From Posidoniimonas polymericola (GTDB lineage Bacteria; Planctomycetota; Planctomycetia; Pirellulales; Lacipirellulaceae), in the NCBI RefSeq assembly GCF_007859935.1, contig NZ_SJPO01000007.1, positions 310,001 through 374,000 of the forward strand: a DNA stretch of 64,000 nucleotides, written 5' to 3'. Below are positions 1 to 64,000 of this stretch, piece after piece; the first letter of the stretch is position 1, and every line of letters starts with the position of its first letter. The position numbers were made by a program, and so were the translations under genes. The notes beneath the pieces were generated by a model. The model was not told the DNA's origin. It worked only from the letters and a program-made list of their open reading frames with translations, and did not search any database.

Positions 1-362
1 AACTGGAGTTCTTCGCCAAGACTCCCACCGTCTGGGACGAGACCCGAGTGATCACTGCGGAAGTCGGCGAGTACGCGGTTCTGGCGCGTCGCAACGGAGC
101 CGACTGGTTCGTCGGGGCGTTGAACAACGGGCAGGAACGAGTGCTTGATGTGCCGCTCGACTTCCTCAACCCCGGAGAGGTTTTTAGCGCACGGATCTAT
201 TCGGACGACCCGGACGCTAAGACGTCAACCAACGTGCGGATCGACAGCCGGAATGTGGCGGCCGCGGACCGGTTGCGCATGCGTCTGCAGCCCAACGGTG
301 GTCAGGCTGTATGGATAACGCCGGACAAGCTGGCGCAGCGTGGGGCCAGGGAAGATCGCTAG
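1..362 (+). CDS. GH97 family alpha-glucosidase, C-terminal fragment
   Basis: This is the 3' end of a gene that began before the window; the reading frame opens at base 3. The visible 119 codons match the C-terminal beta-sandwich of glycoside hydrolase family 97. The segment 'KTPTVWDETRV', followed by a Y-x-V-L-A-R-R-x-G-x-x-W-F-V-G-A-L-N pattern and ending with 'GGQAVWI', is the typical end of these retaining or inverting alpha-glucosidases/alpha-galactosidases. The catalytic barrel lies outside the window, so specificity cannot be read. A GTG at 48 is internal and not the start. It converges on the AraC-type gene beyond a 304-base gap. The family call rests on recognised sequence pattern only. 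Confidence 0.72.
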   Translation, partial: LEFFAKTPTVWDETRVITAEVGEYAVLARRNGADWFVGALNNGQERVLDVPLDFLNPGEVFSARIYSDDPDAKTSTNVRIDSRNVAAADRLRMRLQPNGGQAVWITPDKLAQRGAREDR

Positions 363-666
363 CCCATTCTGGTGCTGTCGCAATAGTTGAAGGCGCCCAG
401 CATGATCCCTTCTCTTTCGACTGCGCGTAGTAGAACACGTGCTTCGAGAGGCTTGTCGGTTCGGTGTGGCGCGAGCGTTTAAGCAACTTGGCTTTCCTGT
501 GCGAAGATTTCCCGAGTTGCGTTCTCGAGGATTCATCGCCTACCACAATAAGCGCCGTACGCGTCAAAAACTTAATGGTGTCGGGCCCCTCGCGTCCGCT
601 CTTCGGCGCCTCAATAGCCTACGGTAGGCTTGCCCAGCTTCGGCATCGCCGCCGCGGCGATTTGCG
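363..666. other. Intergenic gap between convergent genes, with a hairpin
   Basis: I see no credible gene here; short open frames have no start signal or recognisable product. A perfect 7-bp hairpin with a 3-base loop (645-661, ATCGCCG/CGGCGAT) lies 5 bases beyond the stop of the AraC-type gene on the minus strand. It could help end that transcript, but no T-run follows it. Confidence 0.4.
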
Positions 667-1440
667 TCAGCCTTGCGCTTCGCTTCGTGTTGTTTGTTCG
701 CGAAATGACCGGGGGGTTTGATTCATCTCGGCCTTGAACAGCCGTGAGAAGTGGCTCGCGTCGTAGAAGCCGGTGCGGACTGCAATCGACTCTAAGGTTA
801 GTGACGTCTCTCGGAGCATCAGGCACGCGGCGTTGATGCGTACATGAGTGACGTACTTCGCGGGGGTCTGGCGGAACAGCTGTTTGAACACACGCTTAAA
901 CTGACTGACCGACAAGTGCGAGAGTTCAGCAAGGTTTTCCAGAGTGATCTTTTCTTCATAGTGATTCGTGATGTGCGTGATCGCCTCGTTGAGCCGTTCG
1001 TAGGGTGCAAGCATGGCTCCCGCTTTCGCGAGGTCGTACATCATGCCCGCGACTCCCACGGTTCTGCCGCGTGAGTCCAGCAGCGGGATCTTTGTCTCAA
1101 CGTACCAGCGCAACACCCCCGAGGCGTTGGGAACCGCACAAACGTGGTCGGTGAGCGGATTGCCGCTTTCGATTATGGCGGCGTCCGCGCTCCGGTACCT
1201 GTCTGCGACTTGGGGAAGGAACAAGTCGTGATCGGTTCTTCCAATCACGAGCCGCTCGTCGCACAGGCCGAGCGCCTCGAGCAGTGCTGCGTTGATGTGG
1301 ACGAAACGTCCCTGCAGGTCCTTGGCGAAAAAGTAGGTCGCGGGCAAATGGTCGAGAAGTTCAAGCAATTGCAGAGGACTTCCGACGCTTTCGAAGAAGC
1401 TGTGGCGGGTGGCGTCAGCGGTTGCGTGCTCTGCCGGCAT
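667..1440 (-). CDS. AraC-family transcriptional regulator with N-terminal PAS domain
   Basis: This 257-residue cytoplasmic regulator has a PAS domain at about residues 24-140 ('LPATYFFAKDLQGRFVHIN', and further on 'VGVAGMMYDL') and an AraC-type double helix-turn-helix at about 155-250. The latter carries 'LSVSQFKRVFKQLF' in the first HTH and 'SIAVRTGFYDASHFSRLFK' in the second. PAS-AraC regulators in planctomycetes usually control nearby sugar genes, so it may control the divergent or downstream DUF4432/cupin/Gfo block; that is inference. The ATG at 1440 has no Shine-Dalgarno but sits just after an extended -10 box, suggesting a leaderless mRNA (see 1441-1466). What ligand the PAS domain senses is not visible. 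Confidence 0.88.
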   Translation of the reverse strand: MPAEHATADATRHSFFESVGSPLQLLELLDHLPATYFFAKDLQGRFVHINAALLEALGLCDERLVIGRTDHDLFLPQVADRYRSADAAIIESGNPLTDHVCAVPNASGVLRWYVETKIPLLDSRGRTVGVAGMMYDLAKAGAMLAPYERLNEAITHITNHYEEKITLENLAELSHLSVSQFKRVFKQLFRQTPAKYVTHVRINAACLMLRETSLTLESIAVRTGFYDASHFSRLFKAEMNQTPRSFREQTTRSEAQG

Positions 1441-1466
1441 GAGCTGATTATACCAGAAGTCAGCTC
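1441..1466 (-). promoter_or_regulatory. Extended -10 promoter inside an inverted repeat, araC-type gene
   Basis: On the minus strand TGGTATAAT (a perfect extended -10) ends 6 bases before the ATG of the AraC-type gene, so transcription would begin at or next to the start codon. The -10 lies within a perfect 7-bp inverted repeat GAGCTGA-N12-TCAGCTC (1441-1447 and 1460-1466), which looks like an autoregulatory operator. No good -35 is visible, as expected for extended -10 promoters. No ribosome binding site precedes the ATG. Confidence 0.5.
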
Positions 1467-1620
1467 CATTTTACCTTGCCAAAACACCACCGCCGGCAGG
1501 ATACTCGACCCATCGGCGGTGACTTTTCGAGTCGCGATAGCGAACGGGTCGAGCTTCGGAGCGACTAGTTTTCCACTGAACGCTGTGGACGCGTTGATTG
1601 TTGTAGCGGCTGAGAATTCA

Positions 1621-2772
1621 CTAAACAGTCGGACTCCAGCCGGCCACCGGTTGATCTTGAATGTTGGGGCGATGGTCCCCCTGTATCTGGTTGATCGTGC
1701 GGACGGCTGATACTACGTCCGACGGCGTTGCGAGGTACTCGAAGCAGAGTTGGCAAACCACCGCTCCGTATGGCGGTAGTCGATGTGTGCGGCCCTGCTC
1801 CTTCTCAAATGAATGCGGGTTGGGGTAGTTGGTTCCCGGTTCAAGCCCTACGACGTAGCCATCCGATGCTGCTCGGGGGTTCTTCCAGAATGTGAAACAC
1901 GGCATCGAGCCCGCGTCGTAGCCGAGGCTCACACCGCTTTGGGCAGCCTCGTCCTGCAAGACAACTCTGGATTGCGAATGCTGATCGGTTAACAGACGTA
2001 GGTAATAGGCTTGTTCCGTCAGCATCGAGCCAGCTGGCCCAATCTGATCCCAGGTTTCCATTGTTTGGCCTGAAAATGCATCTCGAGGCGCCGCCGTATC
2101 GAGGGGCGCCACTATGCGAGTGCCGCTTTGCAGTAGCGGTAGTCCTATGTTGAGATGGTAGAGGAGTTGGGCGTTAGTGGAACTTTCCGAGAGGTTCTCG
2201 ATCGAATCGCAGAGCGTAAATCCTTTTTGACCGCGTCGAGTCGTGAGTTTGGTTGTAAGGCGGAGTTTGGCGAAATGAAACCTAGTCTCTTCCACGATCC
2301 CGGTTACGGTGATCGATTCCGCTGTTGGGTCGGCTTCGATTTCGAGGTGGCGCGCCGGCAGATTGGCGATGCGACCATGCAGCGGGTAACGCAGCACTCC
2401 CTCTTCGGAGAACTCCGGCGCCCCGTTGGTTTGCAGGCCGCACCGCACCAGGAGCTCGTCAAACCCGTCCAGCCACGCGAGGCCGCTCGGCTCGGCAAGG
2501 TTAACGTAGTTCGGATGGACCGGACCTCGCACTGGAGATTGCCAGCCGATACGCGTCCCGTCATAGGTCATGTCCCAAATCCCCATCCCGCGGGTAGGGA
2601 GGATTTTGATCGCGAGATTGCCGTTCTTTACGGTAAGCAGATCGACGCCGTCCGACAGCCCTCCCGACAGCCGTTCAAACTGGAAGGAGAAGTCGGGAAG
2701 CTCCGGAACTTCAACTTCGGCATAGCCTGATTGACGCTGTGATTGGTAGAGGTCCCACTTGCGGTTTGACAT
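1621..2772 (-). CDS. DUF4432 family protein (aldose-1-epimerase-like fold)
   Basis: A 383-residue cytoplasmic protein without a signal peptide. The stretch 'LAIKILPTRGMGIWDM', with 'GWQSP' and 'WLDGFDELLVRCGL' downstream, is characteristic of DUF4432, a galactose-mutarotase-like supersandwich family. These genes commonly sit with Gfo/Idh/MocA dehydrogenases, cupins and sugar isomerases, as here, and are thought to bind or epimerise sugars or keto-sugars; no specific reaction can be assigned. The start at 2772 has AGGA 5 bases upstream. It is divergent from the cupin gene across 159 bases, which probably hold the control region of both units. It is downstream of, and in the same direction as, the AraC-type gene but separated from it by 180 bases. 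Confidence 0.8.
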   Translation of the reverse strand: MSNRKWDLYQSQRQSGYAEVEVPELPDFSFQFERLSGGLSDGVDLLTVKNGNLAIKILPTRGMGIWDMTYDGTRIGWQSPVRGPVHPNYVNLAEPSGLAWLDGFDELLVRCGLQTNGAPEFSEEGVLRYPLHGRIANLPARHLEIEADPTAESITVTGIVEETRFHFAKLRLTTKLTTRRGQKGFTLCDSIENLSESSTNAQLLYHLNIGLPLLQSGTRIVAPLDTAAPRDAFSGQTMETWDQIGPAGSMLTEQAYYLRLLTDQHSQSRVVLQDEAAQSGVSLGYDAGSMPCFTFWKNPRAASDGYVVGLEPGTNYPNPHSFEKEQGRTHRLPPYGAVVCQLCFEYLATPSDVVSAVRTINQIQGDHRPNIQDQPVAGWSPTV

Positions 2773-2782
2773 CGTCGTCCTG

Positions 2783-2813
2783 ATTGTAATGAAGGCAAGA
2801 AACGCGGTCTCAA
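2783..2813 (-). promoter_or_regulatory. Candidate promoter of the DUF4432 gene
   Basis: On the minus strand TTGAGA (2808-2813) and TACAAT (2783-2788) are separated by 19 bases and lie 11 bases upstream of the ATG at 2772. Both boxes match the sigma-70 consensus at five of six positions, but the spacing is long, so this is tentative. Confidence 0.3.
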
Positions 2814-2931
2814 TGCGAACAGGGCGTTCGCGTCAGGTGGCCCGTCCCGAATCTATCCACTTTTCGAGTCCATCTCTTTCCCAAGATCTGCCAGCACGAA
2901 GCGCACAGGTCGCCTACCAACTTAGCTCTTC

Positions 2932-4167
2932 ATGACTCAATTCGCATCCTCCGAAAGTGTACATGCGGCTCTTGATCGGGCGCTCGACGCCGGTGAAGGG
3001 CTGCTGCGTCTTACTCCGACCTGGGTGCCACGGAGCTTCCTGCATCCGGGCAGGCGGATTCGGCTGCACCCGGATGACTACTACTCCTACGGCGGAGAGC
3101 GTGGTGGCATCGACGAACGTTGGTTCGCCAGCACCACCGACGCAGCAAACGAAGGACGCGTCTGGCACGAGGGACAAAGTCTTGTGCTGTTTGAGGGGGA
3201 ACGATTCCTGCTGAAGGACGCGGTCCAAGAGGCGGGCGCCCGGGTGATCGGGCAGCCGATGTGGGAGCGGCACCAACGCTGGCCCGTGTACTCGAAATTC
3301 TTTGACAACATGGGTCCCATACCGCACCACATGCATCAGCGGTTTGAAGACGCCAAGCTGGTTGGCCAGGAAGGAAAGCCAGAGAGCTACTACTTCCCCC
3401 CCCAGTACAACAACTGTGACAACAACTTCCCGTACACCTTCATGGGGCTGGAGCCGGGCACAACCAAGGACCAACTCCGCCGTTGCTTGGAAAACTGGGC
3501 CAAAGGCGACAACGGCATCCTTGATTTGTCGAAAGCATATCGCCTCAAACGTGGCTCGGGCTGGCTCATTCCGCCGGGCGTCCTGCACGCTCCAGGTTCA
3601 CTGTGCACCTACGAACCGCAGTGGGGTAGCGACGTCTTCGGGATGTATCAGAGTCTCGTAGAAGGGAGAGTCGTGCCGTGGTCGTTGCTGGTTAAAGACA
3701 TGCCAGCCGACAAGCACAGCGACCTCGATTTCATAATTGGACAGTTGGACTGGGAAAGAAACGTAGACCCCGAATTCAAAGACAACAATTACCTGGAGCC
3801 CATCACCGCGGAATCGGGGGAAGGCTGGCGTGACGATTGGATTGTCTATGGCGAGGTCGACGGTGCTCAGTTGTTTAGCGCTAGGCGTCTCACGCTGCAG
3901 CCCGGCGCCAGATGCGTGCTCAAGGATCCCGGGGCGAGTGGATGGATAACCGTGCAGGGGAAGGGCCGTATTGGTCGCCTCCCACTACAGACTCCCACCA
4001 TGATTTGCTTCGGAGCAGACACGGAAGACGAGGTCTTTATTACCCATGAGGCGGCGACCCGGGGTGTCGAAGTCGAGAACACTGGCAGCGAGCCGCTAGA
4101 GAGTCTCCGTTACTTCGGTCCCGACACGTTTGCAGAGGTGCCTAAGGTCGGCGGGCGCAGGAAATAG
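2932..4167 (+). CDS. Cupin-fold sugar isomerase-like protein
   Basis: A 411-residue protein related to the cupin/mannose-6-phosphate isomerase superfamily. A metal-binding cluster 'HHMHQ' (H132, H133, H135) and '[15 protein letters not shown]' near residue 215 supply the paired histidine motifs of a cupin site; a second beta-barrel fills the C-terminal third ('[24 protein letters not shown]'). No signal peptide is seen, so it should be cytoplasmic. It heads a co-directional run with a TIM-barrel isomerase, two Gfo/Idh/MocA oxidoreductases and a DUF1080 protein. A role in isomerising or binding a sugar or keto-sugar from that pathway is likely, but the substrate is unknown. No convincing ribosome binding site precedes the ATG, so the start is uncertain by a few codons. 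Confidence 0.72.
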
Positions 4168-4222
4168 GGTCGTCAAACTCGACCGCGAGCGGATCCATTT
4201 GAATAACCACCGTCAGGAACTC

Positions 4223-5240
4223 ATGAGCAATTGCGCGCCAAAACTGCACAACGCAATGTGGCCCGGCGTGGTCGGCAAGGGCGACGACGCCGGGCAGGAA
4301 CCAGCGATACGGCTGGGACGTATGCTTGACCTAACGTGCGCCGCCGAGGCTGGCGGGCAGAAGTTCGACGGCGTTGACCTCTTCCTCTACTCTCCCCACA
4401 TCGACCCAAGTTCGGGAGACTACGAACTTCGATTGCTCGCCGAGTCGATCCAGCGGCGCGGCCTCGAGATCGGCTCGCTAGTGGCGCCGGTCTGGCCCGG
4501 CACGATGGGCGATTCCGCCATGGGCGACGCGGAGGCTCGTGCGAAGTTCCTCTCTGCTGTTGAGTCCGCGTGCCGCGTTGCCCGTTTGTTTGACGACTGC
4601 GGCGCGCGGAAATCGGGCGTCATCCGCATCGACTCGGCCGAGTTCGGAGTCAACAAGTGGAAGAGCGATCCCCTGAGCGGCACCAAGCTGATTGCCGAGA
4701 CTTTTCGTGAGGCCGCGAGAATCGCAGCGGACGCGGGCCAACGCCTGGCGGCGGAGGGGGAGATCTGCTGGGCGGGCATGCACAGCTGGCGAGACATGCT
4801 CGACCTCCTCGAGGAAGTCGACATGCCACAAACGCTCGGGTTCCAGGCGGACCTCGCCCACACCTACCTCTACCTATTGGGGTACAACGCTCCTGAGCAC
4901 GCCATGCTCGGGGCCGACTACTGCGAAGAAGAGTTTTATTTGGCCTACCAACTGATGGTGGACAGACTCCGCCCTTGGACGATCGATCTGCACATCGCTC
5001 AAAACGACGGTGAGGTGTTCGGAGCGGGGTCCCATGACAGAACAGGCAAGCACTGCCTGCCGTCCGACCCCAACGGCAAGCTCGACATTGTGCGTTGTGC
5101 TTCGTACTGGCTTGAAGGGGCCGCATCGCGCGGCGTGCAGCACATCTGCTGGGATGGCTGCATGTTTCCCAACAGCGTCCTGGATTCTCCAGACACTTGG
5201 AATTCGGTGCTGGAAGTGATGATCAAAGTGCGAGACTTAC

Positions 5241-5254
<14 letters not shown>
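4223..5254 (+). CDS. Sugar phosphate isomerase/epimerase (xylose isomerase-like TIM barrel)
   Basis: 343 residues from the ATG at 4223, chosen because CAGGA lies just upstream; an open frame extends back into the cupin gene but has no signal there. The fold is the AP-endonuclease-2/xylose isomerase TIM barrel: '[11 protein letters not shown]' near the N-terminus, acidic metal-ligand candidates in '[10 protein letters not shown]' and '[13 protein letters not shown]', and '[10 protein letters not shown]' plus 'HICWDGCMF' towards the C-terminus. Such enzymes interconvert or epimerise sugars and keto-sugars, often next to Gfo/Idh/MocA dehydrogenases. The spacing to the cupin gene is 55 bases, and the next gene overlaps by up to 14 bases, so these are one transcription unit. 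The substrate is not evident. Confidence 0.78.
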
Positions 5255-6404
<1,150 letters not shown>

Positions 6405-6466
6405 CGAAACCCCGGCACGGATCACTGTGAGAGAAAGCGTTGTTTCAAAACGATTGGAATGAAGTA

Positions 6467-7216
6467 GTGAATGCCAATTCTCGTAGTTACTTCGTGGCGA
6501 CATTCGTCGCCGCGCTTCTCGCGTCGTCACCCAGCGGCGCCGGGGCTGCCGAGGAGGGGTTTGAGCCCATCTTCGATGGATCAACCCTCAAGAGCTGGGA
6601 CGGCAACCCCAAGCTGTGGCGGGTCGCGGACGGCGTGATCGTCGGTGAAACCAGCGACGAGAGTCCGTTGGAAAGCAATGAGTTCCTTATCTGGAGCGGT
6701 GAGGCTGATGACTTCGTTCTCCGCCTGGAGTTCCGCATCGCCGATCGTGGCGTTGGCAACTCTGGCGTGCAGTACCGGTCCAAGCGGTTAGAAGACGCGG
6801 GGCGTTGGGTGGTCGGAGGTTATCAGGCCGACATCGAAAGAACCAACAAGTACATGGGCATCCTCTACGAAGAGCAGGGCCGTGGCATACTCGCGCTGCG
6901 TGGCGAAGAAGTGCTCTTGGGCGGCTCCGCTAATGGCGTTCAACGACAGGTTGTCGGTTCAGTGGGGAATGCAGAAGAGATCGTCAATGACGTCCGAGCC
7001 GGCGAGTGGCAAGAGCTAGAGATTGTCGCCCAGGGCAATCGGCTTGAGCACAAGATAAATGGACGCACAACGGTGTTGGTTGTGGATAAAGACGAATCGA
7101 ACGCCGCCAACTCTGGTATTCTCGCGCTGCAGCTGCACCGTGGCGATGAGATGATGATTGAGTTTAAGAATATCCGCCTCAAGAAAATTGCCGAGGGGAA
7201 GGAAGCGTCGGAATGA
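6467..7216 (+). CDS. Secreted DUF1080 (3-keto-disaccharide hydrolase/lyase-type) protein
   Basis: About 249 residues. A signal peptide ('YFVATFVAALLASSPSGAGA') is followed by the DUF1080 concanavalin-like domain: 'GFEPIFDGSTLKSWDG', 'LWRVADGVIVGETS', 'RIADRGVGNSGVQYRS', 'ADIERTNKYMGILYE', and a C-terminal 'IKFKNIRLKK'-like strand. Members of this family have been described as 3-keto-glucoside hydrolases or lyases that act after a Gfo/Idh/MocA enzyme oxidises the C3 hydroxyl. Flanking Gfo/Idh/MocA genes on both sides fit that model. The GTG at 6467 gives a normal signal peptide; a TTG at 6440 would lengthen the N-terminus. The stop overlaps the next start as ATGA, indicating translational coupling. 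The protein is predicted to be periplasmic. Confidence 0.85.
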   Translation: MNANSRSYFVATFVAALLASSPSGAGAAEEGFEPIFDGSTLKSWDGNPKLWRVADGVIVGETSDESPLESNEFLIWSGEADDFVLRLEFRIADRGVGNSGVQYRSKRLEDAGRWVVGGYQADIERTNKYMGILYEEQGRGILALRGEEVLLGGSANGVQRQVVGSVGNAEEIVNDVRAGEWQELEIVAQGNRLEHKINGRTTVLVVDKDESNAANSGILALQLHRGDEMMIEFKNIRLKKIAEGKEASE

Positions 7217-8529
7217 CAGAAAGCACCCACACGGCCCTCGCAAGCGAGGGAGAAATGACCACGACGCCCAGCCGCCGAGGCTTCTTGAAGACCGCCGCCA
7301 GAGCGGCCGCTGTCATCGGCGCCCCATTGATAGTGCCGGCATCTGCGCTCGGGCGGAACGGACAGACCCCACCAAGCGAGCGTATCACAGTCGGTGGCCT
7401 TGGCATCGGCCCTCGCGGGCGAACCGACCTGGCGTGCTTCCTTTCCGAACGGGACGCGCAGTTTATCGCCGTGTGCGACGCACAGAAAAGCCGCCGTGAG
7501 ATTGTCAAGCGTACGGTCGATGGACACTACCAGAACACCGACTGTGAGTCCCTGCGTCACCCTGACGAACTGCTTCACCGCGATGACATCGACGCCGTGC
7601 TAATCGCCACCGGCGACCGTTGGCACACGATGGCTTCAATATTGGCTGCGCGCGCGGGCAAAGATATCTACTGCGAGAAGCCCTGCTCGATGACGATCGA
7701 GGAAAGCTTGGCGCTGGCCGACACTATTCAACGTTATGGCAGGATCTATCAAGCGGGGACGCAACGACGGACCATCCCGAACTTCAAATTCGCGGTAGAT
7801 TTGGTGCACACCGGCAAACTCGGTCGGCTGCACACGATGCACGCCCACACACTCAGCCCTGCGGCAACTCGCGAATGGTTGCCGGAGGCGCCGCTACCTG
7901 GGAAGGAAGAGGTCGACTGGGACCTGTGGCTTGGACCGGCGCCCTGGCGTCCGTACAACCCAACGTACGTGGCGGGCGGCTGGCGGGATCACTACGACCT
8001 CCACAGCGGCGGATTCCTGGAGTGGGGAGCCCACACAGTGGATTTGTGCCAGTGGGCTAACCAATCCGAAGACACCGCCCCCGTCTACTACGAGCCGTGG
8101 GGCACCAGCGTCACTGCAACCTACGCGAACGGCGTGAAGCTCCAAATGCGTGACCGCGACACGGGGTGGCTCGGTCTCGGCACGTGCCCCGTTCGCTTCG
8201 AGGGAGACGAGGGCTGGATCGAAACAGGCGACAGCGGAAAGTTCGCAGTCTACCCCGAGTCGCTGCGGTCGGAGCTGGCGGTGCCCGAGATGGCCGGCAC
8301 CGACCCGAGGCATCACGTAAGGCAGTTCCTCGATAGCGTCCGCACGCGGCAAGCTTGTTCCGCGAATGAGAAGGTGGCCTCCCAGTCCCACATCGCGTCG
8401 CACGCGGCGACGATTGCGTGGCGGATCGGTGAGGATCTCAGGTTCGACCCCGTTAAGAATGAATTCTCGGGACACGAGATCGCGAATCGATACCTCTCCC
8501 GTGCAGTCCGCGAGCCGTGGCGTATCTAG
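7213..8529 (+). CDS. Tat-exported Gfo/Idh/MocA family oxidoreductase
   Basis: 438 residues with a twin-arginine signal 'SRRGFLKTAARAAAVIGAP', so it is exported folded with its bound cofactor. The Rossmann motif is 'ITVGGLGIGPRGRTDLACF', followed by 'DIYCEKPCSMT' (the family EKP motif) and 'GGFLEWGAHTVDLCQWA' in the C-terminal domain. Exported members with tightly bound NAD(P) are frequent in planctomycetes and Bacteroidota and are partnered with DUF1080 proteins in 3-keto-glycoside processing. It overlaps the DUF1080 gene by 4 bases (ATGA). A start at 7255 ('MTTTPSRRGF') would also keep the Tat signal and may be the true one. The substrate is unknown. Confidence 0.88.
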   Translation: MTESTHTALASEGEMTTTPSRRGFLKTAARAAAVIGAPLIVPASALGRNGQTPPSERITVGGLGIGPRGRTDLACFLSERDAQFIAVCDAQKSRREIVKRTVDGHYQNTDCESLRHPDELLHRDDIDAVLIATGDRWHTMASILAARAGKDIYCEKPCSMTIEESLALADTIQRYGRIYQAGTQRRTIPNFKFAVDLVHTGKLGRLHTMHAHTLSPAATREWLPEAPLPGKEEVDWDLWLGPAPWRPYNPTYVAGGWRDHYDLHSGGFLEWGAHTVDLCQWANQSEDTAPVYYEPWGTSVTATYANGVKLQMRDRDTGWLGLGTCPVRFEGDEGWIETGDSGKFAVYPESLRSELAVPEMAGTDPRHHVRQFLDSVRTRQACSANEKVASQSHIASHAATIAWRIGEDLRFDPVKNEFSGHEIANRYLSRAVREPWRI

Positions 8530-8599
8530 GCACTATTGGCAAATTGAATCGAAAGTTAACTAACGCCGTCGGTAGACCGGCGATAAAGAGAGGCCCACC

Positions 8600-10510
8600 A
8601 TGGTTCGAAGATTGGTCCCCGCAGCGGTTCTGGCTTGGTTGCTGACTGGCTCCGCGGCCCTGCTGATGGCCGCCGATCGGCCAACACCCGAAGAGCTTGT
8701 CAGGATCTTACAGTCTGATGACGCGTCCCCCCACGACAGGGCGCTTGCCTGCGAGCAGCTAGGCGTATCGGGGTCTGACGAGGCGGTTCCAACGCTTGCC
8801 GCGCTGCTAGACGACCCAGGGTTCTCGCATTATGCGCGGTACGCACTTCAAATCATGCCGGGTTCCGCCTCGGGTGAGGCTCTGCGCTCGGCGCTAAACC
8901 GGCTGGATGGCGACCTGCTCGTGGGCGTTATCAACTCGGTTGGCGCCAGACACGACCAACGTGCTGTCGAAAGGCTCGAAGAGCTGGCGGCAGCAGGCGA
9001 CCCCGACGCAGCGGTCGCGGCAGCCTCCGCTTTGGCGAGCATTGACGCCAGCCGCTTCGAAATGTTTCTTGCGAGCACCACTCCGGCCTCTCGCGGCCAC
9101 TTGGACGACGCGGTTCTCGCGTGTGCAGAGCGGCTCGCAGAGCAGGGCCAAACGAGTTTAGCGGCAGCGATGCTAAGAACCCTCGAGGAGAGCAATCCGA
9201 CGGATGCAGTACGAGCTGCCGCCATTCTCGGCATTGTGCGGCACAGTCAGTCGAGCGACCGGGCTAACCTGGTGAAGAACCTGCTTGCAAGCGATGACGA
9301 TTGGGAATTCACCGTCGGACTTCAGGCCGCTGTACAGGGCGAAGCTCCGGGCGGCGCAACACTGCTGGCAGCCGCAATCAGACCGGAGAGCCCAAGTCGC
9401 CACGTGCGGATTATCCGCGCTCTCCGTGTCCTTGGTGACCACGCCACGGTCGGGGTCGCTCGCGAGGCCGCCGGGAGCGACCTACTAGCAGTGCGTGCCG
9501 AGGGAATTAAAGCCGTCGGCGCCCTCGGCGACGCATCGGACGCCCCACTGCTGATGCGTCTTGCCCTGGCAGAAGATGATGCGAGCGAAGCGGCTCGGCA
9601 TTCACTGGTCGAGATTAAAGATCATGGGTTGGACGAGGCGCTCGTAGCGATGCTAAAAGAGTCCGATGCCAACTCCCGCGCCCTGGCAGCAGAGCTGATC
9701 GGTCGCAGACGCGTCACCGCTGGCGCGGGAGCCCTGATCGACGCTGCACGCCTTGCGGACGAGCCCGCCGTTCGTGTCGCGGCGCTGGAAGCGGCTGGAC
9801 GCCTAGCGGTGGGAGAGACGTTGCCAGCGCTGCTGGATCTAGCCGCGAATTCACGCTCAGTAGCAGAACGCACGCTTGCCGAGCAGGCGAGTTTGGCCGC
9901 CGCATCCCGCCTCACTGACCGTGAACAGGCAGCGGGTCTAATTGCCGATCGCCTCCTCAAGGCGCCTTACGATCAGGCAAGTGTCTTGCTCAACGTGCTG
10001 GCGACTATCGGCGGAACGCGCTCGCTCGAGATCGTGGCGGCAACGGCGCAGAAGCCAGATCGTGATCTGCAAGACCAGGCGACTCGAGTGTTGGGAGCAT
10101 GGCGAACGCCCGACGCAGCGCCGGTTCTTCAGGGACTTGCCAGCTCCAACCATCCGTTCTCGGTCCGGGCGTTGCGGGGTTACCTGCGTATCGCGCGGCA
10201 GTTGGAAGCTTCGGAGAGCGAACGGTTGAGGATGTGCCGTGAGGCCTTGGGGATAGCAAGTCGCGACGAGGAGAAGCTGCTTGCATTGCGAATACTGGAG
10301 CGGATCCCTTCCGTCGAAGGGCTGGAGATCGCGTCCGGCGAGTTGACTGGTGACCGTCTGGGCAAGCAGGCTAGCGAATCGGTCGTCCAGATAGCCGAGG
10401 CAGTAGCGCCTTCTCATTCTGCCGCCGCGGCTACCGCTGCAAAGCTCGTTCTCAAAACAGGCGGGAGCGACGACGTGATATCCCGCGCTAAGAGGCTCAC
10501 AACAGAGTAG
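8600..10510 (+). CDS. Secreted HEAT-repeat protein
   Basis: 636 residues. A signal peptide at the N-terminus ('LVPAAVLAWLLTGSAALLMA') is followed by an almost continuous alpha-solenoid: repeated units such as 'RALACEQLGVSGSDEAVPTLAALLDD', 'AAAGDPDAAVAAASALASI' and 'RAEGIKAVGALGDASDAPLLMRLAL' have the HEAT/PBS-lyase-type pattern of alanine-rich helices with a conserved D/A-x-x-A-L spacing. No catalytic motif is visible. In planctomycetes such proteins often accompany exported sugar-processing enzymes and may be scaffolds; that is inference. It lies 70 bases after the Tat-exported oxidoreductase and 67 bases before an FG-GAP protein, so it may belong to the same long transcript. Confidence 0.8.
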   Translation: MVRRLVPAAVLAWLLTGSAALLMAADRPTPEELVRILQSDDASPHDRALACEQLGVSGSDEAVPTLAALLDDPGFSHYARYALQIMPGSASGEALRSALNRLDGDLLVGVINSVGARHDQRAVERLEELAAAGDPDAAVAAASALASIDASRFEMFLASTTPASRGHLDDAVLACAERLAEQGQTSLAAAMLRTLEESNPTDAVRAAAILGIVRHSQSSDRANLVKNLLASDDDWEFTVGLQAAVQGEAPGGATLLAAAIRPESPSRHVRIIRALRVLGDHATVGVAREAAGSDLLAVRAEGIKAVGALGDASDAPLLMRLALAEDDASEAARHSLVEIKDHGLDEALVAMLKESDANSRALAAELIGRRRVTAGAGALIDAARLADEPAVRVAALEAAGRLAVGETLPALLDLAANSRSVAERTLAEQASLAAASRLTDREQAAGLIADRLLKAPYDQASVLLNVLATIGGTRSLEIVAATAQKPDRDLQDQATRVLGAWRTPDAAPVLQGLASSNHPFSVRALRGYLRIARQLEASESERLRMCREALGIASRDEEKLLALRILERIPSVEGLEIASGELTGDRLGKQASESVVQIAEAVAPSHSAAAATAAKLVLKTGGSDDVISRAKRLTTE

Positions 10511-10577
10511 TCTCCGAGGTCGCGGCTGAAATTCTATTCTATTCGTTGACGCTCGATTGTTTTTAGGATTTTGAGAA

Positions 10578-11774
10578 ATGCTGAGCCGTTCACTAGTTGC
10601 GATCGCCGCTTGCCTCGCTTGTTCAGGCCAGGCACGCGGCGTTGATTCATCCGAACGGCCAGCACGCCCCAATTGGGATATCAAGCTACTTGCCGTCGAT
10701 GCCAACGAGGGGATCGACCTTGCCGATATCAATAAGGACGGACTGCTGGATGTCGTGGCGGGGCGCAACTGGTACGCCGCGCCCTCCTTTGCCCCGCGTC
10801 CGCTGCGCGCAATCGACGACTGGAATGGCTACGCGCAGTCCAATGGCGACTTCGCGTACGACGTCGACCGGGATGGTTGGACGGATGTTATCGCAGGTGG
10901 TTTCACAATCCCCGAGGTCAATTGGTATCGGAATCCGGGGCCGGAGGGACTGCAACGTGGGATGCTCTGGGAGAGGAAACGGCTGATTGAGTCGCAAGGG
11001 ACCAGCAACGAGGGCCAGCTTCTATGCGACCTTGATGGAGACCATGTGCCCGAGTGGATCTCAAACTCGTGGCTTCCCGAAGCTCCGATGTATGTGTGGA
11101 GGTTACCAAAGGACGCAGAAGGCGCCGCCGGTGCTGGTGACTTCGCGATGCAGCGAGTTCTCATCGGCAAGAAAGGAAATGGGCACGGCTTGGGAGTAGG
11201 CGACATCAACGGCGATGGGCTGCTAGACATCCTCTGCGGGACCGGGTGGTACGAGTGTCCAGGAGAGGCCGAGCGGTACCGGCAGGAGTGGACGTTCCAC
11301 CGCGATTGGGCGCCCACCGACTTCAGCTTGCCAGTGATTGTTCGCGACTTAGACCGCGATGGCCGCAGTGACATAATCTGGGGCACTGCCCATGGATTTG
11401 GCGTGCAGTGGTGGCGGCAGCTCACTCCGGGGACCGACGGAAAGACGGTCTGGCAGACGAATCTCATTGACGACAGCTTCTCGCAATCGCACGCCCTTGC
11501 CCTTGCCGACCTCGATGGTGATGGAAGCGACGACCTCATCACCGGGAAACGGGTGCTCGCCCACAACGGCAGTGACCCTGGCTCCTCGATGACGCCTACG
11601 ATCCAGTACTATTCGTGGGATCACGCTGAAGGAACTTTTCGTAAGTCGTTCATCAATGTCGGCATCGTGGGCGTCGGCTTACAGATTAGAACAGCCGACC
11701 TCGACAGCGACGGCAGAATCGATATCGCCGTCGCTGGCAAAGGCGGCACGTTTCTCCTGTTCAACCGTGAGTAG
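10578..11774 (+). CDS. Secreted FG-GAP/VCBS repeat protein
   Basis: 398 residues with a short signal peptide ('SLVAIAACLACSGQARG') and at least five FG-GAP/VCBS blades of a beta-propeller, each with a calcium-type loop: 'DINKDGLLDVVAG', 'DVDRDGWTDVIAG', 'DINGDGLLDILCG', 'DLDRDGRSDIIWG', 'DLDGDGSDDLITG', 'DLDSDGRIDIAVAG'. This type acts outside the cytoplasm in binding or recognition, and no enzymatic residues can be identified. It probably shares a transcript with the HEAT-repeat gene upstream. An IS630 transposase remnant follows its stop, so the downstream boundary of this block may have been rearranged. Confidence 0.82.
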   Translation: MLSRSLVAIAACLACSGQARGVDSSERPARPNWDIKLLAVDANEGIDLADINKDGLLDVVAGRNWYAAPSFAPRPLRAIDDWNGYAQSNGDFAYDVDRDGWTDVIAGGFTIPEVNWYRNPGPEGLQRGMLWERKRLIESQGTSNEGQLLCDLDGDHVPEWISNSWLPEAPMYVWRLPKDAEGAAGAGDFAMQRVLIGKKGNGHGLGVGDINGDGLLDILCGTGWYECPGEAERYRQEWTFHRDWAPTDFSLPVIVRDLDRDGRSDIIWGTAHGFGVQWWRQLTPGTDGKTVWQTNLIDDSFSQSHALALADLDGDGSDDLITGKRVLAHNGSDPGSSMTPTIQYYSWDHAEGTFRKSFINVGIVGVGLQIRTADLDSDGRIDIAVAGKGGTFLLFNRE

Positions 11775-11850
11775 TTGGCGAGTTCGCCGGATATCGCCGC
11801 GTCGACTGTTGCATCCGCCACGGATTCGAGCCGGTCGGCTCCGCAGGCGG

Positions 11851-12303
11851 AGCGTTGACCGATGTCGACACATTGTCACAAGCCTGCTCGCAGCGCTCGA
11901 CGTCGCCACCGGCAAGGTCATCGGCCAATGCCTGCGGCGTCATCGCAGCGATGATTTTGCGAAGTTCCTCTGCCACTTCGACAAGACGATTGAGAAAGGG
12001 CCGGGCGAAGAAATTCACTTGATCATGGACAACTTCGCGACCCACAAAACGGCTGCGGTCAAGCGGTGGATCACGGGTCATCCTGAGTATCACGTCCATT
12101 TCACCCCCGACGCCTCCGGTTGGCTGAAATAGGTCGAGCGATTCTTCGCCGAGATCACCGCCAAACGCATCCGACGCGGAGTCTTCCGCAGCGTGATCTC
12201 ACTCGAAGAGGCGATCCAACACTAGCTCGAAGAGCACAACCCAATCCCCTAGTCATTCATCTGGACCGCCGACGTCAACAGCATTTTACAAAGAGTCGAC
12301 GTG
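11851..12303 (+). pseudogene. IS630-family transposase remnant
   Basis: One reading frame encodes the C-terminal half of an IS630/Tc1-type DDE transposase: 'SLLAALDVATGKVIGQC', then 'EIHLIMDNFATHKT' with the second catalytic Asp, 'YHVHFTPDASGWL', 'VERFFAEITAKRIRRGVFRS' with the final Glu, and 'FIWTADVNSI'. The frame is interrupted by three TAG codons at 12130-12132, 12223-12225 and 12250-12252, with no frameshift between them. The N-terminal half, including the first catalytic Asp and the helix-turn-helix, is missing, and I could not find terminal inverted repeats. It is therefore a decayed, non-functional copy. It marks a past insertion between the FG-GAP gene and the GH127/GH43 pair. Confidence 0.82.
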
Positions 12304-12349
12304 GTTTGTAGGCGAATCGGCGGCTTGGAACGCAAGCACGCATTCGTTG

Positions 12350-15300
12350 CTACTTGCCTTGCGAACCGATATGCTCAGGCTCGATGTTCAAGTAGGTCGA
12401 ATGAAAGCCGTCGTAGAAGTCGAAGAATGGCTTGAGTTTAGCGCCGCCGTTCTGGAAGTGGAGCTTGGATCGATCACCCGAGAGTGATTCCCCTAGGTTG
12501 TCGACGTTGAGTGTGACCGATCTCCATGTGTTTCTCGCGCCGGATTCTTCCGCGGCCAGAAGCACGGGGCCGAAGAACAGGCTCGCGATATTGGGCTGAT
12601 CCATGAGTGGCAGGAGGTGGAAGCTCATTGGGAGGTTTAGCTCAATCGCGTCGCCGTCGGTCCATTGCCGCTGTAGTTTGACATAGGTTCCAGGTGTGAC
12701 CTCAATGTCTTGCTCTTCGTTATTGATTCGAACGGCAAAGCGGTCGTTCGCCCAGGCGGGCACACGGACGTAGATAGCAAAATCGCCACCGCCCTGGACT
12801 GTCAGCGTCGACCTGTCGGCAAACGGGAAGTTAGTGGACTGCGTGACTCCGACGCCGCGGGTCTGCCAGTCGAGCATGGACGAGACAAATAGGTTCACAT
12901 ACAGGGCGTCGTTCTGGGCGTTGGTGAAGTAGATGGAGTCTTGGAGCTTGGTCCCGCTTTCGATTGCGGTGCCATTGCAGCAGGTGAACCCGTTCATCCT
13001 AGCGTTGCCGAACGACTTCCTGGCGCCGGGGTTCAGCGGGACGTGATAGGTGTTGCCTGGGTTGTCATCGTCCACCGACGCGAGGATGTGGTTGTAGATT
13101 GCCCGCTCGTAGTAGTCCATGTAGCGAGCATTCTGATCAAACATGAAGAGCTGCCGGGCAAGCTTTAGCAGGTTGTAGGTCGCGCACGTTTCGTTCTGCC
13201 CGCCGTCGGATAGACCGTTGCGGAAGAGGGTGTCTGGCGCGGTCGTGAAGCACTCGGCGTTGTTGGGATTGCGGGCGCCGGCGACGCCGCCGATCGAGTA
13301 CATGTAGCTCCGCTCACAGATGTCCCAGAAGTTGATGGCCACATCGTAGTAGGGGAATTCGCGGGCGGCGCGGTACGTTTCGAGGGCCCCAAGAATCTGG
13401 GGGATGTGCTGGTTGGCGTGGCGTCCCCGGATGGTGTCGACGTTCTTCGCCAGCCCGTGTTGGTGCTCGGCGTCACCAAAGAAGAACCGCGTGTTGTCGA
13501 AGAGCTTCGCTGTGTCGAGAAAGCGCTCATCCTCGGTGACGCGATACAGACGGGCCATGACTTCGTTCATGCCGCCGTACTCGCCAGCAATGTAGCTGTT
13601 CCACATACGGATCCGCGTTTTCTGGGGTAGCCTTTTCAGGCGTTGGTGCACCCATAGTCCCATCTGGCTGGCGACTTCGAGCGACTTTTCGTTGCCGCCG
13701 ACCTCGTAGCAGTCGAGCAGGCCGGCCAGGATCTTGTGGAGGGTGTAGTAGGGCGCCCAAACCTGGTGGTTCCCGCCGCCGTACGTGGCGCCCTGCTCAA
13801 GCATGATGAATTGGTCGGGTGGGTAGCCGCTAATGAAGCCTTCGCCCCAGTTCCAGTAGTCGTTGCGGATACCGTTCTTGCTGAGGTCCGAGTCGAAGCC
13901 GCTCTTGCCCAGGCTTGGCGGCACCGTGGCGGGGTCGGCGTTGGACGGCCCGCCGTTGGATGCGGGCTCGCCAGACATTCCCGAGAGTTGATGGAGCACG
14001 CCGATTGTGTAATTCATCTTCTTCGCGAACTCGGCGTGGAGTTCGAGGTCGTAGGACGTGCTTGCGTACGCCTGCGCAAGTGCGGTGAGATAGTGGCCGG
14101 TAGCGTGCCCCCGCAGCCGAGTGGTCTGACTGTCCCACACGCCGAGCGGCCTGACGCCCGCTGGCTGCGTTTGTCCGAAGGCGTCGCGGAAGACGAACAG
14201 GAAGCGATCGGGATCTGTTTTCGCCAATCCGGACAGGAACGCGTCACGACGCCGCATGAAGAGGGTGGGCTCGCCATTCTTGTCTGGCGTCAGCACGACC
14301 TGCCCCAACGGGAAGGGACGCAGTGTGTGTGCTGGCCCGGTTGGATTGCGAGGCGCCTCGACGACGCGCACGGTTGCTTCTGGTGTAAACTCGGTCCCCG
14401 GAACCTTGCCTATCACTTTGTAACTGCCGGGGCTGGCGACCTCGCTGTTGTCCTGCGGAGCAGGCCAGATCACGCGGACGCTCGGCCCTGCGCTGCCGTT
14501 GTGGTAAACGCCGGCAATGTCGCGAGGTAGTCGAGGAAGCGTGCCGACGAGAGTCGTAACCTCGATGTTGTCCACTCCAGACAACCCTGTATGCAAGAGC
14601 CTTGGGCGGTCTTTTCGGTAGCCACGGTGACTATTCGGTCCACCTTCCTCGGCGCCCGTGAGCTCGTCGTCCGAAAGGGCATTGTGGTGGATTACGGCAA
14701 CCTGTCGATCGGTCAGGGCGCTGCGGTACAGGCGGACATCGTACAGCTTCCCCCCGAGTCGCGGACCGTCTTCCACCAGCGAATTGCCTAGGTATAAATG
14801 GGCGGCGTCGGATTCCTTATTACCCAGCAACGACGCTAACGGAGTGTCGAAGTTATTCTGGCTGCCGACCCGCGCCCCGTCTGAGTAGAGGCTGATTGTT
14901 TTGCTGGCGGAGTCAACGACGACTGCGAGGTGCGCCCACTTGCGTGGTCGCACACGAAAGCTGGCAGGGCCACGCCGCGTCTTGCCTCCGCCCGAGGAAA
15001 TGCGGACGCTGCACCCACCCTCGCGTTCGGCCCCCATTGGAACTAAACCTACCTGGTGCGCGGCGTCATTCCCGAGGTCGAAGAACCACTGCTCGGGAGT
15101 CTCTTCGCGGATCTTAACCCATCCGCAGATGCTGAAGCTTGTTGCGTCGCCGAACGTGGCTGCCGGGATGCGAATGAAGGCCCCTTCTGGTCCGCCAGGG
15201 AGTGAAAGCACCGTGCCGAAGGTGTCGTCGTCGACAAACTCGTGGCCGCCGCCTTCGGCGGTTGCCATCACGCCGTTGCGGGACCAGTCCTGCAGGCTAC

Positions 15301-15448
15301 CATCCAGAACATAGCGGGCAACCAGAGCGGTTTCCCCGATCCCATCCAAGAATTGATCGCCGTCTTGGGCTTGTGTCTCATTCTGGGGCATTGCGGTTGC
15401 GACTGTAAACGCGAGTGAGCAGACGGCGGCGCGGCTGAGAATTGACAT
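12350..15448 (-). CDS. Secreted LamG-GH127 beta-L-arabinofuranosidase-like protein
   Basis: 1032 residues. A signal peptide (about 1-27) is followed by a LamG/concanavalin-like domain (about 40-250, 'TSFSICGWVKIREET', 'WAHLAVVVDSASKTISLY'), a linker, and then a GH127 catalytic region (about 390-960). The zinc-thiolate active site typical of GH127 is visible as 'NETCATYNLLKL' (E753, C755) and 'GFTCCNGTAIES' (C823, C824), matching the Glu/Cys/Cys-Cys arrangement of HypBA1, in which one cysteine is the nucleophile. Characterised members release beta-L-arabinofuranose from hydroxyproline-linked oligosaccharides, others act on pectin side chains, so specificity is inferred. It is followed on the same strand, upstream by 191 bases, by a GH43 gene. 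No ribosome binding site is obvious before the ATG. Confidence 0.82.
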   Translation of the reverse strand: MSILSRAAVCSLAFTVATAMPQNETQAQDGDQFLDGIGETALVARYVLDGSLQDWSRNGVMATAEGGGHEFVDDDTFGTVLSLPGGPEGAFIRIPAATFGDATSFSICGWVKIREETPEQWFFDLGNDAAHQVGLVPMGAEREGGCSVRISSGGGKTRRGPASFRVRPRKWAHLAVVVDSASKTISLYSDGARVGSQNNFDTPLASLLGNKESDAAHLYLGNSLVEDGPRLGGKLYDVRLYRSALTDRQVAVIHHNALSDDELTGAEEGGPNSHRGYRKDRPRLLHTGLSGVDNIEVTTLVGTLPRLPRDIAGVYHNGSAGPSVRVIWPAPQDNSEVASPGSYKVIGKVPGTEFTPEATVRVVEAPRNPTGPAHTLRPFPLGQVVLTPDKNGEPTLFMRRRDAFLSGLAKTDPDRFLFVFRDAFGQTQPAGVRPLGVWDSQTTRLRGHATGHYLTALAQAYASTSYDLELHAEFAKKMNYTIGVLHQLSGMSGEPASNGGPSNADPATVPPSLGKSGFDSDLSKNGIRNDYWNWGEGFISGYPPDQFIMLEQGATYGGGNHQVWAPYYTLHKILAGLLDCYEVGGNEKSLEVASQMGLWVHQRLKRLPQKTRIRMWNSYIAGEYGGMNEVMARLYRVTEDERFLDTAKLFDNTRFFFGDAEHQHGLAKNVDTIRGRHANQHIPQILGALETYRAAREFPYYDVAINFWDICERSYMYSIGGVAGARNPNNAECFTTAPDTLFRNGLSDGGQNETCATYNLLKLARQLFMFDQNARYMDYYERAIYNHILASVDDDNPGNTYHVPLNPGARKSFGNARMNGFTCCNGTAIESGTKLQDSIYFTNAQNDALYVNLFVSSMLDWQTRGVGVTQSTNFPFADRSTLTVQGGGDFAIYVRVPAWANDRFAVRINNEEQDIEVTPGTYVKLQRQWTDGDAIELNLPMSFHLLPLMDQPNIASLFFGPVLLAAEESGARNTWRSVTLNVDNLGESLSGDRSKLHFQNGGAKLKPFFDFYDGFHSTYLNIEPEHIGSQGK

Positions 15449-15639
15449 GATGGCGAGTGTTCGGTGCTTTAACGCGGTGAGAAATTGGCAAGATCAATCT
15501 TTGAGTTTTCGCAGCGAGAGTTATTGACAGAAGCGTTACCCGCACGAGGCGGGGGTTCATGGAGCCCAATTATCAACACGAGCGGGACGATTCGCTAGCG
15601 AGCAATAGGCATTCTACGCCTGGTCGAAAGGCACATTTG

Positions 15640-17358
15640 CTATTCAGCCGATGTGCAGATGACCTTGGCGACAACGTAGCCGGCTGCTTGGCCGGCAACC
15701 TTTCCTTTAACGGTAAACGAACCCGGTTGAGCGTAGGCCGTTAAAGGAACGCTTCGCCAATTGACAGCAGCTTGAATGGTTTCGCCGTCTTCGAACGCTA
15801 GTGAGACGGCCGCCGGTAGGTCCGGAGCCGTGCCGACCGTGGTGGTGGCTTGGACGCTTGGCAGTTCGACCGCTGGTAGTGCGGAGACCTCCCACTCCGA
15901 GACTGACACCGAGTGGTAGTACTCACCTTCCTTTTGCCCTTCGAAGGTCGCCCGCAGCGCGTCCGTGGTCAGGGGAGCGAAGCTGAAAGTGAGCCACCGG
16001 TCCGGCGCGGTTGGATAGTCCAGCCCTTTCAATTCCTGCCAGCTTCCGTTGCGTTCCCGGTACTCCAGCTTCCAGGAGGCGGGTGGGCGAATCCAATTAG
16101 GGTCCTGATGGAACTGGATTCCGACGCCGGAGATCCTGACGGGAGAGGGCCATTCGTACTGCACCCAATCCGATGAGTTGGACGACTCATTGCCGCGGTA
16201 GTTCCCCCACTGATCTGGCGGGAGCCGCACAACGGGCGGCCGGCCATCGTTGATCGCTCCAAGGCTCATTGGTGGTTGCTCTGTGTAAGAGGCAGAAACC
16301 GTCGCGTTTCGCGCGAGGTTACTCGTTAGCCGCATGGCCGGCGGGTCCGCAAAAGTCTGCGCTACTGGCTCAATTCGATCGCCGTCCCATTGTACTTCGT
16401 CGATGGCGACCGACCGTCGAAAGTGCCCGCCGGTGTCCGCGTCGCGGGTGTGGTAGGTGATCCACCAGCGACCACGGTGCTCAATGATAGATGGGTGCAC
16501 GGTGGTGGCCGACGTGCCGCTGAGGATGATCCCTTGGTAGTCCCACGGGCCCGTAGGTTTAGACGCCGTCGCATAGGCAATGGCCGCTTGATAATTCGAC
16601 GGAGTCCACTTGCTGCCGCCACGCTTCCAGTCGTAGGCGAGGTAGTAAGTTCCGCTGCGTTTGAAGACCCAGGGCGCTTCGAAAAATGCTTGCAGCCCCC
16701 GCATCGTGGTGATCTTCCCCTTCTTAGCGGTCATTGTCGCGTCAAGTTCCACGACCCGCGCAACCCCCCATGATCCCCAGTACAGGAAGACCTTCCCGTC
16801 TTCATCGGTAAGCACGTGGGGGTCGATGATTTCCGGGCCCCTTCGCGCATCGCCAAACACGTCGCGCCACGCTACAAGGGGCGTGCCGATCGGATCTTTC
16901 CACGGCCCAACCGGACCGTCCGCAACCGCCACGCCGATCGCCATCCGATTGGGCACGTCGGCGACCTTCGTTTCTACCGGCACGTACCAGTAGTACTTAC
17001 CGTCCGGACCACGGGTGGCGTGCCCGGCGTAGGCGTTGTTGCCTGTGGCCCAACTGAACACTGCTTTGGGGTCGAGGTTGCTCTTGTAGAGTTCCCAGTC
17101 GCCAGTTGTGGGGTCGTCGGTGACGAACACACCGTAGTCGTGCATGACAAACCCGCCGACTTCTGGGGGCGGCTCATCATGGCCGGCGTAGATGTAGAGT
17201 TTCCCATCAACGGAGAGTGGCGCTGCGTCGGCCGAGAAGTAGCTGCCGTCCCCCAGGATGGGGTTGCCGTCGCTGTGGAAGGAAGTCCTCGGCTGCGGAT
17301 TGGCGGCCTGCAGCGGGCCGCAATTCAGCAGGACTAGCAGTATTGGCAGTCGCTTCAT
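15640..17358 (-). CDS. Secreted GH43 family glycoside hydrolase with F5/8-type and Ig-like modules
   Basis: 572 residues from the ATG at 17358, chosen because a signal peptide ('RLPILLVLLNCGPLQA') starts there and AAGG precedes it; the frame stays open for 32 codons further. The five-bladed propeller of GH43 covers about 40-340 with candidate catalytic residues D44 ('YFSADAAPL', base), D179 ('IIDPHVL', pKa modulator) and E227 ('FFEAPW', acid). A discoidin-like (F5/8) carbohydrate-binding module ('NATVSASYTEQPPMSLGAIN', about 355-500) and a C-terminal Ig-like domain follow. GH43 includes alpha-L-arabinofuranosidases and xylosidases; pairing with GH127 favours arabinose-containing substrates. 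The subfamily cannot be read by eye. Confidence 0.82.
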   Translation of the reverse strand: MKRLPILLVLLNCGPLQAANPQPRTSFHSDGNPILGDGSYFSADAAPLSVDGKLYIYAGHDEPPPEVGGFVMHDYGVFVTDDPTTGDWELYKSNLDPKAVFSWATGNNAYAGHATRGPDGKYYWYVPVETKVADVPNRMAIGVAVADGPVGPWKDPIGTPLVAWRDVFGDARRGPEIIDPHVLTDEDGKVFLYWGSWGVARVVELDATMTAKKGKITTMRGLQAFFEAPWVFKRSGTYYLAYDWKRGGSKWTPSNYQAAIAYATASKPTGPWDYQGIILSGTSATTVHPSIIEHRGRWWITYHTRDADTGGHFRRSVAIDEVQWDGDRIEPVAQTFADPPAMRLTSNLARNATVSASYTEQPPMSLGAINDGRPPVVRLPPDQWGNYRGNESSNSSDWVQYEWPSPVRISGVGIQFHQDPNWIRPPASWKLEYRERNGSWQELKGLDYPTAPDRWLTFSFAPLTTDALRATFEGQKEGEYYHSVSVSEWEVSALPAVELPSVQATTTVGTAPDLPAAVSLAFEDGETIQAAVNWRSVPLTAYAQPGSFTVKGKVAGQAAGYVVAKVICTSAE

Positions 17359-17724
17359 GTGTCGCACCTTGCCAGTAAGGGGAAATGCGCCGCAAGAACG
17401 GTGGCGCCAAAAGGCTCTCACGTTCCGGCGAGGCGCCTGCTCGTATGTTTCCACACGCCGCGTTTTTCATTCCGCAGGCCGCTCGATTCTTTTCCTTGGG
17501 AATTGGCGGCGGTTGCAACAGCGAGTCTCTATGCGAACATCGGTTGTCAGCCCGCCGCCGCAGCCAGCTAGAACTTAAGTGGTGAAGTGAACCCGCCAAT
17601 CTCAGCCGCTTTTCAACCGAAAGTGACCGTGGCAACGCAAACTACTCGAATCGCGTTTCTTGTCTCAATTCGAAGCTCTCAGTTGAATCGACAATGCCGC
17701 TGGTGGAGGTAGGTAGACCTCTCG
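17359..17724. other. 366-base gap upstream of the GH43 gene
   Basis: This lies between the stop of the large FG-GAP/TPR gene and the start of the GH43 gene, both on the minus strand. No gene with a start signal is recognisable. It should contain the GH43 promoter, but I cannot point to a convincing -10/-35 pair. No TTGTGCACAA-like palindrome is present. Confidence 0.35.
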
Positions 17725-20700
17725 CTACTTCGACCCCCTAGTTTCCGAGTGGTCTTCGCCGAAACGGTTTCTTGGAACCCAGCGGGTATTGTAGATCGCC
17801 TGCCAGTCGTTCTCTGGGTCCTGGTCCGGGGCGTCGCTGCCTGGGAACGGCGACACGTTGCGGTCGGGGAGTGAGTTGGGGTTCTCTTCCTTAATCCAGC
17901 CGTGATTGAAGAGCAGCAGGGTCCGTTGCTTGCCATCCGCGATTGCTGGCAGGTGAGAGGCGTCAAACTCGAGGGTAACGCCGTCACCAGAGTTGAGGAT
18001 GGCGATCTGATCATCAACTGCGGTCAGCAGCGGGCTCACTTGACCGTAGCGAGTGCACCATCCCTCCAGTGACGTGAACCAGTGCGGCCGATTGCTTATG
18101 CGTGTGAGGTCCGGGACCTGAGGCCGATCGAGTGAGGGTTGCGGCAACGCCGCGAAGCCGTGCCAGTGTAGTTCGGCGTTCTTGACGGGTATAGCGCGGG
18201 CCGCGGCCGAGTCGGAGGAGACCGAATCAGCCAGCGCGATCTGGTCCCACCTGACCTCGAAGGACGTTGATAGTCGGAATCGCGTCGCGTTGGCAGGCAG
18301 CTTGCCCCGCAAATCACACACGATGCTCTTCGTGTTCCCCGTGGGGAATCCGATTGCGGAGTCGACAATATGGTACTCGCCCCCGTCGGCCGCGGCCTCC
18401 AGGATCGGCCAGAGGGGCGCCAGGTCGCTGCGCTGCGACGCGGCGATATTGGTGGACGAGTCTCCGAAGCGGAACCAGCCCGTCAGCACCAGACTTAGGT
18501 CTCGGTCCGTCGGGAGATCGCCAAAACTGAACTCAATTGCGTGGGGACGCGTGTACCCAACCGCCGGGTACTGCAGGAGTGAACCCGGGCTCGAGTAGAC
18601 GCCATCAATCTTGGCGAGGATCGCGGTGCAGTCGACGCCGGTCGAGTCGACGGCACTCTGCACCGGCGTCAGAATCCGCACCAAGGCGAACCGCTCGCCT
18701 GTCGACGGGCTGGTCGTGGCTCTGTCGTAAGAAACCACCTTGCTCCCTGTTGGGTGATCGACGGCTAACAAATGCGCTGCGTCCAAGTAGACCGCTTCGC
18801 GCAGTTCGGAGGTGATCCGCAGCTTTACTCTCTGTTGGCTGTCGGCGAACTGTTGGATGGCGCCCAGCACATAGAGCTCGTCTGGATCCGGTGGCATCGG
18901 GACGCCCCTGGCGACCGACACATTCAGTGGGGCGGCGCCGAGCAGGTCCGTGACGAATTGCCAGGAGTTGTCCACCCAGGCGTACAAGAAGGGACAGCTG
19001 CTGGTGCGGACGAACTCAATAATTGTAATCCGGAGCGGCTCACCCGAGAGCGGCTTGCCAATCTCGTTGCGGGCAACGCCGTTGGGCCACAGCGTCTGAA
19101 TAGCGTCGGCTTTGTCGATCGAATCAACTCCGATCTCGATTGGCAGCTCAGCTTGCGTCCAGCGGGAGGCGACGAATCGTTCCCGCTTGACCTGCACACG
19201 GACCCCGATTGAACTCGGGTGACCGGCGTAAGAACGTATCACCAGCTTGAGCTGCCGATTGGCAGTCGGGGTGGCGTTTTTGAGAACCGACGCGTCGCCG
19301 TCGCCGAACAGGGCTACGAGGTCGGTTTTGCCGTCGTTAGCGAAGTCGAGTGCCTGCAAACCTCGGTCACGGCAGACTTTCGGCAACGGGATGCGGGACG
19401 GCTGCGCGTCAAAGCGGCCTCCCAGGTTGCGCCACACGCAGACGGTGGGTTCACCTTCGACATTGCCGGCCGACGCCAGGTCCAGGCGCCCGTCGTTGTC
19501 GGCGTCGATGATCGCCGCCGCGTTGATGTTGGTTTGCAAGATCTCCAGCGTTTGAACGACCTCACCGCTAGCGTCGGCGATCACCACCTTATTCGGCGCG
19601 AAGAAGACGAGCTCGGGCAGGCCGTCGTTGTCGAGGTCGTCGGCGACTAGGACGTGCGCGTCCGGCCAGGTGGGGGCGGTTTCCGGTTCAGCGGCGAAGC
19701 CGCCCCCGTACGCGTTGCGGTATAGCCGGGGGCGATCACCGCCCACGACAATCAGGTCGGCTCCCAGGTTCACGCCGTCAAGGTCGACCGCTATGAAATC
19801 GTCGCACGGACCTACGTCCTTCAGCCCGAACTCCGATGTGGCGTTGACAAAAGTCTTGTCGCCGTTGTTCCGCCACACAGTGAGGCCTTCGGGGCCCCCG
19901 ACACACAGGTCGATGTCGCCGTCGTGGTCGAGATCGGTCCATTTCGCCACGGTTCCCGTCGCATCCTTCAGCTTTGATTCGGTTGTCAGGTCGGTAAAGC
20001 CTAGGTCGGGCGTGTACCTGAAGAGACGTCCGCCGGCAGGCGTCACCAGCGCGATTTCGCTGAAGTCACCGACTTCGGGCTGAAGCTTGTTCCGAACTGG
20101 TGAGTCGACGATAGCGTTACCCACTGTCAGCGTTGCTGAATCCGGCTGCTCATCGAAGAGACGGTCGGTGTGCGCCAGTTCTTGGTAGCCCGAGTCGGCG
20201 CCCCACTCAAACGCAACGAGCTCTGACTCCGCGGTAAGTCCCGCGTACTGATAGACGCCGTCATCGCTCATCGACACCACGGCGAGCGCCAGTAACTCGG
20301 GAACGCCGGCTGGAGCAGATGCCTCCCATTTGAGGTCCACCGGCGCGCCACGTACCGCAGACGATTCAAGCTGAAGCATCGGCTCTGGCTTCGTGTATCG
20401 GCAGACCTCGAGGGCGAGGGCGTCCGCGGCGCCCTTCAGCTTTCGGATACGTTGGTAGTCACGCATGTAGCGGCGGAAATCGTCTGTCTTGCCCGCCTTT
20501 CGCGAGAACGCGGCAAGTTGGTACTGGGCGCCGCCGTGAATTGGGTCCAGGTCGGCAGTCTTCTCCAACTCGCCTACGGCCTCGTCCGTTTTGCCAGTTG
20601 CTGCGAGCGACAATGCGTACTGAAAGTGGAGCGTCGGCTCCTTGGGCGCGAGCTTCACTGCCTCGCGGAAATACTCAACCGCCTGTTCCGGCTGCGAGAG

Positions 20701-22767
20701 GCGATTGGCCGCGAGCCCACGGAGGTACACGATTCCGGCCGGGGGATTCGCTTCGCCCGCAGGCAGGGCAGTCAGTTGCTGATCTGCATCGGCGGGTTTG
20801 CCGCCAAGCAGGTAGGCCCTGGCGAGGTTTCGAAGAGCGGGCCCAGAGTCCGGGCGGAGCCGGACGGCCCGTTCGAGCGTTTCGATCGCGGCTCCGAATT
20901 CTGTGTTCTCGAGCTGGGCCATCGCGGTGTTGGCCAGCAATTCGAACGACGCCTCCTCGCGATCCACAGTAATTGCAGTGTTGACCGCCTCGACGCGTGC
21001 CTGTTGAGACTTTCCGTCTGGCCAGAAAACCGTCAGGCTTTCTACCTTAGTGTGGTAGCCAAGCCCGAAGAACGCCGACGACTCCGATTGCGCCAGGTAG
21101 CTGCGGGTTGGCATGAGGGTGCGTCTTTGCGTGACGCCGCCGGCAACGAGCTCAATTTTCGCTCCGATGCCATGAGGGTTGCCCGCCTGGCCGTGTAAGT
21201 TGACCCGCAACCAGTTTCCGCCGAGTCTCTGGTCGTTCCGCAGCACCAGGGGCGGGCCTTCCACCTGCGTGATGACCAAGTCCAAGTCGCCGTCGGCGTC
21301 GAAGTCGGCCGATGCCGTCGCCCGCCCCACAATTGGGATCGCGAGATCGCCAATTTCTTCGGGCGCGATCGGCGTAAGGACCGGCCCCGTTCTCGCGCCG
21401 GTGTTCCAAAGCAGTTGCGACTGCTGCTTGTAAGTCTGATCGGGCTGAACCTCGCTGATGGTTTCTTCAAGGTGCCCGTTAGCGTGCAGCATGTCGACCC
21501 TACCGTCGAGGTCGAAGTCCTCAAACTGCAGCCCGAAGGTAAGGCTGTTAAGGGTTGGCCAGCCGATGCCGGCTCCCACAGTCTCGTCGACGAAAAAGCA
21601 ATCGGAGCCATCTTTCGCCGTGGTGAAGAGCTCGGTCATTTCGCCGGCGAAATTCGACACCGCAACGGAGAGTCGATTGTCGTTGTAGAGCCAGGCCGCA
21701 TCGACGCCCATTCCGCTGGTCGAGACCCCCGCGGCGTTGAGGGCGAAGCCGCGTGCCTCGCCTACCTCCTGGAACTTTCCGTGCTGGTTGTGAAAGAGGA
21801 AATGGCGAACGGTGTCGTTCGCTACGAAAATGTCGAGCCAGCCATCGTTGTCAAAGTCGACGAAGGTGACCGCCAACGCCTTGCCAAGAGGGGTGCCAGA
21901 TTCGGCGTTCGAGACGTGTATTCTTGCCTCTGCTGAAACGTCGGTGAATCTCCCGGCGTCATTCCGGTAGAGGAAACTGTGAGTGCCGTCGAAGTTTCCC
22001 GGGTGGGCGTAGGAGAGCCCTGTCCCTGGCACCCGCACCGTAGCGGCCTGATCACGCGTCCTGTCCCAAGCCACGTAGCTGCAGACGAACAGATCGAGGT
22101 CGCCGTCGTTGTCGTAGTCGAAGAACCCGGCACTGGTGGTCCACACATCGGCGTCCCCCAGGCCGCTGGCGGCGCCGCCAACCTCGGCGAAGACGCCGCC
22201 GTTGTTGCGATACAAATGGTCTGGTCCAACCGCGGTTACGTAGAGGTCGTCGTCGCCGTCGCCGTCGTAGTCGCCGATGGCGACTCCCTGGCCGTAGAAG
22301 TCTGCCACTAGGTTGGCAGCGTCGGTCACGTCGGTGAAGGCGCCATTGTTGTTCTGGTATAACTGCATGGCGCCGCTACCCGGTTGAGACTCAGTCGTTT
22401 CGTCCCACGGCCACGCTTTGCCGCTAATCAGTAGCAGATCTGGGTCGCCGTCGTTGTCGTAGTCGATCCAGCCACACCCGGAGCCACCGGACTCTGGCAG
22501 CATCTTCTCCCCGGTGGCGCCCCCCCTGTGAATAAAATCGACGCCACTCGACACCGAGACGTTGGTGAATGGAATGCTGGGGGTTGCGTCCGGAGCCGCG
22601 GACGGTTCCTCTTCCCGGTCGGGCGGATCGTTCTCAAACGGCCCGTTCTCTACTTGGGAGGCCTGCGGGCGGGAGCGAATGGTTGTTGCTAGCACCACTG
22701 CGGCCACAGCCGCGGCCCCTACTACAATGGCTAGCCATTTTGTCGACTTTGAGTTTGGCCTGCTCAT
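17725..22767 (-). CDS. Giant FG-GAP (ASPIC/UnbV)-TPR-FG-GAP mosaic protein, membrane-anchored
   Basis: 1680 residues. An N-terminal hydrophobic segment (about 11-30) is an uncleaved anchor or signal. A first seven-bladed FG-GAP/VCBS propeller of the CRTAC1 type (about 68-520, loops such as 'DYDNDGDPDLLLI' and 'DYDGDGDDDLYVT') is followed by an ASPIC/UnbV domain (about 535-610, 'NWLRVNLHGQAGNPHGIGA', 'LTVFWPDGK'), TPR repeats (about 625-790), a second VCBS/ASPIC region (about 840-1250), and a distinct C-terminal region starting 'CPFLYAWVDNSWQFVTDLLG'. The latter recurs in planctomycete proteins of this architecture, but its function is unknown. The stop/start overlap of 4 bases with the upstream amidase gene means the two are translationally coupled. 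No catalytic site is seen. Confidence 0.85.
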   Translation of the reverse strand: MSRPNSKSTKWLAIVVGAAAVAAVVLATTIRSRPQASQVENGPFENDPPDREEEPSAAPDATPSIPFTNVSVSSGVDFIHRGGATGEKMLPESGGSGCGWIDYDNDGDPDLLLISGKAWPWDETTESQPGSGAMQLYQNNNGAFTDVTDAANLVADFYGQGVAIGDYDGDGDDDLYVTAVGPDHLYRNNGGVFAEVGGAASGLGDADVWTTSAGFFDYDNDGDLDLFVCSYVAWDRTRDQAATVRVPGTGLSYAHPGNFDGTHSFLYRNDAGRFTDVSAEARIHVSNAESGTPLGKALAVTFVDFDNDGWLDIFVANDTVRHFLFHNQHGKFQEVGEARGFALNAAGVSTSGMGVDAAWLYNDNRLSVAVSNFAGEMTELFTTAKDGSDCFFVDETVGAGIGWPTLNSLTFGLQFEDFDLDGRVDMLHANGHLEETISEVQPDQTYKQQSQLLWNTGARTGPVLTPIAPEEIGDLAIPIVGRATASADFDADGDLDLVITQVEGPPLVLRNDQRLGGNWLRVNLHGQAGNPHGIGAKIELVAGGVTQRRTLMPTRSYLAQSESSAFFGLGYHTKVESLTVFWPDGKSQQARVEAVNTAITVDREEASFELLANTAMAQLENTEFGAAIETLERAVRLRPDSGPALRNLARAYLLGGKPADADQQLTALPAGEANPPAGIVYLRGLAANRLSQPEQAVEYFREAVKLAPKEPTLHFQYALSLAATGKTDEAVGELEKTADLDPIHGGAQYQLAAFSRKAGKTDDFRRYMRDYQRIRKLKGAADALALEVCRYTKPEPMLQLESSAVRGAPVDLKWEASAPAGVPELLALAVVSMSDDGVYQYAGLTAESELVAFEWGADSGYQELAHTDRLFDEQPDSATLTVGNAIVDSPVRNKLQPEVGDFSEIALVTPAGGRLFRYTPDLGFTDLTTESKLKDATGTVAKWTDLDHDGDIDLCVGGPEGLTVWRNNGDKTFVNATSEFGLKDVGPCDDFIAVDLDGVNLGADLIVVGGDRPRLYRNAYGGGFAAEPETAPTWPDAHVLVADDLDNDGLPELVFFAPNKVVIADASGEVVQTLEILQTNINAAAIIDADNDGRLDLASAGNVEGEPTVCVWRNLGGRFDAQPSRIPLPKVCRDRGLQALDFANDGKTDLVALFGDGDASVLKNATPTANRQLKLVIRSYAGHPSSIGVRVQVKRERFVASRWTQAELPIEIGVDSIDKADAIQTLWPNGVARNEIGKPLSGEPLRITIIEFVRTSSCPFLYAWVDNSWQFVTDLLGAAPLNVSVARGVPMPPDPDELYVLGAIQQFADSQQRVKLRITSELREAVYLDAAHLLAVDHPTGSKVVSYDRATTSPSTGERFALVRILTPVQSAVDSTGVDCTAILAKIDGVYSSPGSLLQYPAVGYTRPHAIEFSFGDLPTDRDLSLVLTGWFRFGDSSTNIAASQRSDLAPLWPILEAAADGGEYHIVDSAIGFPTGNTKSIVCDLRGKLPANATRFRLSTSFEVRWDQIALADSVSSDSAAARAIPVKNAELHWHGFAALPQPSLDRPQVPDLTRISNRPHWFTSLEGWCTRYGQVSPLLTAVDDQIAILNSGDGVTLEFDASHLPAIADGKQRTLLLFNHGWIKEENPNSLPDRNVSPFPGSDAPDQDPENDWQAIYNTRWVPRNRFGEDHSETRGSK

Positions 22768-24263
22768 TGTGCACCGCTCCCGCTCGTCAGTTGTTGGCGC
22801 GTTCCTTCAACTAGGCGTTGCTGCACGTCCTGCAGATCTTGCGACCAGGGACTTGCCTGCTCAATTCGACCGCAAACGCTGATGACGTGCTCGTCAGCAA
22901 AACGCCGACCAACGACCTGCATGCCTACTGGGAGGCCGCCCGCTGATAGCCCAGCAGGGATCGACGCAGCCGGATGGCCCGTGAAGTTGAAGGGGTGGGT
23001 CAGGCACCACCCAATCAATCGCTCCACGGGTCTTCCCGCGACCGTCGCGGGACCGAGAGTGGCCCCGTCATTGCCGTTCGGCTCCGGCAACGCGCCCACC
23101 GTTGGGGTAAGCAGGACATCGTAGTTGGTGAAGACCGATCGAAGCGACTGCCAGACAAGCGTCCGCTGCCTATCGTCGCGAGAGGCCTGCAATGCGGTTT
23201 CGGAACGCGCGGATGCGACCATAGCGTGGATCTGTTCCGGGATATCATCTGGACGCTCCCTGAGCAGATCTACCCCAGATGCCTCCATCGCGTCAAACAT
23301 CCCAAGGTAGAGTCGGCCTACCTGTCGAACCCAAAGATCGGCCAGCTCTGCTTGGTCGAGCGGAAGTCGGAAGTCGACGGCTTCCACATTCAAGCCTGAT
23401 TGAGAGAGTTTCCACACAGTTCGTGCGACGCAGTCGCGGACCTCCGGCTCGACGGCAAACACGCCCATGTCAGGGCTGAAAGCGATCTTAAGCTTGGACG
23501 GATCGGACTGCACCGCGCTCGGCAGGTCCATGCCATCGATCGGCAAGCTGAACGGGTCCCCGGGGTGGGGTCCCGACATCACCTGGGCCATAAGTGCGGC
23601 GTCTCTTACGGTGGCGGCGAGCGGACCCGCGTGGACAAACGGCGAGGTAGTCCCAAACGCGTTTGGGCCGCCGGTATTGGGAACCCGGCCGTAGGTCGCC
23701 TTGAAGCCGACGACCCCGCACCACGCGGCTGGGATCCGAATTGAGCCTCCTGCGTCCGATCCCTGCGCAAGCGGGACCATGCCCGCGGCGACGGCGGCGG
23801 CGCTGCCGCCAGACGATCCCCCCGCATTCCGGGCGAGATCAAATGGCGTCGACGTCGGACCGTACAGCAGGTTATCGGTAATCCCTTTGTGACCAAACTC
23901 AGGCGTGTTCGTCTTGCCGACGATGATCGCGCCCGCGTCTTCTAGTCGCTGTATGTGGGCGGAGGTTTCACTGGCGACGAACGCCGCCATCGCCCGGCAC
24001 CCGAATGTGTTGCCGACGCCCGCTTTAAAATCGAACAAGTCTTTGGCGAGCAATGGGATTCCATGAAGCGGCCCGCGCCAATGGTTGGTATGCGCATGGC
24101 GGTCGAGTTCAACCGCGTTTTCGAGCGCTTGTTCGAACAGCGGCAGCACCACGGCGTTGACCACCGGGTCAAGAAGCTCGATTCGAGCGATCGCCTCTCG
24201 AGTTGCTTCGAGGGCAGACACACTGCGGGAACGCAATCGTCGAGCTAGCTCAGTAGCATCCAT
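22764..24263 (-). CDS. Amidase signature family hydrolase
   Basis: 499 residues of the amidase signature family. The Ser-cisSer-Lys triad is intact: K74 in 'GIPLLAKDLFDF', S151 in 'NAGGSSGGSAAAVA' and nucleophile S174 in 'GSDAGGSIRIPAAWCG'. No signal peptide is seen, so it should be cytoplasmic. The family hydrolyses a wide range of amides (GatA being one branch); with no gatB or gatC nearby and a divergent C-terminus, this is a general amidase rather than a Glu-tRNA amidotransferase subunit. It is the first gene of a two-gene unit with the 1680-residue FG-GAP protein, overlapping it as ATGA, a surprising partnership of a cytoplasmic enzyme with an envelope protein. Confidence 0.85.
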   Translation of the reverse strand: MDATELARRLRSRSVSALEATREAIARIELLDPVVNAVVLPLFEQALENAVELDRHAHTNHWRGPLHGIPLLAKDLFDFKAGVGNTFGCRAMAAFVASETSAHIQRLEDAGAIIVGKTNTPEFGHKGITDNLLYGPTSTPFDLARNAGGSSGGSAAAVAAGMVPLAQGSDAGGSIRIPAAWCGVVGFKATYGRVPNTGGPNAFGTTSPFVHAGPLAATVRDAALMAQVMSGPHPGDPFSLPIDGMDLPSAVQSDPSKLKIAFSPDMGVFAVEPEVRDCVARTVWKLSQSGLNVEAVDFRLPLDQAELADLWVRQVGRLYLGMFDAMEASGVDLLRERPDDIPEQIHAMVASARSETALQASRDDRQRTLVWQSLRSVFTNYDVLLTPTVGALPEPNGNDGATLGPATVAGRPVERLIGWCLTHPFNFTGHPAASIPAGLSAGGLPVGMQVVGRRFADEHVISVCGRIEQASPWSQDLQDVQQRLVEGTRQQLTSGSGAQ

Positions 24264-24640
24264 GAGAAACAGTCTACTCCGTCGTTAGGCGGTGGTTCCC
24301 GCCTCGATCTGCGGTTAAGCCGATGATGATGCTGGCAGTTAATGTAATCAAGGGCGGCAGACATCGGGGGAGATAACGGCGCAGCGCGGCGTCTCAGAAC
24401 ACCCCGATCAACGGCTCCGGGAAATAATTGACGTTGTGCACAAGATTAGTTATTCTGTCCAGCGTCAATTGGAAGAATTGGTCAGATATCCGGCCAGTGT
24501 GTCCTTCGCCGAATACCCGTTTGGAATAGAGCAGCGTTACGCCGCGGGCCCGCCAGCCATGGCCTTTCACGGTCAATTCGGCTGTTGTGGGGGGCTATTC
24601 ATCGGCGTAGTCTCTGAGTCGTGAGCTGCTGGGAGCATAC
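24264..24640. other. Divergent control region between amidase and LEPR protein genes
   Basis: 377 bases without a gene, between divergently transcribed units. It contains the candidate promoter and palindrome described at 24428-24456, which leaves a leader of about 180 bases before the ATG at 24641. GGGAG lies 5 bases before that ATG. I see no clear promoter for the amidase gene on the minus strand. Confidence 0.45.
24428..24456 (+). promoter_or_regulatory. Promoter with TTGTGCACAA palindrome, LEPR peptidase operon
   Basis: TTGACG (24428-24433), a 17-base spacer and TATTCT (24451-24456) form a good sigma-70-like promoter. The spacer begins with the perfect palindrome TTGTGCACAA (24434-24443), which has the GT-N2-AC core typical of GntR-family operators. 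The same 10-mer occurs at 45575, and close variants are at 36260 and 61742. Confidence 0.5.
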
Positions 24641-27600
24641 ATGTTCAGAGGCGAGAGACTTGCGAACCGGCGGGCCGCTGGGAGGTCCGGCTGGTTTGAA
24701 CCATTGGAACCACGAGTGTTGCTGGCTGGGGACCCGGTGGCCGAGTGGCGGTTTGACTCCACCGCCGGCACGGTCCTCGTCGACTCTGCCGGGACCGCCG
24801 ACGGCGTTGTGACTGGCTCGTCTGTCTACAATCCAACTGCAAGCGGTCTCGTAAACGTGATGCCGGTGTGGACCGCCTCCAATCCGACCCAATGGGGCGG
24901 CGGTACGCAGAATGGCGCCTTGCGTCTGTTCAGCGACACTGACGGGGCCATCGTTGACGCCAGCGACGCCCCGCCCTTCACCTCAGTCAGCTTTTGGTTC
25001 AAGGCGGATACGACCAACCCTACTCGTTACAACTCTACTAACGCGAACGGTGGCAGCACGAGCGGCACGCCGGTCGCCATGCCGCTCTTCGAATCGGGCT
25101 CCAGCACCAGCGGCGTCAGCATCTACCTCTATAACGACCGGCTCTACGTCGGCGCGTGGAACTCCAGCATCCCTGGCTGGTCCAGCGGTTCGTGGCTTTA
25201 TACCGCACAGCACGCGGTCGTGGCCGGGCGTTGGCACCACGTTGTGCTATCAATCGACCCCAGTAGTTCGCCGCAGGCAGGAGGCATGGTGGGATACCTG
25301 GACGCCGCCGCGTTCGGCGCAGCCAGCGGCGCCACGGTTGCGGGCAACGCTTCTCTAGCGTTTGGCCGAGCCGACGGGTCCACGCGGTTCTTGCTGGGAA
25401 CGGGCGGAAGCTCGGTGCCTGGCAACAGTTCCCCCAGCAGCGGCAACCATCGCGGGTTTGCTGGGTACTTGGACGAAGCCCGCCTTTACGACGAGCCGCT
25501 CTCCGCGGCAGAAGTACTAGAGATTTACGAAGCTACCGGCCCCGCCGAGGCAGAGGAAGCGTGGTTGATCCGCGACTCGGGCCGGGCCGCTGTGATCGGC
25601 CGCTTTCGATTTTCCGGCCAGCTCGCCAGCGAGCACTTTGTCTTCAAATGGGGCCCGGACCTGCCCAGTGCGATGCAGCCGGTCACGACTTACATCCAGC
25701 AGAACCTCAACCGTCTGGAGATGGCCTGGGACATCATCGTCGACCAGGCCGGTATGGCGGCGCCGTCGGCTCGCGATGGCGTTAACTACAAGATAAACGC
25801 GTACATTCTAGACACCGGGTTGTGGTGGGTGGACGCCAACGGCGGGACGTTCTCCGGCGCGTACGCGGGTCCGGACCCGACCGGGTTTTCCGCGCTGTAT
25901 GTCTCGCCTTGGGCCCTGGCCCAGCACCAGAGCCCGAGGAGCATCTACGTAGAACCCTGGGGCCAGGTGGCCAACACGACCACCACGCCGCACGAGTTTA
26001 CCCACGTGCTTCAGAGCGAGTCTGGCGGATTTGGGGCGAGCGACTACTCCGGACCTTTCTACGAGGCCCACGCCAATTTCGGCGCGTCGCTGGTAGACGC
26101 CTACGACACAGGCAACTATCGGGCAGAAATCACCGCTCGGAGCTCAATCAACGGCCGTTACGGCGAACGGCGGCACCGCTACTCCATGGCGACCGATTTC
26201 CGTTACCAGGCTCACCCATTCCTTAACTACCTGACCGAGCTCACTGGCTTCGGCGACTCGTTCGTGACGTCCGGCCTGTGGTCAGACCCCGACGCCCAGG
26301 GGGCCGGTAAAGACCCGTGGCAGGTGCTACGGAACAACTTTGCTTCCGACGAAGAGTTTGCGAGGATTTACGCCGAGTATGTCGCCAGCAGCGTCACCTA
26401 CAAGACCTTGTACGGCGGGGCCTTGTTGTCGGGGCTGCCGGCGATTCCAACTCACGACACCGAGCAGCGACTGTTCCGCACCTACCTCGAGCCCGTGGCC
26501 TCGAGCCCAGGGTGGTTCCAAGTCCCCGAGCAGGACGCCCCAGAGCAGTACGGTTCCAACATCATCAGGCTCAGCCCGGTTGACCGGGTAGCCGGCCAGG
26601 CGCACGTGGTAGAAGTTGATTTAGACGGGTACGTTCTGCCCGGTCAGTCGAGCGGGGTGTACGCCACGCTGGTGGCGATTAGGGGAACGGGGTCATCGGT
26701 TGAGGAACGCTACAGCAATTCCTGGCAGGGCGGCAAGATGGTCTTCACGCTGCAGCCCGACGAGACCGACCTGTACCTCGCTGTGACGGCGATCCCGTCG
26801 GTTCACAAGAACTACATCTGGTCACACCCGTTCCACCCGGCCGGGAACATTGGTTACGGGCTTGATCGGTTCCCCTACCGCGTTTCATTCGACGGCGTGG
26901 CGCCCGCTCGGTCGGAGGATGCCGGGGAACGCCCGGCGCCGAGCGGCAACGCGGTTCGGCATATCAACCCGGACGGTTCAGTCGGGGGGTGGAAGACCGT
27001 AGCGGTTGCTTCGACGGTGTATCTGGGACCGAACGTCTGGGTAACCGGCGGCCTGCTCCGCGAGAACGCCCGAATCGAGGACTATGCGACCATCACCGGC
27101 GGGTTGATTGCAGGCGACGCGCTCGTCTACGGCCACGCCACGGTGACCTCGGGCAGCGTACGCGAGAACGCGAGCATAGGCGATTACGCGACGATCTCCG
27201 GAGGCGCGGTTTCTGGAGACGCGCAAGTCACGGGCGACGCGCTGGTCCTGGGCGGGCAGATTCGCGGCCAGGCGTTGGTGACCGACTACGCCACCATCCT
27301 CGGCGGCAACACCGTGGTTGCCGGCCAGACGGTTGTGAAAGGGTATGGCGTCGTCGACAACGCCGACATGCAGGGTAACGCCCTGGTCATGTCATCGGGG
27401 TTGGCGGCGGGCACAGGGTTGGTGACCGACCGAGGGGTCCAGTTCAATGGGGAGCCTTCAGCCCAGGAGGCGCCCCTTGTGAACACACAGTACAACAACC
27501 TGTTTGCACGCTACACATTCGACACGCAGGACGACAACGTCGTTTGGGACGCCTTCAACACCACCTACGGCTGGATGAGCAGCACGCCAGCAAGCTGGTC

Positions 27601-29284
27601 GGCGCCGTCGGGAGTAAGCGGTTTGTCGGGCGTACTCGGATTCGGCGGCGACGATCAGTATGTCGAGCTGTCGACGGAGCTGGTTTCGCTCAACGATCAG
27701 ACGATCCAACTCTGGGCGCGTTGGGACGGCTCGGGCGATGTCGATCAGAAGCTGTTCGAATTCGCACGGAACGCAGGCAATTACCTGTACCTCCAGCCGA
27801 CTTCGGCCCAGGGGGGCGTAAAGCTTGAGATCGCGGTGGACGGCGTGGTAAGGACGCTATACGCCGTCGAGCCGCTGACGCCCGGCGAGTGGCAGCACGT
27901 CGCGGTTACTTTCGAGGACGACAAGGCAACCCTGTGGGTAAACGGTGCGGCGGTGGCTGCCAAGACCTCGGTCACCATGGACCCGCACCAGGTCCGCGCA
28001 ACCTCGGCCTTGCTCGGTCGGGGGTTGGCAGCGGGGAGTGGCTTCAGGGGCGAAGTCGACAATGTCTTGGTCTATTCCGATGCGAGGACCGGCGCTGAGC
28101 TTCTCACCGATGTCCGACAGGTCTTAGGGGGCTCCTACACGCCTGGCGTTGCGGCGGAAATCGACCACGACCCGGGCGACTACAACCGAGACGGTCGCGT
28201 TGACGCGGCTGACTACTCCCAGTGGCGCGATCAGGGGGGCGCCGTGGTCGATCACCGCGGCGCTGGGGCCGACGGCGACTACAGCGGAGTCGTCGACGCG
28301 GGCGACTACGCCGTGTGGCGGTCGCACTTCGGCGTGACGACACCGGAGGGGCAAGGTGTGATGCCGGAAACGGACAACGAGTTGCTGGTCGCTCACTACA
28401 AGTTTGATGGAGACGCTTCGGACAGCGTCCAGCAGAACGACGCGGCGACCTCAGGTGGACCCGGCTACACTAGTGGGGTGGATGGCCTGGCTATCGACCT
28501 TGACGGCGTAAACGACGTTGTGACGCTGCCGTCGGACATCGCCGACCACGACGATATCACGGTGGCCACGTGGGTCTACTGGGACGGGGGCGGCGTCTGG
28601 CAACGCATCTTCGACTTCGGGAATGGTACGAACGAGTACATGTTCCTGACGCCGGCAGCCGGCGGCGGGACATCGATGAGGTTCGCGATCACGGTCGGGA
28701 GCAATGGGGCCGAGCAGGTGTTGGAGGCGCCCGCCATCGCGCCCGGAGTTTGGACGCACGTTGCGGTCACGCTGGAGGGCGATCTTGGCATGCTCTATGT
28801 CAACGGCGCCGTCGCCGACGCCGACACTGTTACCCTGAACCCCAGTAGCTTCGCACCAGCCTTCAACTACATCGGAGAGAGTCAGTGGCCGGACCCCTTG
28901 TTTAACGGACGCATTGATGACTTTCGAATCTACAACTACGCCCTGTCAGGCGGTGAAGTTGGGGCCTTGGCCGCGGCTGCCCCCGCAGCCGCCCAGACCG
29001 CTGACGGCCAGCAGAATTCACTGCTTGCCCTATTAGCCGGACCGACGATCGATTTGGCCTACGAGGTAGTGGATGCGGCATTCGAGTCTCCGGTCCCACC
29101 GGTTGACCCACCCGGAGGCGAGTACTTGGCGTCGCTTACTATTGAGATCCAGCGGCGGCGGCAGCTACTGATCCTGGCAGGCCGCCCCGCGTCCCAACAC
29201 GATGCGTACTTTGAAGAATCACTTGAGCCGGACGAAGGCTCGACTCTAGAGAATCCTGTTTTGGGCAGCGTCTTTCAACGCTGA
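24641..29284 (+). CDS. LEPR-XLL secreted metallopeptidase-like/LamG/dockerin giant protein
   Basis: 1547 residues. The N-terminus carries the planctomycete LEPR-XLL signal ('FEPLEPRVLLAG'). It is followed by a LamG domain (about 35-300), a metallopeptidase-like region (about 320-640) with HExxH 'PHEFTHVLQ' (H451, E452, H455) and a possible third ligand E475 in 'FYEAHANFG', then a region of hexapeptide-like repeats (about 790-930, repeating '-x-ENA-x-I-x-DYATI-x-GG-'). A second LamG (about 950-1160), a dockerin-like pair ('DYNRDGRVDAADYSQWR' near 1180) and a third LamG (about 1247-1440) complete it. The peptidase part resembles DUF6055. The ATG has GGGAG 5 bases upstream. It is 33 bases before a GH127 gene on the same strand, so the two form an operon. 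Confidence 0.78.
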   Translation: MFRGERLANRRAAGRSGWFEPLEPRVLLAGDPVAEWRFDSTAGTVLVDSAGTADGVVTGSSVYNPTASGLVNVMPVWTASNPTQWGGGTQNGALRLFSDTDGAIVDASDAPPFTSVSFWFKADTTNPTRYNSTNANGGSTSGTPVAMPLFESGSSTSGVSIYLYNDRLYVGAWNSSIPGWSSGSWLYTAQHAVVAGRWHHVVLSIDPSSSPQAGGMVGYLDAAAFGAASGATVAGNASLAFGRADGSTRFLLGTGGSSVPGNSSPSSGNHRGFAGYLDEARLYDEPLSAAEVLEIYEATGPAEAEEAWLIRDSGRAAVIGRFRFSGQLASEHFVFKWGPDLPSAMQPVTTYIQQNLNRLEMAWDIIVDQAGMAAPSARDGVNYKINAYILDTGLWWVDANGGTFSGAYAGPDPTGFSALYVSPWALAQHQSPRSIYVEPWGQVANTTTTPHEFTHVLQSESGGFGASDYSGPFYEAHANFGASLVDAYDTGNYRAEITARSSINGRYGERRHRYSMATDFRYQAHPFLNYLTELTGFGDSFVTSGLWSDPDAQGAGKDPWQVLRNNFASDEEFARIYAEYVASSVTYKTLYGGALLSGLPAIPTHDTEQRLFRTYLEPVASSPGWFQVPEQDAPEQYGSNIIRLSPVDRVAGQAHVVEVDLDGYVLPGQSSGVYATLVAIRGTGSSVEERYSNSWQGGKMVFTLQPDETDLYLAVTAIPSVHKNYIWSHPFHPAGNIGYGLDRFPYRVSFDGVAPARSEDAGERPAPSGNAVRHINPDGSVGGWKTVAVASTVYLGPNVWVTGGLLRENARIEDYATITGGLIAGDALVYGHATVTSGSVRENASIGDYATISGGAVSGDAQVTGDALVLGGQIRGQALVTDYATILGGNTVVAGQTVVKGYGVVDNADMQGNALVMSSGLAAGTGLVTDRGVQFNGEPSAQEAPLVNTQYNNLFARYTFDTQDDNVVWDAFNTTYGWMSSTPASWSAPSGVSGLSGVLGFGGDDQYVELSTELVSLNDQTIQLWARWDGSGDVDQKLFEFARNAGNYLYLQPTSAQGGVKLEIAVDGVVRTLYAVEPLTPGEWQHVAVTFEDDKATLWVNGAAVAAKTSVTMDPHQVRATSALLGRGLAAGSGFRGEVDNVLVYSDARTGAELLTDVRQVLGGSYTPGVAAEIDHDPGDYNRDGRVDAADYSQWRDQGGAVVDHRGAGADGDYSGVVDAGDYAVWRSHFGVTTPEGQGVMPETDNELLVAHYKFDGDASDSVQQNDAATSGGPGYTSGVDGLAIDLDGVNDVVTLPSDIADHDDITVATWVYWDGGGVWQRIFDFGNGTNEYMFLTPAAGGGTSMRFAITVGSNGAEQVLEAPAIAPGVWTHVAVTLEGDLGMLYVNGAVADADTVTLNPSSFAPAFNYIGESQWPDPLFNGRIDDFRIYNYALSGGEVGALAAAAPAAAQTADGQQNSLLALLAGPTIDLAYEVVDAAFESPVPPVDPPGGEYLASLTIEIQRRRQLLILAGRPASQHDAYFEESLEPDEGSTLENPVLGSVFQR

Positions 29285-29317
29285 TCAGATTCAACAAGCC
29301 CGCGTAGGGAAAGACAG

Positions 29318-32032
29318 ATGAAAACGGCAAGATTTCAGATCGCTCTTGGCGTGGCAGTTGCGCTGCTTGTGGTGATGCCTTCCCCTGCGGCGAAGGCCCA
29401 GGTGCAGTCCGTTTCAGACGCGCCCAACCTGGCCTTGGTCGCCGAGCCGAGCGCCTCGTACACGTCGGGCGACACCAAGGTCACAGCCCTGAACGACGGC
29501 GCCCTGCCCGGCAGGTCCGCCGATCTGCGTCACGGCAGCTACGGAAACTGGAACCGCACCGGCACCCAGTGGGTTCAGTACGAATGGCCCAAGGCGATCT
29601 CCACCGACAAGATCGCGGTCTACTGGTGGGCCGACGGGCAAGGAGTTCACCCGCCAAAGGCGAGCCGCCTGCTCTACTGGGACGGCGGCGAGTTTGCCCC
29701 CGTGCCCGGCGCCCAGCGCGTTGGCGTTGAGAAAGACCGTTTCAATAGGGTGGGCTTTGACCCGATTGAGACCACCAAGCTCCGCCTCGAGATCGACTCG
29801 GACGACGCCGGCAACTCGACGGGCGTGCTGGAGTGGCGTGTGCTGGACAGCGGCGACTCGCCACAATTCCCGCCGATGGTTCAGGGGGACGTCGACCGCA
29901 TCGTGATGCTGGGCGGCAAGACCTACCTGTCCGCCAAAGTAAAGACCCTAGGTCATGACGTTCCGAAGGTGCACTGGACAAAGGTGTCCGGCCCAGGTGA
30001 AGTGGATTTTGCCGATCCGGACGCGGCCGAAACCACCGCGACCTTCTCGGAGGTTGGGGAGTATGTGCTGAAGCTGGTCGCGGGCGAGGGAGAGCTGACG
30101 GATTCGGCCGAGGTGAACGTCGGGGTTGAGAACCCGCCGCCTTCTACTCCGTTGGGAGTGGTCTATACCAAGCGTTACAAGATCGACAGCCCTCTTTGGA
30201 ATGCGCGTGCGAAGGCGATCATCTGCGACTGGATCCCGCATTGCGTTGAGCGAATCGACCGCCCGGATCTCCCCGAAGGCGGCATCAACAACTTTGAGGA
30301 GGCAGCCAAGAAGCTCGCCGGCCAGCCGGCAGAGCGGCACCAGGGGTACGTTTTCGCCAACGCCTGGGTGCACCAGACGGTGGAGTCGATCTGCATCGCG
30401 TTGATGGTCGATCCGCAAGGCGACGAAGAGCTCGCCGCCACGCAGGAAGAGCTTAAGGCGACGCTCGAGGACTGGATCCCCAAGATCCTCGCGGCCCAGG
30501 AGCCCGATGGTTACCTGCAGACCGCTTTCACTCTCAACGACCAGATGAACCGCTGGACACCCGAGAACCGCACGGGGCACGAGGGGTACACCGCCGGCTA
30601 CTTCATTGAATCGGCTATCAACCACTACACGCTGACCAACGGCACAGACCGCAGACTCTACGACGCCGCCAAGAAGTTGGCCGACTGCTGGGTCGCAAAC
30701 GTCGGTCCCGAGGAAGGAAAGCAGCCGTGGTACGACGAACACCAGCAGATGGAACAGGGCCTCGTGCGTTTTGGCCGCTTTGTGAATGACATGGAGGGTG
30801 ATGGCGCCGGCGACGACTACATCGCGCTCGCCAAGTTCCTGCTCGACTGCCGTGGCGGCGGCGAGCACGGCGCTGAGTACGACCAGAGCCACGTTCCCGT
30901 GCAGCAGCAGTACGAGGCGGTCGGCCACGCCGTCCGCGCTGTCTATTCCTACTCCGGCATGGCGGACGTCGCCACCGAGACCGGCGACCTCGAGTACCGC
31001 TCGGCCGTGATGTCGCTCTGGGACAACATCGTCAACAAGAAGTACTACGTCACCGGCGGCCTCGGCAGCGGCGAGACCTCCGAGGGCTTCGGTCCCAACT
31101 ACTCGCTCCGCAACAACTCGTACTGCGAGTCCTGCTCCAGCTGTGGGCAGATCTTCTTCCAGTACAAGATGAACCTTTCTTACCACGACGCCAAGTACGT
31201 CGACCTCTACGAGGAAACCTTCTACAACGCTCTGCTCGGCTCGCTCGACCTGGCGGCCGAGAACTTCTACTACACCAACGCGCTCTCCTCCGGCTCGCCA
31301 CGCTACCCCTGGCACGCCTGCCCGTGCTGCGTCGGCAACATCCCCCGCACCCTGCTGATGCTCCCGACTTGGACCTACGTCAAGGACGACGAGGGCGTCT
31401 ACGTGAACCTGTTCATCGGCAGCACGATCCTGGTGGAAAACGTCGGCGGCATGGACGTCGAAATGGTCCAGGAGACCGACTACCCCTGGAGCGGCGACGT
31501 CAAAATCACCGTGAACCCCGCGGAGGAGCGGGAGTTCGCGGTCCGCGTGCGTTCGCCCCAGCGGAGCGTCAGCACGCTGTACTCCAGCACCCCCGAGGCC
31601 GACGGCATCGCGTCGGTTGCCGTGAACGGCGAGCCGGTCGACGCCGAGGTCGAAGGGGGCTACCTGGTGATCCGCCGCGAGTGGAAGAAGGGTGACACGA
31701 TCGCCCTCGAGTTGCCAATGACCCCGCAGCGGGTCAAGTGCGTCGACCTGGTCGAGGCCAACCGCGGCCGCGTCGCGCTCCGCTACGGACCGCTGGTCTA
31801 CAACATCGAGGCCGTCGACGGCAACGACCTCGACGGCGTCCTCCCGCCCGAGGCCGAGCTCACCACCGAGTGGCGCCCTGACCTGTTGGGCGGCGTGCTC
31901 GTGATCAAGGGCGAGTTCGCCGACGGCTCGCCGCTCGTGGCGATTCCCAACTACGCCCGTAACAACCGCTACCCGGAGGGGGTCCGCGGCCGCCGCGGGC
32001 CGAGCTCGATCGTCTGGATCCGCGACCGTTAG
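29318..32032 (+). CDS. Secreted GH127 family (beta-L-arabinofuranosidase-like) protein
   Basis: 904 residues. A signal peptide ('FQIALGVAVALLVVMPSPAAKA') leads into a discoidin-like domain (about 45-190), a PKD/Ig-like segment (about 195-270, 'DVDRIVMLGGKTYLSAKVKT') and a GH127/DUF1680 catalytic region (about 285-880). The zinc-thiolate residues are present as 'YCESCSSCG' (E604, C606) and 'HACPCCVGNIPR' (C670, C671), although the motif differs from the GH127 at 12350, so the two are distant paralogues with likely different specificity. AGGGA precedes the ATG. It is the second gene of the LEPR peptidase operon. The GC content and synonymous codon choice become visibly more C/G-rich in the second half of the gene, unlike the flanking genes. 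Confidence 0.82.
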   Translation: MKTARFQIALGVAVALLVVMPSPAAKAQVQSVSDAPNLALVAEPSASYTSGDTKVTALNDGALPGRSADLRHGSYGNWNRTGTQWVQYEWPKAISTDKIAVYWWADGQGVHPPKASRLLYWDGGEFAPVPGAQRVGVEKDRFNRVGFDPIETTKLRLEIDSDDAGNSTGVLEWRVLDSGDSPQFPPMVQGDVDRIVMLGGKTYLSAKVKTLGHDVPKVHWTKVSGPGEVDFADPDAAETTATFSEVGEYVLKLVAGEGELTDSAEVNVGVENPPPSTPLGVVYTKRYKIDSPLWNARAKAIICDWIPHCVERIDRPDLPEGGINNFEEAAKKLAGQPAERHQGYVFANAWVHQTVESICIALMVDPQGDEELAATQEELKATLEDWIPKILAAQEPDGYLQTAFTLNDQMNRWTPENRTGHEGYTAGYFIESAINHYTLTNGTDRRLYDAAKKLADCWVANVGPEEGKQPWYDEHQQMEQGLVRFGRFVNDMEGDGAGDDYIALAKFLLDCRGGGEHGAEYDQSHVPVQQQYEAVGHAVRAVYSYSGMADVATETGDLEYRSAVMSLWDNIVNKKYYVTGGLGSGETSEGFGPNYSLRNNSYCESCSSCGQIFFQYKMNLSYHDAKYVDLYEETFYNALLGSLDLAAENFYYTNALSSGSPRYPWHACPCCVGNIPRTLLMLPTWTYVKDDEGVYVNLFIGSTILVENVGGMDVEMVQETDYPWSGDVKITVNPAEEREFAVRVRSPQRSVSTLYSSTPEADGIASVAVNGEPVDAEVEGGYLVIRREWKKGDTIALELPMTPQRVKCVDLVEANRGRVALRYGPLVYNIEAVDGNDLDGVLPPEAELTTEWRPDLLGGVLVIKGEFADGSPLVAIPNYARNNRYPEGVRGRRGPSSIVWIRDR

Positions 32033-32592
32033 CCGGCCGTGGCGGGCGTTGCTAGCTCATGAGGCAACCTCCTGGGGTCTGGCTGTCAGTCCGGGTTCAG
32101 TCCGAATTATCGAGCGGAGGGGACAAAACCCCCGCGGGTCTCCTCTCCGGTAGTTGGCTTAACGTTTGTATCGCAGGGGATTCTGGGCCCCGGCGGGAAT
32201 CGGCCCGTCGGGTTTTGTCCGCCGTTTTGTCCGCCGCCGTCGGGCGTCGTTCGCAGGCTTTGCTGCGGGAGGGGGCTCCGAACCCGATCTTGCTCGCAAG
32301 GGCAGAATCGGCCTCGGAGAGGCCTGCCACAGGTCGCCAGTAGGGGCGCCAGGAAGGTATTCTCTGCCACGCAATCGGGCGGACAATACCCAAGCCCTAA
32401 CGGCCCCATCCGCCAACCGACCGCGCAGCAGCCCTCGCCGGATGGCGCTCTCGTGAGCGCCGCCGTGCAGAGAAAACGCAGGTCGGTACTACGCTCTATT
32501 GGATCACAGCCACTGGCCCATTGCCACAAGAATCCGGGCCACGACAGCCCGCCGAGCAGGGCGGTCTCTTAAGAGCAAACATACTTGCGACC
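32033..32592. other. 560-base non-coding stretch with repeats and hairpins
   Basis: No gene is credible here. Visible structure: GGACAAAACCC (32121-32131) is inverted as GGGTTTTGTCC (32210-32220) and its arm repeated at 32224-32232 (GTTTTGTCC). A compact hairpin GGCCTC-GGA-GAGGCC lies at 32310-32324. Another, CCGCC-N6-GGCGG (32549-32564), lies just beyond the stop of the minus-strand oxidase gene and may end that transcript. The stretch may be an intergenic repeat element or a structured RNA; neither can be shown here. Confidence 0.35.
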
Positions 32593-33843
32593 CTAAAACC
32601 GCTCGAGCGAGTACGGCGCCGGGTCGATGTGCGGCGTCGTGCCGGTTGCCAGTTCGCTGACCAGCTTGCCGGTGCCGGTCATGGTCGACATGCCAATCAT
32701 GCCGTGGCCGGCGGCGACGATCACGTTCCGCAGCTTGGGCGCCGGACCGATGCAGGGGATCTCGTCGTAGGTCATGGGGCGCCAGCCGAACCACTCTTCC
32801 TGGACGGGGCCGATGGGCGCTTCGACGAAGTGCTCGGCGGCGGCCCGCTTGAAGAGCTCGATCCGCCGCTGGTTGATGCTGCGGTCGTAGCCGACGAACT
32901 CCATCGTCGAGCCGATCCGCAGGCCCGACGCCCACGGGGTCACGGCCACGTGCGACTCCTCGAGGATCATCGGCGTCACCGGCCCGTTGTCTTGGCGGGG
33001 CATCGTGATCGAGTAGCCCTTGCCCGGCTGGATCGGGAGCTTGCAGCCGAGCTGCGCGGCGAAGTGCGGCGCCTCGGCGCCGATGGTCAGCACGAAGGTC
33101 TTGGCCTGCATCGCGCCTGCCGAGGTGTCGAGGCTCGTCGCTTCGCCCTGGGCGCCGTGGAACCGCTCGACCCGGACGCCCTCGACTAGCTCGACGCCCA
33201 GGTCGGTCAGCAGTCCGCGCATCGCAGAGATCAGCCGGTCGGGCCGCAGGTGGGCGTCGGTTGGGCAGTGCCAGCCGCCGGCCAGCTCGGGCTTGAGGGC
33301 CGGTTCGAGCTCGGTGAGCCGCTCGCCTTCGTAGGCGTCGAAGCGGACGCCGAATTCCCGCTTCGCGATCTCGACGCTGTGGCCGTACTCGTCGAACTCC
33401 TTGACCGACTTGAACACGAACAGCAGGCCGCGGTCGTCCCACTCGACGTCGATCGGCTCGCTGGCGAGCAGCTCGCGATAGAGCGTCATCGACGAGGCGA
33501 GCAGCGCGTTGCGGGCGACGGCCGCCTGCATCATCGGCCCGGTGCGGCAGCGGCCGGCGAACTTGGCGAGCCAGGACCAGAGGCCGGGGTCGAGCCGCGG
33601 CTTGATGTACAGCGCCGCGTCCGGGTTGAACGCTGAGCCGATTGTCTTGGCGACCGCCCCGGGCGCCGTGAGCGGCATCGCGTGGCTGGGGCAGATGTAG
33701 CCGCAGTTGCCGTGCGAGCAGGCGGCGCCGATCTGGTCGGCCTCAACAACGCGGACCTTCAGCCCCTGCTTGGCCAGGTAGTAGGCGGAGCCGCAGCCGA
33801 TGGCTCCGCCGCCAACAACGATCGCGTCGAGCGTGTCAGGCAT
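32593..33843 (-). CDS. FAD-dependent D-amino-acid dehydrogenase, probable cis-4-hydroxy-D-proline oxidase
   Basis: 416 residues of the DadA/DAO family. The N-terminal FAD-binding motif is 'DAIVVGGGAIGCGSAYYLAK'. The C-terminus has the conserved 'GWRPMTYDEIPCIGPAP' and 'NVIVAAGHGMIGMSTMTGTG' that close the FAD site. It lies 8 bases overlapped with the 4-hydroxyproline epimerase gene, and the deaminase and semialdehyde dehydrogenase of the same route are nearby, so it most likely oxidises cis-4-hydroxy-D-proline to 1-pyrroline-4-hydroxy-2-carboxylate (the LhpB step). It is single-chain, like the DadA-type enzymes, and not the multi-subunit form. It is the last gene of the minus-strand unit that starts at 36189. 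The substrate assignment rests on context. Confidence 0.82.
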   Translation of the reverse strand: MPDTLDAIVVGGGAIGCGSAYYLAKQGLKVRVVEADQIGAACSHGNCGYICPSHAMPLTAPGAVAKTIGSAFNPDAALYIKPRLDPGLWSWLAKFAGRCRTGPMMQAAVARNALLASSMTLYRELLASEPIDVEWDDRGLLFVFKSVKEFDEYGHSVEIAKREFGVRFDAYEGERLTELEPALKPELAGGWHCPTDAHLRPDRLISAMRGLLTDLGVELVEGVRVERFHGAQGEATSLDTSAGAMQAKTFVLTIGAEAPHFAAQLGCKLPIQPGKGYSITMPRQDNGPVTPMILEESHVAVTPWASGLRIGSTMEFVGYDRSINQRRIELFKRAAAEHFVEAPIGPVQEEWFGWRPMTYDEIPCIGPAPKLRNVIVAAGHGMIGMSTMTGTGKLVSELATGTTPHIDPAPYSLERF

Positions 33844-34816
33844 GATCGTTTGGCCCGGCGGGGAGGATGCCGTGCCGGAAGGGGTCTTCGGGATGGAACA
33901 GCAGACGCGTGTCGCCGTTGACGTACGCCGTGCCGGTGATGGTGGGGATCACCCCGCCATCGACGCTCCGGTACTGCCCGCGGAACACGCCCCCGACGAT
34001 CGATTCTTGCCGCCACGTGTCGCCCTCCGCCAGGGCGCCGTCGGCCGCCAGGCAGGCGAGCTTGGCGCTGGTGCCGGTGCCGCACGGCGAGCGGTCGTAC
34101 TGCTCGCCCGGGCAGAGCACAAAGTTCTTGGCGTTGGCTTTCACGGGATCGGAGGGCGGCCCGATCAGCTCGACGTGGTCGATTTCTGCCCCACCTTCAC
34201 CGGTGATCCCTTGTTCCCTCAGGGCGCGGCGTATTCGGGAGGTGATGGAGGTTAGCTCCGCGTGGTCGTCCAGCCGCAGCCGCCGTTCGGTCTTTGTGAA
34301 GAAGAACCAGTTGCCGCCGTAGGCGACCTCGCCCCGGACCTTCCCGAGCCCCTCGACGCTCACCTCGACGTCGTGCGCCCAGCGGTAGCTGCGGACGTTC
34401 TCGATGCTGGCCTCACCGTTGGCAGAGAGCTCGATGGAGATGTCCCCGACGGGCGTCTCAATACAATGCCGACCGGGACGGATGCGGTCGAGGTAGGCGA
34501 GCGTCGCCACGACGCCGATGGCGCCGTGGCCGCACATGCCGAGGTAGCCGGCGTTGTTGAAGAACAGCACGCCGGCAACCGCCGCGGGCGAGACTGGCGG
34601 CTGGAGCAGGGCGCCGACCATTGCTTCGCTCCCGCGCGGCTCCAGCACCAGGGACGTCCGCAGCCAGTCGGCCTCGGCCCGCATCCGCTGGAGACGCGAG
34701 CGCATGTCGCCGCTTCCCAGATTGGGCGCGCCCTCGGCCACAACACGGGTGGGCTCGCCAGCCGTGTGCGAGTCGATCACTCGCAGCGTTCCCGACGGGT
34801 AGGTGTTGTCTGTCAT
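33836..34816 (-). CDS. 4-hydroxyproline 2-epimerase (proline racemase family)
   Basis: 326 residues from the ATG at 34816; the frame is open further upstream, but it would overlap the peptidase gene and lacks family similarity there. This PF05544 enzyme has both catalytic cysteines: C95 in 'GYLGMCGHGAIG' and C245 in 'YDRSPCGTGTSAK'. Two cysteines identify an epimerase/racemase and not a trans-3-hydroxyproline dehydratase (which has Thr at the second site). The context of D-hydroxyproline oxidase, LhpC-like deaminase and semialdehyde dehydrogenase supports trans-4-hydroxy-L-proline to cis-4-hydroxy-D-proline, the first step of the pathway. It sits 20 bases after the M24 peptidase gene and overlaps the oxidase gene by 8 bases, so it is in one operon. 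Confidence 0.9.
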   Translation of the reverse strand: MTDNTYPSGTLRVIDSHTAGEPTRVVAEGAPNLGSGDMRSRLQRMRAEADWLRTSLVLEPRGSEAMVGALLQPPVSPAAVAGVLFFNNAGYLGMCGHGAIGVVATLAYLDRIRPGRHCIETPVGDISIELSANGEASIENVRSYRWAHDVEVSVEGLGKVRGEVAYGGNWFFFTKTERRLRLDDHAELTSITSRIRRALREQGITGEGGAEIDHVELIGPPSDPVKANAKNFVLCPGEQYDRSPCGTGTSAKLACLAADGALAEGDTWRQESIVGGVFRGQYRSVDGGVIPTITGTAYVNGDTRLLFHPEDPFRHGILPAGPNDHA

Positions 34817-34836
34817 CGGCGGGGCAGAACCAAGTG

Positions 34837-36189
34837 CTATTCGGCGAACAGGTCGGGTCGGAGTTGTGTCAGACCCGGCTCTCTCATCAACTCGGTCACC
34901 GCGTCCAGGTCGTGGGGGCACTGGGGGGTCAGGTTGTCGATCCCCGTGTCGGTGACGACCACGGTGTCTTCTACCCGGATGTAGAGTTTCTCTTCCCGAA
35001 CCCACAGTTGCGGGTCGAGGGCGAAGACCACGCCGGGTTCAAGCGGTACTGTTTGATAGCCGCTTGAGTCGTGCACCGCCATCCCCACTTCGTGCGTCAG
35101 CGGGTTGCAGGTTGTGAGCAGGTCGCGGACGCCCTGCTCGAACGAGGGCCGCGACCAGCGGACACGCGAGAGGATCGGGGCCATCTTGGCTTCGACCTCG
35201 CCGCGGAGGCTATCCCAGGTCATGCCCGGGCGGACGATATCGAGCAGCAGCAGCTGGTAGTCGACCACAAAGCCGTACAGCTCGCGCTGCCACGGCTCGT
35301 ACTGGCCGCTGACCGGCCACATGCGGCCGATGTCGCTGGTGTAGCACGCGGCGTCCGGTGCATAGTCCATCAGCACCAGCTCGCCTGCCTCGAGGCGGCA
35401 GTTGTTGCGGTAGTAGTGGATGTTCCAGATGTTGTCGCCGCTGGCGATGATAGGCCTGTAACCGCCGCCGCCCGCGCCATTGAGCAGATAGACGTACTCG
35501 GCGACCGCCCTCAGCTGCCCCTCAACCATGCCGGGCGCCGTGCACCGCATGGCCTCGCTGACCGCCAACGCGGTCAAACGCCCAGTGCGACGCATTTGAT
35601 CGACCTCGGCGGCGCTCTTGATACGCCGCAGGTTTCCTAGAATCGGAGACAGGTCGCACAGCTCCGCGGAGGGACAAAGTTCGCCGAGCTTTTGTGGCAA
35701 GGTGGCAGGCTCCCCGCGCCACGGGTCTTGGGACCACATCTTTGCTCTAACACGCAGGGTGTCCTGGCAGGCCTGCAAACCTTCTTGAGGCAGGTGCGGC
35801 GCGAACAAATGGCTGGCCGACTTTAGCTCGTCGGCTAGCGCCCCAAGCGGCTTCACGTCGTCGCAGCCGGTGAGGCGCAGCGTTTCTTCTGGGAACGTGA
35901 CAGCAAGTTCGGCGCCTTCGAGCTCAGCCAAGCGTTCGTCGGTCGGCAGCAGGAAGAGCACGCTCCGCCCGGTCTTGCCGTGGATGGTCAGGTAGGCGTG
36001 CGGGCACTCCACGCCAGTGAGATAGAAGAAGTCGTTGTACTGCCGGAACAGGTCGAATGCGCCGGTGGCTGGGGCGCCCTGCAGCACCGCCACTCCGTCT
36101 CCGATCGCAGCCGAAACCGCCGCGCGTCGACGCGCGAACTCCGCGGGCGGGAAGACTTCCTGATAGTGCAGTTTGACCGGTGAACTCAT
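34837..36189 (-). CDS. M24B Xaa-Pro aminopeptidase-like metallopeptidase
   Basis: 450 residues, cytoplasmic. An aminopeptidase P N-terminal domain (about 10-140, 'FFYLTGVECPHAYLTI') precedes a pita-bread M24 domain. The dinuclear metal ligands appear as D275 ('MDYAPDA'), D286 ('YTSDIGR'), H366 ('LTHEVG'), D392 ('FALDPQLW') and E407 ('IRVEDTVVVT'). The fourth is normally Glu, so D392 is an unusual substitution. H373 is also kept. Such enzymes split the bond before proline, so in this locus it would free Hyp or Pro from the second position of imported peptides. It is the first gene of the minus-strand unit with the epimerase and oxidase, and diverges from the permease gene across 124 bases. Confidence 0.85.
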   Translation of the reverse strand: MSSPVKLHYQEVFPPAEFARRRAAVSAAIGDGVAVLQGAPATGAFDLFRQYNDFFYLTGVECPHAYLTIHGKTGRSVLFLLPTDERLAELEGAELAVTFPEETLRLTGCDDVKPLGALADELKSASHLFAPHLPQEGLQACQDTLRVRAKMWSQDPWRGEPATLPQKLGELCPSAELCDLSPILGNLRRIKSAAEVDQMRRTGRLTALAVSEAMRCTAPGMVEGQLRAVAEYVYLLNGAGGGGYRPIIASGDNIWNIHYYRNNCRLEAGELVLMDYAPDAACYTSDIGRMWPVSGQYEPWQRELYGFVVDYQLLLLDIVRPGMTWDSLRGEVEAKMAPILSRVRWSRPSFEQGVRDLLTTCNPLTHEVGMAVHDSSGYQTVPLEPGVVFALDPQLWVREEKLYIRVEDTVVVTDTGIDNLTPQCPHDLDAVTELMREPGLTQLRPDLFAE

Positions 36190-36253
36190 TGTGGGGCGCG
36201 GGCGATGGGTTGGCTGTTGGCGGGTCTGGGATCAGACGGGCCCGCGGAATTTC

Positions 36254-36282
36254 TTGACATTGTGTGCAAAGTGTAATATACC
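36254..36282 (+). promoter_or_regulatory. Promoter with operator-like TTGTGTGCAA, permease/DPP-IV operon
   Basis: TTGACA (36254-36259), a 17-base spacer and TATACC (36277-36282) form a strong sigma-70-like promoter about 30 bases before the GTG at 36314. The spacer starts with TTGTGTGCAA (36260-36269), which matches TTGTGCACAA at 8 of 10 positions and sits in exactly the same place relative to the -35 as the palindrome at 24434. Being in a divergent region, it could also control the M24/epimerase/oxidase unit. Confidence 0.55.
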
Positions 36283-36313
36283 GAGGCCTCCCACTAGCGC
36301 CGAGAGCCGATCC

Positions 36314-37651
36314 GTGAAGTTGATCCTAAGTGAGAATCCGGCCCTCCGCCTCTCGACGCTGTGCGTCCTCTATGCGGCCCAAGGCATCCCCGACGGATTC
36401 GTGCGGATCGCGCTCAAGACCCACATGATCTCGGAAGGAGTGTCGACGCAGTCGATCGGCGCCGTAATCCAGATGGTGAGCTGGCCTTGGGCGCTGAAGT
36501 GGATTTGGGGCCCTTTTATCGATCGCTACGGCTATCTCCCTATGGGGCGCCGCCGCCCGTGGATTCTCGCAGCTCAGATGGGCATGGCGCTCGCATTGTG
36601 CTCCATGCTGTTCGTCCCTGACCTCACCGCCAGCATTGGGATGATTGCCGCGATGGTGCTGCTGGTGAACATCTTCGCTTCGCTCCAAGACGTGTCGGTT
36701 GATGCATTGGCGATCGACCTGCTGCCGCCTGAGGAACGGGGCATGGCGAATGGGTTTATGTACGGATCTAGCTACGCCGGCACGTTCATTGGCGGCGCGG
36801 TGCTGGGGTGGTGCATCCTGCACTACGGCTTCTCGACGGCGATTGCGACTCAGGTGACATTGCTGTTGCTGATCGCCACGGCGCCGTTTCTCTGCCGCGA
36901 GCGGCGCGGCGATTTGTTGGTTCCCGGGCCCGCTGATCACCACCACTCTCGCAGTGAAGATGTTGCGCACCCTTCCTCCTTGCGGCAGCTATTCGGAATG
37001 CTGATCAGGGCGTTCTCACTGCGGTCGACGGTGCTGGCCGCCGCGCTGGCGATTGGATCCCTGGTGACCGTCAACTCCCACTTAGTGTTCTGGCCGGTGC
37101 ACCTTCAGCGGGAGCTGGGCTGGTCCAGCGGGCAGTGGCTTAACCTGGAAGGAAACCTTGCCGTCTGGTGCGGCCTGGGAGGGTCGCTCGCGGGCGGGCT
37201 GGTCGCATCGGTGTTCGGCCCGAAGAGGACAGTTGTGCTGAGCCTTGGCTGCATGGCTGCGTGCTGGCTGGCCTACTATTTTGTCGCGGACCACTGGACC
37301 AATCATTCGCTGCTGACAGGTCTGTTCCTAGCGGAGTCGACGGCGGCTGCGTTCCTCCAGGTCTCGATGTTCGCTCTGTTCATGGGGCTCTGCTGGTCGC
37401 CGATTGCGGCTACTCAGTTCACCGCTTACATGGCAATGCTGAATCTTTCCAACGGCTTGGGGGCTCGGTTCGCCGGGTCGATTGAAGGCGCCTTCGCCAT
37501 GCCAATCAACCACCTGGTATTGGCCGCTATCCAGCTCGCGTTGATCGCCGTCGTTTTGGGGATCAACCCGAACCAGGTAGTCGAGACCCTAGGTTCGAAC
37601 CCTGATTCGGAGACCCCGGCAAGGCCGTCCCCCGGTCCCATTGAAGTCTAG
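36314..37651 (+). CDS. MFS transporter (AmpG-like)
   Basis: 445 residues from the GTG at 36314. An open frame runs further back, but it would include the promoter at 36254-36282, so the internal GTG is preferred. About 12 hydrophobic segments and the loop 'WGPFIDRYGYLPMGRRRPWIL' (the MFS A-motif region) show a major facilitator of the inner membrane. The overall pattern resembles AmpG/PAT-type permeases ('LYAAQGIPDGFVRIALKTHM', 'SLQDVSVDALAIDLLPPEERGMANG'). AmpG carries muropeptides; here the operon position before an exported DPP-IV and opposite the Hyp genes suggests uptake of Hyp/Pro-containing peptides or free Hyp. The substrate is inference. The next gene begins 23 bases after its stop. 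Confidence 0.82.
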   Translation: MKLILSENPALRLSTLCVLYAAQGIPDGFVRIALKTHMISEGVSTQSIGAVIQMVSWPWALKWIWGPFIDRYGYLPMGRRRPWILAAQMGMALALCSMLFVPDLTASIGMIAAMVLLVNIFASLQDVSVDALAIDLLPPEERGMANGFMYGSSYAGTFIGGAVLGWCILHYGFSTAIATQVTLLLLIATAPFLCRERRGDLLVPGPADHHHSRSEDVAHPSSLRQLFGMLIRAFSLRSTVLAAALAIGSLVTVNSHLVFWPVHLQRELGWSSGQWLNLEGNLAVWCGLGGSLAGGLVASVFGPKRTVVLSLGCMAACWLAYYFVADHWTNHSLLTGLFLAESTAAAFLQVSMFALFMGLCWSPIAATQFTAYMAMLNLSNGLGARFAGSIEGAFAMPINHLVLAAIQLALIAVVLGINPNQVVETLGSNPDSETPARPSPGPIEV

Positions 37652-37674
37652 ACTCCTGAAATAGCGAGAATCAG

Positions 37675-40035
37675 ATGAACCGCGTGCGTCTCTCGCTCAC
37701 AATCGTCGTAGCTCTTGTGGCGAGCGCCTTAACGGTGCGTCCCGCTGCCTCGCAGCCCTCCGGACCAACGCAGCAAGCCTGGACGGCAGGTTGGCCAGCC
37801 CCGCAGCAGCGGCGAGGGCGTCGCGGCGGGGAGGACGGCGTCTACAAGGCCGCCATCGAGCCGCACTGGCTGGGCGATTCGAGCCAGTTCTGGTACCGCA
37901 ACGACCTCCGAGGCGGGCAGATCGAATACGTCCTTATCGACGCAGCGAAGAACACCCGCCAGCCGGCATTCGATCATCAGCGGCTGGCTGACGCCTTGAG
38001 TGCGGCTACCGGAGGGGCAGTCGCGCCCGACCGACTCGATCTGGAAAGGCTGGCGTTGTCGCCAGAACTGAAAGAAGCGATCTTCGATTTCGACAGCGAA
38101 CATTTCACCTGCGATTTAGACCACTATGAACTCCGCCAGCTCGATAAGACCGAGTCGTCTGAGGAGGAACGTTCCCGCCGCAGGCGAGGTCCGAGCGGCA
38201 ATAGGGGGGACCGAGCCAAGTCTCCGGACGGCCGATGGACCGCCTCCGTGCGAGATCACAACCTGGTGCTGCAGCATTCGGAGGGGGACGAAGAGACCCA
38301 ACTCACCGACGACGGTGTCGAGTCCTGCCGCTACGGCATGCTCAGCTGGTCGCCCGATTCGAAGCGTCTCGCGGCGTTTGAGATCACGCCGGGCGACGAC
38401 AAGCAGGTGCACCTGCTCGAGTCCTCTCCCAAGGGCGGGGGTCGCGCCGTGCTTCACAGCCGTGGCTACCCACTGCCGGGCGACCGGATGTCGTCGTTCG
38501 AACTGAGTCTCTTTGATCCAGAAACCGGCGACCACACCAAGCCGGCGGTCGACGTCATCGACTTCGGCTGGCCCCGGCTCGAGTGGCGGCCCGACGGCAA
38601 GAGTCTCGTCTACACGCACGTGGACCGGGGGCATCAGCGGCTCAGAGTCATGAAGATTGACTCGCACACCGGCGAGCCGTTGACGGTTGTCGACGAGAAG
38701 TCCGAGACCTTCATCTGGACCGCCCACACGGAGAATCTGCGGCTCGACCTCGTGAACTGGCTGGAAGACTCTGAAGAGGTGATCTACGTGTCGGAGGCCG
38801 ACGGCTGGCGCCACCTGTACCTCTACGACGCGTCCACGGGCGAGCTAAAGAATCAGATCACGCAGGGCGAGTACGTCGTGCGTGGTATAGACCGCATCGA
38901 CGAGCAGAGCCGGCAGATCTGGTTCTCGGCCAGCGGCAAGAACCCGGGCCAAGACCCGTACTTCCTGCACCACTACCGGGCCGACTTCGACGGGACGAAT
39001 CTCGTCGCGCTGACCGAGGGCGACGGCGACCACCGGGTGCAGTACTCTCCGGATAGAGGCTACCTCATTGACACCTACAGCCGGGTCGACTCGCCGCCGG
39101 TGCACGAGCTAAGAAGCTGCGCCGACGGCTTGCTGGTCCGGAAGCTCGAGGAGGCGGATATCTCGGAGTTGGCCGAGAAGGGCTGGAGGCCGCTCGAGGT
39201 GTTCCACACCAAGGGGCGTGATGGCGTCACCGATATCTGGGGCGTCATCAGCCTGCCGAAAGACTTCGATCCGTCGAAGACCTACCCGGTGATCGAGTCG
39301 ATCTACGCCGGGCCTCAGGGGGCATTCGTTCCCAAGTCGTTCAGCGTGCGCAACCGCTACGGGTCGATTGCCGACCTCGGATTTGTGGTCGTGCAGATTG
39401 ACGGAATGGGGACCGCCAACCGCAGCAAAGCGTTCCATGACGTGTGCTGGCACGACCTGAAAGACGCCGGGTTCCCGGATCGGATCAGTTGGATGAAGGC
39501 CGCGGCCAAGGGCCGGCCGTACATGGACCTCAGCCGTGTGGGGGTCTACGGCGGCTCGGCCGGCGGCCAAAACGCGACTGGGGCCCTGCTGTTCCACCCC
39601 GATTTCTACAAAGTGGGCGCGTCGGGTTGCGGTTGCCACGACAACCGAATGGACAAAGCCTCCTGGAACGAACAGTGGATGGGCTACCCAGTGGGGCCGC
39701 AGTACGCGGAGTGTTCAAACATCGACAACGCCCACCGTCTTGAGGGCAAGCTCATGCTGATTGTTGGTGAGATGGACGACAACGTGCCCCCCGAATCGAC
39801 CTACCGCTTGGTCGATGCATTGATCAGGGCCGACAAGGATTTCGACTTTGTTCTTGTGCCTGGCGCCGGGCACGGAATGGGAGGGGGGTACGGGTACCGG
39901 CGGATGCAGGAATTCCTCGTCGAACACCTAATCGACAACGCCGAACAGGGTCCGTCCACGTCGGAATCTGCCGAACCGACGACTGCCGGAGTCAACACGG
40001 CGGAATCAGACACCCAGGGTGACGGGGCTATTTAG
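37675..40035 (+). CDS. Secreted S9 dipeptidyl peptidase IV-like serine peptidase
   Basis: 786 residues with a signal peptide ('SLTIVVALVASALTVRPAAS'), so it is periplasmic or secreted. An N-terminal DPP-IV propeller region (about 60-510, 'KSPDGRWTASVRDHNLVL', 'EVIYVSEADGWRHLYLYD') precedes an alpha/beta hydrolase domain with the complete triad: S628 ('VYGGSAGGQ'), D701 ('GEMDDNVPP') and H733 ('GAGHGMGGG'). DPP-IV enzymes remove X-Pro (and X-Hyp) dipeptides, complementing the intracellular Xaa-Pro peptidase next door. The C-terminal 30 residues are a polar low-complexity tail. It is co-transcribed with the MFS permease. The double-Glu motif that fixes the N-terminus in DPP-IV was not located with certainty, so exact dipeptidase specificity is inferred. 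Confidence 0.85.
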   Translation: MNRVRLSLTIVVALVASALTVRPAASQPSGPTQQAWTAGWPAPQQRRGRRGGEDGVYKAAIEPHWLGDSSQFWYRNDLRGGQIEYVLIDAAKNTRQPAFDHQRLADALSAATGGAVAPDRLDLERLALSPELKEAIFDFDSEHFTCDLDHYELRQLDKTESSEEERSRRRRGPSGNRGDRAKSPDGRWTASVRDHNLVLQHSEGDEETQLTDDGVESCRYGMLSWSPDSKRLAAFEITPGDDKQVHLLESSPKGGGRAVLHSRGYPLPGDRMSSFELSLFDPETGDHTKPAVDVIDFGWPRLEWRPDGKSLVYTHVDRGHQRLRVMKIDSHTGEPLTVVDEKSETFIWTAHTENLRLDLVNWLEDSEEVIYVSEADGWRHLYLYDASTGELKNQITQGEYVVRGIDRIDEQSRQIWFSASGKNPGQDPYFLHHYRADFDGTNLVALTEGDGDHRVQYSPDRGYLIDTYSRVDSPPVHELRSCADGLLVRKLEEADISELAEKGWRPLEVFHTKGRDGVTDIWGVISLPKDFDPSKTYPVIESIYAGPQGAFVPKSFSVRNRYGSIADLGFVVVQIDGMGTANRSKAFHDVCWHDLKDAGFPDRISWMKAAAKGRPYMDLSRVGVYGGSAGGQNATGALLFHPDFYKVGASGCGCHDNRMDKASWNEQWMGYPVGPQYAECSNIDNAHRLEGKLMLIVGEMDDNVPPESTYRLVDALIRADKDFDFVLVPGAGHGMGGGYGYRRMQEFLVEHLIDNAEQGPSTSESAEPTTAGVNTAESDTQGDGAI

Positions 40036-40091
40036 CTGCCAAGCGGCCCGCGTGATCTGCCTCACCCGGTGTGTGGACGAATCTGCCAAGG

Positions 40092-40121
40092 TTGCCGCGG
40101 AAACGTGGCCCGTGCTATAAT
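40092..40121 (+). promoter_or_regulatory. Promoter of the GntR-type gene with dyad over the -10
   Basis: TTGCCG (40092-40097), an 18-base spacer and a perfect TATAAT (40116-40121). The -10 lies within an inverted repeat GTGCT-N7-AGCAC (40112-40116 and 40124-40128), a plausible autoregulatory operator. The predicted start near 40129 gives a leader of about 160 bases to the ATG at 40290. Confidence 0.5.
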
Positions 40122-40137
40122 TGAGCACTCCGGCGGT

Positions 40138-40187
40138 CCCCCGAAGCCCAGCTTCTTCGGGGGCTCAGACTCATGCATTTCTGAGCC
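40138..40187 (+). promoter_or_regulatory. Two overlapping hairpins in the GntR-gene leader
   Basis: A perfect 9-bp hairpin CCCCCGAAG/CTTCGGGGG (40138-40146 and 40155-40163) is followed at once by an 8-bp hairpin GGCTCAGA/TCTGAGCC (40162-40169 and 40180-40187). They share two G residues, so full pairing of one limits the other. No T-run follows, so this is not a simple terminator; a leader control element is possible. It could alternatively shape the 3' end of the upstream peptidase mRNA. Confidence 0.4.
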
Positions 40188-40289
40188 GACGTCTGCAACC
40201 GGAGCGCGGTAATATTCCAGCCGCCGCGCCCCCACGGTTGGACGTTGTTTGGCAAGGCGGCCATTAAGTACAGGGTCTCGATTTGCGGA

Positions 40290-41186
40290 ATGAAGAGCAA
40301 ACCTAGCCTCGCCGATTACATCTACTCGGACGTCGCTGCCAGCTTGGCGGAGAACGGAGAGCCGCCTTGCCGGCTTACCCTTTCGTCGATTGCGTCGCAC
40401 TACGGTGTGAGCCTCAGCCCTGTTCGCACGGCCGTAGAACGGCTGGTGTCGGACAAGCTTCTCAAGACGTTCGACAACGGCCGTCTCGCCATTGGGAGCA
40501 GGAAGAGTCTGCCGAAGGCCGCCGCGTTCAAGAACGTCGCGCCGCCGGTCAACCACGAGAAGGTCATTCAGGCGGACGTCATCCGGCGGAGCCTGCTCGG
40601 CGAAGAGGGCTTCCTGCGAGAGAATTGGTCGGCCGAGCGTTATGGCATCGGCCGCACCGCTCTGCGTCCAATACTAAGCCGACTGGCGGGCCAGGGACTG
40701 ATTGAGCGGGTTCCGCGTCGTGGTTGGAAGATCCGCCCCTTCGACAAAGACGACCTGTGCGCGTTCATCAGCATCCGCGAGCTGCTCGAGCTAGAGGCCC
40801 TGCGGTTGGCCAGGCCCACTCTGAAGAAGGACCGTCTGCAAGAACTGCTAAAGGCCAATCAGACTGCGGACTTGATGAGCCCACAGTCGCTGGACAACAA
40901 TCTTCATCAGTACTGGATCTCGAACTGCGGCAACCCCTACATCAAGCGGTTTTTTAGCCTCGAAGCGGTTTACTACCGCACGCTCTTTGACTACGCGGCG
41001 CCCGAAGCGTCTGTGGTTGAGCAGATGGCCGACCAGCACTGCCGGGTGCTGGAAGCTCTGATCAACGACAATTTCCGGGTGGCGAAGGACGCACTCAAGG
41101 AGCACATCCAAGCGCAGAAGCCGATTACCCAGGCCCTTATTGATCAGCTGCAGGAGTCGCACAACGCCGCGAAGGAAAGCGCCTGA
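40290..41186 (+). CDS. GntR/FCD-family regulator with two winged-helix domains
   Basis: 298 residues from the ATG at 40290 (a TTG at 40245 is the alternative). A first GntR-like winged helix covers about 5-70 ('LTLSSIASHYGVSLSPVRTAVERLVSDKLL'), a second about 90-155 ('LRENWSAERYGIGRTALRPI', then 'GLIERVPRRGWKIRPF'), and an FCD all-helical ligand domain about 160-285 with metal-site-type histidines in 'LHQYWI', 'QHCRVLEAL' and 'KEHIQ'. Typical FadR-subfamily proteins have one winged helix, so the duplication is unusual. It lies between the permease/DPP-IV operon and the convergent deaminase/dehydrogenase operon, so control of Hyp use, with Hyp or an intermediate as ligand, is likely but not shown. 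Confidence 0.82.
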   Translation: MKSKPSLADYIYSDVAASLAENGEPPCRLTLSSIASHYGVSLSPVRTAVERLVSDKLLKTFDNGRLAIGSRKSLPKAAAFKNVAPPVNHEKVIQADVIRRSLLGEEGFLRENWSAERYGIGRTALRPILSRLAGQGLIERVPRRGWKIRPFDKDDLCAFISIRELLELEALRLARPTLKKDRLQELLKANQTADLMSPQSLDNNLHQYWISNCGNPYIKRFFSLEAVYYRTLFDYAAPEASVVEQMADQHCRVLEALINDNFRVAKDALKEHIQAQKPITQALIDQLQESHNAAKESA

Positions 41187-41228
41187 CATCTGCCCGGGCA
41201 CGACATTTGCCAGGGCACTAAGTCCTCG

Positions 41229-41286
41229 GTCACGGTCCTGAGTCACGGTCCTGAGTCACGGTCCTGAGTCACGGTCCTGAGTCACG
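41229..41286. repeat. 13-bp tandem repeat, four copies plus a partial fifth
   Basis: GTCACGGTCCTGA is repeated four times without a mismatch (41229-41280), followed by GTCACG of a fifth unit. The stop codon of the convergent dehydrogenase gene (41282-41284, minus strand) lies in the partial unit, so the array begins exactly at that gene's end. The unit is not self-complementary, so it is not a terminator hairpin. Perfect identity suggests a recent, possibly length-variable array. Confidence 0.9.
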
Positions 41287-42799
41287 CCGGCGTCCTGAGG
41301 CATGCCGGCAGTCGTTCGGGACGGACCGCGTCGTAGCAGTCGAGTTTGGCAAACCGCCGGATGGCGGCCGGCATGCCTACTGCCGTGAAGCCCGGGTGGC
41401 CGGTAGCCGGAAAGGGACCGCCGTGATTCATAGCCGGCGAAACAGCGACCCCCGTTGGCATCTTGTCGTTCAGAAGTCTGCCGGCCTTGCGCCTGAGCAC
41501 GGTCATCAGACTCGAAGAGAGTTGGTCGTCGCTCCCGTCGGTCGCCGAGTAGATGCACGCGGTCAGGCTCCCTTCGATCGCCCTAGCGATCGAAACCGCT
41601 TGCTCTTCGTCTGCCGCCACGACCGCTAGCGTGGCCGGTCCGAACGCCTCGCTTTGCAGCGCCGAGGGCGAGGCCAGGAACGTCTCGCCTGTGCAACTCA
41701 GCAAGGTGTTCTGATAGCGGTACCCAGGGGCGTCGAGCCTTGCCCCTCCTGTGACGACCGACGCGCCCGCCGCCGCGAGCGCCGCGACCGAACGCTCGAG
41801 GGAGCGGAGTGTCGCAATGCTCAGCAGCACACCCGGCTCGCGGTCGGCCATGGCGGTCGAGACTTCGCTCAGCCAGTGGTCGCAGTCGTCGCCCGCGACC
41901 AGTACACACAGGTTGGGGCAGGTGCAGAACTGACCGGTTCCTAGCAGGCAGCTGCCGGCTAGCTCCTGGGCCAGCTTCGAGCCCTCCTCACGCAGGGCGC
42001 CAGGGAGGAAGAACACCGGGTTGACGCTCGACATCTCCAGGTAGGCGAGCACCCCTCCCGCTTCCGCGGCCGCCTTCAGCTTCATGCCACTCGGCCGGCT
42101 GCCGGTGAATGAGATGGCTGAAAGCCGTTGGTCCCCAACCATCCGCAGCCCGTCGTCCGGGCCCATTCCGTAGAGCAGCTGGACGGTCGCGTCGGGCAGG
42201 CCGGCCTCGGACGCGGCGGCGTGGGCCAGCTCGGCCAGCATCCGCGTTGTGCCGGGATGGTCGGGGTGCGCCTTGGCGATCACTGGGTTCCCCGCCGCGA
42301 TGGCGGCGGCAAAGTCACCGCCGGAGATCGCATTGAACGCGAACGGGAAGTTGTTGGGGCCGAAGATCATTACCGGGCCGAGCGGCCCGTAGCACGTGTG
42401 CAGGTCGGACGATTCGTCGTGCACAGGCTCCCGCCATACGCCGGATCGTGCAGCGGCGGCGGCCTGCCTTAGTTGGCCATTCGTACGCGGGACCTCGACC
42501 TCAAGCAGACGCGGGCTTACCGGCAGGCCGGTCTCGCGCGAGGCCAGCTCGGAGAGATCCTGCGCGGCGTCGTCGATTTTTTGGGCGTAGGACTCGAGGA
42601 ACTCAGCGATCGAGTCGGGCGGCGTCAGATCAAGCTCTTCGGCTGCTGCTGCGGAGGCCGTTAGGGCTAGGTCGCAATCAACCCAATCGCTGATCGGGAA
42701 CTTTTCGTCTAGCGACTCACCCGTGTTGGGATCGTGCGCCGAGAATTCGCCAACCGCGTTGGCCGGCCGCCACTCGCGGCCTACAAGCACTGGATGCAT
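41282..42799 (-). CDS. 2-oxoglutarate semialdehyde dehydrogenase-like aldehyde dehydrogenase
   Basis: 505 residues from the ATG at 42799, preceded by GCAGG at a good distance; a TTG at 42835 would lengthen it by 12 residues. It is an NAD(P)-dependent aldehyde dehydrogenase with N150 ('FGPNNFPFAF'), K176 ('NPVIAKAHPDHPG'), general base E255 ('LAYLEMSSVNPVF') and nucleophile C292 ('GTGQFCTCPN'). The 'GQFCT-x-P' form and the 'KAHPDHP' segment are typical of alpha-ketoglutaric semialdehyde dehydrogenases, which make 2-oxoglutarate in the last step of hydroxyproline or pentose oxidation. It follows the deaminase gene by 32 bases on the same strand, giving the last two steps of the pathway in one transcript. 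Confidence 0.87.
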   Translation of the reverse strand: MHPVLVGREWRPANAVGEFSAHDPNTGESLDEKFPISDWVDCDLALTASAAAAEELDLTPPDSIAEFLESYAQKIDDAAQDLSELASRETGLPVSPRLLEVEVPRTNGQLRQAAAAARSGVWREPVHDESSDLHTCYGPLGPVMIFGPNNFPFAFNAISGGDFAAAIAAGNPVIAKAHPDHPGTTRMLAELAHAAASEAGLPDATVQLLYGMGPDDGLRMVGDQRLSAISFTGSRPSGMKLKAAAEAGGVLAYLEMSSVNPVFFLPGALREEGSKLAQELAGSCLLGTGQFCTCPNLCVLVAGDDCDHWLSEVSTAMADREPGVLLSIATLRSLERSVAALAAAGASVVTGGARLDAPGYRYQNTLLSCTGETFLASPSALQSEAFGPATLAVVAADEEQAVSIARAIEGSLTACIYSATDGSDDQLSSSLMTVLRRKAGRLLNDKMPTGVAVSPAMNHGGPFPATGHPGFTAVGMPAAIRRFAKLDCYDAVRPERLPACLRTPA

Positions 42800-42831
42800 A
42801 ACGCCTGCTACTACCCTTCCGAATCCTGGAT

Positions 42832-43761
42832 TCAACGCGCCAAAGCGGCGTCGCCCCGCGACGAGACCGTGGTTGGTCTCGTTTCAATGGCGTCCCGAAT
42901 GATCTTCAATATCGCCGCACGCTCGGCGCCCACAAGAGGCAGTCGGGGGGCACGCACCACTTCTGACCCGTACCCGCACTCGACGTTGGCGAGCTTGATG
43001 TACTGGACCAGCTTCGGGTGGGTGTCGAGGTGCAGCAGCGGCGTGTACCACTGGTAGACGAGCAGGGCCTCTTCCCAGCGGCCGGCCTGAACCAGGTCCC
43101 AAAGCAGGCGGTTTTCGGCCGGGAACGCATTCACAAGACCGGAAACCCAGCCTTCCGCTCCGAGGATCAAGCTCTCGAGAACTAGGTCGTCCACGCCGCA
43201 AAGAAGCGTGTACCGGTCGCCGCAGCGGTTGCGGATGTCGGTGATGCGGCGGGTGTTCTCCGACGATTCTTTAATCGCCACGAACTTCGGCTCGTCCGAC
43301 ATCTCGTCGAACATCTCCGGCGTGATGTCGATGCTGTAGCTTATCGGGTTGTTGTAGCACATGATCGGCAGATCGATCGCGGAAGCCACCGTCCGGAAGT
43401 GGGCGATTGTTTCCTTGGCGTCCGACTTGTAGACCATCGCCGGCAGCAGCATGAGCCCATCGGCGCCCACTTCTTGGGCCGTTTGAGAGTAGGCACACGC
43501 CATCGAAGTAGTATACTCGGCCACCCCGGTCAGCACCGGCACGCGGCCGCCAACGAGCTCGACCGTCGCCTTCAGCAAGTCGACCTTCTCTTGTCGGTCG
43601 AGCGAGCAGTTCTCGCCGACCGTGCCCAGCATGATGATGCCGTGCACGCCGGCGTCCAGCAGGGCGCTAACATGCGACAACGTCGCCTCGACATCCATCG
43701 ACTCGTCATCACGAAACTGCGTGGTGACCGCCGGGTAGACCCCGGTCCAAAGATTCGCCAT
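42832..43761 (-). CDS. DHDPS-family lyase, probable 1-pyrroline-4-hydroxy-2-carboxylate deaminase
   Basis: 309 residues, a single TIM barrel of the dihydrodipicolinate synthase/N-acetylneuraminate lyase family. The Schiff-base lysine is K164 ('FVAIKESS') and the conserved tyrosine is Y136 ('IMCYNNP'). The N-terminal 'GVYPAVTTQFRDDESMD' and 'GTVGENCSLDRQEK' match the branch to which LhpC-type deaminases belong. With the 4-hydroxyproline epimerase, oxidase and semialdehyde dehydrogenase close by, deamination of 1-pyrroline-4-hydroxy-2-carboxylate to 2-oxoglutarate semialdehyde is the best call; other pyruvate-dependent lyases cannot be excluded by sequence alone. AGGAG lies upstream of the ATG. 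It is first in the two-gene minus-strand unit. Confidence 0.85.
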   Translation of the reverse strand: MANLWTGVYPAVTTQFRDDESMDVEATLSHVSALLDAGVHGIIMLGTVGENCSLDRQEKVDLLKATVELVGGRVPVLTGVAEYTTSMACAYSQTAQEVGADGLMLLPAMVYKSDAKETIAHFRTVASAIDLPIMCYNNPISYSIDITPEMFDEMSDEPKFVAIKESSENTRRITDIRNRCGDRYTLLCGVDDLVLESLILGAEGWVSGLVNAFPAENRLLWDLVQAGRWEEALLVYQWYTPLLHLDTHPKLVQYIKLANVECGYGSEVVRAPRLPLVGAERAAILKIIRDAIETRPTTVSSRGDAALAR

Positions 43762-43915
43762 TATCTTCCGCTCCTAAAATCACTTGACGGACGCTAAGCC
43801 TGTACCTCACACGCTCTATCACTATGGGCGGCGTGGGCCGATACCTGTAGTGCGACTCCCGCCGCAGCGGAGGACGTGAATTGTTGGGGTTGGACTGCCC
43901 GGCCGGCTGGACGCG

Positions 43916-44953
43916 CTACTGCAGCTCAAAAATCTCGCCGTCGGCACGGTTGCACAACGCCTTCCAGGCAAGATCCGGGTCGATGTCGTAGCTCACCAGA
44001 GTCACCGAACCATCGCACAACGCGACGTTGAATCCGCCGGCGTGGGCGGAGCCGAACTGGTCGCAGTCGCCACAGACGTACCCGCCGCGGCCGTCGGGCG
44101 CTAGCTCGATTGGGTCGTCGTTCTTTGGTGGGTTGTTCGCAAAACGCACGCCTTCCCATTGGGCGCCCTGGATCCAAGCGAAGTTGTCTCCGTGCGACTT
44201 ACCCTCGTAGAGGTTGCCGGGCACGTATTTTTCGCCAAGCAGCATCGTCTTCGAAGTGCCGTCCGTAATGTGTCGAGGCGCTACCAGAGGGTTCTTTAAC
44301 GCAGTCTTCGCCGCCTTCGCGGTAGGGTCTTGCGAAACGATAACTCCCGTGTGGATGTACTTTCTGTCGTAGGGAGTTGCTCCCCTGTAGGGCGTGAGGC
44401 TCTTAGACTGCAGAGAATTCCCCACCGTATCGGTGTCGCCGCCGTTGCCAACGTAGTCGTTCAGCAGCCCTCCGGTGGGGTACCAGACAGTCGTAAATGT
44501 GGGGGTCCGACGGCTGGGGCAGAATATCGAGGTGGGGCCGTTGCGGAGCACGACTAGGTCGTTTGCGTCGCTCCACAAGGCGTTCTCTTCGAGGTAGGGC
44601 ATGGTCTGATACATCCAACCCCAGGCCTGCTTCCCGAGTGTCGCGGGCCGACCGTTTTCCATGGTCCGGTCGACATGGTAGATCTGATTGTGCCCAGCGG
44701 TTGGGAAGCGGGTCAGGGTATCGACATGCAGCAGGCAAGCCAGAGCCCACTGCTTCATCTGATTCTTACACTGTGTTCGTCGCGCGGACTCCCTGGCCGC
44801 CTGCACAGCCGGCAGCAGCAGCGCGATTAGAACGCCGATAATCGCTATCACCACCAGAAGTTCGACGAGAGTAAACCCAGGGCTCCGGCTCGAAAGCCTG
44901 CGTAGTCCCCAAACACGTTTCGAAGCGACATCCCTACCCATTGCACTTCCCAT
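43916..44953 (-). CDS. DUF1559 prepilin-like protein
   Basis: About 345 residues. The type IV prepilin cleavage motif 'GFTLVELLVVIAIIGVLIALL' follows a short basic leader, and the DUF1559 core follows ('QAARESARRTQCKNQMKQW', 'ITDGTSKTMLLGEKYV', 'GSAHAGGFNVALCDGSV'), with the C-terminal 'CDGSV' signature. These proteins are present in dozens of copies in planctomycete genomes, have a pseudopilin-like N-terminus and an unknown function on the cell surface. The start is either 44953 or 44941; the latter has GGAAG upstream. It is transcribed after the lipoprotein gene, 55 bases away, a pairing common in these bacteria. Confidence 0.88.
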   Translation of the reverse strand: MGSAMGRDVASKRVWGLRRLSSRSPGFTLVELLVVIAIIGVLIALLLPAVQAARESARRTQCKNQMKQWALACLLHVDTLTRFPTAGHNQIYHVDRTMENGRPATLGKQAWGWMYQTMPYLEENALWSDANDLVVLRNGPTSIFCPSRRTPTFTTVWYPTGGLLNDYVGNGGDTDTVGNSLQSKSLTPYRGATPYDRKYIHTGVIVSQDPTAKAAKTALKNPLVAPRHITDGTSKTMLLGEKYVPGNLYEGKSHGDNFAWIQGAQWEGVRFANNPPKNDDPIELAPDGRGGYVCGDCDQFGSAHAGGFNVALCDGSVTLVSYDIDPDLAWKALCNRADGEIFELQ

Positions 44954-45008
44954 CGGTTTTGCGGTCCATTCGATTGTGTCCGCGCAGGCACGCACGAGCG
45001 CCGTACGC

Positions 45009-45461
45009 TTAACGATTCGCCTTCGCCTTCTCTTCAAGCTCGTTGATCTCCGTTTCGCTTGCTTCCCGGGTGTAGCCGTCAAGGGTGACCAGCATCCGCT
45101 TGCCATCAACGCCCACCTTCTCATACGCGACAACGGTATCGGGCGGCGCCGTGGCGAGATTCAGCCCCCACACCACAACGAACTTCTCGCCGTCGCGTTT
45201 CGAAGTGAGGTACTCTGCCGGGTTGCTGGAAACCGGCGCGTAGATTGCTTCAAGTTCGCTGTAGTCCTTAGGTGGGCGTCCTAATTGCCTGGCGGCGTTC
45301 CTGTAGGTGGTCACGACGCCGCGCAGCATATCGCCGTCGCTGGCATCGGGGACTTTTCCGCCACCGCCGCTTTCGTTGCACCCCGCGAGCGCCGCAAGGG
45401 TCGCTAAGCAGAGCAGCAGGGCAGAAACACTAAATGCGGTTGTCGTTGAACGGCCGATCAC
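45009..45461 (-). CDS. Small planctomycete lipoprotein
   Basis: 150 residues from the GTG at 45461, chosen because GGAGG lies exactly 6 bases upstream; the frame stays open for nearly 100 codons further but has no signal there. The lipobox 'LAALAGC' puts the mature N-terminus at a cysteine followed by 'NESGGGG'. The rest is soluble, with 'GRPPKDYSELEAIYAP' and 'DGEKFVVVWGLNL', a form often found next to DUF1559 genes. No enzyme motif is present. It is the first gene of a unit with the DUF1559 gene. A TTGTGCACAA palindrome lies 114 bases upstream of its start. Confidence 0.78.
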   Translation of the reverse strand: MIGRSTTTAFSVSALLLCLATLAALAGCNESGGGGKVPDASDGDMLRGVVTTYRNAARQLGRPPKDYSELEAIYAPVSSNPAEYLTSKRDGEKFVVVWGLNLATAPPDTVVAYEKVGVDGKRMLVTLDGYTREASETEINELEEKAKANR

Positions 45462-45541
45462 AAATTGCCTCCTGGCTGGTCCAGTTGGCCGGCACGCATC
45501 GGTCGATGCCGGTGAACGGGCTTCTCTACCCGCGTGCCGTG

Positions 45542-45584
45542 AGTTTACCCAATGCCTGGACCGACTGCAATGGATTGTGCACAA
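45542..45584 (-). promoter_or_regulatory. Candidate promoter and TTGTGCACAA palindrome, lipoprotein/DUF1559 unit
   Basis: On the minus strand TTGCAG (45565-45570) and TAAACT (45542-45547) are separated by 17 bases, a moderate sigma-70-like match. Four bases upstream of the -35 lies the perfect palindrome TTGTGCACAA (45575-45584), the same 10-mer as at 24434. The promoter would give a leader of about 70 bases. Confidence 0.4.
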
Positions 45585-45685
45585 AAACATTAACAGCTGC
45601 GCAGAGAGCCAACGCGGTCGGACGTCGTGGTGCGGGAGAATCGCCCAGGGAGTGGGTGGTGTTTCCGCGAACGTGCGCCGGGCTT

Positions 45686-48600
45686 TTACCGGGAGAGCTC
45701 GTATTGCAGGGTGTCTTTGCTCGGCCGGTGCTGCGTGAGCGCCCCGTCCGGCCAACGGACTTCAATGCCCTCGATGCGGCCGGTCTTTCCCAGGCCAAAA
45801 TAGAGCACGGCCGGCTGCTGGGAGAGGTAACCGCCGCCGGCAGAAATCTCTGCTGTCTGCGTCCAGCCATCCGAGCGACGCACGGTCACCATGGATCCGA
45901 CGCCAGTCGAGTTTCCGGGCGGGCCCTTCAAGCGAACCGACGCCAAGCGGACGTCTTTCGGCGGTTGGTTCTCGAAAGCCAAGCCTTCACCGCTGTTCAC
46001 CGCAACGACAAGGTCGGGCCAGTTGTCCCCGCTGAAGTCGGTGGCCACAACCGCCTTCGCGTCGACTGGAGCGACCAGTCCACTTGCCGCCGGCGGCGCC
46101 GAGGTAAGCGTCCCGGCTCGATCCCCCATCAGAAGGAGCGACAGGCCTCCATCCCAGCGCCCGATCTCGCGTCTTGGTGCGAATGAATTCTGCGCGAGGT
46201 AGCAGTCGGCATAACCGTCTCCGTTGAAGTCACTGAGCACCACCCCAGTACTGGGGGCAACCTGGGCTGGCGTCGGCAGATCTTCAATAACAAATCGGCC
46301 TCGCCCGTCGTTGCGGAGCAAAACACTCCGTGAGGTGTTTGCTTCGACTTTAATCGCTTTGGCCATTTCGTCTTCCCCTAGCATCTCAGTGAGCGACGCC
46401 TCGGCGTACTCGCTAAATGTTGGGTAGGCGGCCTCGATAAACGGGACAGCGCGTTCCAGCACCGGTTTGCTGCGGGTCGGGACCAATTTGCCGCCGTTGG
46501 CGTGCACGCCTTCCACGGCAAGCATCGAGCCGTCGCCATTGAAGTCGCCATAGAAGAGGCACGCGGGGCGTTCGGGCGTCGGCTGGTATTCCGTGTTGGC
46601 TCCCAAATTCGTGACGACGTAGTCGATGTCGCGATCTCCGTCGAGGTCGCGGCCGGCGACTGCATTCCACCAGCCTTTTAGGTTGGCTAGTCCGGACTCC
46701 GCCGTTGCGTCCCGCAGCTGTCCCTTCTCGTTGATGTGCACCTTGATGGGACCCCACTCGTGAGTCACCAGCAGATCGATCCAGCCATCTCCGTTGACGT
46801 CGGTCCACAAGCCGCATGTTACGAGCCCGGACTTGAGCAGCTGTGGCGCAGCGCTAGCGGTAGCGTCAGTGAACCGGCCTCCTTCGTTTCGGAGCAGCCG
46901 ACTATTGGGGGTGGTCGGGTGACTGCCAGGGACGCATCGGCCGCCAACGAACAGGTCGAGGTCACCGTCTTGGTCGAAATCGGCGGCCGCGATTGCCGCA
47001 TTGCTGTCCCGAAGATCGGGCAGGGTTCCTTCGGGCGCTGGCGTAAATCCACCGGACCCGTCATTTAAATACAACGCGTCGACGTAGGACGCGGCTTCTG
47101 CTTCAGATTCGACGCCCCCGCTCACGATGTAGAGGTCGTTGTCGTTGTCGCCGTCCGCGTCGAAGATCAACGCATTGAGGCCCTCTCTAGCACCCTCGGG
47201 GTCCGACCAGACGGGGAAGAGTCCGCCTTCGGCCGCCCACTCGCCCTGCTTTTTGTTGAGCAAAACGGACCCGGCTATGCCGCGGCAGCCGCCCAGAAAA
47301 AGGTCGTCGAGGCCATTCCCGCTGATGTCGCCGCAGGCAAGGCAAGGGCCCAGTCGCGACAGCCTAGTGGGGAGCAAGGGTTGGCTCTCAAAGTCGTCGA
47401 ACTCGCTCTCCAGGTGGAGCAGTCCAGGCACAGCGGTCGACTTGACAAACATGGTTGGATGAGCCGCGGGCTTCTCGGGCCTGTTGGGCACGCCGGACGG
47501 CTCTTGGATTGTCAGCAGCTGGTTGGGTTGAACGCTCGCAAAGGTCTGAGTGTGCCCGCTCGGCCATTCGACGCTGAGTTCGTCGACTAGCTTTGCGGTC
47601 CCCAAACCAAAGTGGATGGTCGGGTCGCTTGACGACATAAACCCGCGCGCGAGCGACAGCCGTCTCGCCATCTCGACCTCTCCGCACTTCAGACGCACGA
47701 CGGCGCCGATTCCAGACCGGTTGCTGGCTTGGCCCTCGAACTTGATCCGCAGGGCGCCGCCCTCCTGCCCGTCGTTCCGGCAGACGGTGACCATTTCGTT
47801 GAAGTTGTTCACGACGAGATCAAGGTCGCCGTCGTTGTCGAGGTCGCCGAACGCCGCGCCGAAACCAACGCCCACTTGGTCGAGGCCCCATTCGGATTCG
47901 ACGCGGCGGAAACGCAGTCCGCCCAGGTTCTGGAAGGCCAAGTTCTTTTCTTTGAGTGTGTCCTGGCGGTCCCAGAAGTCGTTGTAGGCGTCGGAGTTCA
48001 TCGGCCCCATTTTCATGGCCGACATCTTTAGGTCGCTGTTGCCCCAGTCGCGGCTCATCCCGTTGGTAAAGTGCACGTCCACGTTGCCGTCCTGGTCGAG
48101 GTCGACCATCCGCACCGACCATGTCCAGTTGGTGCTCACCATCCCGGTTAGATACGCCACCTCGAGCATGCGGTCGCACCCAGCGTTGAGGAAGACCGCG
48201 TTCCGCATGTACTGACGCGGGGTCGGTGACTCGAGGAACCAGCCGTCGTCCTGAATGTCGCCCATGGTCGTCTTCGCACGCTGGTGCGTGTCGGAAGACA
48301 TGTCGGTGCCGATCAGGTCGAACAATCCGTCGTTGTTCAGGTCGCCTGAGTCGCACCCCATCGAGAACCAAGGTGTGTGAGGCAGCACGTTTGCGGCCGT
48401 ATCCGTGAAGGTGCCGTCGTGGTTGTTGCGGTACAAACGGTCGGGGCCGTAGAAGTCGTTCGCAACATAGATGTCGGGCCAGCGGTCGTTGTCGTAGTCC
48501 CACCAGACAACCCCGAGCCCCTTGTGGTTGCCATCGATGCCGGCCTGTTCAGATACGTCCGTGAAGCCCTGCTCGCCGTCGTTCCGGTAGAGCCGGTCGA

Positions 48601-49375
48601 ACTGCCCCGACTCGACTATCCCGTAGCCGCCGTCGGGGAAGCGGATGGTGTCGTGGTACTGACGATACCGATCGGGCACGTGAGGGACTCCACGGCGGTC
48701 GTACTTCACGCGGTACTCCACTTCCCGGTCCGGCGGGATGTGGTTGGTTAGCAGAAAAAGATCGAGGTCGCCGTCGCGGTCGTAATCTTCAAAGGCCGCC
48801 ATCGCACTCGACCCGCTGTAGGCGAGTCCGTATCCCGCGGCGTCCTCGGTAAATCTGCCAGCCCCGTCGTTGATGTAGAGCGCATTGGGGCAATCGAACC
48901 CGCAAACGTAGAGGTCCAGATCGCCGTCGTTGTCGATGTCGACGAACGTCGCGCCGGTGGTCCACAGATCACCCGTCGTGAGGATGCCGGCTTCAACCGT
49001 AACATCCTGAAACCGGAAGGCACCCAGGTTCCTGTAGAGCCGCCCGCCGTCGGTGGATCTCGGGAGGAAAACGTCCACCAAGCCGTCACCGTCGTAATCC
49101 GCCATGGCCACGCCGCACCCGGTCGTGTTGTTACGGAGTTGGCCGGAACGCCGGCTCCATTTGTGAAAGAAATCGATCCCGATGGCTTTCGGATCCAGTG
49201 AAGTGAACAGCGTAGTGTTCGCACCTGTGCTACGCACGGCGAGTGGGCCCGCGGCAAGCGACTCTCTATCGCCGTCAGCGGCCGATGCGAAGGATCCAGT
49301 CAGTGCAACTGCGAGTGCAACCGCGGGCAGCCAGCTCTTCCGAAAACAATGCATGACAAAGCGACGAGCGGTCAT
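45686..49375 (-). CDS. Large secreted FG-GAP/ASPIC-UnbV (CRTAC1-type) protein
   Basis: About 1229 residues from the ATG at 49375, with AGGAG 9 bases upstream and a following signal peptide ('SWLPAVALAVALTGSFASA'). It contains two consecutive CRTAC1-type units: VCBS blades such as 'DYDGDGLVDVFLP', 'DIDNDGDLDLYVCG' and 'DYDRDGDLDLFLL', a first ASPIC/UnbV domain near 560-640 ('LRIKFEGQASNRSGIGAVV', 'LSVEWPSGHTQ'), then a second propeller and a final ASPIC/UnbV domain ('RLKGPPGNSTGVGSMV', 'IEVRWPDGALTQ') at the C-terminus. Predicted to be in the envelope or secreted, binding calcium; no catalytic residues. A start at 49423 is possible. It is similar in plan to the protein at 17725 but without TPR repeats. 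Confidence 0.85.
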   Translation of the reverse strand: MTARRFVMHCFRKSWLPAVALAVALTGSFASAADGDRESLAAGPLAVRSTGANTTLFTSLDPKAIGIDFFHKWSRRSGQLRNNTTGCGVAMADYDGDGLVDVFLPRSTDGGRLYRNLGAFRFQDVTVEAGILTTGDLWTTGATFVDIDNDGDLDLYVCGFDCPNALYINDGAGRFTEDAAGYGLAYSGSSAMAAFEDYDRDGDLDLFLLTNHIPPDREVEYRVKYDRRGVPHVPDRYRQYHDTIRFPDGGYGIVESGQFDRLYRNDGEQGFTDVSEQAGIDGNHKGLGVVWWDYDNDRWPDIYVANDFYGPDRLYRNNHDGTFTDTAANVLPHTPWFSMGCDSGDLNNDGLFDLIGTDMSSDTHQRAKTTMGDIQDDGWFLESPTPRQYMRNAVFLNAGCDRMLEVAYLTGMVSTNWTWSVRMVDLDQDGNVDVHFTNGMSRDWGNSDLKMSAMKMGPMNSDAYNDFWDRQDTLKEKNLAFQNLGGLRFRRVESEWGLDQVGVGFGAAFGDLDNDGDLDLVVNNFNEMVTVCRNDGQEGGALRIKFEGQASNRSGIGAVVRLKCGEVEMARRLSLARGFMSSSDPTIHFGLGTAKLVDELSVEWPSGHTQTFASVQPNQLLTIQEPSGVPNRPEKPAAHPTMFVKSTAVPGLLHLESEFDDFESQPLLPTRLSRLGPCLACGDISGNGLDDLFLGGCRGIAGSVLLNKKQGEWAAEGGLFPVWSDPEGAREGLNALIFDADGDNDNDLYIVSGGVESEAEAASYVDALYLNDGSGGFTPAPEGTLPDLRDSNAAIAAADFDQDGDLDLFVGGRCVPGSHPTTPNSRLLRNEGGRFTDATASAAPQLLKSGLVTCGLWTDVNGDGWIDLLVTHEWGPIKVHINEKGQLRDATAESGLANLKGWWNAVAGRDLDGDRDIDYVVTNLGANTEYQPTPERPACLFYGDFNGDGSMLAVEGVHANGGKLVPTRSKPVLERAVPFIEAAYPTFSEYAEASLTEMLGEDEMAKAIKVEANTSRSVLLRNDGRGRFVIEDLPTPAQVAPSTGVVLSDFNGDGYADCYLAQNSFAPRREIGRWDGGLSLLLMGDRAGTLTSAPPAASGLVAPVDAKAVVATDFSGDNWPDLVVAVNSGEGLAFENQPPKDVRLASVRLKGPPGNSTGVGSMVTVRRSDGWTQTAEISAGGGYLSQQPAVLYFGLGKTGRIEGIEVRWPDGALTQHRPSKDTLQYELSR

Positions 49376-49725
49376 CAGGCGTAGCTCCTGGGTTGTCGGG
49401 TTTTCGATCATTCGTTCGCCCATTGGTCCATCCAGCGCCCGGCGACAGGCGAGTCCTCTCTCGCCTACTTTACACCACTAGGCCTCGCTATTTTGAGCAA
49501 AGACGGCCGGTCGCCAGACTCGCCACTCGCGGTGCGCACTCCCGCCGTATGCCCCAATGTTCCTCTATTCGAGTCGCGTTCGGCGGCTTTCGGAAGGTGA
49601 TAGAAACTTGCTCGCGCCCCGCGACCTCAGGTGACAAGGAGTGATTCAGTCACGGCACTCAACAGCAGATGAGGCCAGCGAAGCTCGGAGTCATTCCGTG
49701 GTTCTGTGTGAGGATTCCTTGTGAA

Positions 49726-49741
49726 AAATGGTCAACCATTT
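49726..49741. promoter_or_regulatory. Perfect 16-bp palindrome upstream of the PEP-CTERM gene promoter
   Basis: AAATGGTCAACCATTT consists of two 7-bp arms around CA. It has a TGGT-N2-ACCA core like many GntR/FCD operators and lies 14 bases upstream of the -35 box at 49756, a position suited to an activator. Confidence 0.5.
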
Positions 49742-49755
49742 CGTGGGAAATCTGC

Positions 49756-49784
49756 TTGACTGACCCCGCTGCTTTTTTTATTCT
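49756..49784 (+). promoter_or_regulatory. Promoter of the PEP-CTERM fusion gene
   Basis: TTGACT (49756-49761), a 17-base spacer and TATTCT (49779-49784). The spacer ends in a run of T, which should ease melting. The -10 hexamer is the same as in the promoter at 24451. The leader to the ATG at 49905 would be about 115 bases. Confidence 0.5.
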
Positions 49785-49904
49785 GCACGCAATGTCACGT
49801 TTTGGCGGGCGTTGACGAGTTGATCTCACCTTCAGGTCGGCATCCTTGATTACCCGCTGGGCGACGGCATGCCTCATCGATTAGTACCCCGGAGACTGCA
49901 TACC

Positions 49905-52900
49905 ATGTGGCGCCGATTTGCCGTGTTGGGTCTTGTTTACGGAGGATGCCTAGGCGCCGTGGTTCAGGCGCAGGTGCTGGAACTCGGGCTCGACGGCGTC
50001 GCTTGGGAAACGCCAAACGACACGGGTCCGCTGCTCTACAAGGAGGTAGCCGAGTCGGATCTCGTTTCCGTTAAGGCGAAGATCTCTAGTCAGACCTCCG
50101 GCTTCTGGTCTCAAGCCGGCGTTATCGCCCGGCTGCCTAACCCCGTCGATCAGGCGGCCGCCCAAGAGAATTGGCAGGCGGCCTGGAGCTTCCGACCTCT
50201 GGAAGAAGGCACGTGGGACCTGCAGCACAATATGGCTAGCGCCGGTATTGAAACCGAGGTGGGGCAAACCGGACTCGACAGTGCTGACCTTACTTACGTC
50301 CGGCTCGACAACCTCGGTTCGGGCGAATTCCAGGCGTTCTTTGGTAGTGGCACGGACGATTCCATTAGTTGGACCGCGCTGGCAGGGACCCAGACTAACG
50401 CCAGTCTGATCGGTCAGACGCTGCAGGTGGGGGTGGCCGGCGGGGCCATCGGAGCACTCCCCGAAGCGGTTGCGCTGTTCGACTGGGTTGAGATTGAGAC
50501 CACCGGCGATACGTTCCGTGATGACTTCGACTACACACGCGACTTCGTCGCCGACGGCCTTCCCAGCCCTGGGATCTGGGATGGCTTGCTAAACGGTTCA
50601 GCAGGTGGAGTCAATGTTCAGACCGGCGACATCGGGCAGTGCGTGGTCTGCAACTGGAACGTCAATGGGTCGGGCGACTTTGCCAACGCTGCCAACTGGC
50701 TAGACGACCTGGGCGCCGCCATTCGATTCGCGCCGAACCGGAGCGCTTCGCAGGTCGTCTTCGGCGAAGTCGCCGCGGCGGGTCCGGCGGTTGTCTTCGT
50801 AAACAAGGACATGACCGTCGAACAGCTGACATTCGACAACACGTCGAACAGCTACGTGCTGGGCGGCGGTGGTTCCATTTCTTTCGACTCGGAGGGCGTC
50901 GCGGGTGCGATCAATGTCCTCGCCGGAACTCACCAGATTCAGGTTGATCTCGCACTGTTGACCGATGTGACGGCGACCGCCGCGGCGGGAGCGTCCCTCG
51001 ACATCAACGCCCTGGTCTCACTAAACGGCAACACGCTGACCGTAACCGGCGACGGCGTAATCAATCTAAACAACGGCGTCGTTCTGGTGGACGGAGGCGG
51101 GATCGTCAACAGCGGGGCGATCGCCGGGCTCACGGCGGCAGACGGAGACTACTCACAGACCAGTGAGGGCAGCCTGCTCTACACTTTGGGCAAGAGCAGC
51201 GAGATCGGGATTGCAGGCGTGGCCGAATTGGGCGGGGCCCTCGAACTCTCTCTCGCCGAAGGGTTCTTCGCGACCCCCGGAGCGACCTACACCCTGCTGA
51301 CCGCCGACAGCGTCGTTGACAACGGCCTTGTTCTGTCCGGGGATGGCGCGGGCCAGTTCGACCTCATGGTCAACGGCACGTCCGTCTCGGTCGTTGCTAT
51401 GTCAATCCCAGAGCCCGCGGGCCTTGTCTTGTCGATTGGTGCTTTCTTGGCCGTGTGCTGCGTTTACCGGTGTCGCCTTGGCCGGCCTGCATTTGCGTCG
51501 GCCCGGGTGGCGAGTTTGTTCGCTGTCACGATGGTCCTCGCGACCTCGTCGGTCTTAGCGGATACGCTGACGCTCGGCCCAATGGACCAGGACGCAACCT
51601 ACCGCGACGACTTCAACTCTACCTTCGACTACTTCACCGCCAATGGTGGAGTTCCAACAGGTACATTCGCCTCATCTCTCGGGGGCACAGCGTCCTGGAC
51701 CGCAACTCACAACGCGCAGTTCGGCACCGATGGAAGTTTCCCGTCGGCGTTCGTTGCTAACGGCGTTGACGGTATGGGCGATCCTAAGCCGGGCCTTCTA
51801 GTCATTGAAGACCTTGCGTTCCACGTTAACACAGACGAAGCACTAGGCGTCGGTTTCGAGGGAAATAAGAACAACGCGCCCATGCTGTTCGCCAATGTCG
51901 ACGCGGGCGACAACTTCGAGGCAACCATCAAGATCGAACAGCAGACCTCTGGTTTCTGGTCCTACTCGCCGATTGTTGCACGCCTTTCGGGACCCCCTGT
52001 GGGCCTTGGGACCGGTGACACACTCGACCCAACGGAGGCATTCATCACCGCCGGAAACTTCCGCACGACGGCAGATGACCCGCTGACCGAGGATGTGGAC
52101 GAATCGCTGAACATGGCAACCCTTGTCCAGAATGTCGGTGATCTCAACGGCGACGGAAACTTGCAAGAAGAGGAGGGGCAGGCCGCCTTCACGCTCGATG
52201 AGTTCCCGTTGTATCTCAAGCTCACAAAGAGGGCGGCCCAGTTTACCACGAGCACGTCGACTGACGGCGTGACTTTTACCGACCAAGTTGCGGTCATCAA
52301 TCCGCTGCTTAACAGCCCTGGCAGCCTGCTGGAAATAGGCCCCTCATTTATGATGTTCCAGGGTGGGGAGTTCGGGCAGACGGAACTCGACTTCTTCGAG
52401 ATCACAGTGCAGAAGCAGCAGCGGTTCACCGACGCGACCTGGTCGCCCGCCGGCGCCACCGCCAACGGCAACTGGAATAGTGGCGGCAACTGGTCTTCGC
52501 TCACGGCCCCGGGACAGGTCCCCGACGCCAATTCGGTAAACGTGGTGCTTGGGGGAGCCAATGCAGGCGCCGGAGCTGTGACAGTCTACAACAATGCGGA
52601 TGTCGCGATCCGCTCTTTGGCCTTCACCAGCGCTGACACCTACGCAATTTCTGGACTCGGCAGCATCACGCTTGAGCCGGACGCCCTGTCCGACACGGAC
52701 ACCGACGCCACGTTTATCAGCGTTGAGGCAGGCGCCCATGAGATCCAGGTGCCAGTTGTGCTGAGCTCGTCGGCGGCCAGCGACAACCGAGTGCTTGTTG
52801 TGCCCGGATCAACGCTCGACTTCGACAACCAGCTCGACCTTAATGGGAAAACGCTGTCGGTCGAGGGTGGTGGCGTTGTGAACGTCAACAATAATATCGA

Positions 52901-53633
52901 CACCGGGACCACCGGCGAGTTAATCGTGAGCGGAGCCGTGCTGGGCGGCAGTGGACGCGTCAACGGCGACGTTGGCAGCACCGGCGGCGCCGTCGCTCCG
53001 GGGCAGGGGGTCGGCACGCTGACCGTCGACGGCGACTACACCCAGGACGGGGCCGCCTCGCTGTTCATCGAGCTAGCGGGAGAGTCCGTCGGGCAGTTTG
53101 ACGTCCTCGACGTGCTCGGTGCGGCGATCCTGGACGGCGTACTGAATATCGAATACGCAAACGGCTACCTGCCAACCGCCGCGGACATCGGCGCCACTTG
53201 GGAGGTGCTAACAGCGGGTTCTGTGAACAACGCCGCTGGCATCGAGCTCGACAGCAGTGACGCTTCGTTCTACTCGTTGAGCGCAACGGCGAGTTCGCTG
53301 ATCCTCACGCTCACGGCGGAGCCCGTGCTCGGACTGGTAGGCGACTACAACGACGATGGTGTCGTCGACGCCGCCGACTACACCGTCTACCGCGACGCGG
53401 CTGGTTCGGCAACCTCTCTGCCCAACCGCGGTCCCGGTCTAAGCGGTGTGGTTGGTGTTGGAGACTACACAGCGTGGCAGACCAACTACGGTGCGACCAC
53501 CGCTCCAGGGAGTGGGGTCGAGGCGGTCCCCGAACCGATTGGGGCGGCAGTCGTAGCGATGCTTGCACTATCCGCTGCGTGTGCAACGTCGAGCAGCAGG
53601 CAACGCTTTGGCCGGCGAACGGGTGTCGAGTGA
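49905..53633 (+). CDS. Two tandem PEP-CTERM proteins fused in one frame
   Basis: 1242 residues from the ATG at 49905 (GGAG upstream; 49869 is an alternative). A signal peptide ('FAVLGLVYGGCLGAVVQA') starts a first unit with a lectin-like module ('QTSGFWSQAGVIARL', near residue 63) and an autotransporter-like beta-strand region. It ends with a PEP-CTERM anchor: PEP at 502-504, a hydrophobic helix and basic residues ('VYRCRLGR'). Directly after, residues 535-552 form a second signal-peptide-like segment ending in 'SSVLA'. A second unit repeats the plan ('QTSGFWSYSPIVARL', near 680), adds a dockerin-like pair near 1146 and ends in another PEP motif at 1209. A GTG at 51507 could in principle start a separate second protein. 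Function unknown; surface protein. Confidence 0.82.
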   Translation: MWRRFAVLGLVYGGCLGAVVQAQVLELGLDGVAWETPNDTGPLLYKEVAESDLVSVKAKISSQTSGFWSQAGVIARLPNPVDQAAAQENWQAAWSFRPLEEGTWDLQHNMASAGIETEVGQTGLDSADLTYVRLDNLGSGEFQAFFGSGTDDSISWTALAGTQTNASLIGQTLQVGVAGGAIGALPEAVALFDWVEIETTGDTFRDDFDYTRDFVADGLPSPGIWDGLLNGSAGGVNVQTGDIGQCVVCNWNVNGSGDFANAANWLDDLGAAIRFAPNRSASQVVFGEVAAAGPAVVFVNKDMTVEQLTFDNTSNSYVLGGGGSISFDSEGVAGAINVLAGTHQIQVDLALLTDVTATAAAGASLDINALVSLNGNTLTVTGDGVINLNNGVVLVDGGGIVNSGAIAGLTAADGDYSQTSEGSLLYTLGKSSEIGIAGVAELGGALELSLAEGFFATPGATYTLLTADSVVDNGLVLSGDGAGQFDLMVNGTSVSVVAMSIPEPAGLVLSIGAFLAVCCVYRCRLGRPAFASARVASLFAVTMVLATSSVLADTLTLGPMDQDATYRDDFNSTFDYFTANGGVPTGTFASSLGGTASWTATHNAQFGTDGSFPSAFVANGVDGMGDPKPGLLVIEDLAFHVNTDEALGVGFEGNKNNAPMLFANVDAGDNFEATIKIEQQTSGFWSYSPIVARLSGPPVGLGTGDTLDPTEAFITAGNFRTTADDPLTEDVDESLNMATLVQNVGDLNGDGNLQEEEGQAAFTLDEFPLYLKLTKRAAQFTTSTSTDGVTFTDQVAVINPLLNSPGSLLEIGPSFMMFQGGEFGQTELDFFEITVQKQQRFTDATWSPAGATANGNWNSGGNWSSLTAPGQVPDANSVNVVLGGANAGAGAVTVYNNADVAIRSLAFTSADTYAISGLGSITLEPDALSDTDTDATFISVEAGAHEIQVPVVLSSSAASDNRVLVVPGSTLDFDNQLDLNGKTLSVEGGGVVNVNNNIDTGTTGELIVSGAVLGGSGRVNGDVGSTGGAVAPGQGVGTLTVDGDYTQDGAASLFIELAGESVGQFDVLDVLGAAILDGVLNIEYANGYLPTAADIGATWEVLTAGSVNNAAGIELDSSDASFYSLSATASSLILTLTAEPVLGLVGDYNDDGVVDAADYTVYRDAAGSATSLPNRGPGLSGVVGVGDYTAWQTNYGATTAPGSGVEAVPEPIGAAVVAMLALSAACATSSSRQRFGRRTGVE

Positions 53634-53651
53634 TTTCTTTGGGGCATTCCG

Positions 53652-53683
53652 GCTGACGGCGCGTTGACAGACGCGCCGTCAGC
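53652..53683 (+). terminator. Strong hairpin terminator after the PEP-CTERM gene
   Basis: A perfect 13-bp stem (53652-53664 with 53671-53683, GC-rich) with a 6-base loop begins 18 bases after the stop codon and is followed by TGTGTTTCT. It should separate this transcript from the sugar dehydrogenase gene that starts at 53729. Confidence 0.75.
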
Positions 53684-53728
53684 TGTGTTTCTAGCCTTTG
53701 CACCGATTGACCCGCTCGAAGCCTTGCC

Positions 53729-56077
53729 GTGTCTTTTCCCCGCGTTGACCATCTGTTCAAGCCTCTTTTGGTCTCGGCGGTTTTAGTTTGTGTGGCGCCT
53801 GTCGTGGCTGATGCACAGGGGGTAGGGGCAGAGCGAGTCGCGGAGTTTGGCTTTTCGAACTTCGCAAGCGAAGGCGTGACCGGGATCAGCTCCGCGCCCG
53901 GGAGGCCGAACGATCTCTTCGTCAGCGTGCTCGACGGTCGCATTTTGCGGGTCGACCTGACCGACCAGTCGGTGAGCACATTCGCGACCATCCCGAACGT
54001 TTACACCAGTTTCGGTTTCACCGGCCTTCTCGGGTTCACGTTCGCGCCCGACTACCCGACCAGCGGACGACTTTTCGTCCACACAGCTGACGATCCTTCG
54101 CCGACGGCCGGGGTCGACCACCGGACCTACGTCCGGCAGTACACCGTTTCAGACCCGTTGTCCGCGACTCCTGCGCTTGGGGGCGGCGTCGACATCCTGC
54201 GGGTCGACCAGCCGCTCAACGATCACAACGGCGGATTCCTGGGCTTCAAACCGGGCGACGACAATAATCTGTGGATTGGCTTGGGCGACGGCGGCAACAA
54301 TGGCGCCAACCCAGATCCCCTGCGGACGGGACAGGACAACACTGACCTGCTCGGGTCAATTCTTCGCGTCGACGTGACCCGCGACGACTTTCCTGCCGAT
54401 CCTCTCCGCAGCTACGGAATCCCGGCAGACAACCCTTACGCGGTGAGTGGCGGCGCGCCGGAGGTTTGGAGCTACGGGCTGCGTTCGCCCTGGGGGGCGA
54501 GCTTCGACCGGGACAACGGCGACTTCTACTTCGGCGATGTGGGCCAGGTCACTCGGGAAGAGGTCAACTTTGAGCGGTCCGACGCGGCCGGCGGCGCCAA
54601 CTATGGTTGGCGGGTCAACGAGGGCGACGCCCCAGCGCCCTTCACGCAGCACCCAGGCGACCCTTCTCCGGACGATCCGTCCCTGGTCAGTCCGGTGTAC
54701 GACTACGTCCACACCGGGGGCTACGGCGGCGGCAACTCACAGCCCTTTACCGGCCGTTCGATTACGGGTGGCGTCGTCTACCGCGGCCCAATCGAAGAGC
54801 TGCAAGGCGCGTACGTTTTTGGGGATTGGTCGAGCCGGCAGGTGTGGGCCATGCAGATCGACCGCGACGCCAACAGCGGGCGGGGAGCGGTTGTTCCCGG
54901 GTCGCAAATAAACCTTGCCGAGACCTTCGGCCGCTCAGCCGTCTACGGAGACGCAGGCGGGTTTGGCGACGGGGTGACGGCTTTCGGTGAGGACTTGGCT
55001 GGCAACGTGTACTTTGCTGAGCTGGACGGGGACCTCTACAAGATCTGCGCAGATTGCGGGCCCGGCTTGCCCAACCCCGACCCGCCGCCGGACGGCCCGC
55101 GGGGCCCGCTGGAGCCGCTCGCCCCATTGTCGGATTCATTTGACGCCTCGCACGATTACAAGAGCGGGGCAGTCGACCCGGCCGGTATCTGGACCGGCAC
55201 ACACAACGCCGGTTTTGGCGGTCCGTTCGATTCGAACGCGTCGAACGCCGGCGAGCTGACGGTAGGGATGGAGCCGCTCGGTTGGGAGGGCGGCGGCGCC
55301 GATACCGCGCCGTTCTTATTCCGAGAAGTCAACGCTGCAGACCTGATGGAAGTCCGAGTGCGGATCTCCAACCAAACACGAGGGAACTGGTCCTCGGCAG
55401 GCATCCTGGTGCGACTGGCAGGGGCTGTTGATGACGACGCGTCGAACGATCAGTTCCTGTCGGCCCACTCCTTCCGCGTGGGCAGCGAGAGTGATCCCGG
55501 CGACAACCTTCAAACGTCCAACGTTATCGAGGGCGGCGAAGGCGAGACGACGCAGCCAGTCGGCCACGATCTGGAGTACATCAGGCTCGTGCACAATGGG
55601 GGCGGGGACTTCGACGTTTTCACCTCCGAAGACGGCAGCGACTGGACCCTGCGGGATGAGCTCTCTAACCCGAATCTGGCGGAAGGGGTTCTCGAGGTCG
55701 GCCTCTGGGCAGGCTCTTACGGCGGTGGTTTTGAAGGGGGTGAGGCCTTGTTCGATTGGGCCGAGATCGTTCTAGGTGTGCCGGCCGGAGATTATAATGA
55801 AGACGGGCGGATCGACGCCGCCGACTACGTTGTCTGGCGCGATTCCGAGGGAACCTCGGTAGCGGCTTGGTCCGGAGCCGATGGCAACGGCGACGGGCTC
55901 GTCACGATGGCCGACTACGACGTCTGGCGCACCAATTACGGCGCTGTCGTCGTCGACCCCTTTGAGGCGCCCACCGTCGAGGATATCCCCGAGCACCACT
56001 CGGCAACGCTGGTGGCAATCGCGATGATCTTCTTAGTTGGGATTAGGCGGCTATCACCGCCGTTTCTTCTCCGCTGA
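53729..56077 (+). CDS. Secreted PQQ-type sugar dehydrogenase with dockerin-like tail
   Basis: 782 residues, GTG start. A signal peptide ('PLLVSAVLVCVAPVVADA') precedes a six-bladed propeller of the soluble glucose/sorbosone dehydrogenase family (about 35-430): 'GLLGFTFAPDYPTSGRLFVH', 'DHNGGFLGFKPGDDNNLWIG' and 'YGLRSPWGASFDRDNGDFYFGDVGQ' (split here by a few residues) hold the conserved His, Asp and Arg region of the PQQ site. A lectin-like module (about 450-680, 'ISNQTRGNWSSAGILVRL') resembles those of the upstream PEP-CTERM protein. A dockerin-like pair ('DYNEDGRIDAADYVVWRD') and a final hydrophobic helix with Arg residues act as a sorting tail. It would oxidise sugars or sugar acids outside the cell; cofactor and substrate are inferred. 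Confidence 0.82.
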   Translation: MSFPRVDHLFKPLLVSAVLVCVAPVVADAQGVGAERVAEFGFSNFASEGVTGISSAPGRPNDLFVSVLDGRILRVDLTDQSVSTFATIPNVYTSFGFTGLLGFTFAPDYPTSGRLFVHTADDPSPTAGVDHRTYVRQYTVSDPLSATPALGGGVDILRVDQPLNDHNGGFLGFKPGDDNNLWIGLGDGGNNGANPDPLRTGQDNTDLLGSILRVDVTRDDFPADPLRSYGIPADNPYAVSGGAPEVWSYGLRSPWGASFDRDNGDFYFGDVGQVTREEVNFERSDAAGGANYGWRVNEGDAPAPFTQHPGDPSPDDPSLVSPVYDYVHTGGYGGGNSQPFTGRSITGGVVYRGPIEELQGAYVFGDWSSRQVWAMQIDRDANSGRGAVVPGSQINLAETFGRSAVYGDAGGFGDGVTAFGEDLAGNVYFAELDGDLYKICADCGPGLPNPDPPPDGPRGPLEPLAPLSDSFDASHDYKSGAVDPAGIWTGTHNAGFGGPFDSNASNAGELTVGMEPLGWEGGGADTAPFLFREVNAADLMEVRVRISNQTRGNWSSAGILVRLAGAVDDDASNDQFLSAHSFRVGSESDPGDNLQTSNVIEGGEGETTQPVGHDLEYIRLVHNGGGDFDVFTSEDGSDWTLRDELSNPNLAEGVLEVGLWAGSYGGGFEGGEALFDWAEIVLGVPAGDYNEDGRIDAADYVVWRDSEGTSVAAWSGADGNGDGLVTMADYDVWRTNYGAVVVDPFEAPTVEDIPEHHSATLVAIAMIFLVGIRRLSPPFLLR

Positions 56078-56143
56078 TTTGACGCCACAACCGGCAGCGA
56101 CTTAACCGCAAGTTTTTCCACCCGACTGCTCACGCCGCCCCGT

Positions 56144-56566
56144 ATGACAAGATTCGCCCACCACAGCATTGTTCTGCTGGCTTGCAGCTGCGCCTGCTGG
56201 GGCGTCCTCGTGGGCGGGCCCGCCGCGGCCACATGCGGCGATTGGCTGGCCCACGGCCCCACAGACGAGGCTCAAGAGGGCGAGAAGTCACGACCGAACG
56301 ACGGCCATTCAGGAGCGAAGCAAGGACGGCCGACTACCCCACACGGTTGCGCGGGACCGTCGTGCGGGGGGAGGCGTTTGCCGCCTCATTCGGCGACGCC
56401 GACACCACCGCCTACTCCGCGCGAAATTAGTTCGGCGCAATTGGCGCTGCTTACAGCCGATGCCCCTGGGGCTCCAGGCCCACGAAATTGGATTGCGGCC
56501 TGCTCGCGTTTGCATTCTCTCAAGGGCTTCTTCCCTCTGCCGGATCCTCCCCCACGTTTCTCCTGA
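56144..56566 (+). CDS. Small secreted Cys/Pro-rich planctomycete protein
   Basis: 140 residues with a signal peptide ('HSIVLLACSCACWGVLVGGPAAA') followed by 'TCGDWLAHG', a polar stretch, 'CAGPSCGG' and a proline-rich segment ('PTPPPTPREI'). The combination C-G-D-W-L-A then C-x-G-P-x-C is one I associate with a small uncharacterised secreted family in planctomycetes; the association is from memory and should be checked. No enzymatic motif is present. It precedes the pentaheme cytochrome gene by 174 bases on the same strand and may be transcribed with it. The composition is unusual, and a chance open frame cannot be fully excluded. Confidence 0.55.
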   Translation: MTRFAHHSIVLLACSCACWGVLVGGPAAATCGDWLAHGPTDEAQEGEKSRPNDGHSGAKQGRPTTPHGCAGPSCGGRRLPPHSATPTPPPTPREISSAQLALLTADAPGAPGPRNWIAACSRLHSLKGFFPLPDPPPRFS

Positions 56567-56740
56567 CGTGGCTTGGGCTCGACAAGATCCTCACCGACTC
56601 GCCAGATAGGCGGCTGCGCCGTTCAGTGGCGACTTGAAGGGATCGCTTGGACTGTCTCGCGCGGTGCAGCGCGCAACGCCGTCGCTCCCCCAGGCCTTCA
56701 TCGCAGGCTTGTGCGTCACGATGGTCAGACCAGGAGAATA

Positions 56741-59659
56741 ATGGTGGCTAAGTCGTCTCCCCAGGAGGGCATGCAGCCCGTCCGAAAGAAGCCGTACGTA
56801 CGTTCAGTCAGTGGCCGTATGCGAGTGCTTCTCTACTTTATCTTCGGCCTAGTCGCCGTGCTGGCGGCCAATTCCGCCTACCTATCTTCGGTAACGGCAA
56901 TGGAGTGGTTTACCGGCGAGACCTACCAAGACTACTTCTATCAGTACATGTTCCTGGCTCATTTGGTCATGGGGCTCGTGCTTATCACGCCGTTCTTGAT
57001 ATTTGGCGTCCGGCACATGCTCGCCGCGAAAGACCGGAAGAACCGCCGCGCGGTCCGGATTGGCTACGCATTGTTCGGCGTTTGTGTCGCCGTACTGGTG
57101 AGTGGGCTGCTGTTGATGCGTCTGGGGGGATTCGACCTTCGTGACCCGTCCGCCCGTCAAACGATCTATTGGATGCACGTGGCGTGTCCGCTGGTAGCGG
57201 GCTGGCTCTATTGGCTCCACCGACTGGCGGGCCCACGAATCAAATGGAGGATCGGCGGCGCCTACCTTGGCGCGGTGGCCACGGCGGTTCTTGCTATGCT
57301 CTGGCTGCAGGCCCAGGACCCGCGTGAGTGGCACGCCCTGGGACCCGAATCCGGCGTGAAGTACTTCGAGCCGTCGCTGGCCCGAACCTCGACCGGGGAC
57401 TTTATCCCGGCCGAGAATCTGATGAACGACGAGTACTGCAAGACCTGCCACGCCGACGTACACGCCCAGTGGTCCGACAGCGTGCACCGCTTCAGCTCGT
57501 TCAACAACCCCCCCTACCTGGCGAGCGTCACGGAGACGCGGAAGGTCTCGATGGAGCGGGATCAGTCGGTGCAGGCCTCTCGGTGGTGCGCCGGATGCCA
57601 CGACCCGGTGCCATTCTTCAGCGGGGCATTCGACGACCCGAATTTTGACGCATTGAAGCACCCCACCTCTCAGGCCGGCATCACATGCACCGTGTGCCAC
57701 GCCATAACGAATGTCAACAGCAACCGCGGAAACGCCGACTACACCATCGAGTCTCCGCTGCACTACCCGTTTGCTTCAAGTGAGAACCGCGCGCTGCAGT
57801 GGGTCAACCAGCAGCTAATCAAGGCGAAGCCAGCGTTTCACAAGAAGACCTTCCTGAAGGACTTCCACTCCACCGCGGAGTTCTGCTCGACCTGCCACAA
57901 GGTGCACCTGCCAGGCGAGCTGACAAAGTACAAGGAATTCCTCCGCGGCCAGAACCACTACGACCCGTACCTGCTGAGCGGCGTATCGGGGCACGGCATC
58001 CGCAGCTTCTACTACCCGCCAAAGGCGCAGCCCAACTGCAACAACTGCCACATGCCGGCCCAGCCGTCGGACGATTTCGGCGCAAAGCAGATCGCAGGCG
58101 CCGACGGGCTGAACGTGCACAACCACCTCTTCCCATCGGCAAACACCGGAATCGCCTGGCTGCGCGACAAGCCGGACATTGTGCGGGCTCACCAGGATTT
58201 TCTGGACGGCGTAATGCGGGTCGACATCTTCGGTGTCCGAGAGGGTGGCGAGATTGATGGACAGCTCACGGCGCCCATCCGCCCGGCGGCTCCGGTCCTG
58301 GTTCCTGGAAACCGCTACCTCGTGGAAGCCGTCATCCGCACACTGAAGATGGGGCACCTATTCACGCAGGGCACGGTCGACTCTAACGAGATCTGGCTCG
58401 ACGTGGTCGTCAAGTCGGGCGACCGGATCATCGGCCGCAGCGGCGCCATGAACCCGGACCTTGGCAATGAAGTGGACCCGTGGTCGCACTTCGTGAACGT
58501 TTTCGTCATCGACAAGGACGGCAACCGAATTGACCGCCGAAACGCGCAGGATATCTTCACTCCGCTCTACAACAATCAGATCCCGCCCGGCGCAGGTCAG
58601 ACCGTGCACTACGAATTGGAAGTCCCCAGCGGTGTGAGCGAGCAGCTGGTCGTGGAAGTGAAGCTGATGTACCGTAAATTCGACCAGCGCTACATGGACT
58701 TTGTCGCCCGCTCAAACGAAGAACTGGGCGCGAACATCCGCGGACACGAGCCTGGCAAGCCCTACGTCAACAACCTGCCGGTCACGGTGCTCGCCTCGGA
58801 CAGCGTGGTTTTCGCTGTCGACGATGCGGAAGAGCCGCCTGAGAATGGTGATCGCGACATACCTACCTGGCAGCGATGGAACGATTACGGCATCGGTCTG
58901 CTGCTCAAGGGCAGGGCCGAGCTCCGGCAGGCGGAAGAGGCGTTTAAGCACGTGGAGGAACTCAACCGCTGGGACGGCCCGATGAATCTCGCGCGGGTCT
59001 ACACCGCAGAAGGACGGCTCGATGACGCGGTTGCCGCGTTACAAAGGGCGGACGCTTTCCGCGACGCCGAAGGCTTCCCTCGTTGGACCTGGGCTTGGCA
59101 GAGCGGCGCCGTGAACCGCCAGCAGGGACGCCTCGTCGAAGCGATTCAAAACCTCCGCAGCGCCCTGGAAGACAGCACGGCTGTAATGCAGCAGCGACAG
59201 TTCGACTTCAGTCTTGATTACGAAGTCATCAATCTCCTGGGGCAGACTCAGTTTGACCTGGGCCGGCTCCGAGCCCGACAGGGTCGGACGGACGAAGCTC
59301 ACGAGGCCTGGACCGAAGCAGTGGCGACCTTCCAGAGAACCCTCGCGATAGATTCCGAAAACTTTACTGCCCACCACAACCTCCAGCTCTTGCACGCAGA
59401 GCTTGGCGAGCCAGAGAAGGCGGCGGAGCACGCCGGTCTGCACCTGAGGTACAAGATGGACGACAACGCCAAGGGCCGGGCCGAGCGACTCGCACGCGAG
59501 AAGTACCCCGCGGCCAACCACGCTGCGGAAGCAGTCGTTAAGTATTCCTTAAGCCGAGACGGCGCCCCGGGGCTCGCCCAGACGGACGCCAACGCCGAAA
59601 GCGCAAAAGAATCGGATCAGATTGCACTCGAAGACGCGCCCGCGGGAGGTGGACAATGA
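56741..59659 (+). CDS. Membrane-bound pentaheme c-type cytochrome with TPR repeats
   Basis: 972 residues from the ATG at 56741, which has AGGAG 4 bases upstream; the open frame begins 56 codons earlier without a signal. About five N-terminal transmembrane helices (about 27-190) are followed by a periplasmic domain with five CxxCH heme motifs at about 233 (CKTCH), 283 (CAGCH), 316 (CTVCH), 382 (CSTCH) and 433 (CNNCH), a beta-rich domain (about 500-680), and TPR repeats (about 720-910). Multiheme cytochromes of this plan occur in planctomycetes next to FG-GAP/ASPIC proteins. Electron transfer in the periplasm or cell surface is likely; partners are unknown. Its stop overlaps the next start (ATGA), so the two proteins are made together. 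Confidence 0.85.
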   Translation: MVAKSSPQEGMQPVRKKPYVRSVSGRMRVLLYFIFGLVAVLAANSAYLSSVTAMEWFTGETYQDYFYQYMFLAHLVMGLVLITPFLIFGVRHMLAAKDRKNRRAVRIGYALFGVCVAVLVSGLLLMRLGGFDLRDPSARQTIYWMHVACPLVAGWLYWLHRLAGPRIKWRIGGAYLGAVATAVLAMLWLQAQDPREWHALGPESGVKYFEPSLARTSTGDFIPAENLMNDEYCKTCHADVHAQWSDSVHRFSSFNNPPYLASVTETRKVSMERDQSVQASRWCAGCHDPVPFFSGAFDDPNFDALKHPTSQAGITCTVCHAITNVNSNRGNADYTIESPLHYPFASSENRALQWVNQQLIKAKPAFHKKTFLKDFHSTAEFCSTCHKVHLPGELTKYKEFLRGQNHYDPYLLSGVSGHGIRSFYYPPKAQPNCNNCHMPAQPSDDFGAKQIAGADGLNVHNHLFPSANTGIAWLRDKPDIVRAHQDFLDGVMRVDIFGVREGGEIDGQLTAPIRPAAPVLVPGNRYLVEAVIRTLKMGHLFTQGTVDSNEIWLDVVVKSGDRIIGRSGAMNPDLGNEVDPWSHFVNVFVIDKDGNRIDRRNAQDIFTPLYNNQIPPGAGQTVHYELEVPSGVSEQLVVEVKLMYRKFDQRYMDFVARSNEELGANIRGHEPGKPYVNNLPVTVLASDSVVFAVDDAEEPPENGDRDIPTWQRWNDYGIGLLLKGRAELRQAEEAFKHVEELNRWDGPMNLARVYTAEGRLDDAVAALQRADAFRDAEGFPRWTWAWQSGAVNRQQGRLVEAIQNLRSALEDSTAVMQQRQFDFSLDYEVINLLGQTQFDLGRLRARQGRTDEAHEAWTEAVATFQRTLAIDSENFTAHHNLQLLHAELGEPEKAAEHAGLHLRYKMDDNAKGRAERLAREKYPAANHAAEAVVKYSLSRDGAPGLAQTDANAESAKESDQIALEDAPAGGGQ

Positions 59660-61530
59660 AGTCACAGCATGAGTTGGACCCCGGAGCCCCCTCGGAGGCG
59701 GACGAGCAGAGCGATGCGGCTATCGCCGTGGCGCTCAAGCGTTCGCTCCTGGTGTTGAGTGTCGCGGCCGCGGCCGTCTTGGTGGCGGTTTTCCTCGGCA
59801 ACCGTACGGAGCCGGTTGTCGTGACCGAGAGTGAGCTCTCGACGGTCGAGGTGCGCGAAGCCCCGATGGTGGATCCACCGTCGGTCAGATTCACGGACAT
59901 TTCCGGTCAGCTTGGTCAAGGATTCGTCCACCGTAACGCGGCAGAGGGCGATAAGCTTCTGCCCGAGACTATGGGCGGAGGGTGCGCCTTCCTAGACTTT
60001 GACAATGATGGCGATCAGGACCTACTGCTGGTGAACAGCCTCAGCCACTGGCCATGGGACGACGCCCCGCAGGCTGAACCATCGGCGGGGGGGGCGCTGT
60101 TCGCGAATGATGGCGCCGGCCGCTTCTCCGACGTGACAGCGGGGTCGGGCCTCGAACAGCCGCTGTACGGGATGGGCGTCGCCGTTGGAGACTACGACAA
60201 CGACGGTTTGGTCGACGTTTTTCTCAGCGCCGTTGGCCGCGACCGTTTGCTGCACAACGAAGGCGGCGGAAAATTCCGCGACGTTACCGACGAGGCTGGC
60301 GTTAGCGGCGGCGGCCGCGACTGGGGCACCGGTTGCGGTTGGTGCGACTACGACAACGACGGCGACCTCGACCTGTTCGTCTGCAACTACCTGAACTGGA
60401 GTCGTGAATTCGATGCGGCGCAGGACTTCCAGCTCGTTGGCGGCGGACGCGCGTACGGCCGTCCCCAGAACTTTGAGGGCGTTTTCCCGTTCCTCTACCG
60501 CAACGACGGCGATGGGCGTTTTACCGAGGTAGCCGAATCTGCAGGCCTGCAAGTGCGCAACGCGGCAACCAATGTGCCGGTCGCGAAATCACTCGGGGTG
60601 ACCTTCGTCGACGCCGACGAGGACGGTTGGATCGACGTGATTGTCGCCAACGACACTGTGCAGAACTTCCTGTTCCACAACATGCAGGATGGGACCTTCC
60701 GTGAAGTGGCTATTGACGCGGGCATCGCGTTCGACATGAACGGCGCCGCCCGTGGCGCAATGGGCATCGACGTCGCGCGATTCCGCGACAACGGCGCCCT
60801 GGGCATCGCCATCGGGAACTTTTCCAACGAGATGACCGCTCTGTACGTTTCGTACAAGGGAGAGATGCAGTTTATGGACGAAGCGGTCTCAACCGGACTT
60901 GGCCCCAATTCGCGACTGGAGCTCAGTTTCGGGTTGTTCTTCTTTGACTGCGACCTGGACGGGCGGCTCGATATCTTCACCGCCAATGGGCACCTGGAAG
61001 AAGAGATCAACCGCGTGCAGCCGAGTCAGCACTACGAGCAGAGCCCCCATCTGTTCTGGAACTGCGGTGCGGAGCACGACACCGAGTTCGTCACAATCGG
61101 CGCATCCTCGGCAGGCGAAGATCTGCTCCGGCCGATGGTGGGGCGTGGTGCCGCGTTCGCAGACATCGACTCCGACGGCGATCTCGATCTCGTCATAACC
61201 GCCATCGGCGGCGCGGCGAGGCTAGTGCGTAACGACCAAGAACTCGAAAACGACTGGATCCGGTTCCGGTTAACCGGTTCCACGAGCAACCGCGACGCCA
61301 TCGGGGCCTGGATCCGTATCGATTTGGAGGATCGAACCATCGAACGGCAAGTGATGCCGACCCGCAGCTACCTCTCCCAGGTTGAACTCCCGGTAACCAT
61401 CGGCCTAGGTCGGGACGCCAAAGTGAAATCCATGTCTGTCCAGTGGCCCGATGGGGCGCCGCAGGTGGTTCCCTTCGACGGTGTCAACCAACTTTACGAC
61501 GTCCGGCAGCTTCCGGCTTCTGGCGGTTAG
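59656..61530 (+). CDS. Membrane-anchored FG-GAP/ASPIC-UnbV (CRTAC1-type) protein
   Basis: 624 residues. One transmembrane segment (about 30-48, 'SLLVLSVAAAAVLVAVFLG') anchors a CRTAC1-type propeller with calcium-type loops ('DFDNDGDQDLLLV', 'DYDNDGLVDVFLS', 'DYDNDGDLDLFVC', 'DADEDGWIDVIVA', 'DCDLDGRLDIFTA', 'DIDSDGDLDLVIT'), ending in an ASPIC/UnbV domain (about 530-610, 'DWIRFRLTGSTSNRDAIGA', 'MSVQWPDG'). It is clearly related to the first unit of the protein at 17725. The ATGA overlap with the pentaheme cytochrome gene indicates coupled translation and probably a complex at the membrane. Function beyond binding is unknown. Confidence 0.87.
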   Translation: MKSQHELDPGAPSEADEQSDAAIAVALKRSLLVLSVAAAAVLVAVFLGNRTEPVVVTESELSTVEVREAPMVDPPSVRFTDISGQLGQGFVHRNAAEGDKLLPETMGGGCAFLDFDNDGDQDLLLVNSLSHWPWDDAPQAEPSAGGALFANDGAGRFSDVTAGSGLEQPLYGMGVAVGDYDNDGLVDVFLSAVGRDRLLHNEGGGKFRDVTDEAGVSGGGRDWGTGCGWCDYDNDGDLDLFVCNYLNWSREFDAAQDFQLVGGGRAYGRPQNFEGVFPFLYRNDGDGRFTEVAESAGLQVRNAATNVPVAKSLGVTFVDADEDGWIDVIVANDTVQNFLFHNMQDGTFREVAIDAGIAFDMNGAARGAMGIDVARFRDNGALGIAIGNFSNEMTALYVSYKGEMQFMDEAVSTGLGPNSRLELSFGLFFFDCDLDGRLDIFTANGHLEEEINRVQPSQHYEQSPHLFWNCGAEHDTEFVTIGASSAGEDLLRPMVGRGAAFADIDSDGDLDLVITAIGGAARLVRNDQELENDWIRFRLTGSTSNRDAIGAWIRIDLEDRTIERQVMPTRSYLSQVELPVTIGLGRDAKVKSMSVQWPDGAPQVVPFDGVNQLYDVRQLPASGG

Positions 61531-61983
61531 CTTCCGTGCCAGTCGCTCACGCGTCACAGGGGATCGTGGAAACACACACTCGTGGCAATAAGTGGATTGC
61601 GAGTTTCTCCACCAGTCCGGCAAGCCGCTCCCAGAGCCCGGTTCGCGACGGCGAGTTGATACTTGAGCGCCGCTTGCCCGTAATAACGGCGAAGATTTAT
61701 TTGCCCGACGGGTCCTCTTTTGCTATGCTCCCGAAATGCCATTGTGCACCATGTGCATTTGAGGGCGTGTTTCGTTGCTGCGGACGGAGAGCGACAGCAG
61801 CGTCTCAAGCTCGCCGTAGCGGCACTTTGCTCGACCAGTGACATGCAGTCAAACCGCCAGGGCGAGGAGGGCGCGACCGTCCGGTTCGAGGCCAACGAGC
61901 GCGCCGGCATCGGCCGGAGCTGTCGGGTTCAGGTGACTAGGTAGGAACAGGCGTCGTAGTTCAGTCTAACCAAAGGTCAGCAA
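61531..61983. other. 453-base gap upstream of the ATLF-like peptidase gene
   Basis: No gene is credible; short frames on both strands lack start signals. A candidate promoter with a TTGTGCACAA-like site (61701-61751) lies in the middle and would leave a leader of about 250 bases. AAGG precedes the ATG at 61984. Nothing else is recognisable. Confidence 0.4.
61701..61751 (+). promoter_or_regulatory. Candidate promoter and TTGTGCACAA-like site, ATLF peptidase gene
   Basis: TTGCCC (61701-61706), a 17-base spacer and TATGCT (61724-61729). TTGTGCACCA (61742-61751) matches the palindrome TTGTGCACAA at 9 of 10 positions and would lie just after the transcription start, a repressor-like position. Confidence 0.35.
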
Positions 61984-63543
61984 ATGCCCGCCGCGATTTC
62001 TACTACGGCAGTATGGTCCCTGGTAGCAGTTCTGCTGCTTGTGTCGAACGATGCCTGTTCAGCCGGAACGCCTGTCTTGACGCCTCCCCCCGCATCCTTC
62101 TTTGACCTCGTCGGGGAGCGGGATCGGGATGCGGCAAGGAACTTCTACGCCAAGTACGCTTCCGCCAACGGGCTGCCGATCGTCGCGTCTGAGGAGGTTG
62201 CGGACCAAGCTCTTGTGAGAGCGTGCGAGATAGTCGACGCAATGCTTGCGGGGCGACCCGATATTCTGGAGCAGATGGTCGATAACGGCATGTACCTCAT
62301 CATCATCGGCAAGGACCAGGTGTACACCGATATGCCGGAAAACCGGCACGTTCGTGACAAAGATTTCATGAACGAGCGCGTGCGCGGCACTGGCGGCAAG
62401 CCGACGAGTTTTGGCGAAGAGAACCTCCTTTCTCTCGCCCTCGATCGGTACGACGACGAGAGCATTGCCGTGCACGAGTTCAGCCACACCATTGACGGAA
62501 CCCTGCGTTCGCTAGATTCAGACTGGAGGGATCGTCTGCAATCGGTCTACCGCAGTGTTTGCGACCAAGGCAAGTACGTCGGCGCCTACGCCCGCGGCAA
62601 TCCCGGGGAATACTGGGCCGAGGCCGTGCAGGCCTACTTCGACTGCAACCGCGTGAACAATTGGAACCATGGGCCGGTGGGTACTCGCGAGGTTCTGCGG
62701 ACCTACGATCCCGAGGGGTACGAGTTGGTGCGATCGACCTTTCAACTCGAGCCGGAGAGCGTCTGGCGCTACTCGTTCCTCCAATCGCACCCCGTGGTGA
62801 TTTCCCCACCCCAACGATTCAAGATTCCGGGCTACTACACAAAGTTCTCTTGGGCGCGTGAGTTCTGCGTTGTTGGCAATGCCGTCAGCGACGAAGCCCT
62901 GCTGAAGGTCAACGACACCGTCAGGAAGATGTTTGCGTATCGCCACGACCTGCTTAAGACGCTGATCAACGACGACGCCAAGCTTGTGGTGCTCGGCGAA
63001 AACGAGCGGCTAGCTGATTTGCCTGAGTGGGCGGAATTTGAAGCGGCGGGCGCTTCGCCAGGCGATCGCCAGGCAGACTACCTGCCGGCGACCGCGACCT
63101 TGGTGGTTCCAAGCGACGCCGCGGTGAAACCAGCCGGCGAGATCTCTGGAATTGGGAACCCTGTAGTGTACTCGATGGCCAAGGCGTTCTATGGGCAAGT
63201 CGCGGTCCGGGCGATCGATCCAAACTGGGAGAACCGCGGACGCGACGTCCAGCAGTATGAACTCAACGTGCGGCGACTCGACGAGCGGTTCGGCAAGGAA
63301 GTGCGCGACGCCCGGGCGAACGCTCTCAAGGCCGGCCTTTGGTCAGGAACCGCCGCTTCTAGCAGCGATGCAGACTACTTGGCGTCCGGAGTCGTGGCCT
63401 ACTTTGACGCCGGCGGTTCGACCCACCCGGCGCCGAGCAGAGAGGAGCTGCAAGGTTACGATCCAGCGCTGCACACGATTGTTCACGAAACCATGGCGTA
63501 TGAAGGGCGTGTCGACTGGCGGTTTCACGCTGACCAACCGTAG
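61984..63543 (+). CDS. Secreted two-domain ATLF-like metallopeptidase, second domain inactive
   Basis: 519 residues with a signal peptide ('AVWSLVAVLLLVSNDACSA'). The first domain (about 30-265) has HExxH 'AVHEFSHTIDG' (H164, E165, H168) and 'GEYWAEAVQAYF' with the third zinc ligand E209; a tyrosine (Y202) lies seven residues before it, as in anthrax lethal factor and Pro-Pro endopeptidases. It thus belongs with the ATLF-like fold. The second domain (about 280-515) aligns with the first ('FAYRHDLLKTLINDDAKLVVLGENERLADLP' region, shown in parts, against 'LAGRPDILEQMVDNG'), but HExxH is replaced by 'VVYSMAKAFYG', so zinc binding is lost. AAGG precedes the ATG. Substrate unknown. Confidence 0.8.
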   Translation: MPAAISTTAVWSLVAVLLLVSNDACSAGTPVLTPPPASFFDLVGERDRDAARNFYAKYASANGLPIVASEEVADQALVRACEIVDAMLAGRPDILEQMVDNGMYLIIIGKDQVYTDMPENRHVRDKDFMNERVRGTGGKPTSFGEENLLSLALDRYDDESIAVHEFSHTIDGTLRSLDSDWRDRLQSVYRSVCDQGKYVGAYARGNPGEYWAEAVQAYFDCNRVNNWNHGPVGTREVLRTYDPEGYELVRSTFQLEPESVWRYSFLQSHPVVISPPQRFKIPGYYTKFSWAREFCVVGNAVSDEALLKVNDTVRKMFAYRHDLLKTLINDDAKLVVLGENERLADLPEWAEFEAAGASPGDRQADYLPATATLVVPSDAAVKPAGEISGIGNPVVYSMAKAFYGQVAVRAIDPNWENRGRDVQQYELNVRRLDERFGKEVRDARANALKAGLWSGTAASSSDADYLASGVVAYFDAGGSTHPAPSREELQGYDPALHTIVHETMAYEGRVDWRFHADQP

Positions 63544-63553
63544 GAGTCGATAC

Positions 63554-64000
63554 ATGCTGTTTGCGATAGCTTGCGAGAGACGCTGCCGCCATTTAAGCGT
63601 TGTCCCGCTGCTGACTACGGCGCTCCTCTGCCCGGGGATGCCCGCGGTGGCTGCTGTCGAGGCGCCGCCCTCCGATTTTGAACTGGAGTGGAACAGCGGC
63701 CACGTCACCAGCCTAAGGCGCCGCGACGATGCGTTTGACACCCCGTACCTGCGGGCCGGATCGCGACTAGGCGACGTGGTTCTCCGCTATCGCGACGAGA
63801 GCGGACCTTGGATCGAGGCGTCAACTCGGGGCGCCCAACGGCAGACCCAAGCATCCGCCTCTGGCGCCGGTGCTCGGGTCGCTAGCTACCGGATCACAAG
63901 AGACGGCAAACCCGCACTCGAAATCGGAATCGAAACAGAGGTGTCGCGACACGCCGTTACCCTGCGGGCGACGGTCAAGAACCTCGCAGGCGAACAGGTC
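63554..64000 (+). CDS. Secreted protein, 5' part only, possible DUF5695-type
   Basis: 149 codons from the ATG at 63554, open to the window end. The N-terminus has a signal-like segment ('LSVVPLLTTALLCPGMPAVAA') and then 'FELEWNSGHVTSLRRRDDAFDTPYL' (split: E-L-E-W-N-S-G-H, then D-D-A-F-D-T), 'GSRLGDVVLRYRDESGPW' and 'EIGIETEVSRHAVTLRATVKN'. This looks like the beta-sandwich N-terminal domain of DUF5695/six-hairpin glycosidase-like proteins, but the diagnostic part lies outside the window, so the family call is tentative. It starts 10 bases after the ATLF-like peptidase gene and is probably co-transcribed with it. Confidence 0.6.
   Translation, partial: MLFAIACERRCRHLSVVPLLTTALLCPGMPAVAAVEAPPSDFELEWNSGHVTSLRRRDDAFDTPYLRAGSRLGDVVLRYRDESGPWIEASTRGAQRQTQASASGAGARVASYRITRDGKPALEIGIETEVSRHAVTLRATVKNLAGEQV

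Follow-up and report, generated by a model that had tools for sequence, protein, structure and literature searches.

The window, the whole stretch of 64,000 nucleotides of Posidoniimonas polymericola DNA that was analysed, contains a gene that encodes two homologous units in one open frame, each unit ending in a PEP-CTERM tail (Table 1). The frame is free of stop codons up to its own stop codon at positions 53631-53633 and is also open from position 49869. The start at 49905 was preferred over 49869 because of the GGAG core upstream of it and because identity with the orthologue of a sister species begins at MWRRFAV.

Table 1. Features of the two-unit gene, with positions counted from the first nucleotide of the window.
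Feature	Position	Strand	Basis or remark
Two-unit open frame	49905..53633	+	1242 codons plus stop; GGAG core 10 nt upstream; 79%-identical sister orthologue
N-terminal signal peptide, residues 1-22, V-Q-A end before Q23	49905..49970	+	By eye; hydropathy
Unit 1, residues 23-501: beta-sandwich, disordered stretch, beta-helix-like part	49971..51407	+	dN/dS; AlphaFold2 model
Internal PEP-CTERM tail, residues 502-530	51408..51494	+	Pattern; kept in kind in sister
Internal signal peptide, about residues 531-552, V-L-A before D553	51495..51560	+	Rule-based
GTG at V535, candidate second start of the preliminary description	51507..51509	+	Without Shine-Dalgarno core; CTG in sister
Unit 2, residues 553-1207, homologous to unit 1	51561..53525	+	BLASTP, profile-profile
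C-terminal PEP-CTERM tail, residues 1208-1242	53526..53630	+	Sequence pattern

Both tails fit, by pattern, the order of P-E-P, hydrophobic helix and basic end. In the internal tail the PEP motif forms residues 502-504, after which come a hydrophobic stretch and then R-C-R-L-G-R. This tail sits about 720 residues before the end of the protein, and the second tail lies near the C-terminus. Both are atypical for PEP-CTERM, as neither matches TIGR02595, and no NCBIfam model matched either of them at E<=10 in a search whose program filters drop most matches above about 0.1. The whole protein gave nothing above cut-off against Pfam and NCBIfam. Each unit would be an ordinary PEP-CTERM substrate once cut. 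The full-length product is no ordinary member of that group, because a complete tail is also present mid-chain.

The preliminary description of this DNA had proposed an in-frame fusion of two related PEP-CTERM proteins, and the comparison of the units within this single frame bears that out: units 1 and 2 are homologous by BLASTP (28% identity, E 5e-19) and by profile-profile comparison (E 2.8e-44). The AlphaFold2 model of unit 1 has a mean pLDDT of 67.6 and that of unit 2 a mean of 60.1, with model residues 1-287 below 50. The unit 1 model had no match in the PDB at E<=1e-3, the best being a lectin domain at 3.2e-3, and the unit 2 model had one match, an autotransporter passenger (E 2.9e-4, TM-scores 0.18 and 0.19). 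These low-to-moderate-confidence models suggest that unit 1 may consist of a lectin-like sandwich and a beta-helix and that unit 2 may be a beta-helix. A dockerin-like stretch occurs in unit 2 near residues 1146-1163, where Dockerin_1 has an E value of 0.67 and stays below cut-off.

Comparison with the sister species

The preliminary description had called for a comparison with orthologues, and the orthologue of a sister species in the same genus is fused as well. It is a single open frame with no stop and is 79% identical over residues 1-1235. Overall dN/dS between the two genes is 0.083 at dS 1.69, with values of 0.063 for unit 1 (residues 24-500) and 0.07 for unit 2. The segments between and beside the units are more variable in sequence. 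For example, joint residues 501-552 are 27% identical and contain an in-frame gap of five codons, the C-terminal tail is 40% identical, and the N-terminal signal peptide (residues 1-23) is 65% identical. Tail and signal-peptide segments conserve composition, not sequence. In place of the window's joint the sister has an unlike but textbook tail and signal peptide: its joint reads VPEPATLLMTLAGIAGFCGISRRRR, and the signal peptide that follows ends in S-P-A-M-A at the matching place. Scored against TIGR02595 (cut-off 16), the sister's internal tail reaches 30.0 bits and its C-terminal tail 12.9.

Internal tails across the family and order

Relatives of the window protein and long tail-bearing frames of the P. 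polymericola genome repeatedly showed this layout when read. After removal of duplicates, 52 distinct frames remained, 44 with two tails and eight with three, and they hold 60 internal tails. A tally of the locus table places these frames in 18 of the 43 Lacipirellulaceae genomes and in two other genomes of the order. A signal peptide lies within 50 residues after 59 of the 60 internal tails, as called by a simple in-house rule and not by a trained predictor; the same rule applied at random positions of the same proteins was satisfied in 297 of 11,538 cases (2.6%). The one internal tail for which the rule fails, in L268, is followed by a stretch that resembles a signal peptide by eye. A fairer figure than 59 of 60 comes from loci L001-L082, which were found without the junction profile, because many of the other loci came from a profile that itself contains the signal peptide. 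These loci include 18 multi-tail frames with 20 internal tails, and a signal peptide comes after every one of the 20. The mid-chain sorting signal with a second signal peptide behind it that had been described at residues 502-530 and about 531-552 of the window protein is upheld there and recurs elsewhere. A passage in Haft et al. (2006, PMC1569441) places PEP-CTERM near the C-terminus "virtually without exception." The preliminary description took the tails to be strictly C-terminal, which holds as the rule in the literature but is broken repeatedly in Lacipirellulaceae.

The junction profile (A1) was built from 18 joints. In the P. polymericola genome it found 11 full stop-free joints at 41-60 bits. 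Its matches at or below 33 bits were mostly tail-only, and they include two stop-free joints (C1:158048 and C2:373232) as well as longer matches that contain stops. In the family it gave 40 matches, 39 of them stop-free, in 15 of 43 genomes and 10 of 14 genera. Eighteen of the 40 were training joints. The other 22 include a match in G015 that spans a TAG and was rejected as an ordinary terminal tail with a chance continuation past its stop. Of the remaining 21 non-training matches 20 were read, and all 20 consist of a tail and a signal peptide; a C-terminal tail was detected in 19 of these and three tails in four. In one set of 48 joints, one (L210) proved to be a chance antisense match.

Across the order, the profile matched 46 times in 21 of 396 genomes. 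The matches in G616 and G734 were tail-only and were excluded. Those outside the family were otherwise in G431, G433, G452 and G456, and the joints of the first three were read. A sample of the phylum yielded matches in two of 391 genomes, and these two belong to the family. In both the order and the phylum search only 16-17 candidates per genome were scored, and the profile at the threshold used overlooks real joints (those in G041 and G011 are examples), so the observed spread is a lower bound. Of 30 genomes of the order, 20 contain strong PEP-CTERM tails.

The two largest contigs of the P. polymericola genome (29% of the genome) were tiled with the sequence pattern, which gave 107 terminal tails and three joints, and the profile adds a fourth. 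The pattern had 13 internal hits on these contigs, of which three were kept and ten were dropped by eye; nine of the ten look like chance. The tenth, at C1:629457, looks like a genuine tail; it lies 81 residues before the stop and has no signal peptide after it. It stands outside the 60 because that count requires a second, terminal tail. The pattern counts are lower bounds because the pattern missed a real joint, C2:373232, that the profile finds. Multi-tail frames are a minority form, but they are real.

Fusions of this kind are also kept between genera. One two-unit protein can be aligned over its whole length among five genomes, which represent four genera; the other sequences are 43-64% identical to the first, and this orthologue set is fused in all five. 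A contig of Aeoliella straminimaris carries a two-unit orthologue. When the second unit of L144 was searched in the 43 family genomes, all 16 near-full-length matches, from nine genomes, lay in frames of 909-1116 amino acids, and none was a single gene (near-full-length meaning a match that starts by query residue 62, with the query's own gene counted). Joints were read in 13 of these 16 frames, and each of the 13 has a tail and a signal peptide. A partial relative of this second unit (G007:C18, query residues 126-405) occurs in a frame of 332 amino acids.

Proposed processing of the joints and alternative explanations

The gene probably encodes an export polyprotein that would be cut at each joint by an exosortase and a signal peptidase, a reading to which we give a probability of about 75%. 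The N-terminal signal peptide would begin Sec export of unit 1, and the helix of the internal PEP-CTERM tail would halt transfer with its Arg-rich end in the cytosol. The positive loop would then double as the n-region of the second signal peptide and restart export for unit 2. At the PEP motif the exosortase would cut behind unit 1, and signal peptidase would cut ahead of unit 2. A short hairpin of helices would be left over, and the two surface proteins, each sorted on its own, would be produced 1:1 from a single message. The loop between the two helices is positive in 60 of 60 joints, at +2 to +8. Because of this charge, the positive-inside rule would put the loop in the cytosol, with the anchor running out-to-in and the restart signal in-to-out. 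The P. polymericola genome has three exosortase genes (three PF09721 matches over cut-off), and the internal tail at C1:856359 is the second-best TIGR02595 match among 150 scored in that genome. From the exosortase genes and this high-scoring internal tail we infer cleavage by exosortase and signal peptidase.

An uncut protein that spans the membrane twice, its permanent transmembrane hairpin tethering two outward-facing units to the inner membrane, is unlikely, though several points favour it. First, it would have the same topology, with two helices and a positive loop. Secondly, it does without the cleavage that we infer at the joints. Third, the two tails of the window protein match no NCBIfam tail model. 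However, predicted cut sites flank each joint, a P-E-P before the first helix and an A-X-A-like end after the second, the genome encodes three exosortases, and an internal tail can reach scores like those of terminal tails.

It is quite improbable that the fusion is only apparent and that two separate proteins are made, the second from an internal start such as the GTG at 51507, which the preliminary description had offered as a second route. In its favour, the joint of the window has a GTG and that of the sister an ATG, and 45 of 59 joints contain some ATG, GTG or TTG: an ATG in 12 and only GTG or TTG in 33. However, the other 14 have none of these codons, and any start codon with a Shine-Dalgarno core was found in only five of the 59. 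An ATG with such a core was present in one of 61 joints (a set that includes a few fragments of one gene) versus 13 of the 23 N-terminal signal peptides that the rule detected. For random internal codons, a Shine-Dalgarno-like stretch preceded 63 of 1100. The GTG of the window itself has no Shine-Dalgarno core and is not conserved; the sister has CTG at that position, and its ATG lies four codons further on. In addition, no stop ends unit 1, so its ribosomes would read on. As a main route, then, the second protein from 51507 was not supported.

The unfused neighbours of the genome provide a further comparison. For ten of the 107 terminal tails a stretch resembling a signal peptide follows in the same frame, although one of these cases looks like chance, and such same-frame unfused neighbours have a stop, a leader and an ATG between them. 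Most joints are without this whole stretch. Since start signals are scarce at the joints and the unfused neighbours are unlike the joints, the chain is most likely synthesized as a single polypeptide. The first joint of L070 and the joints of L146 and L155 retain an ATG and resemble recent loss of a stop.

An accidental fusion, in which the internal tail has decayed and is non-functional, is very unlikely. It would agree with the idea, also put forward by Haft et al. (2006, PMC1569441), that the few PEP-CTERM sequences away from the C-terminus may be non-functional. It would also agree with the atypical tail of the window protein and with the three joints that still carry an ATG. The preliminary description had likewise considered loss of the stop and start between duplicated genes, and this may fit those three joints (L070 first joint, L146 and L155) but not most others. 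Against such an accident, the sister's internal tail passes TIGR02595, fused orthologues extend over four genera, all 16 near-full-length matches to the L144 second unit are fused, and 59 of 60 internal tails have a signal peptide behind them. Lastly, a sequencing or assembly artefact, which the preliminary description had raised as an error hiding a stop, is scarcely credible, as nothing was found in its favour, the sister genome shares the stop-free frame, and the layout occurs in about 50 other frames from many separate assemblies, including the Aeoliella straminimaris contig; the case is strong because of this recurrence and not because of the missing stop in a single joint, which counts for little, since 50 random codons with the same base composition are stop-free about 47% of the time.

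Related systems and the contents of other frames

The polyprotein reading can be set beside several known systems. The substrates of the PEP-CTERM/exosortase system (TIGR02595, PF07589) likewise have a signal peptide, P-E-P, a hydrophobic helix and a basic end, with exosortases in the genome. They differ from the frames described here, in which the complete signal stands mid-chain, with a second signal peptide and then a second substrate behind it. The myxosortase paper (PMC11980579) contains a description of MXAN_5598 of Myxococcus xanthus, which has an internal MYXO-CTERM, arose perhaps by gene fusion and is proposed to be processed. According to the same paper, which cites Navarre 1994 and Abdul Halim 2017, tags of this type function in the middle of a protein. 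MXAN_5598 thus shares with the frames described here an internal tripartite sorting signal that is thought to be fusion-derived and is proposed to be processed. As far as that description goes, it is one protein, its protease is unrelated, and its second part is an outer-membrane barrel with OmpA domains. Here there are about 50 frames, with PEP-CTERM at every joint.

The 2017 work of Abdul Halim reportedly concerns a substrate of archaeosortase ArtA with the tripartite structure away from the C terminus. In that substrate, too, an enzyme of the exosortase/archaeosortase kind is said to process an internal signal, but it is an archaeal Tat substrate, and we know of no second signal peptide in it. 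FbcH of Bradyrhizobium, the cytochrome b/c1 precursor, is a single bacterial chain cut at an internal signal peptide; it differs in having no sorting enzyme or removable anchor at its joint and in being one protein. A literature search of open-licence papers found no report of PEP-CTERM polyproteins, nor any paper on FbcH. The known internal precedents (MXAN_5598 and the ArtA substrate) are single cases.

These frames matter for several reasons. By definition and in annotation PEP-CTERM tails are C-terminal signals, and it has been suggested that internal ones may lack a function. If the polyprotein reading is true, exosortase would be able to act mid-chain, and the frames would provide natural tandem substrates for exosortase tests. 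It would also represent a bacterial polyprotein strategy for surface proteins, somewhat like that of enveloped viruses, and several apparent "large surface proteins" in these bacteria would be two or three proteins each. A broader form of the reading also seems likely, namely that the family systematically makes surface polyproteins. In these, two or three exosortase substrates would be linked by hairpin joints, each an anchor and a restart signal, that two membrane proteases would cut. Surface proteins would then arise in fixed ratios, and one chain could deliver different enzymes or even a prepilin.

The units of the other multi-tail frames are of surface or secreted types (LamG, dockerin-like and beta-helix). 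For example, L073 couples a PelN-like with a PelZ-like pectate lyase, both of which score far below the models' equivalog cut-offs. In L075 a PEP tail at 17.2 bits, below the Pfam cut-off of 20.7, is followed by a DUF1559 prepilin, which matches PF07596 at 162.7 bits and PF07963 at 26.2 bits, both above cut-off. Judged from these matches, the predicted export signal that occupies the signal-peptide position after the internal tail of L075 is a different one, a prepilin leader.

Other composite frames in the P. polymericola genome

Two further frames carry an internal tail. In one, an internal tail and a signal peptide link a PelN-like to a PelZ-like pectate lyase, which suggests that complementary enzymes would be delivered together. 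In the other, a complete DUF1559 prepilin, including its N-methylation signal, follows a PEP-CTERM-like tail in frame, and the predicted chain combines two different sorting systems.

Tail-bearing frames elsewhere in the order

Locus L290, in a genome from a different family within the order, encodes three tandem units with tails, which are closely similar to one another and are separated by two joints, both compact. These units look like a recent duplication within a putative polyprotein. In another genome of the order (G322), a strong PEP-CTERM match was found in several open frames with lengths of 4,632-12,608 aa.

Genes surrounding the window protein

One stretch of the next gene's product aligns with residues 21-197 of the window protein at 39% identity. 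This product also has a dockerin-like part, and its tail is degenerate, with P-E-H in place of P-E-P.

Features in the window and at loci L073 and L075
Feature	Position	Strand	Remark
FG-GAP/ASPIC-UnbV protein	window 45686-49423	-	one of two flanking the region
Glucose/sorbosone dehydrogenase domain gene	window 53729-56077	+	next after the window protein gene; PF07995, 85.8 bits
Multihaem cytochrome plus TPR protein	window 56573-59659		between both FG-GAP/ASPIC-UnbV proteins
FG-GAP/ASPIC-UnbV protein	window 59656-61530	+	other of the two flanking the region
PelN-like and PelZ-like pectate lyase, one frame	L073:3756-8219	-	own genome, contig C2
PEP-CTERM-like tail and DUF1559 prepilin, one frame	L075:2267-4930	-	own genome, contig C15
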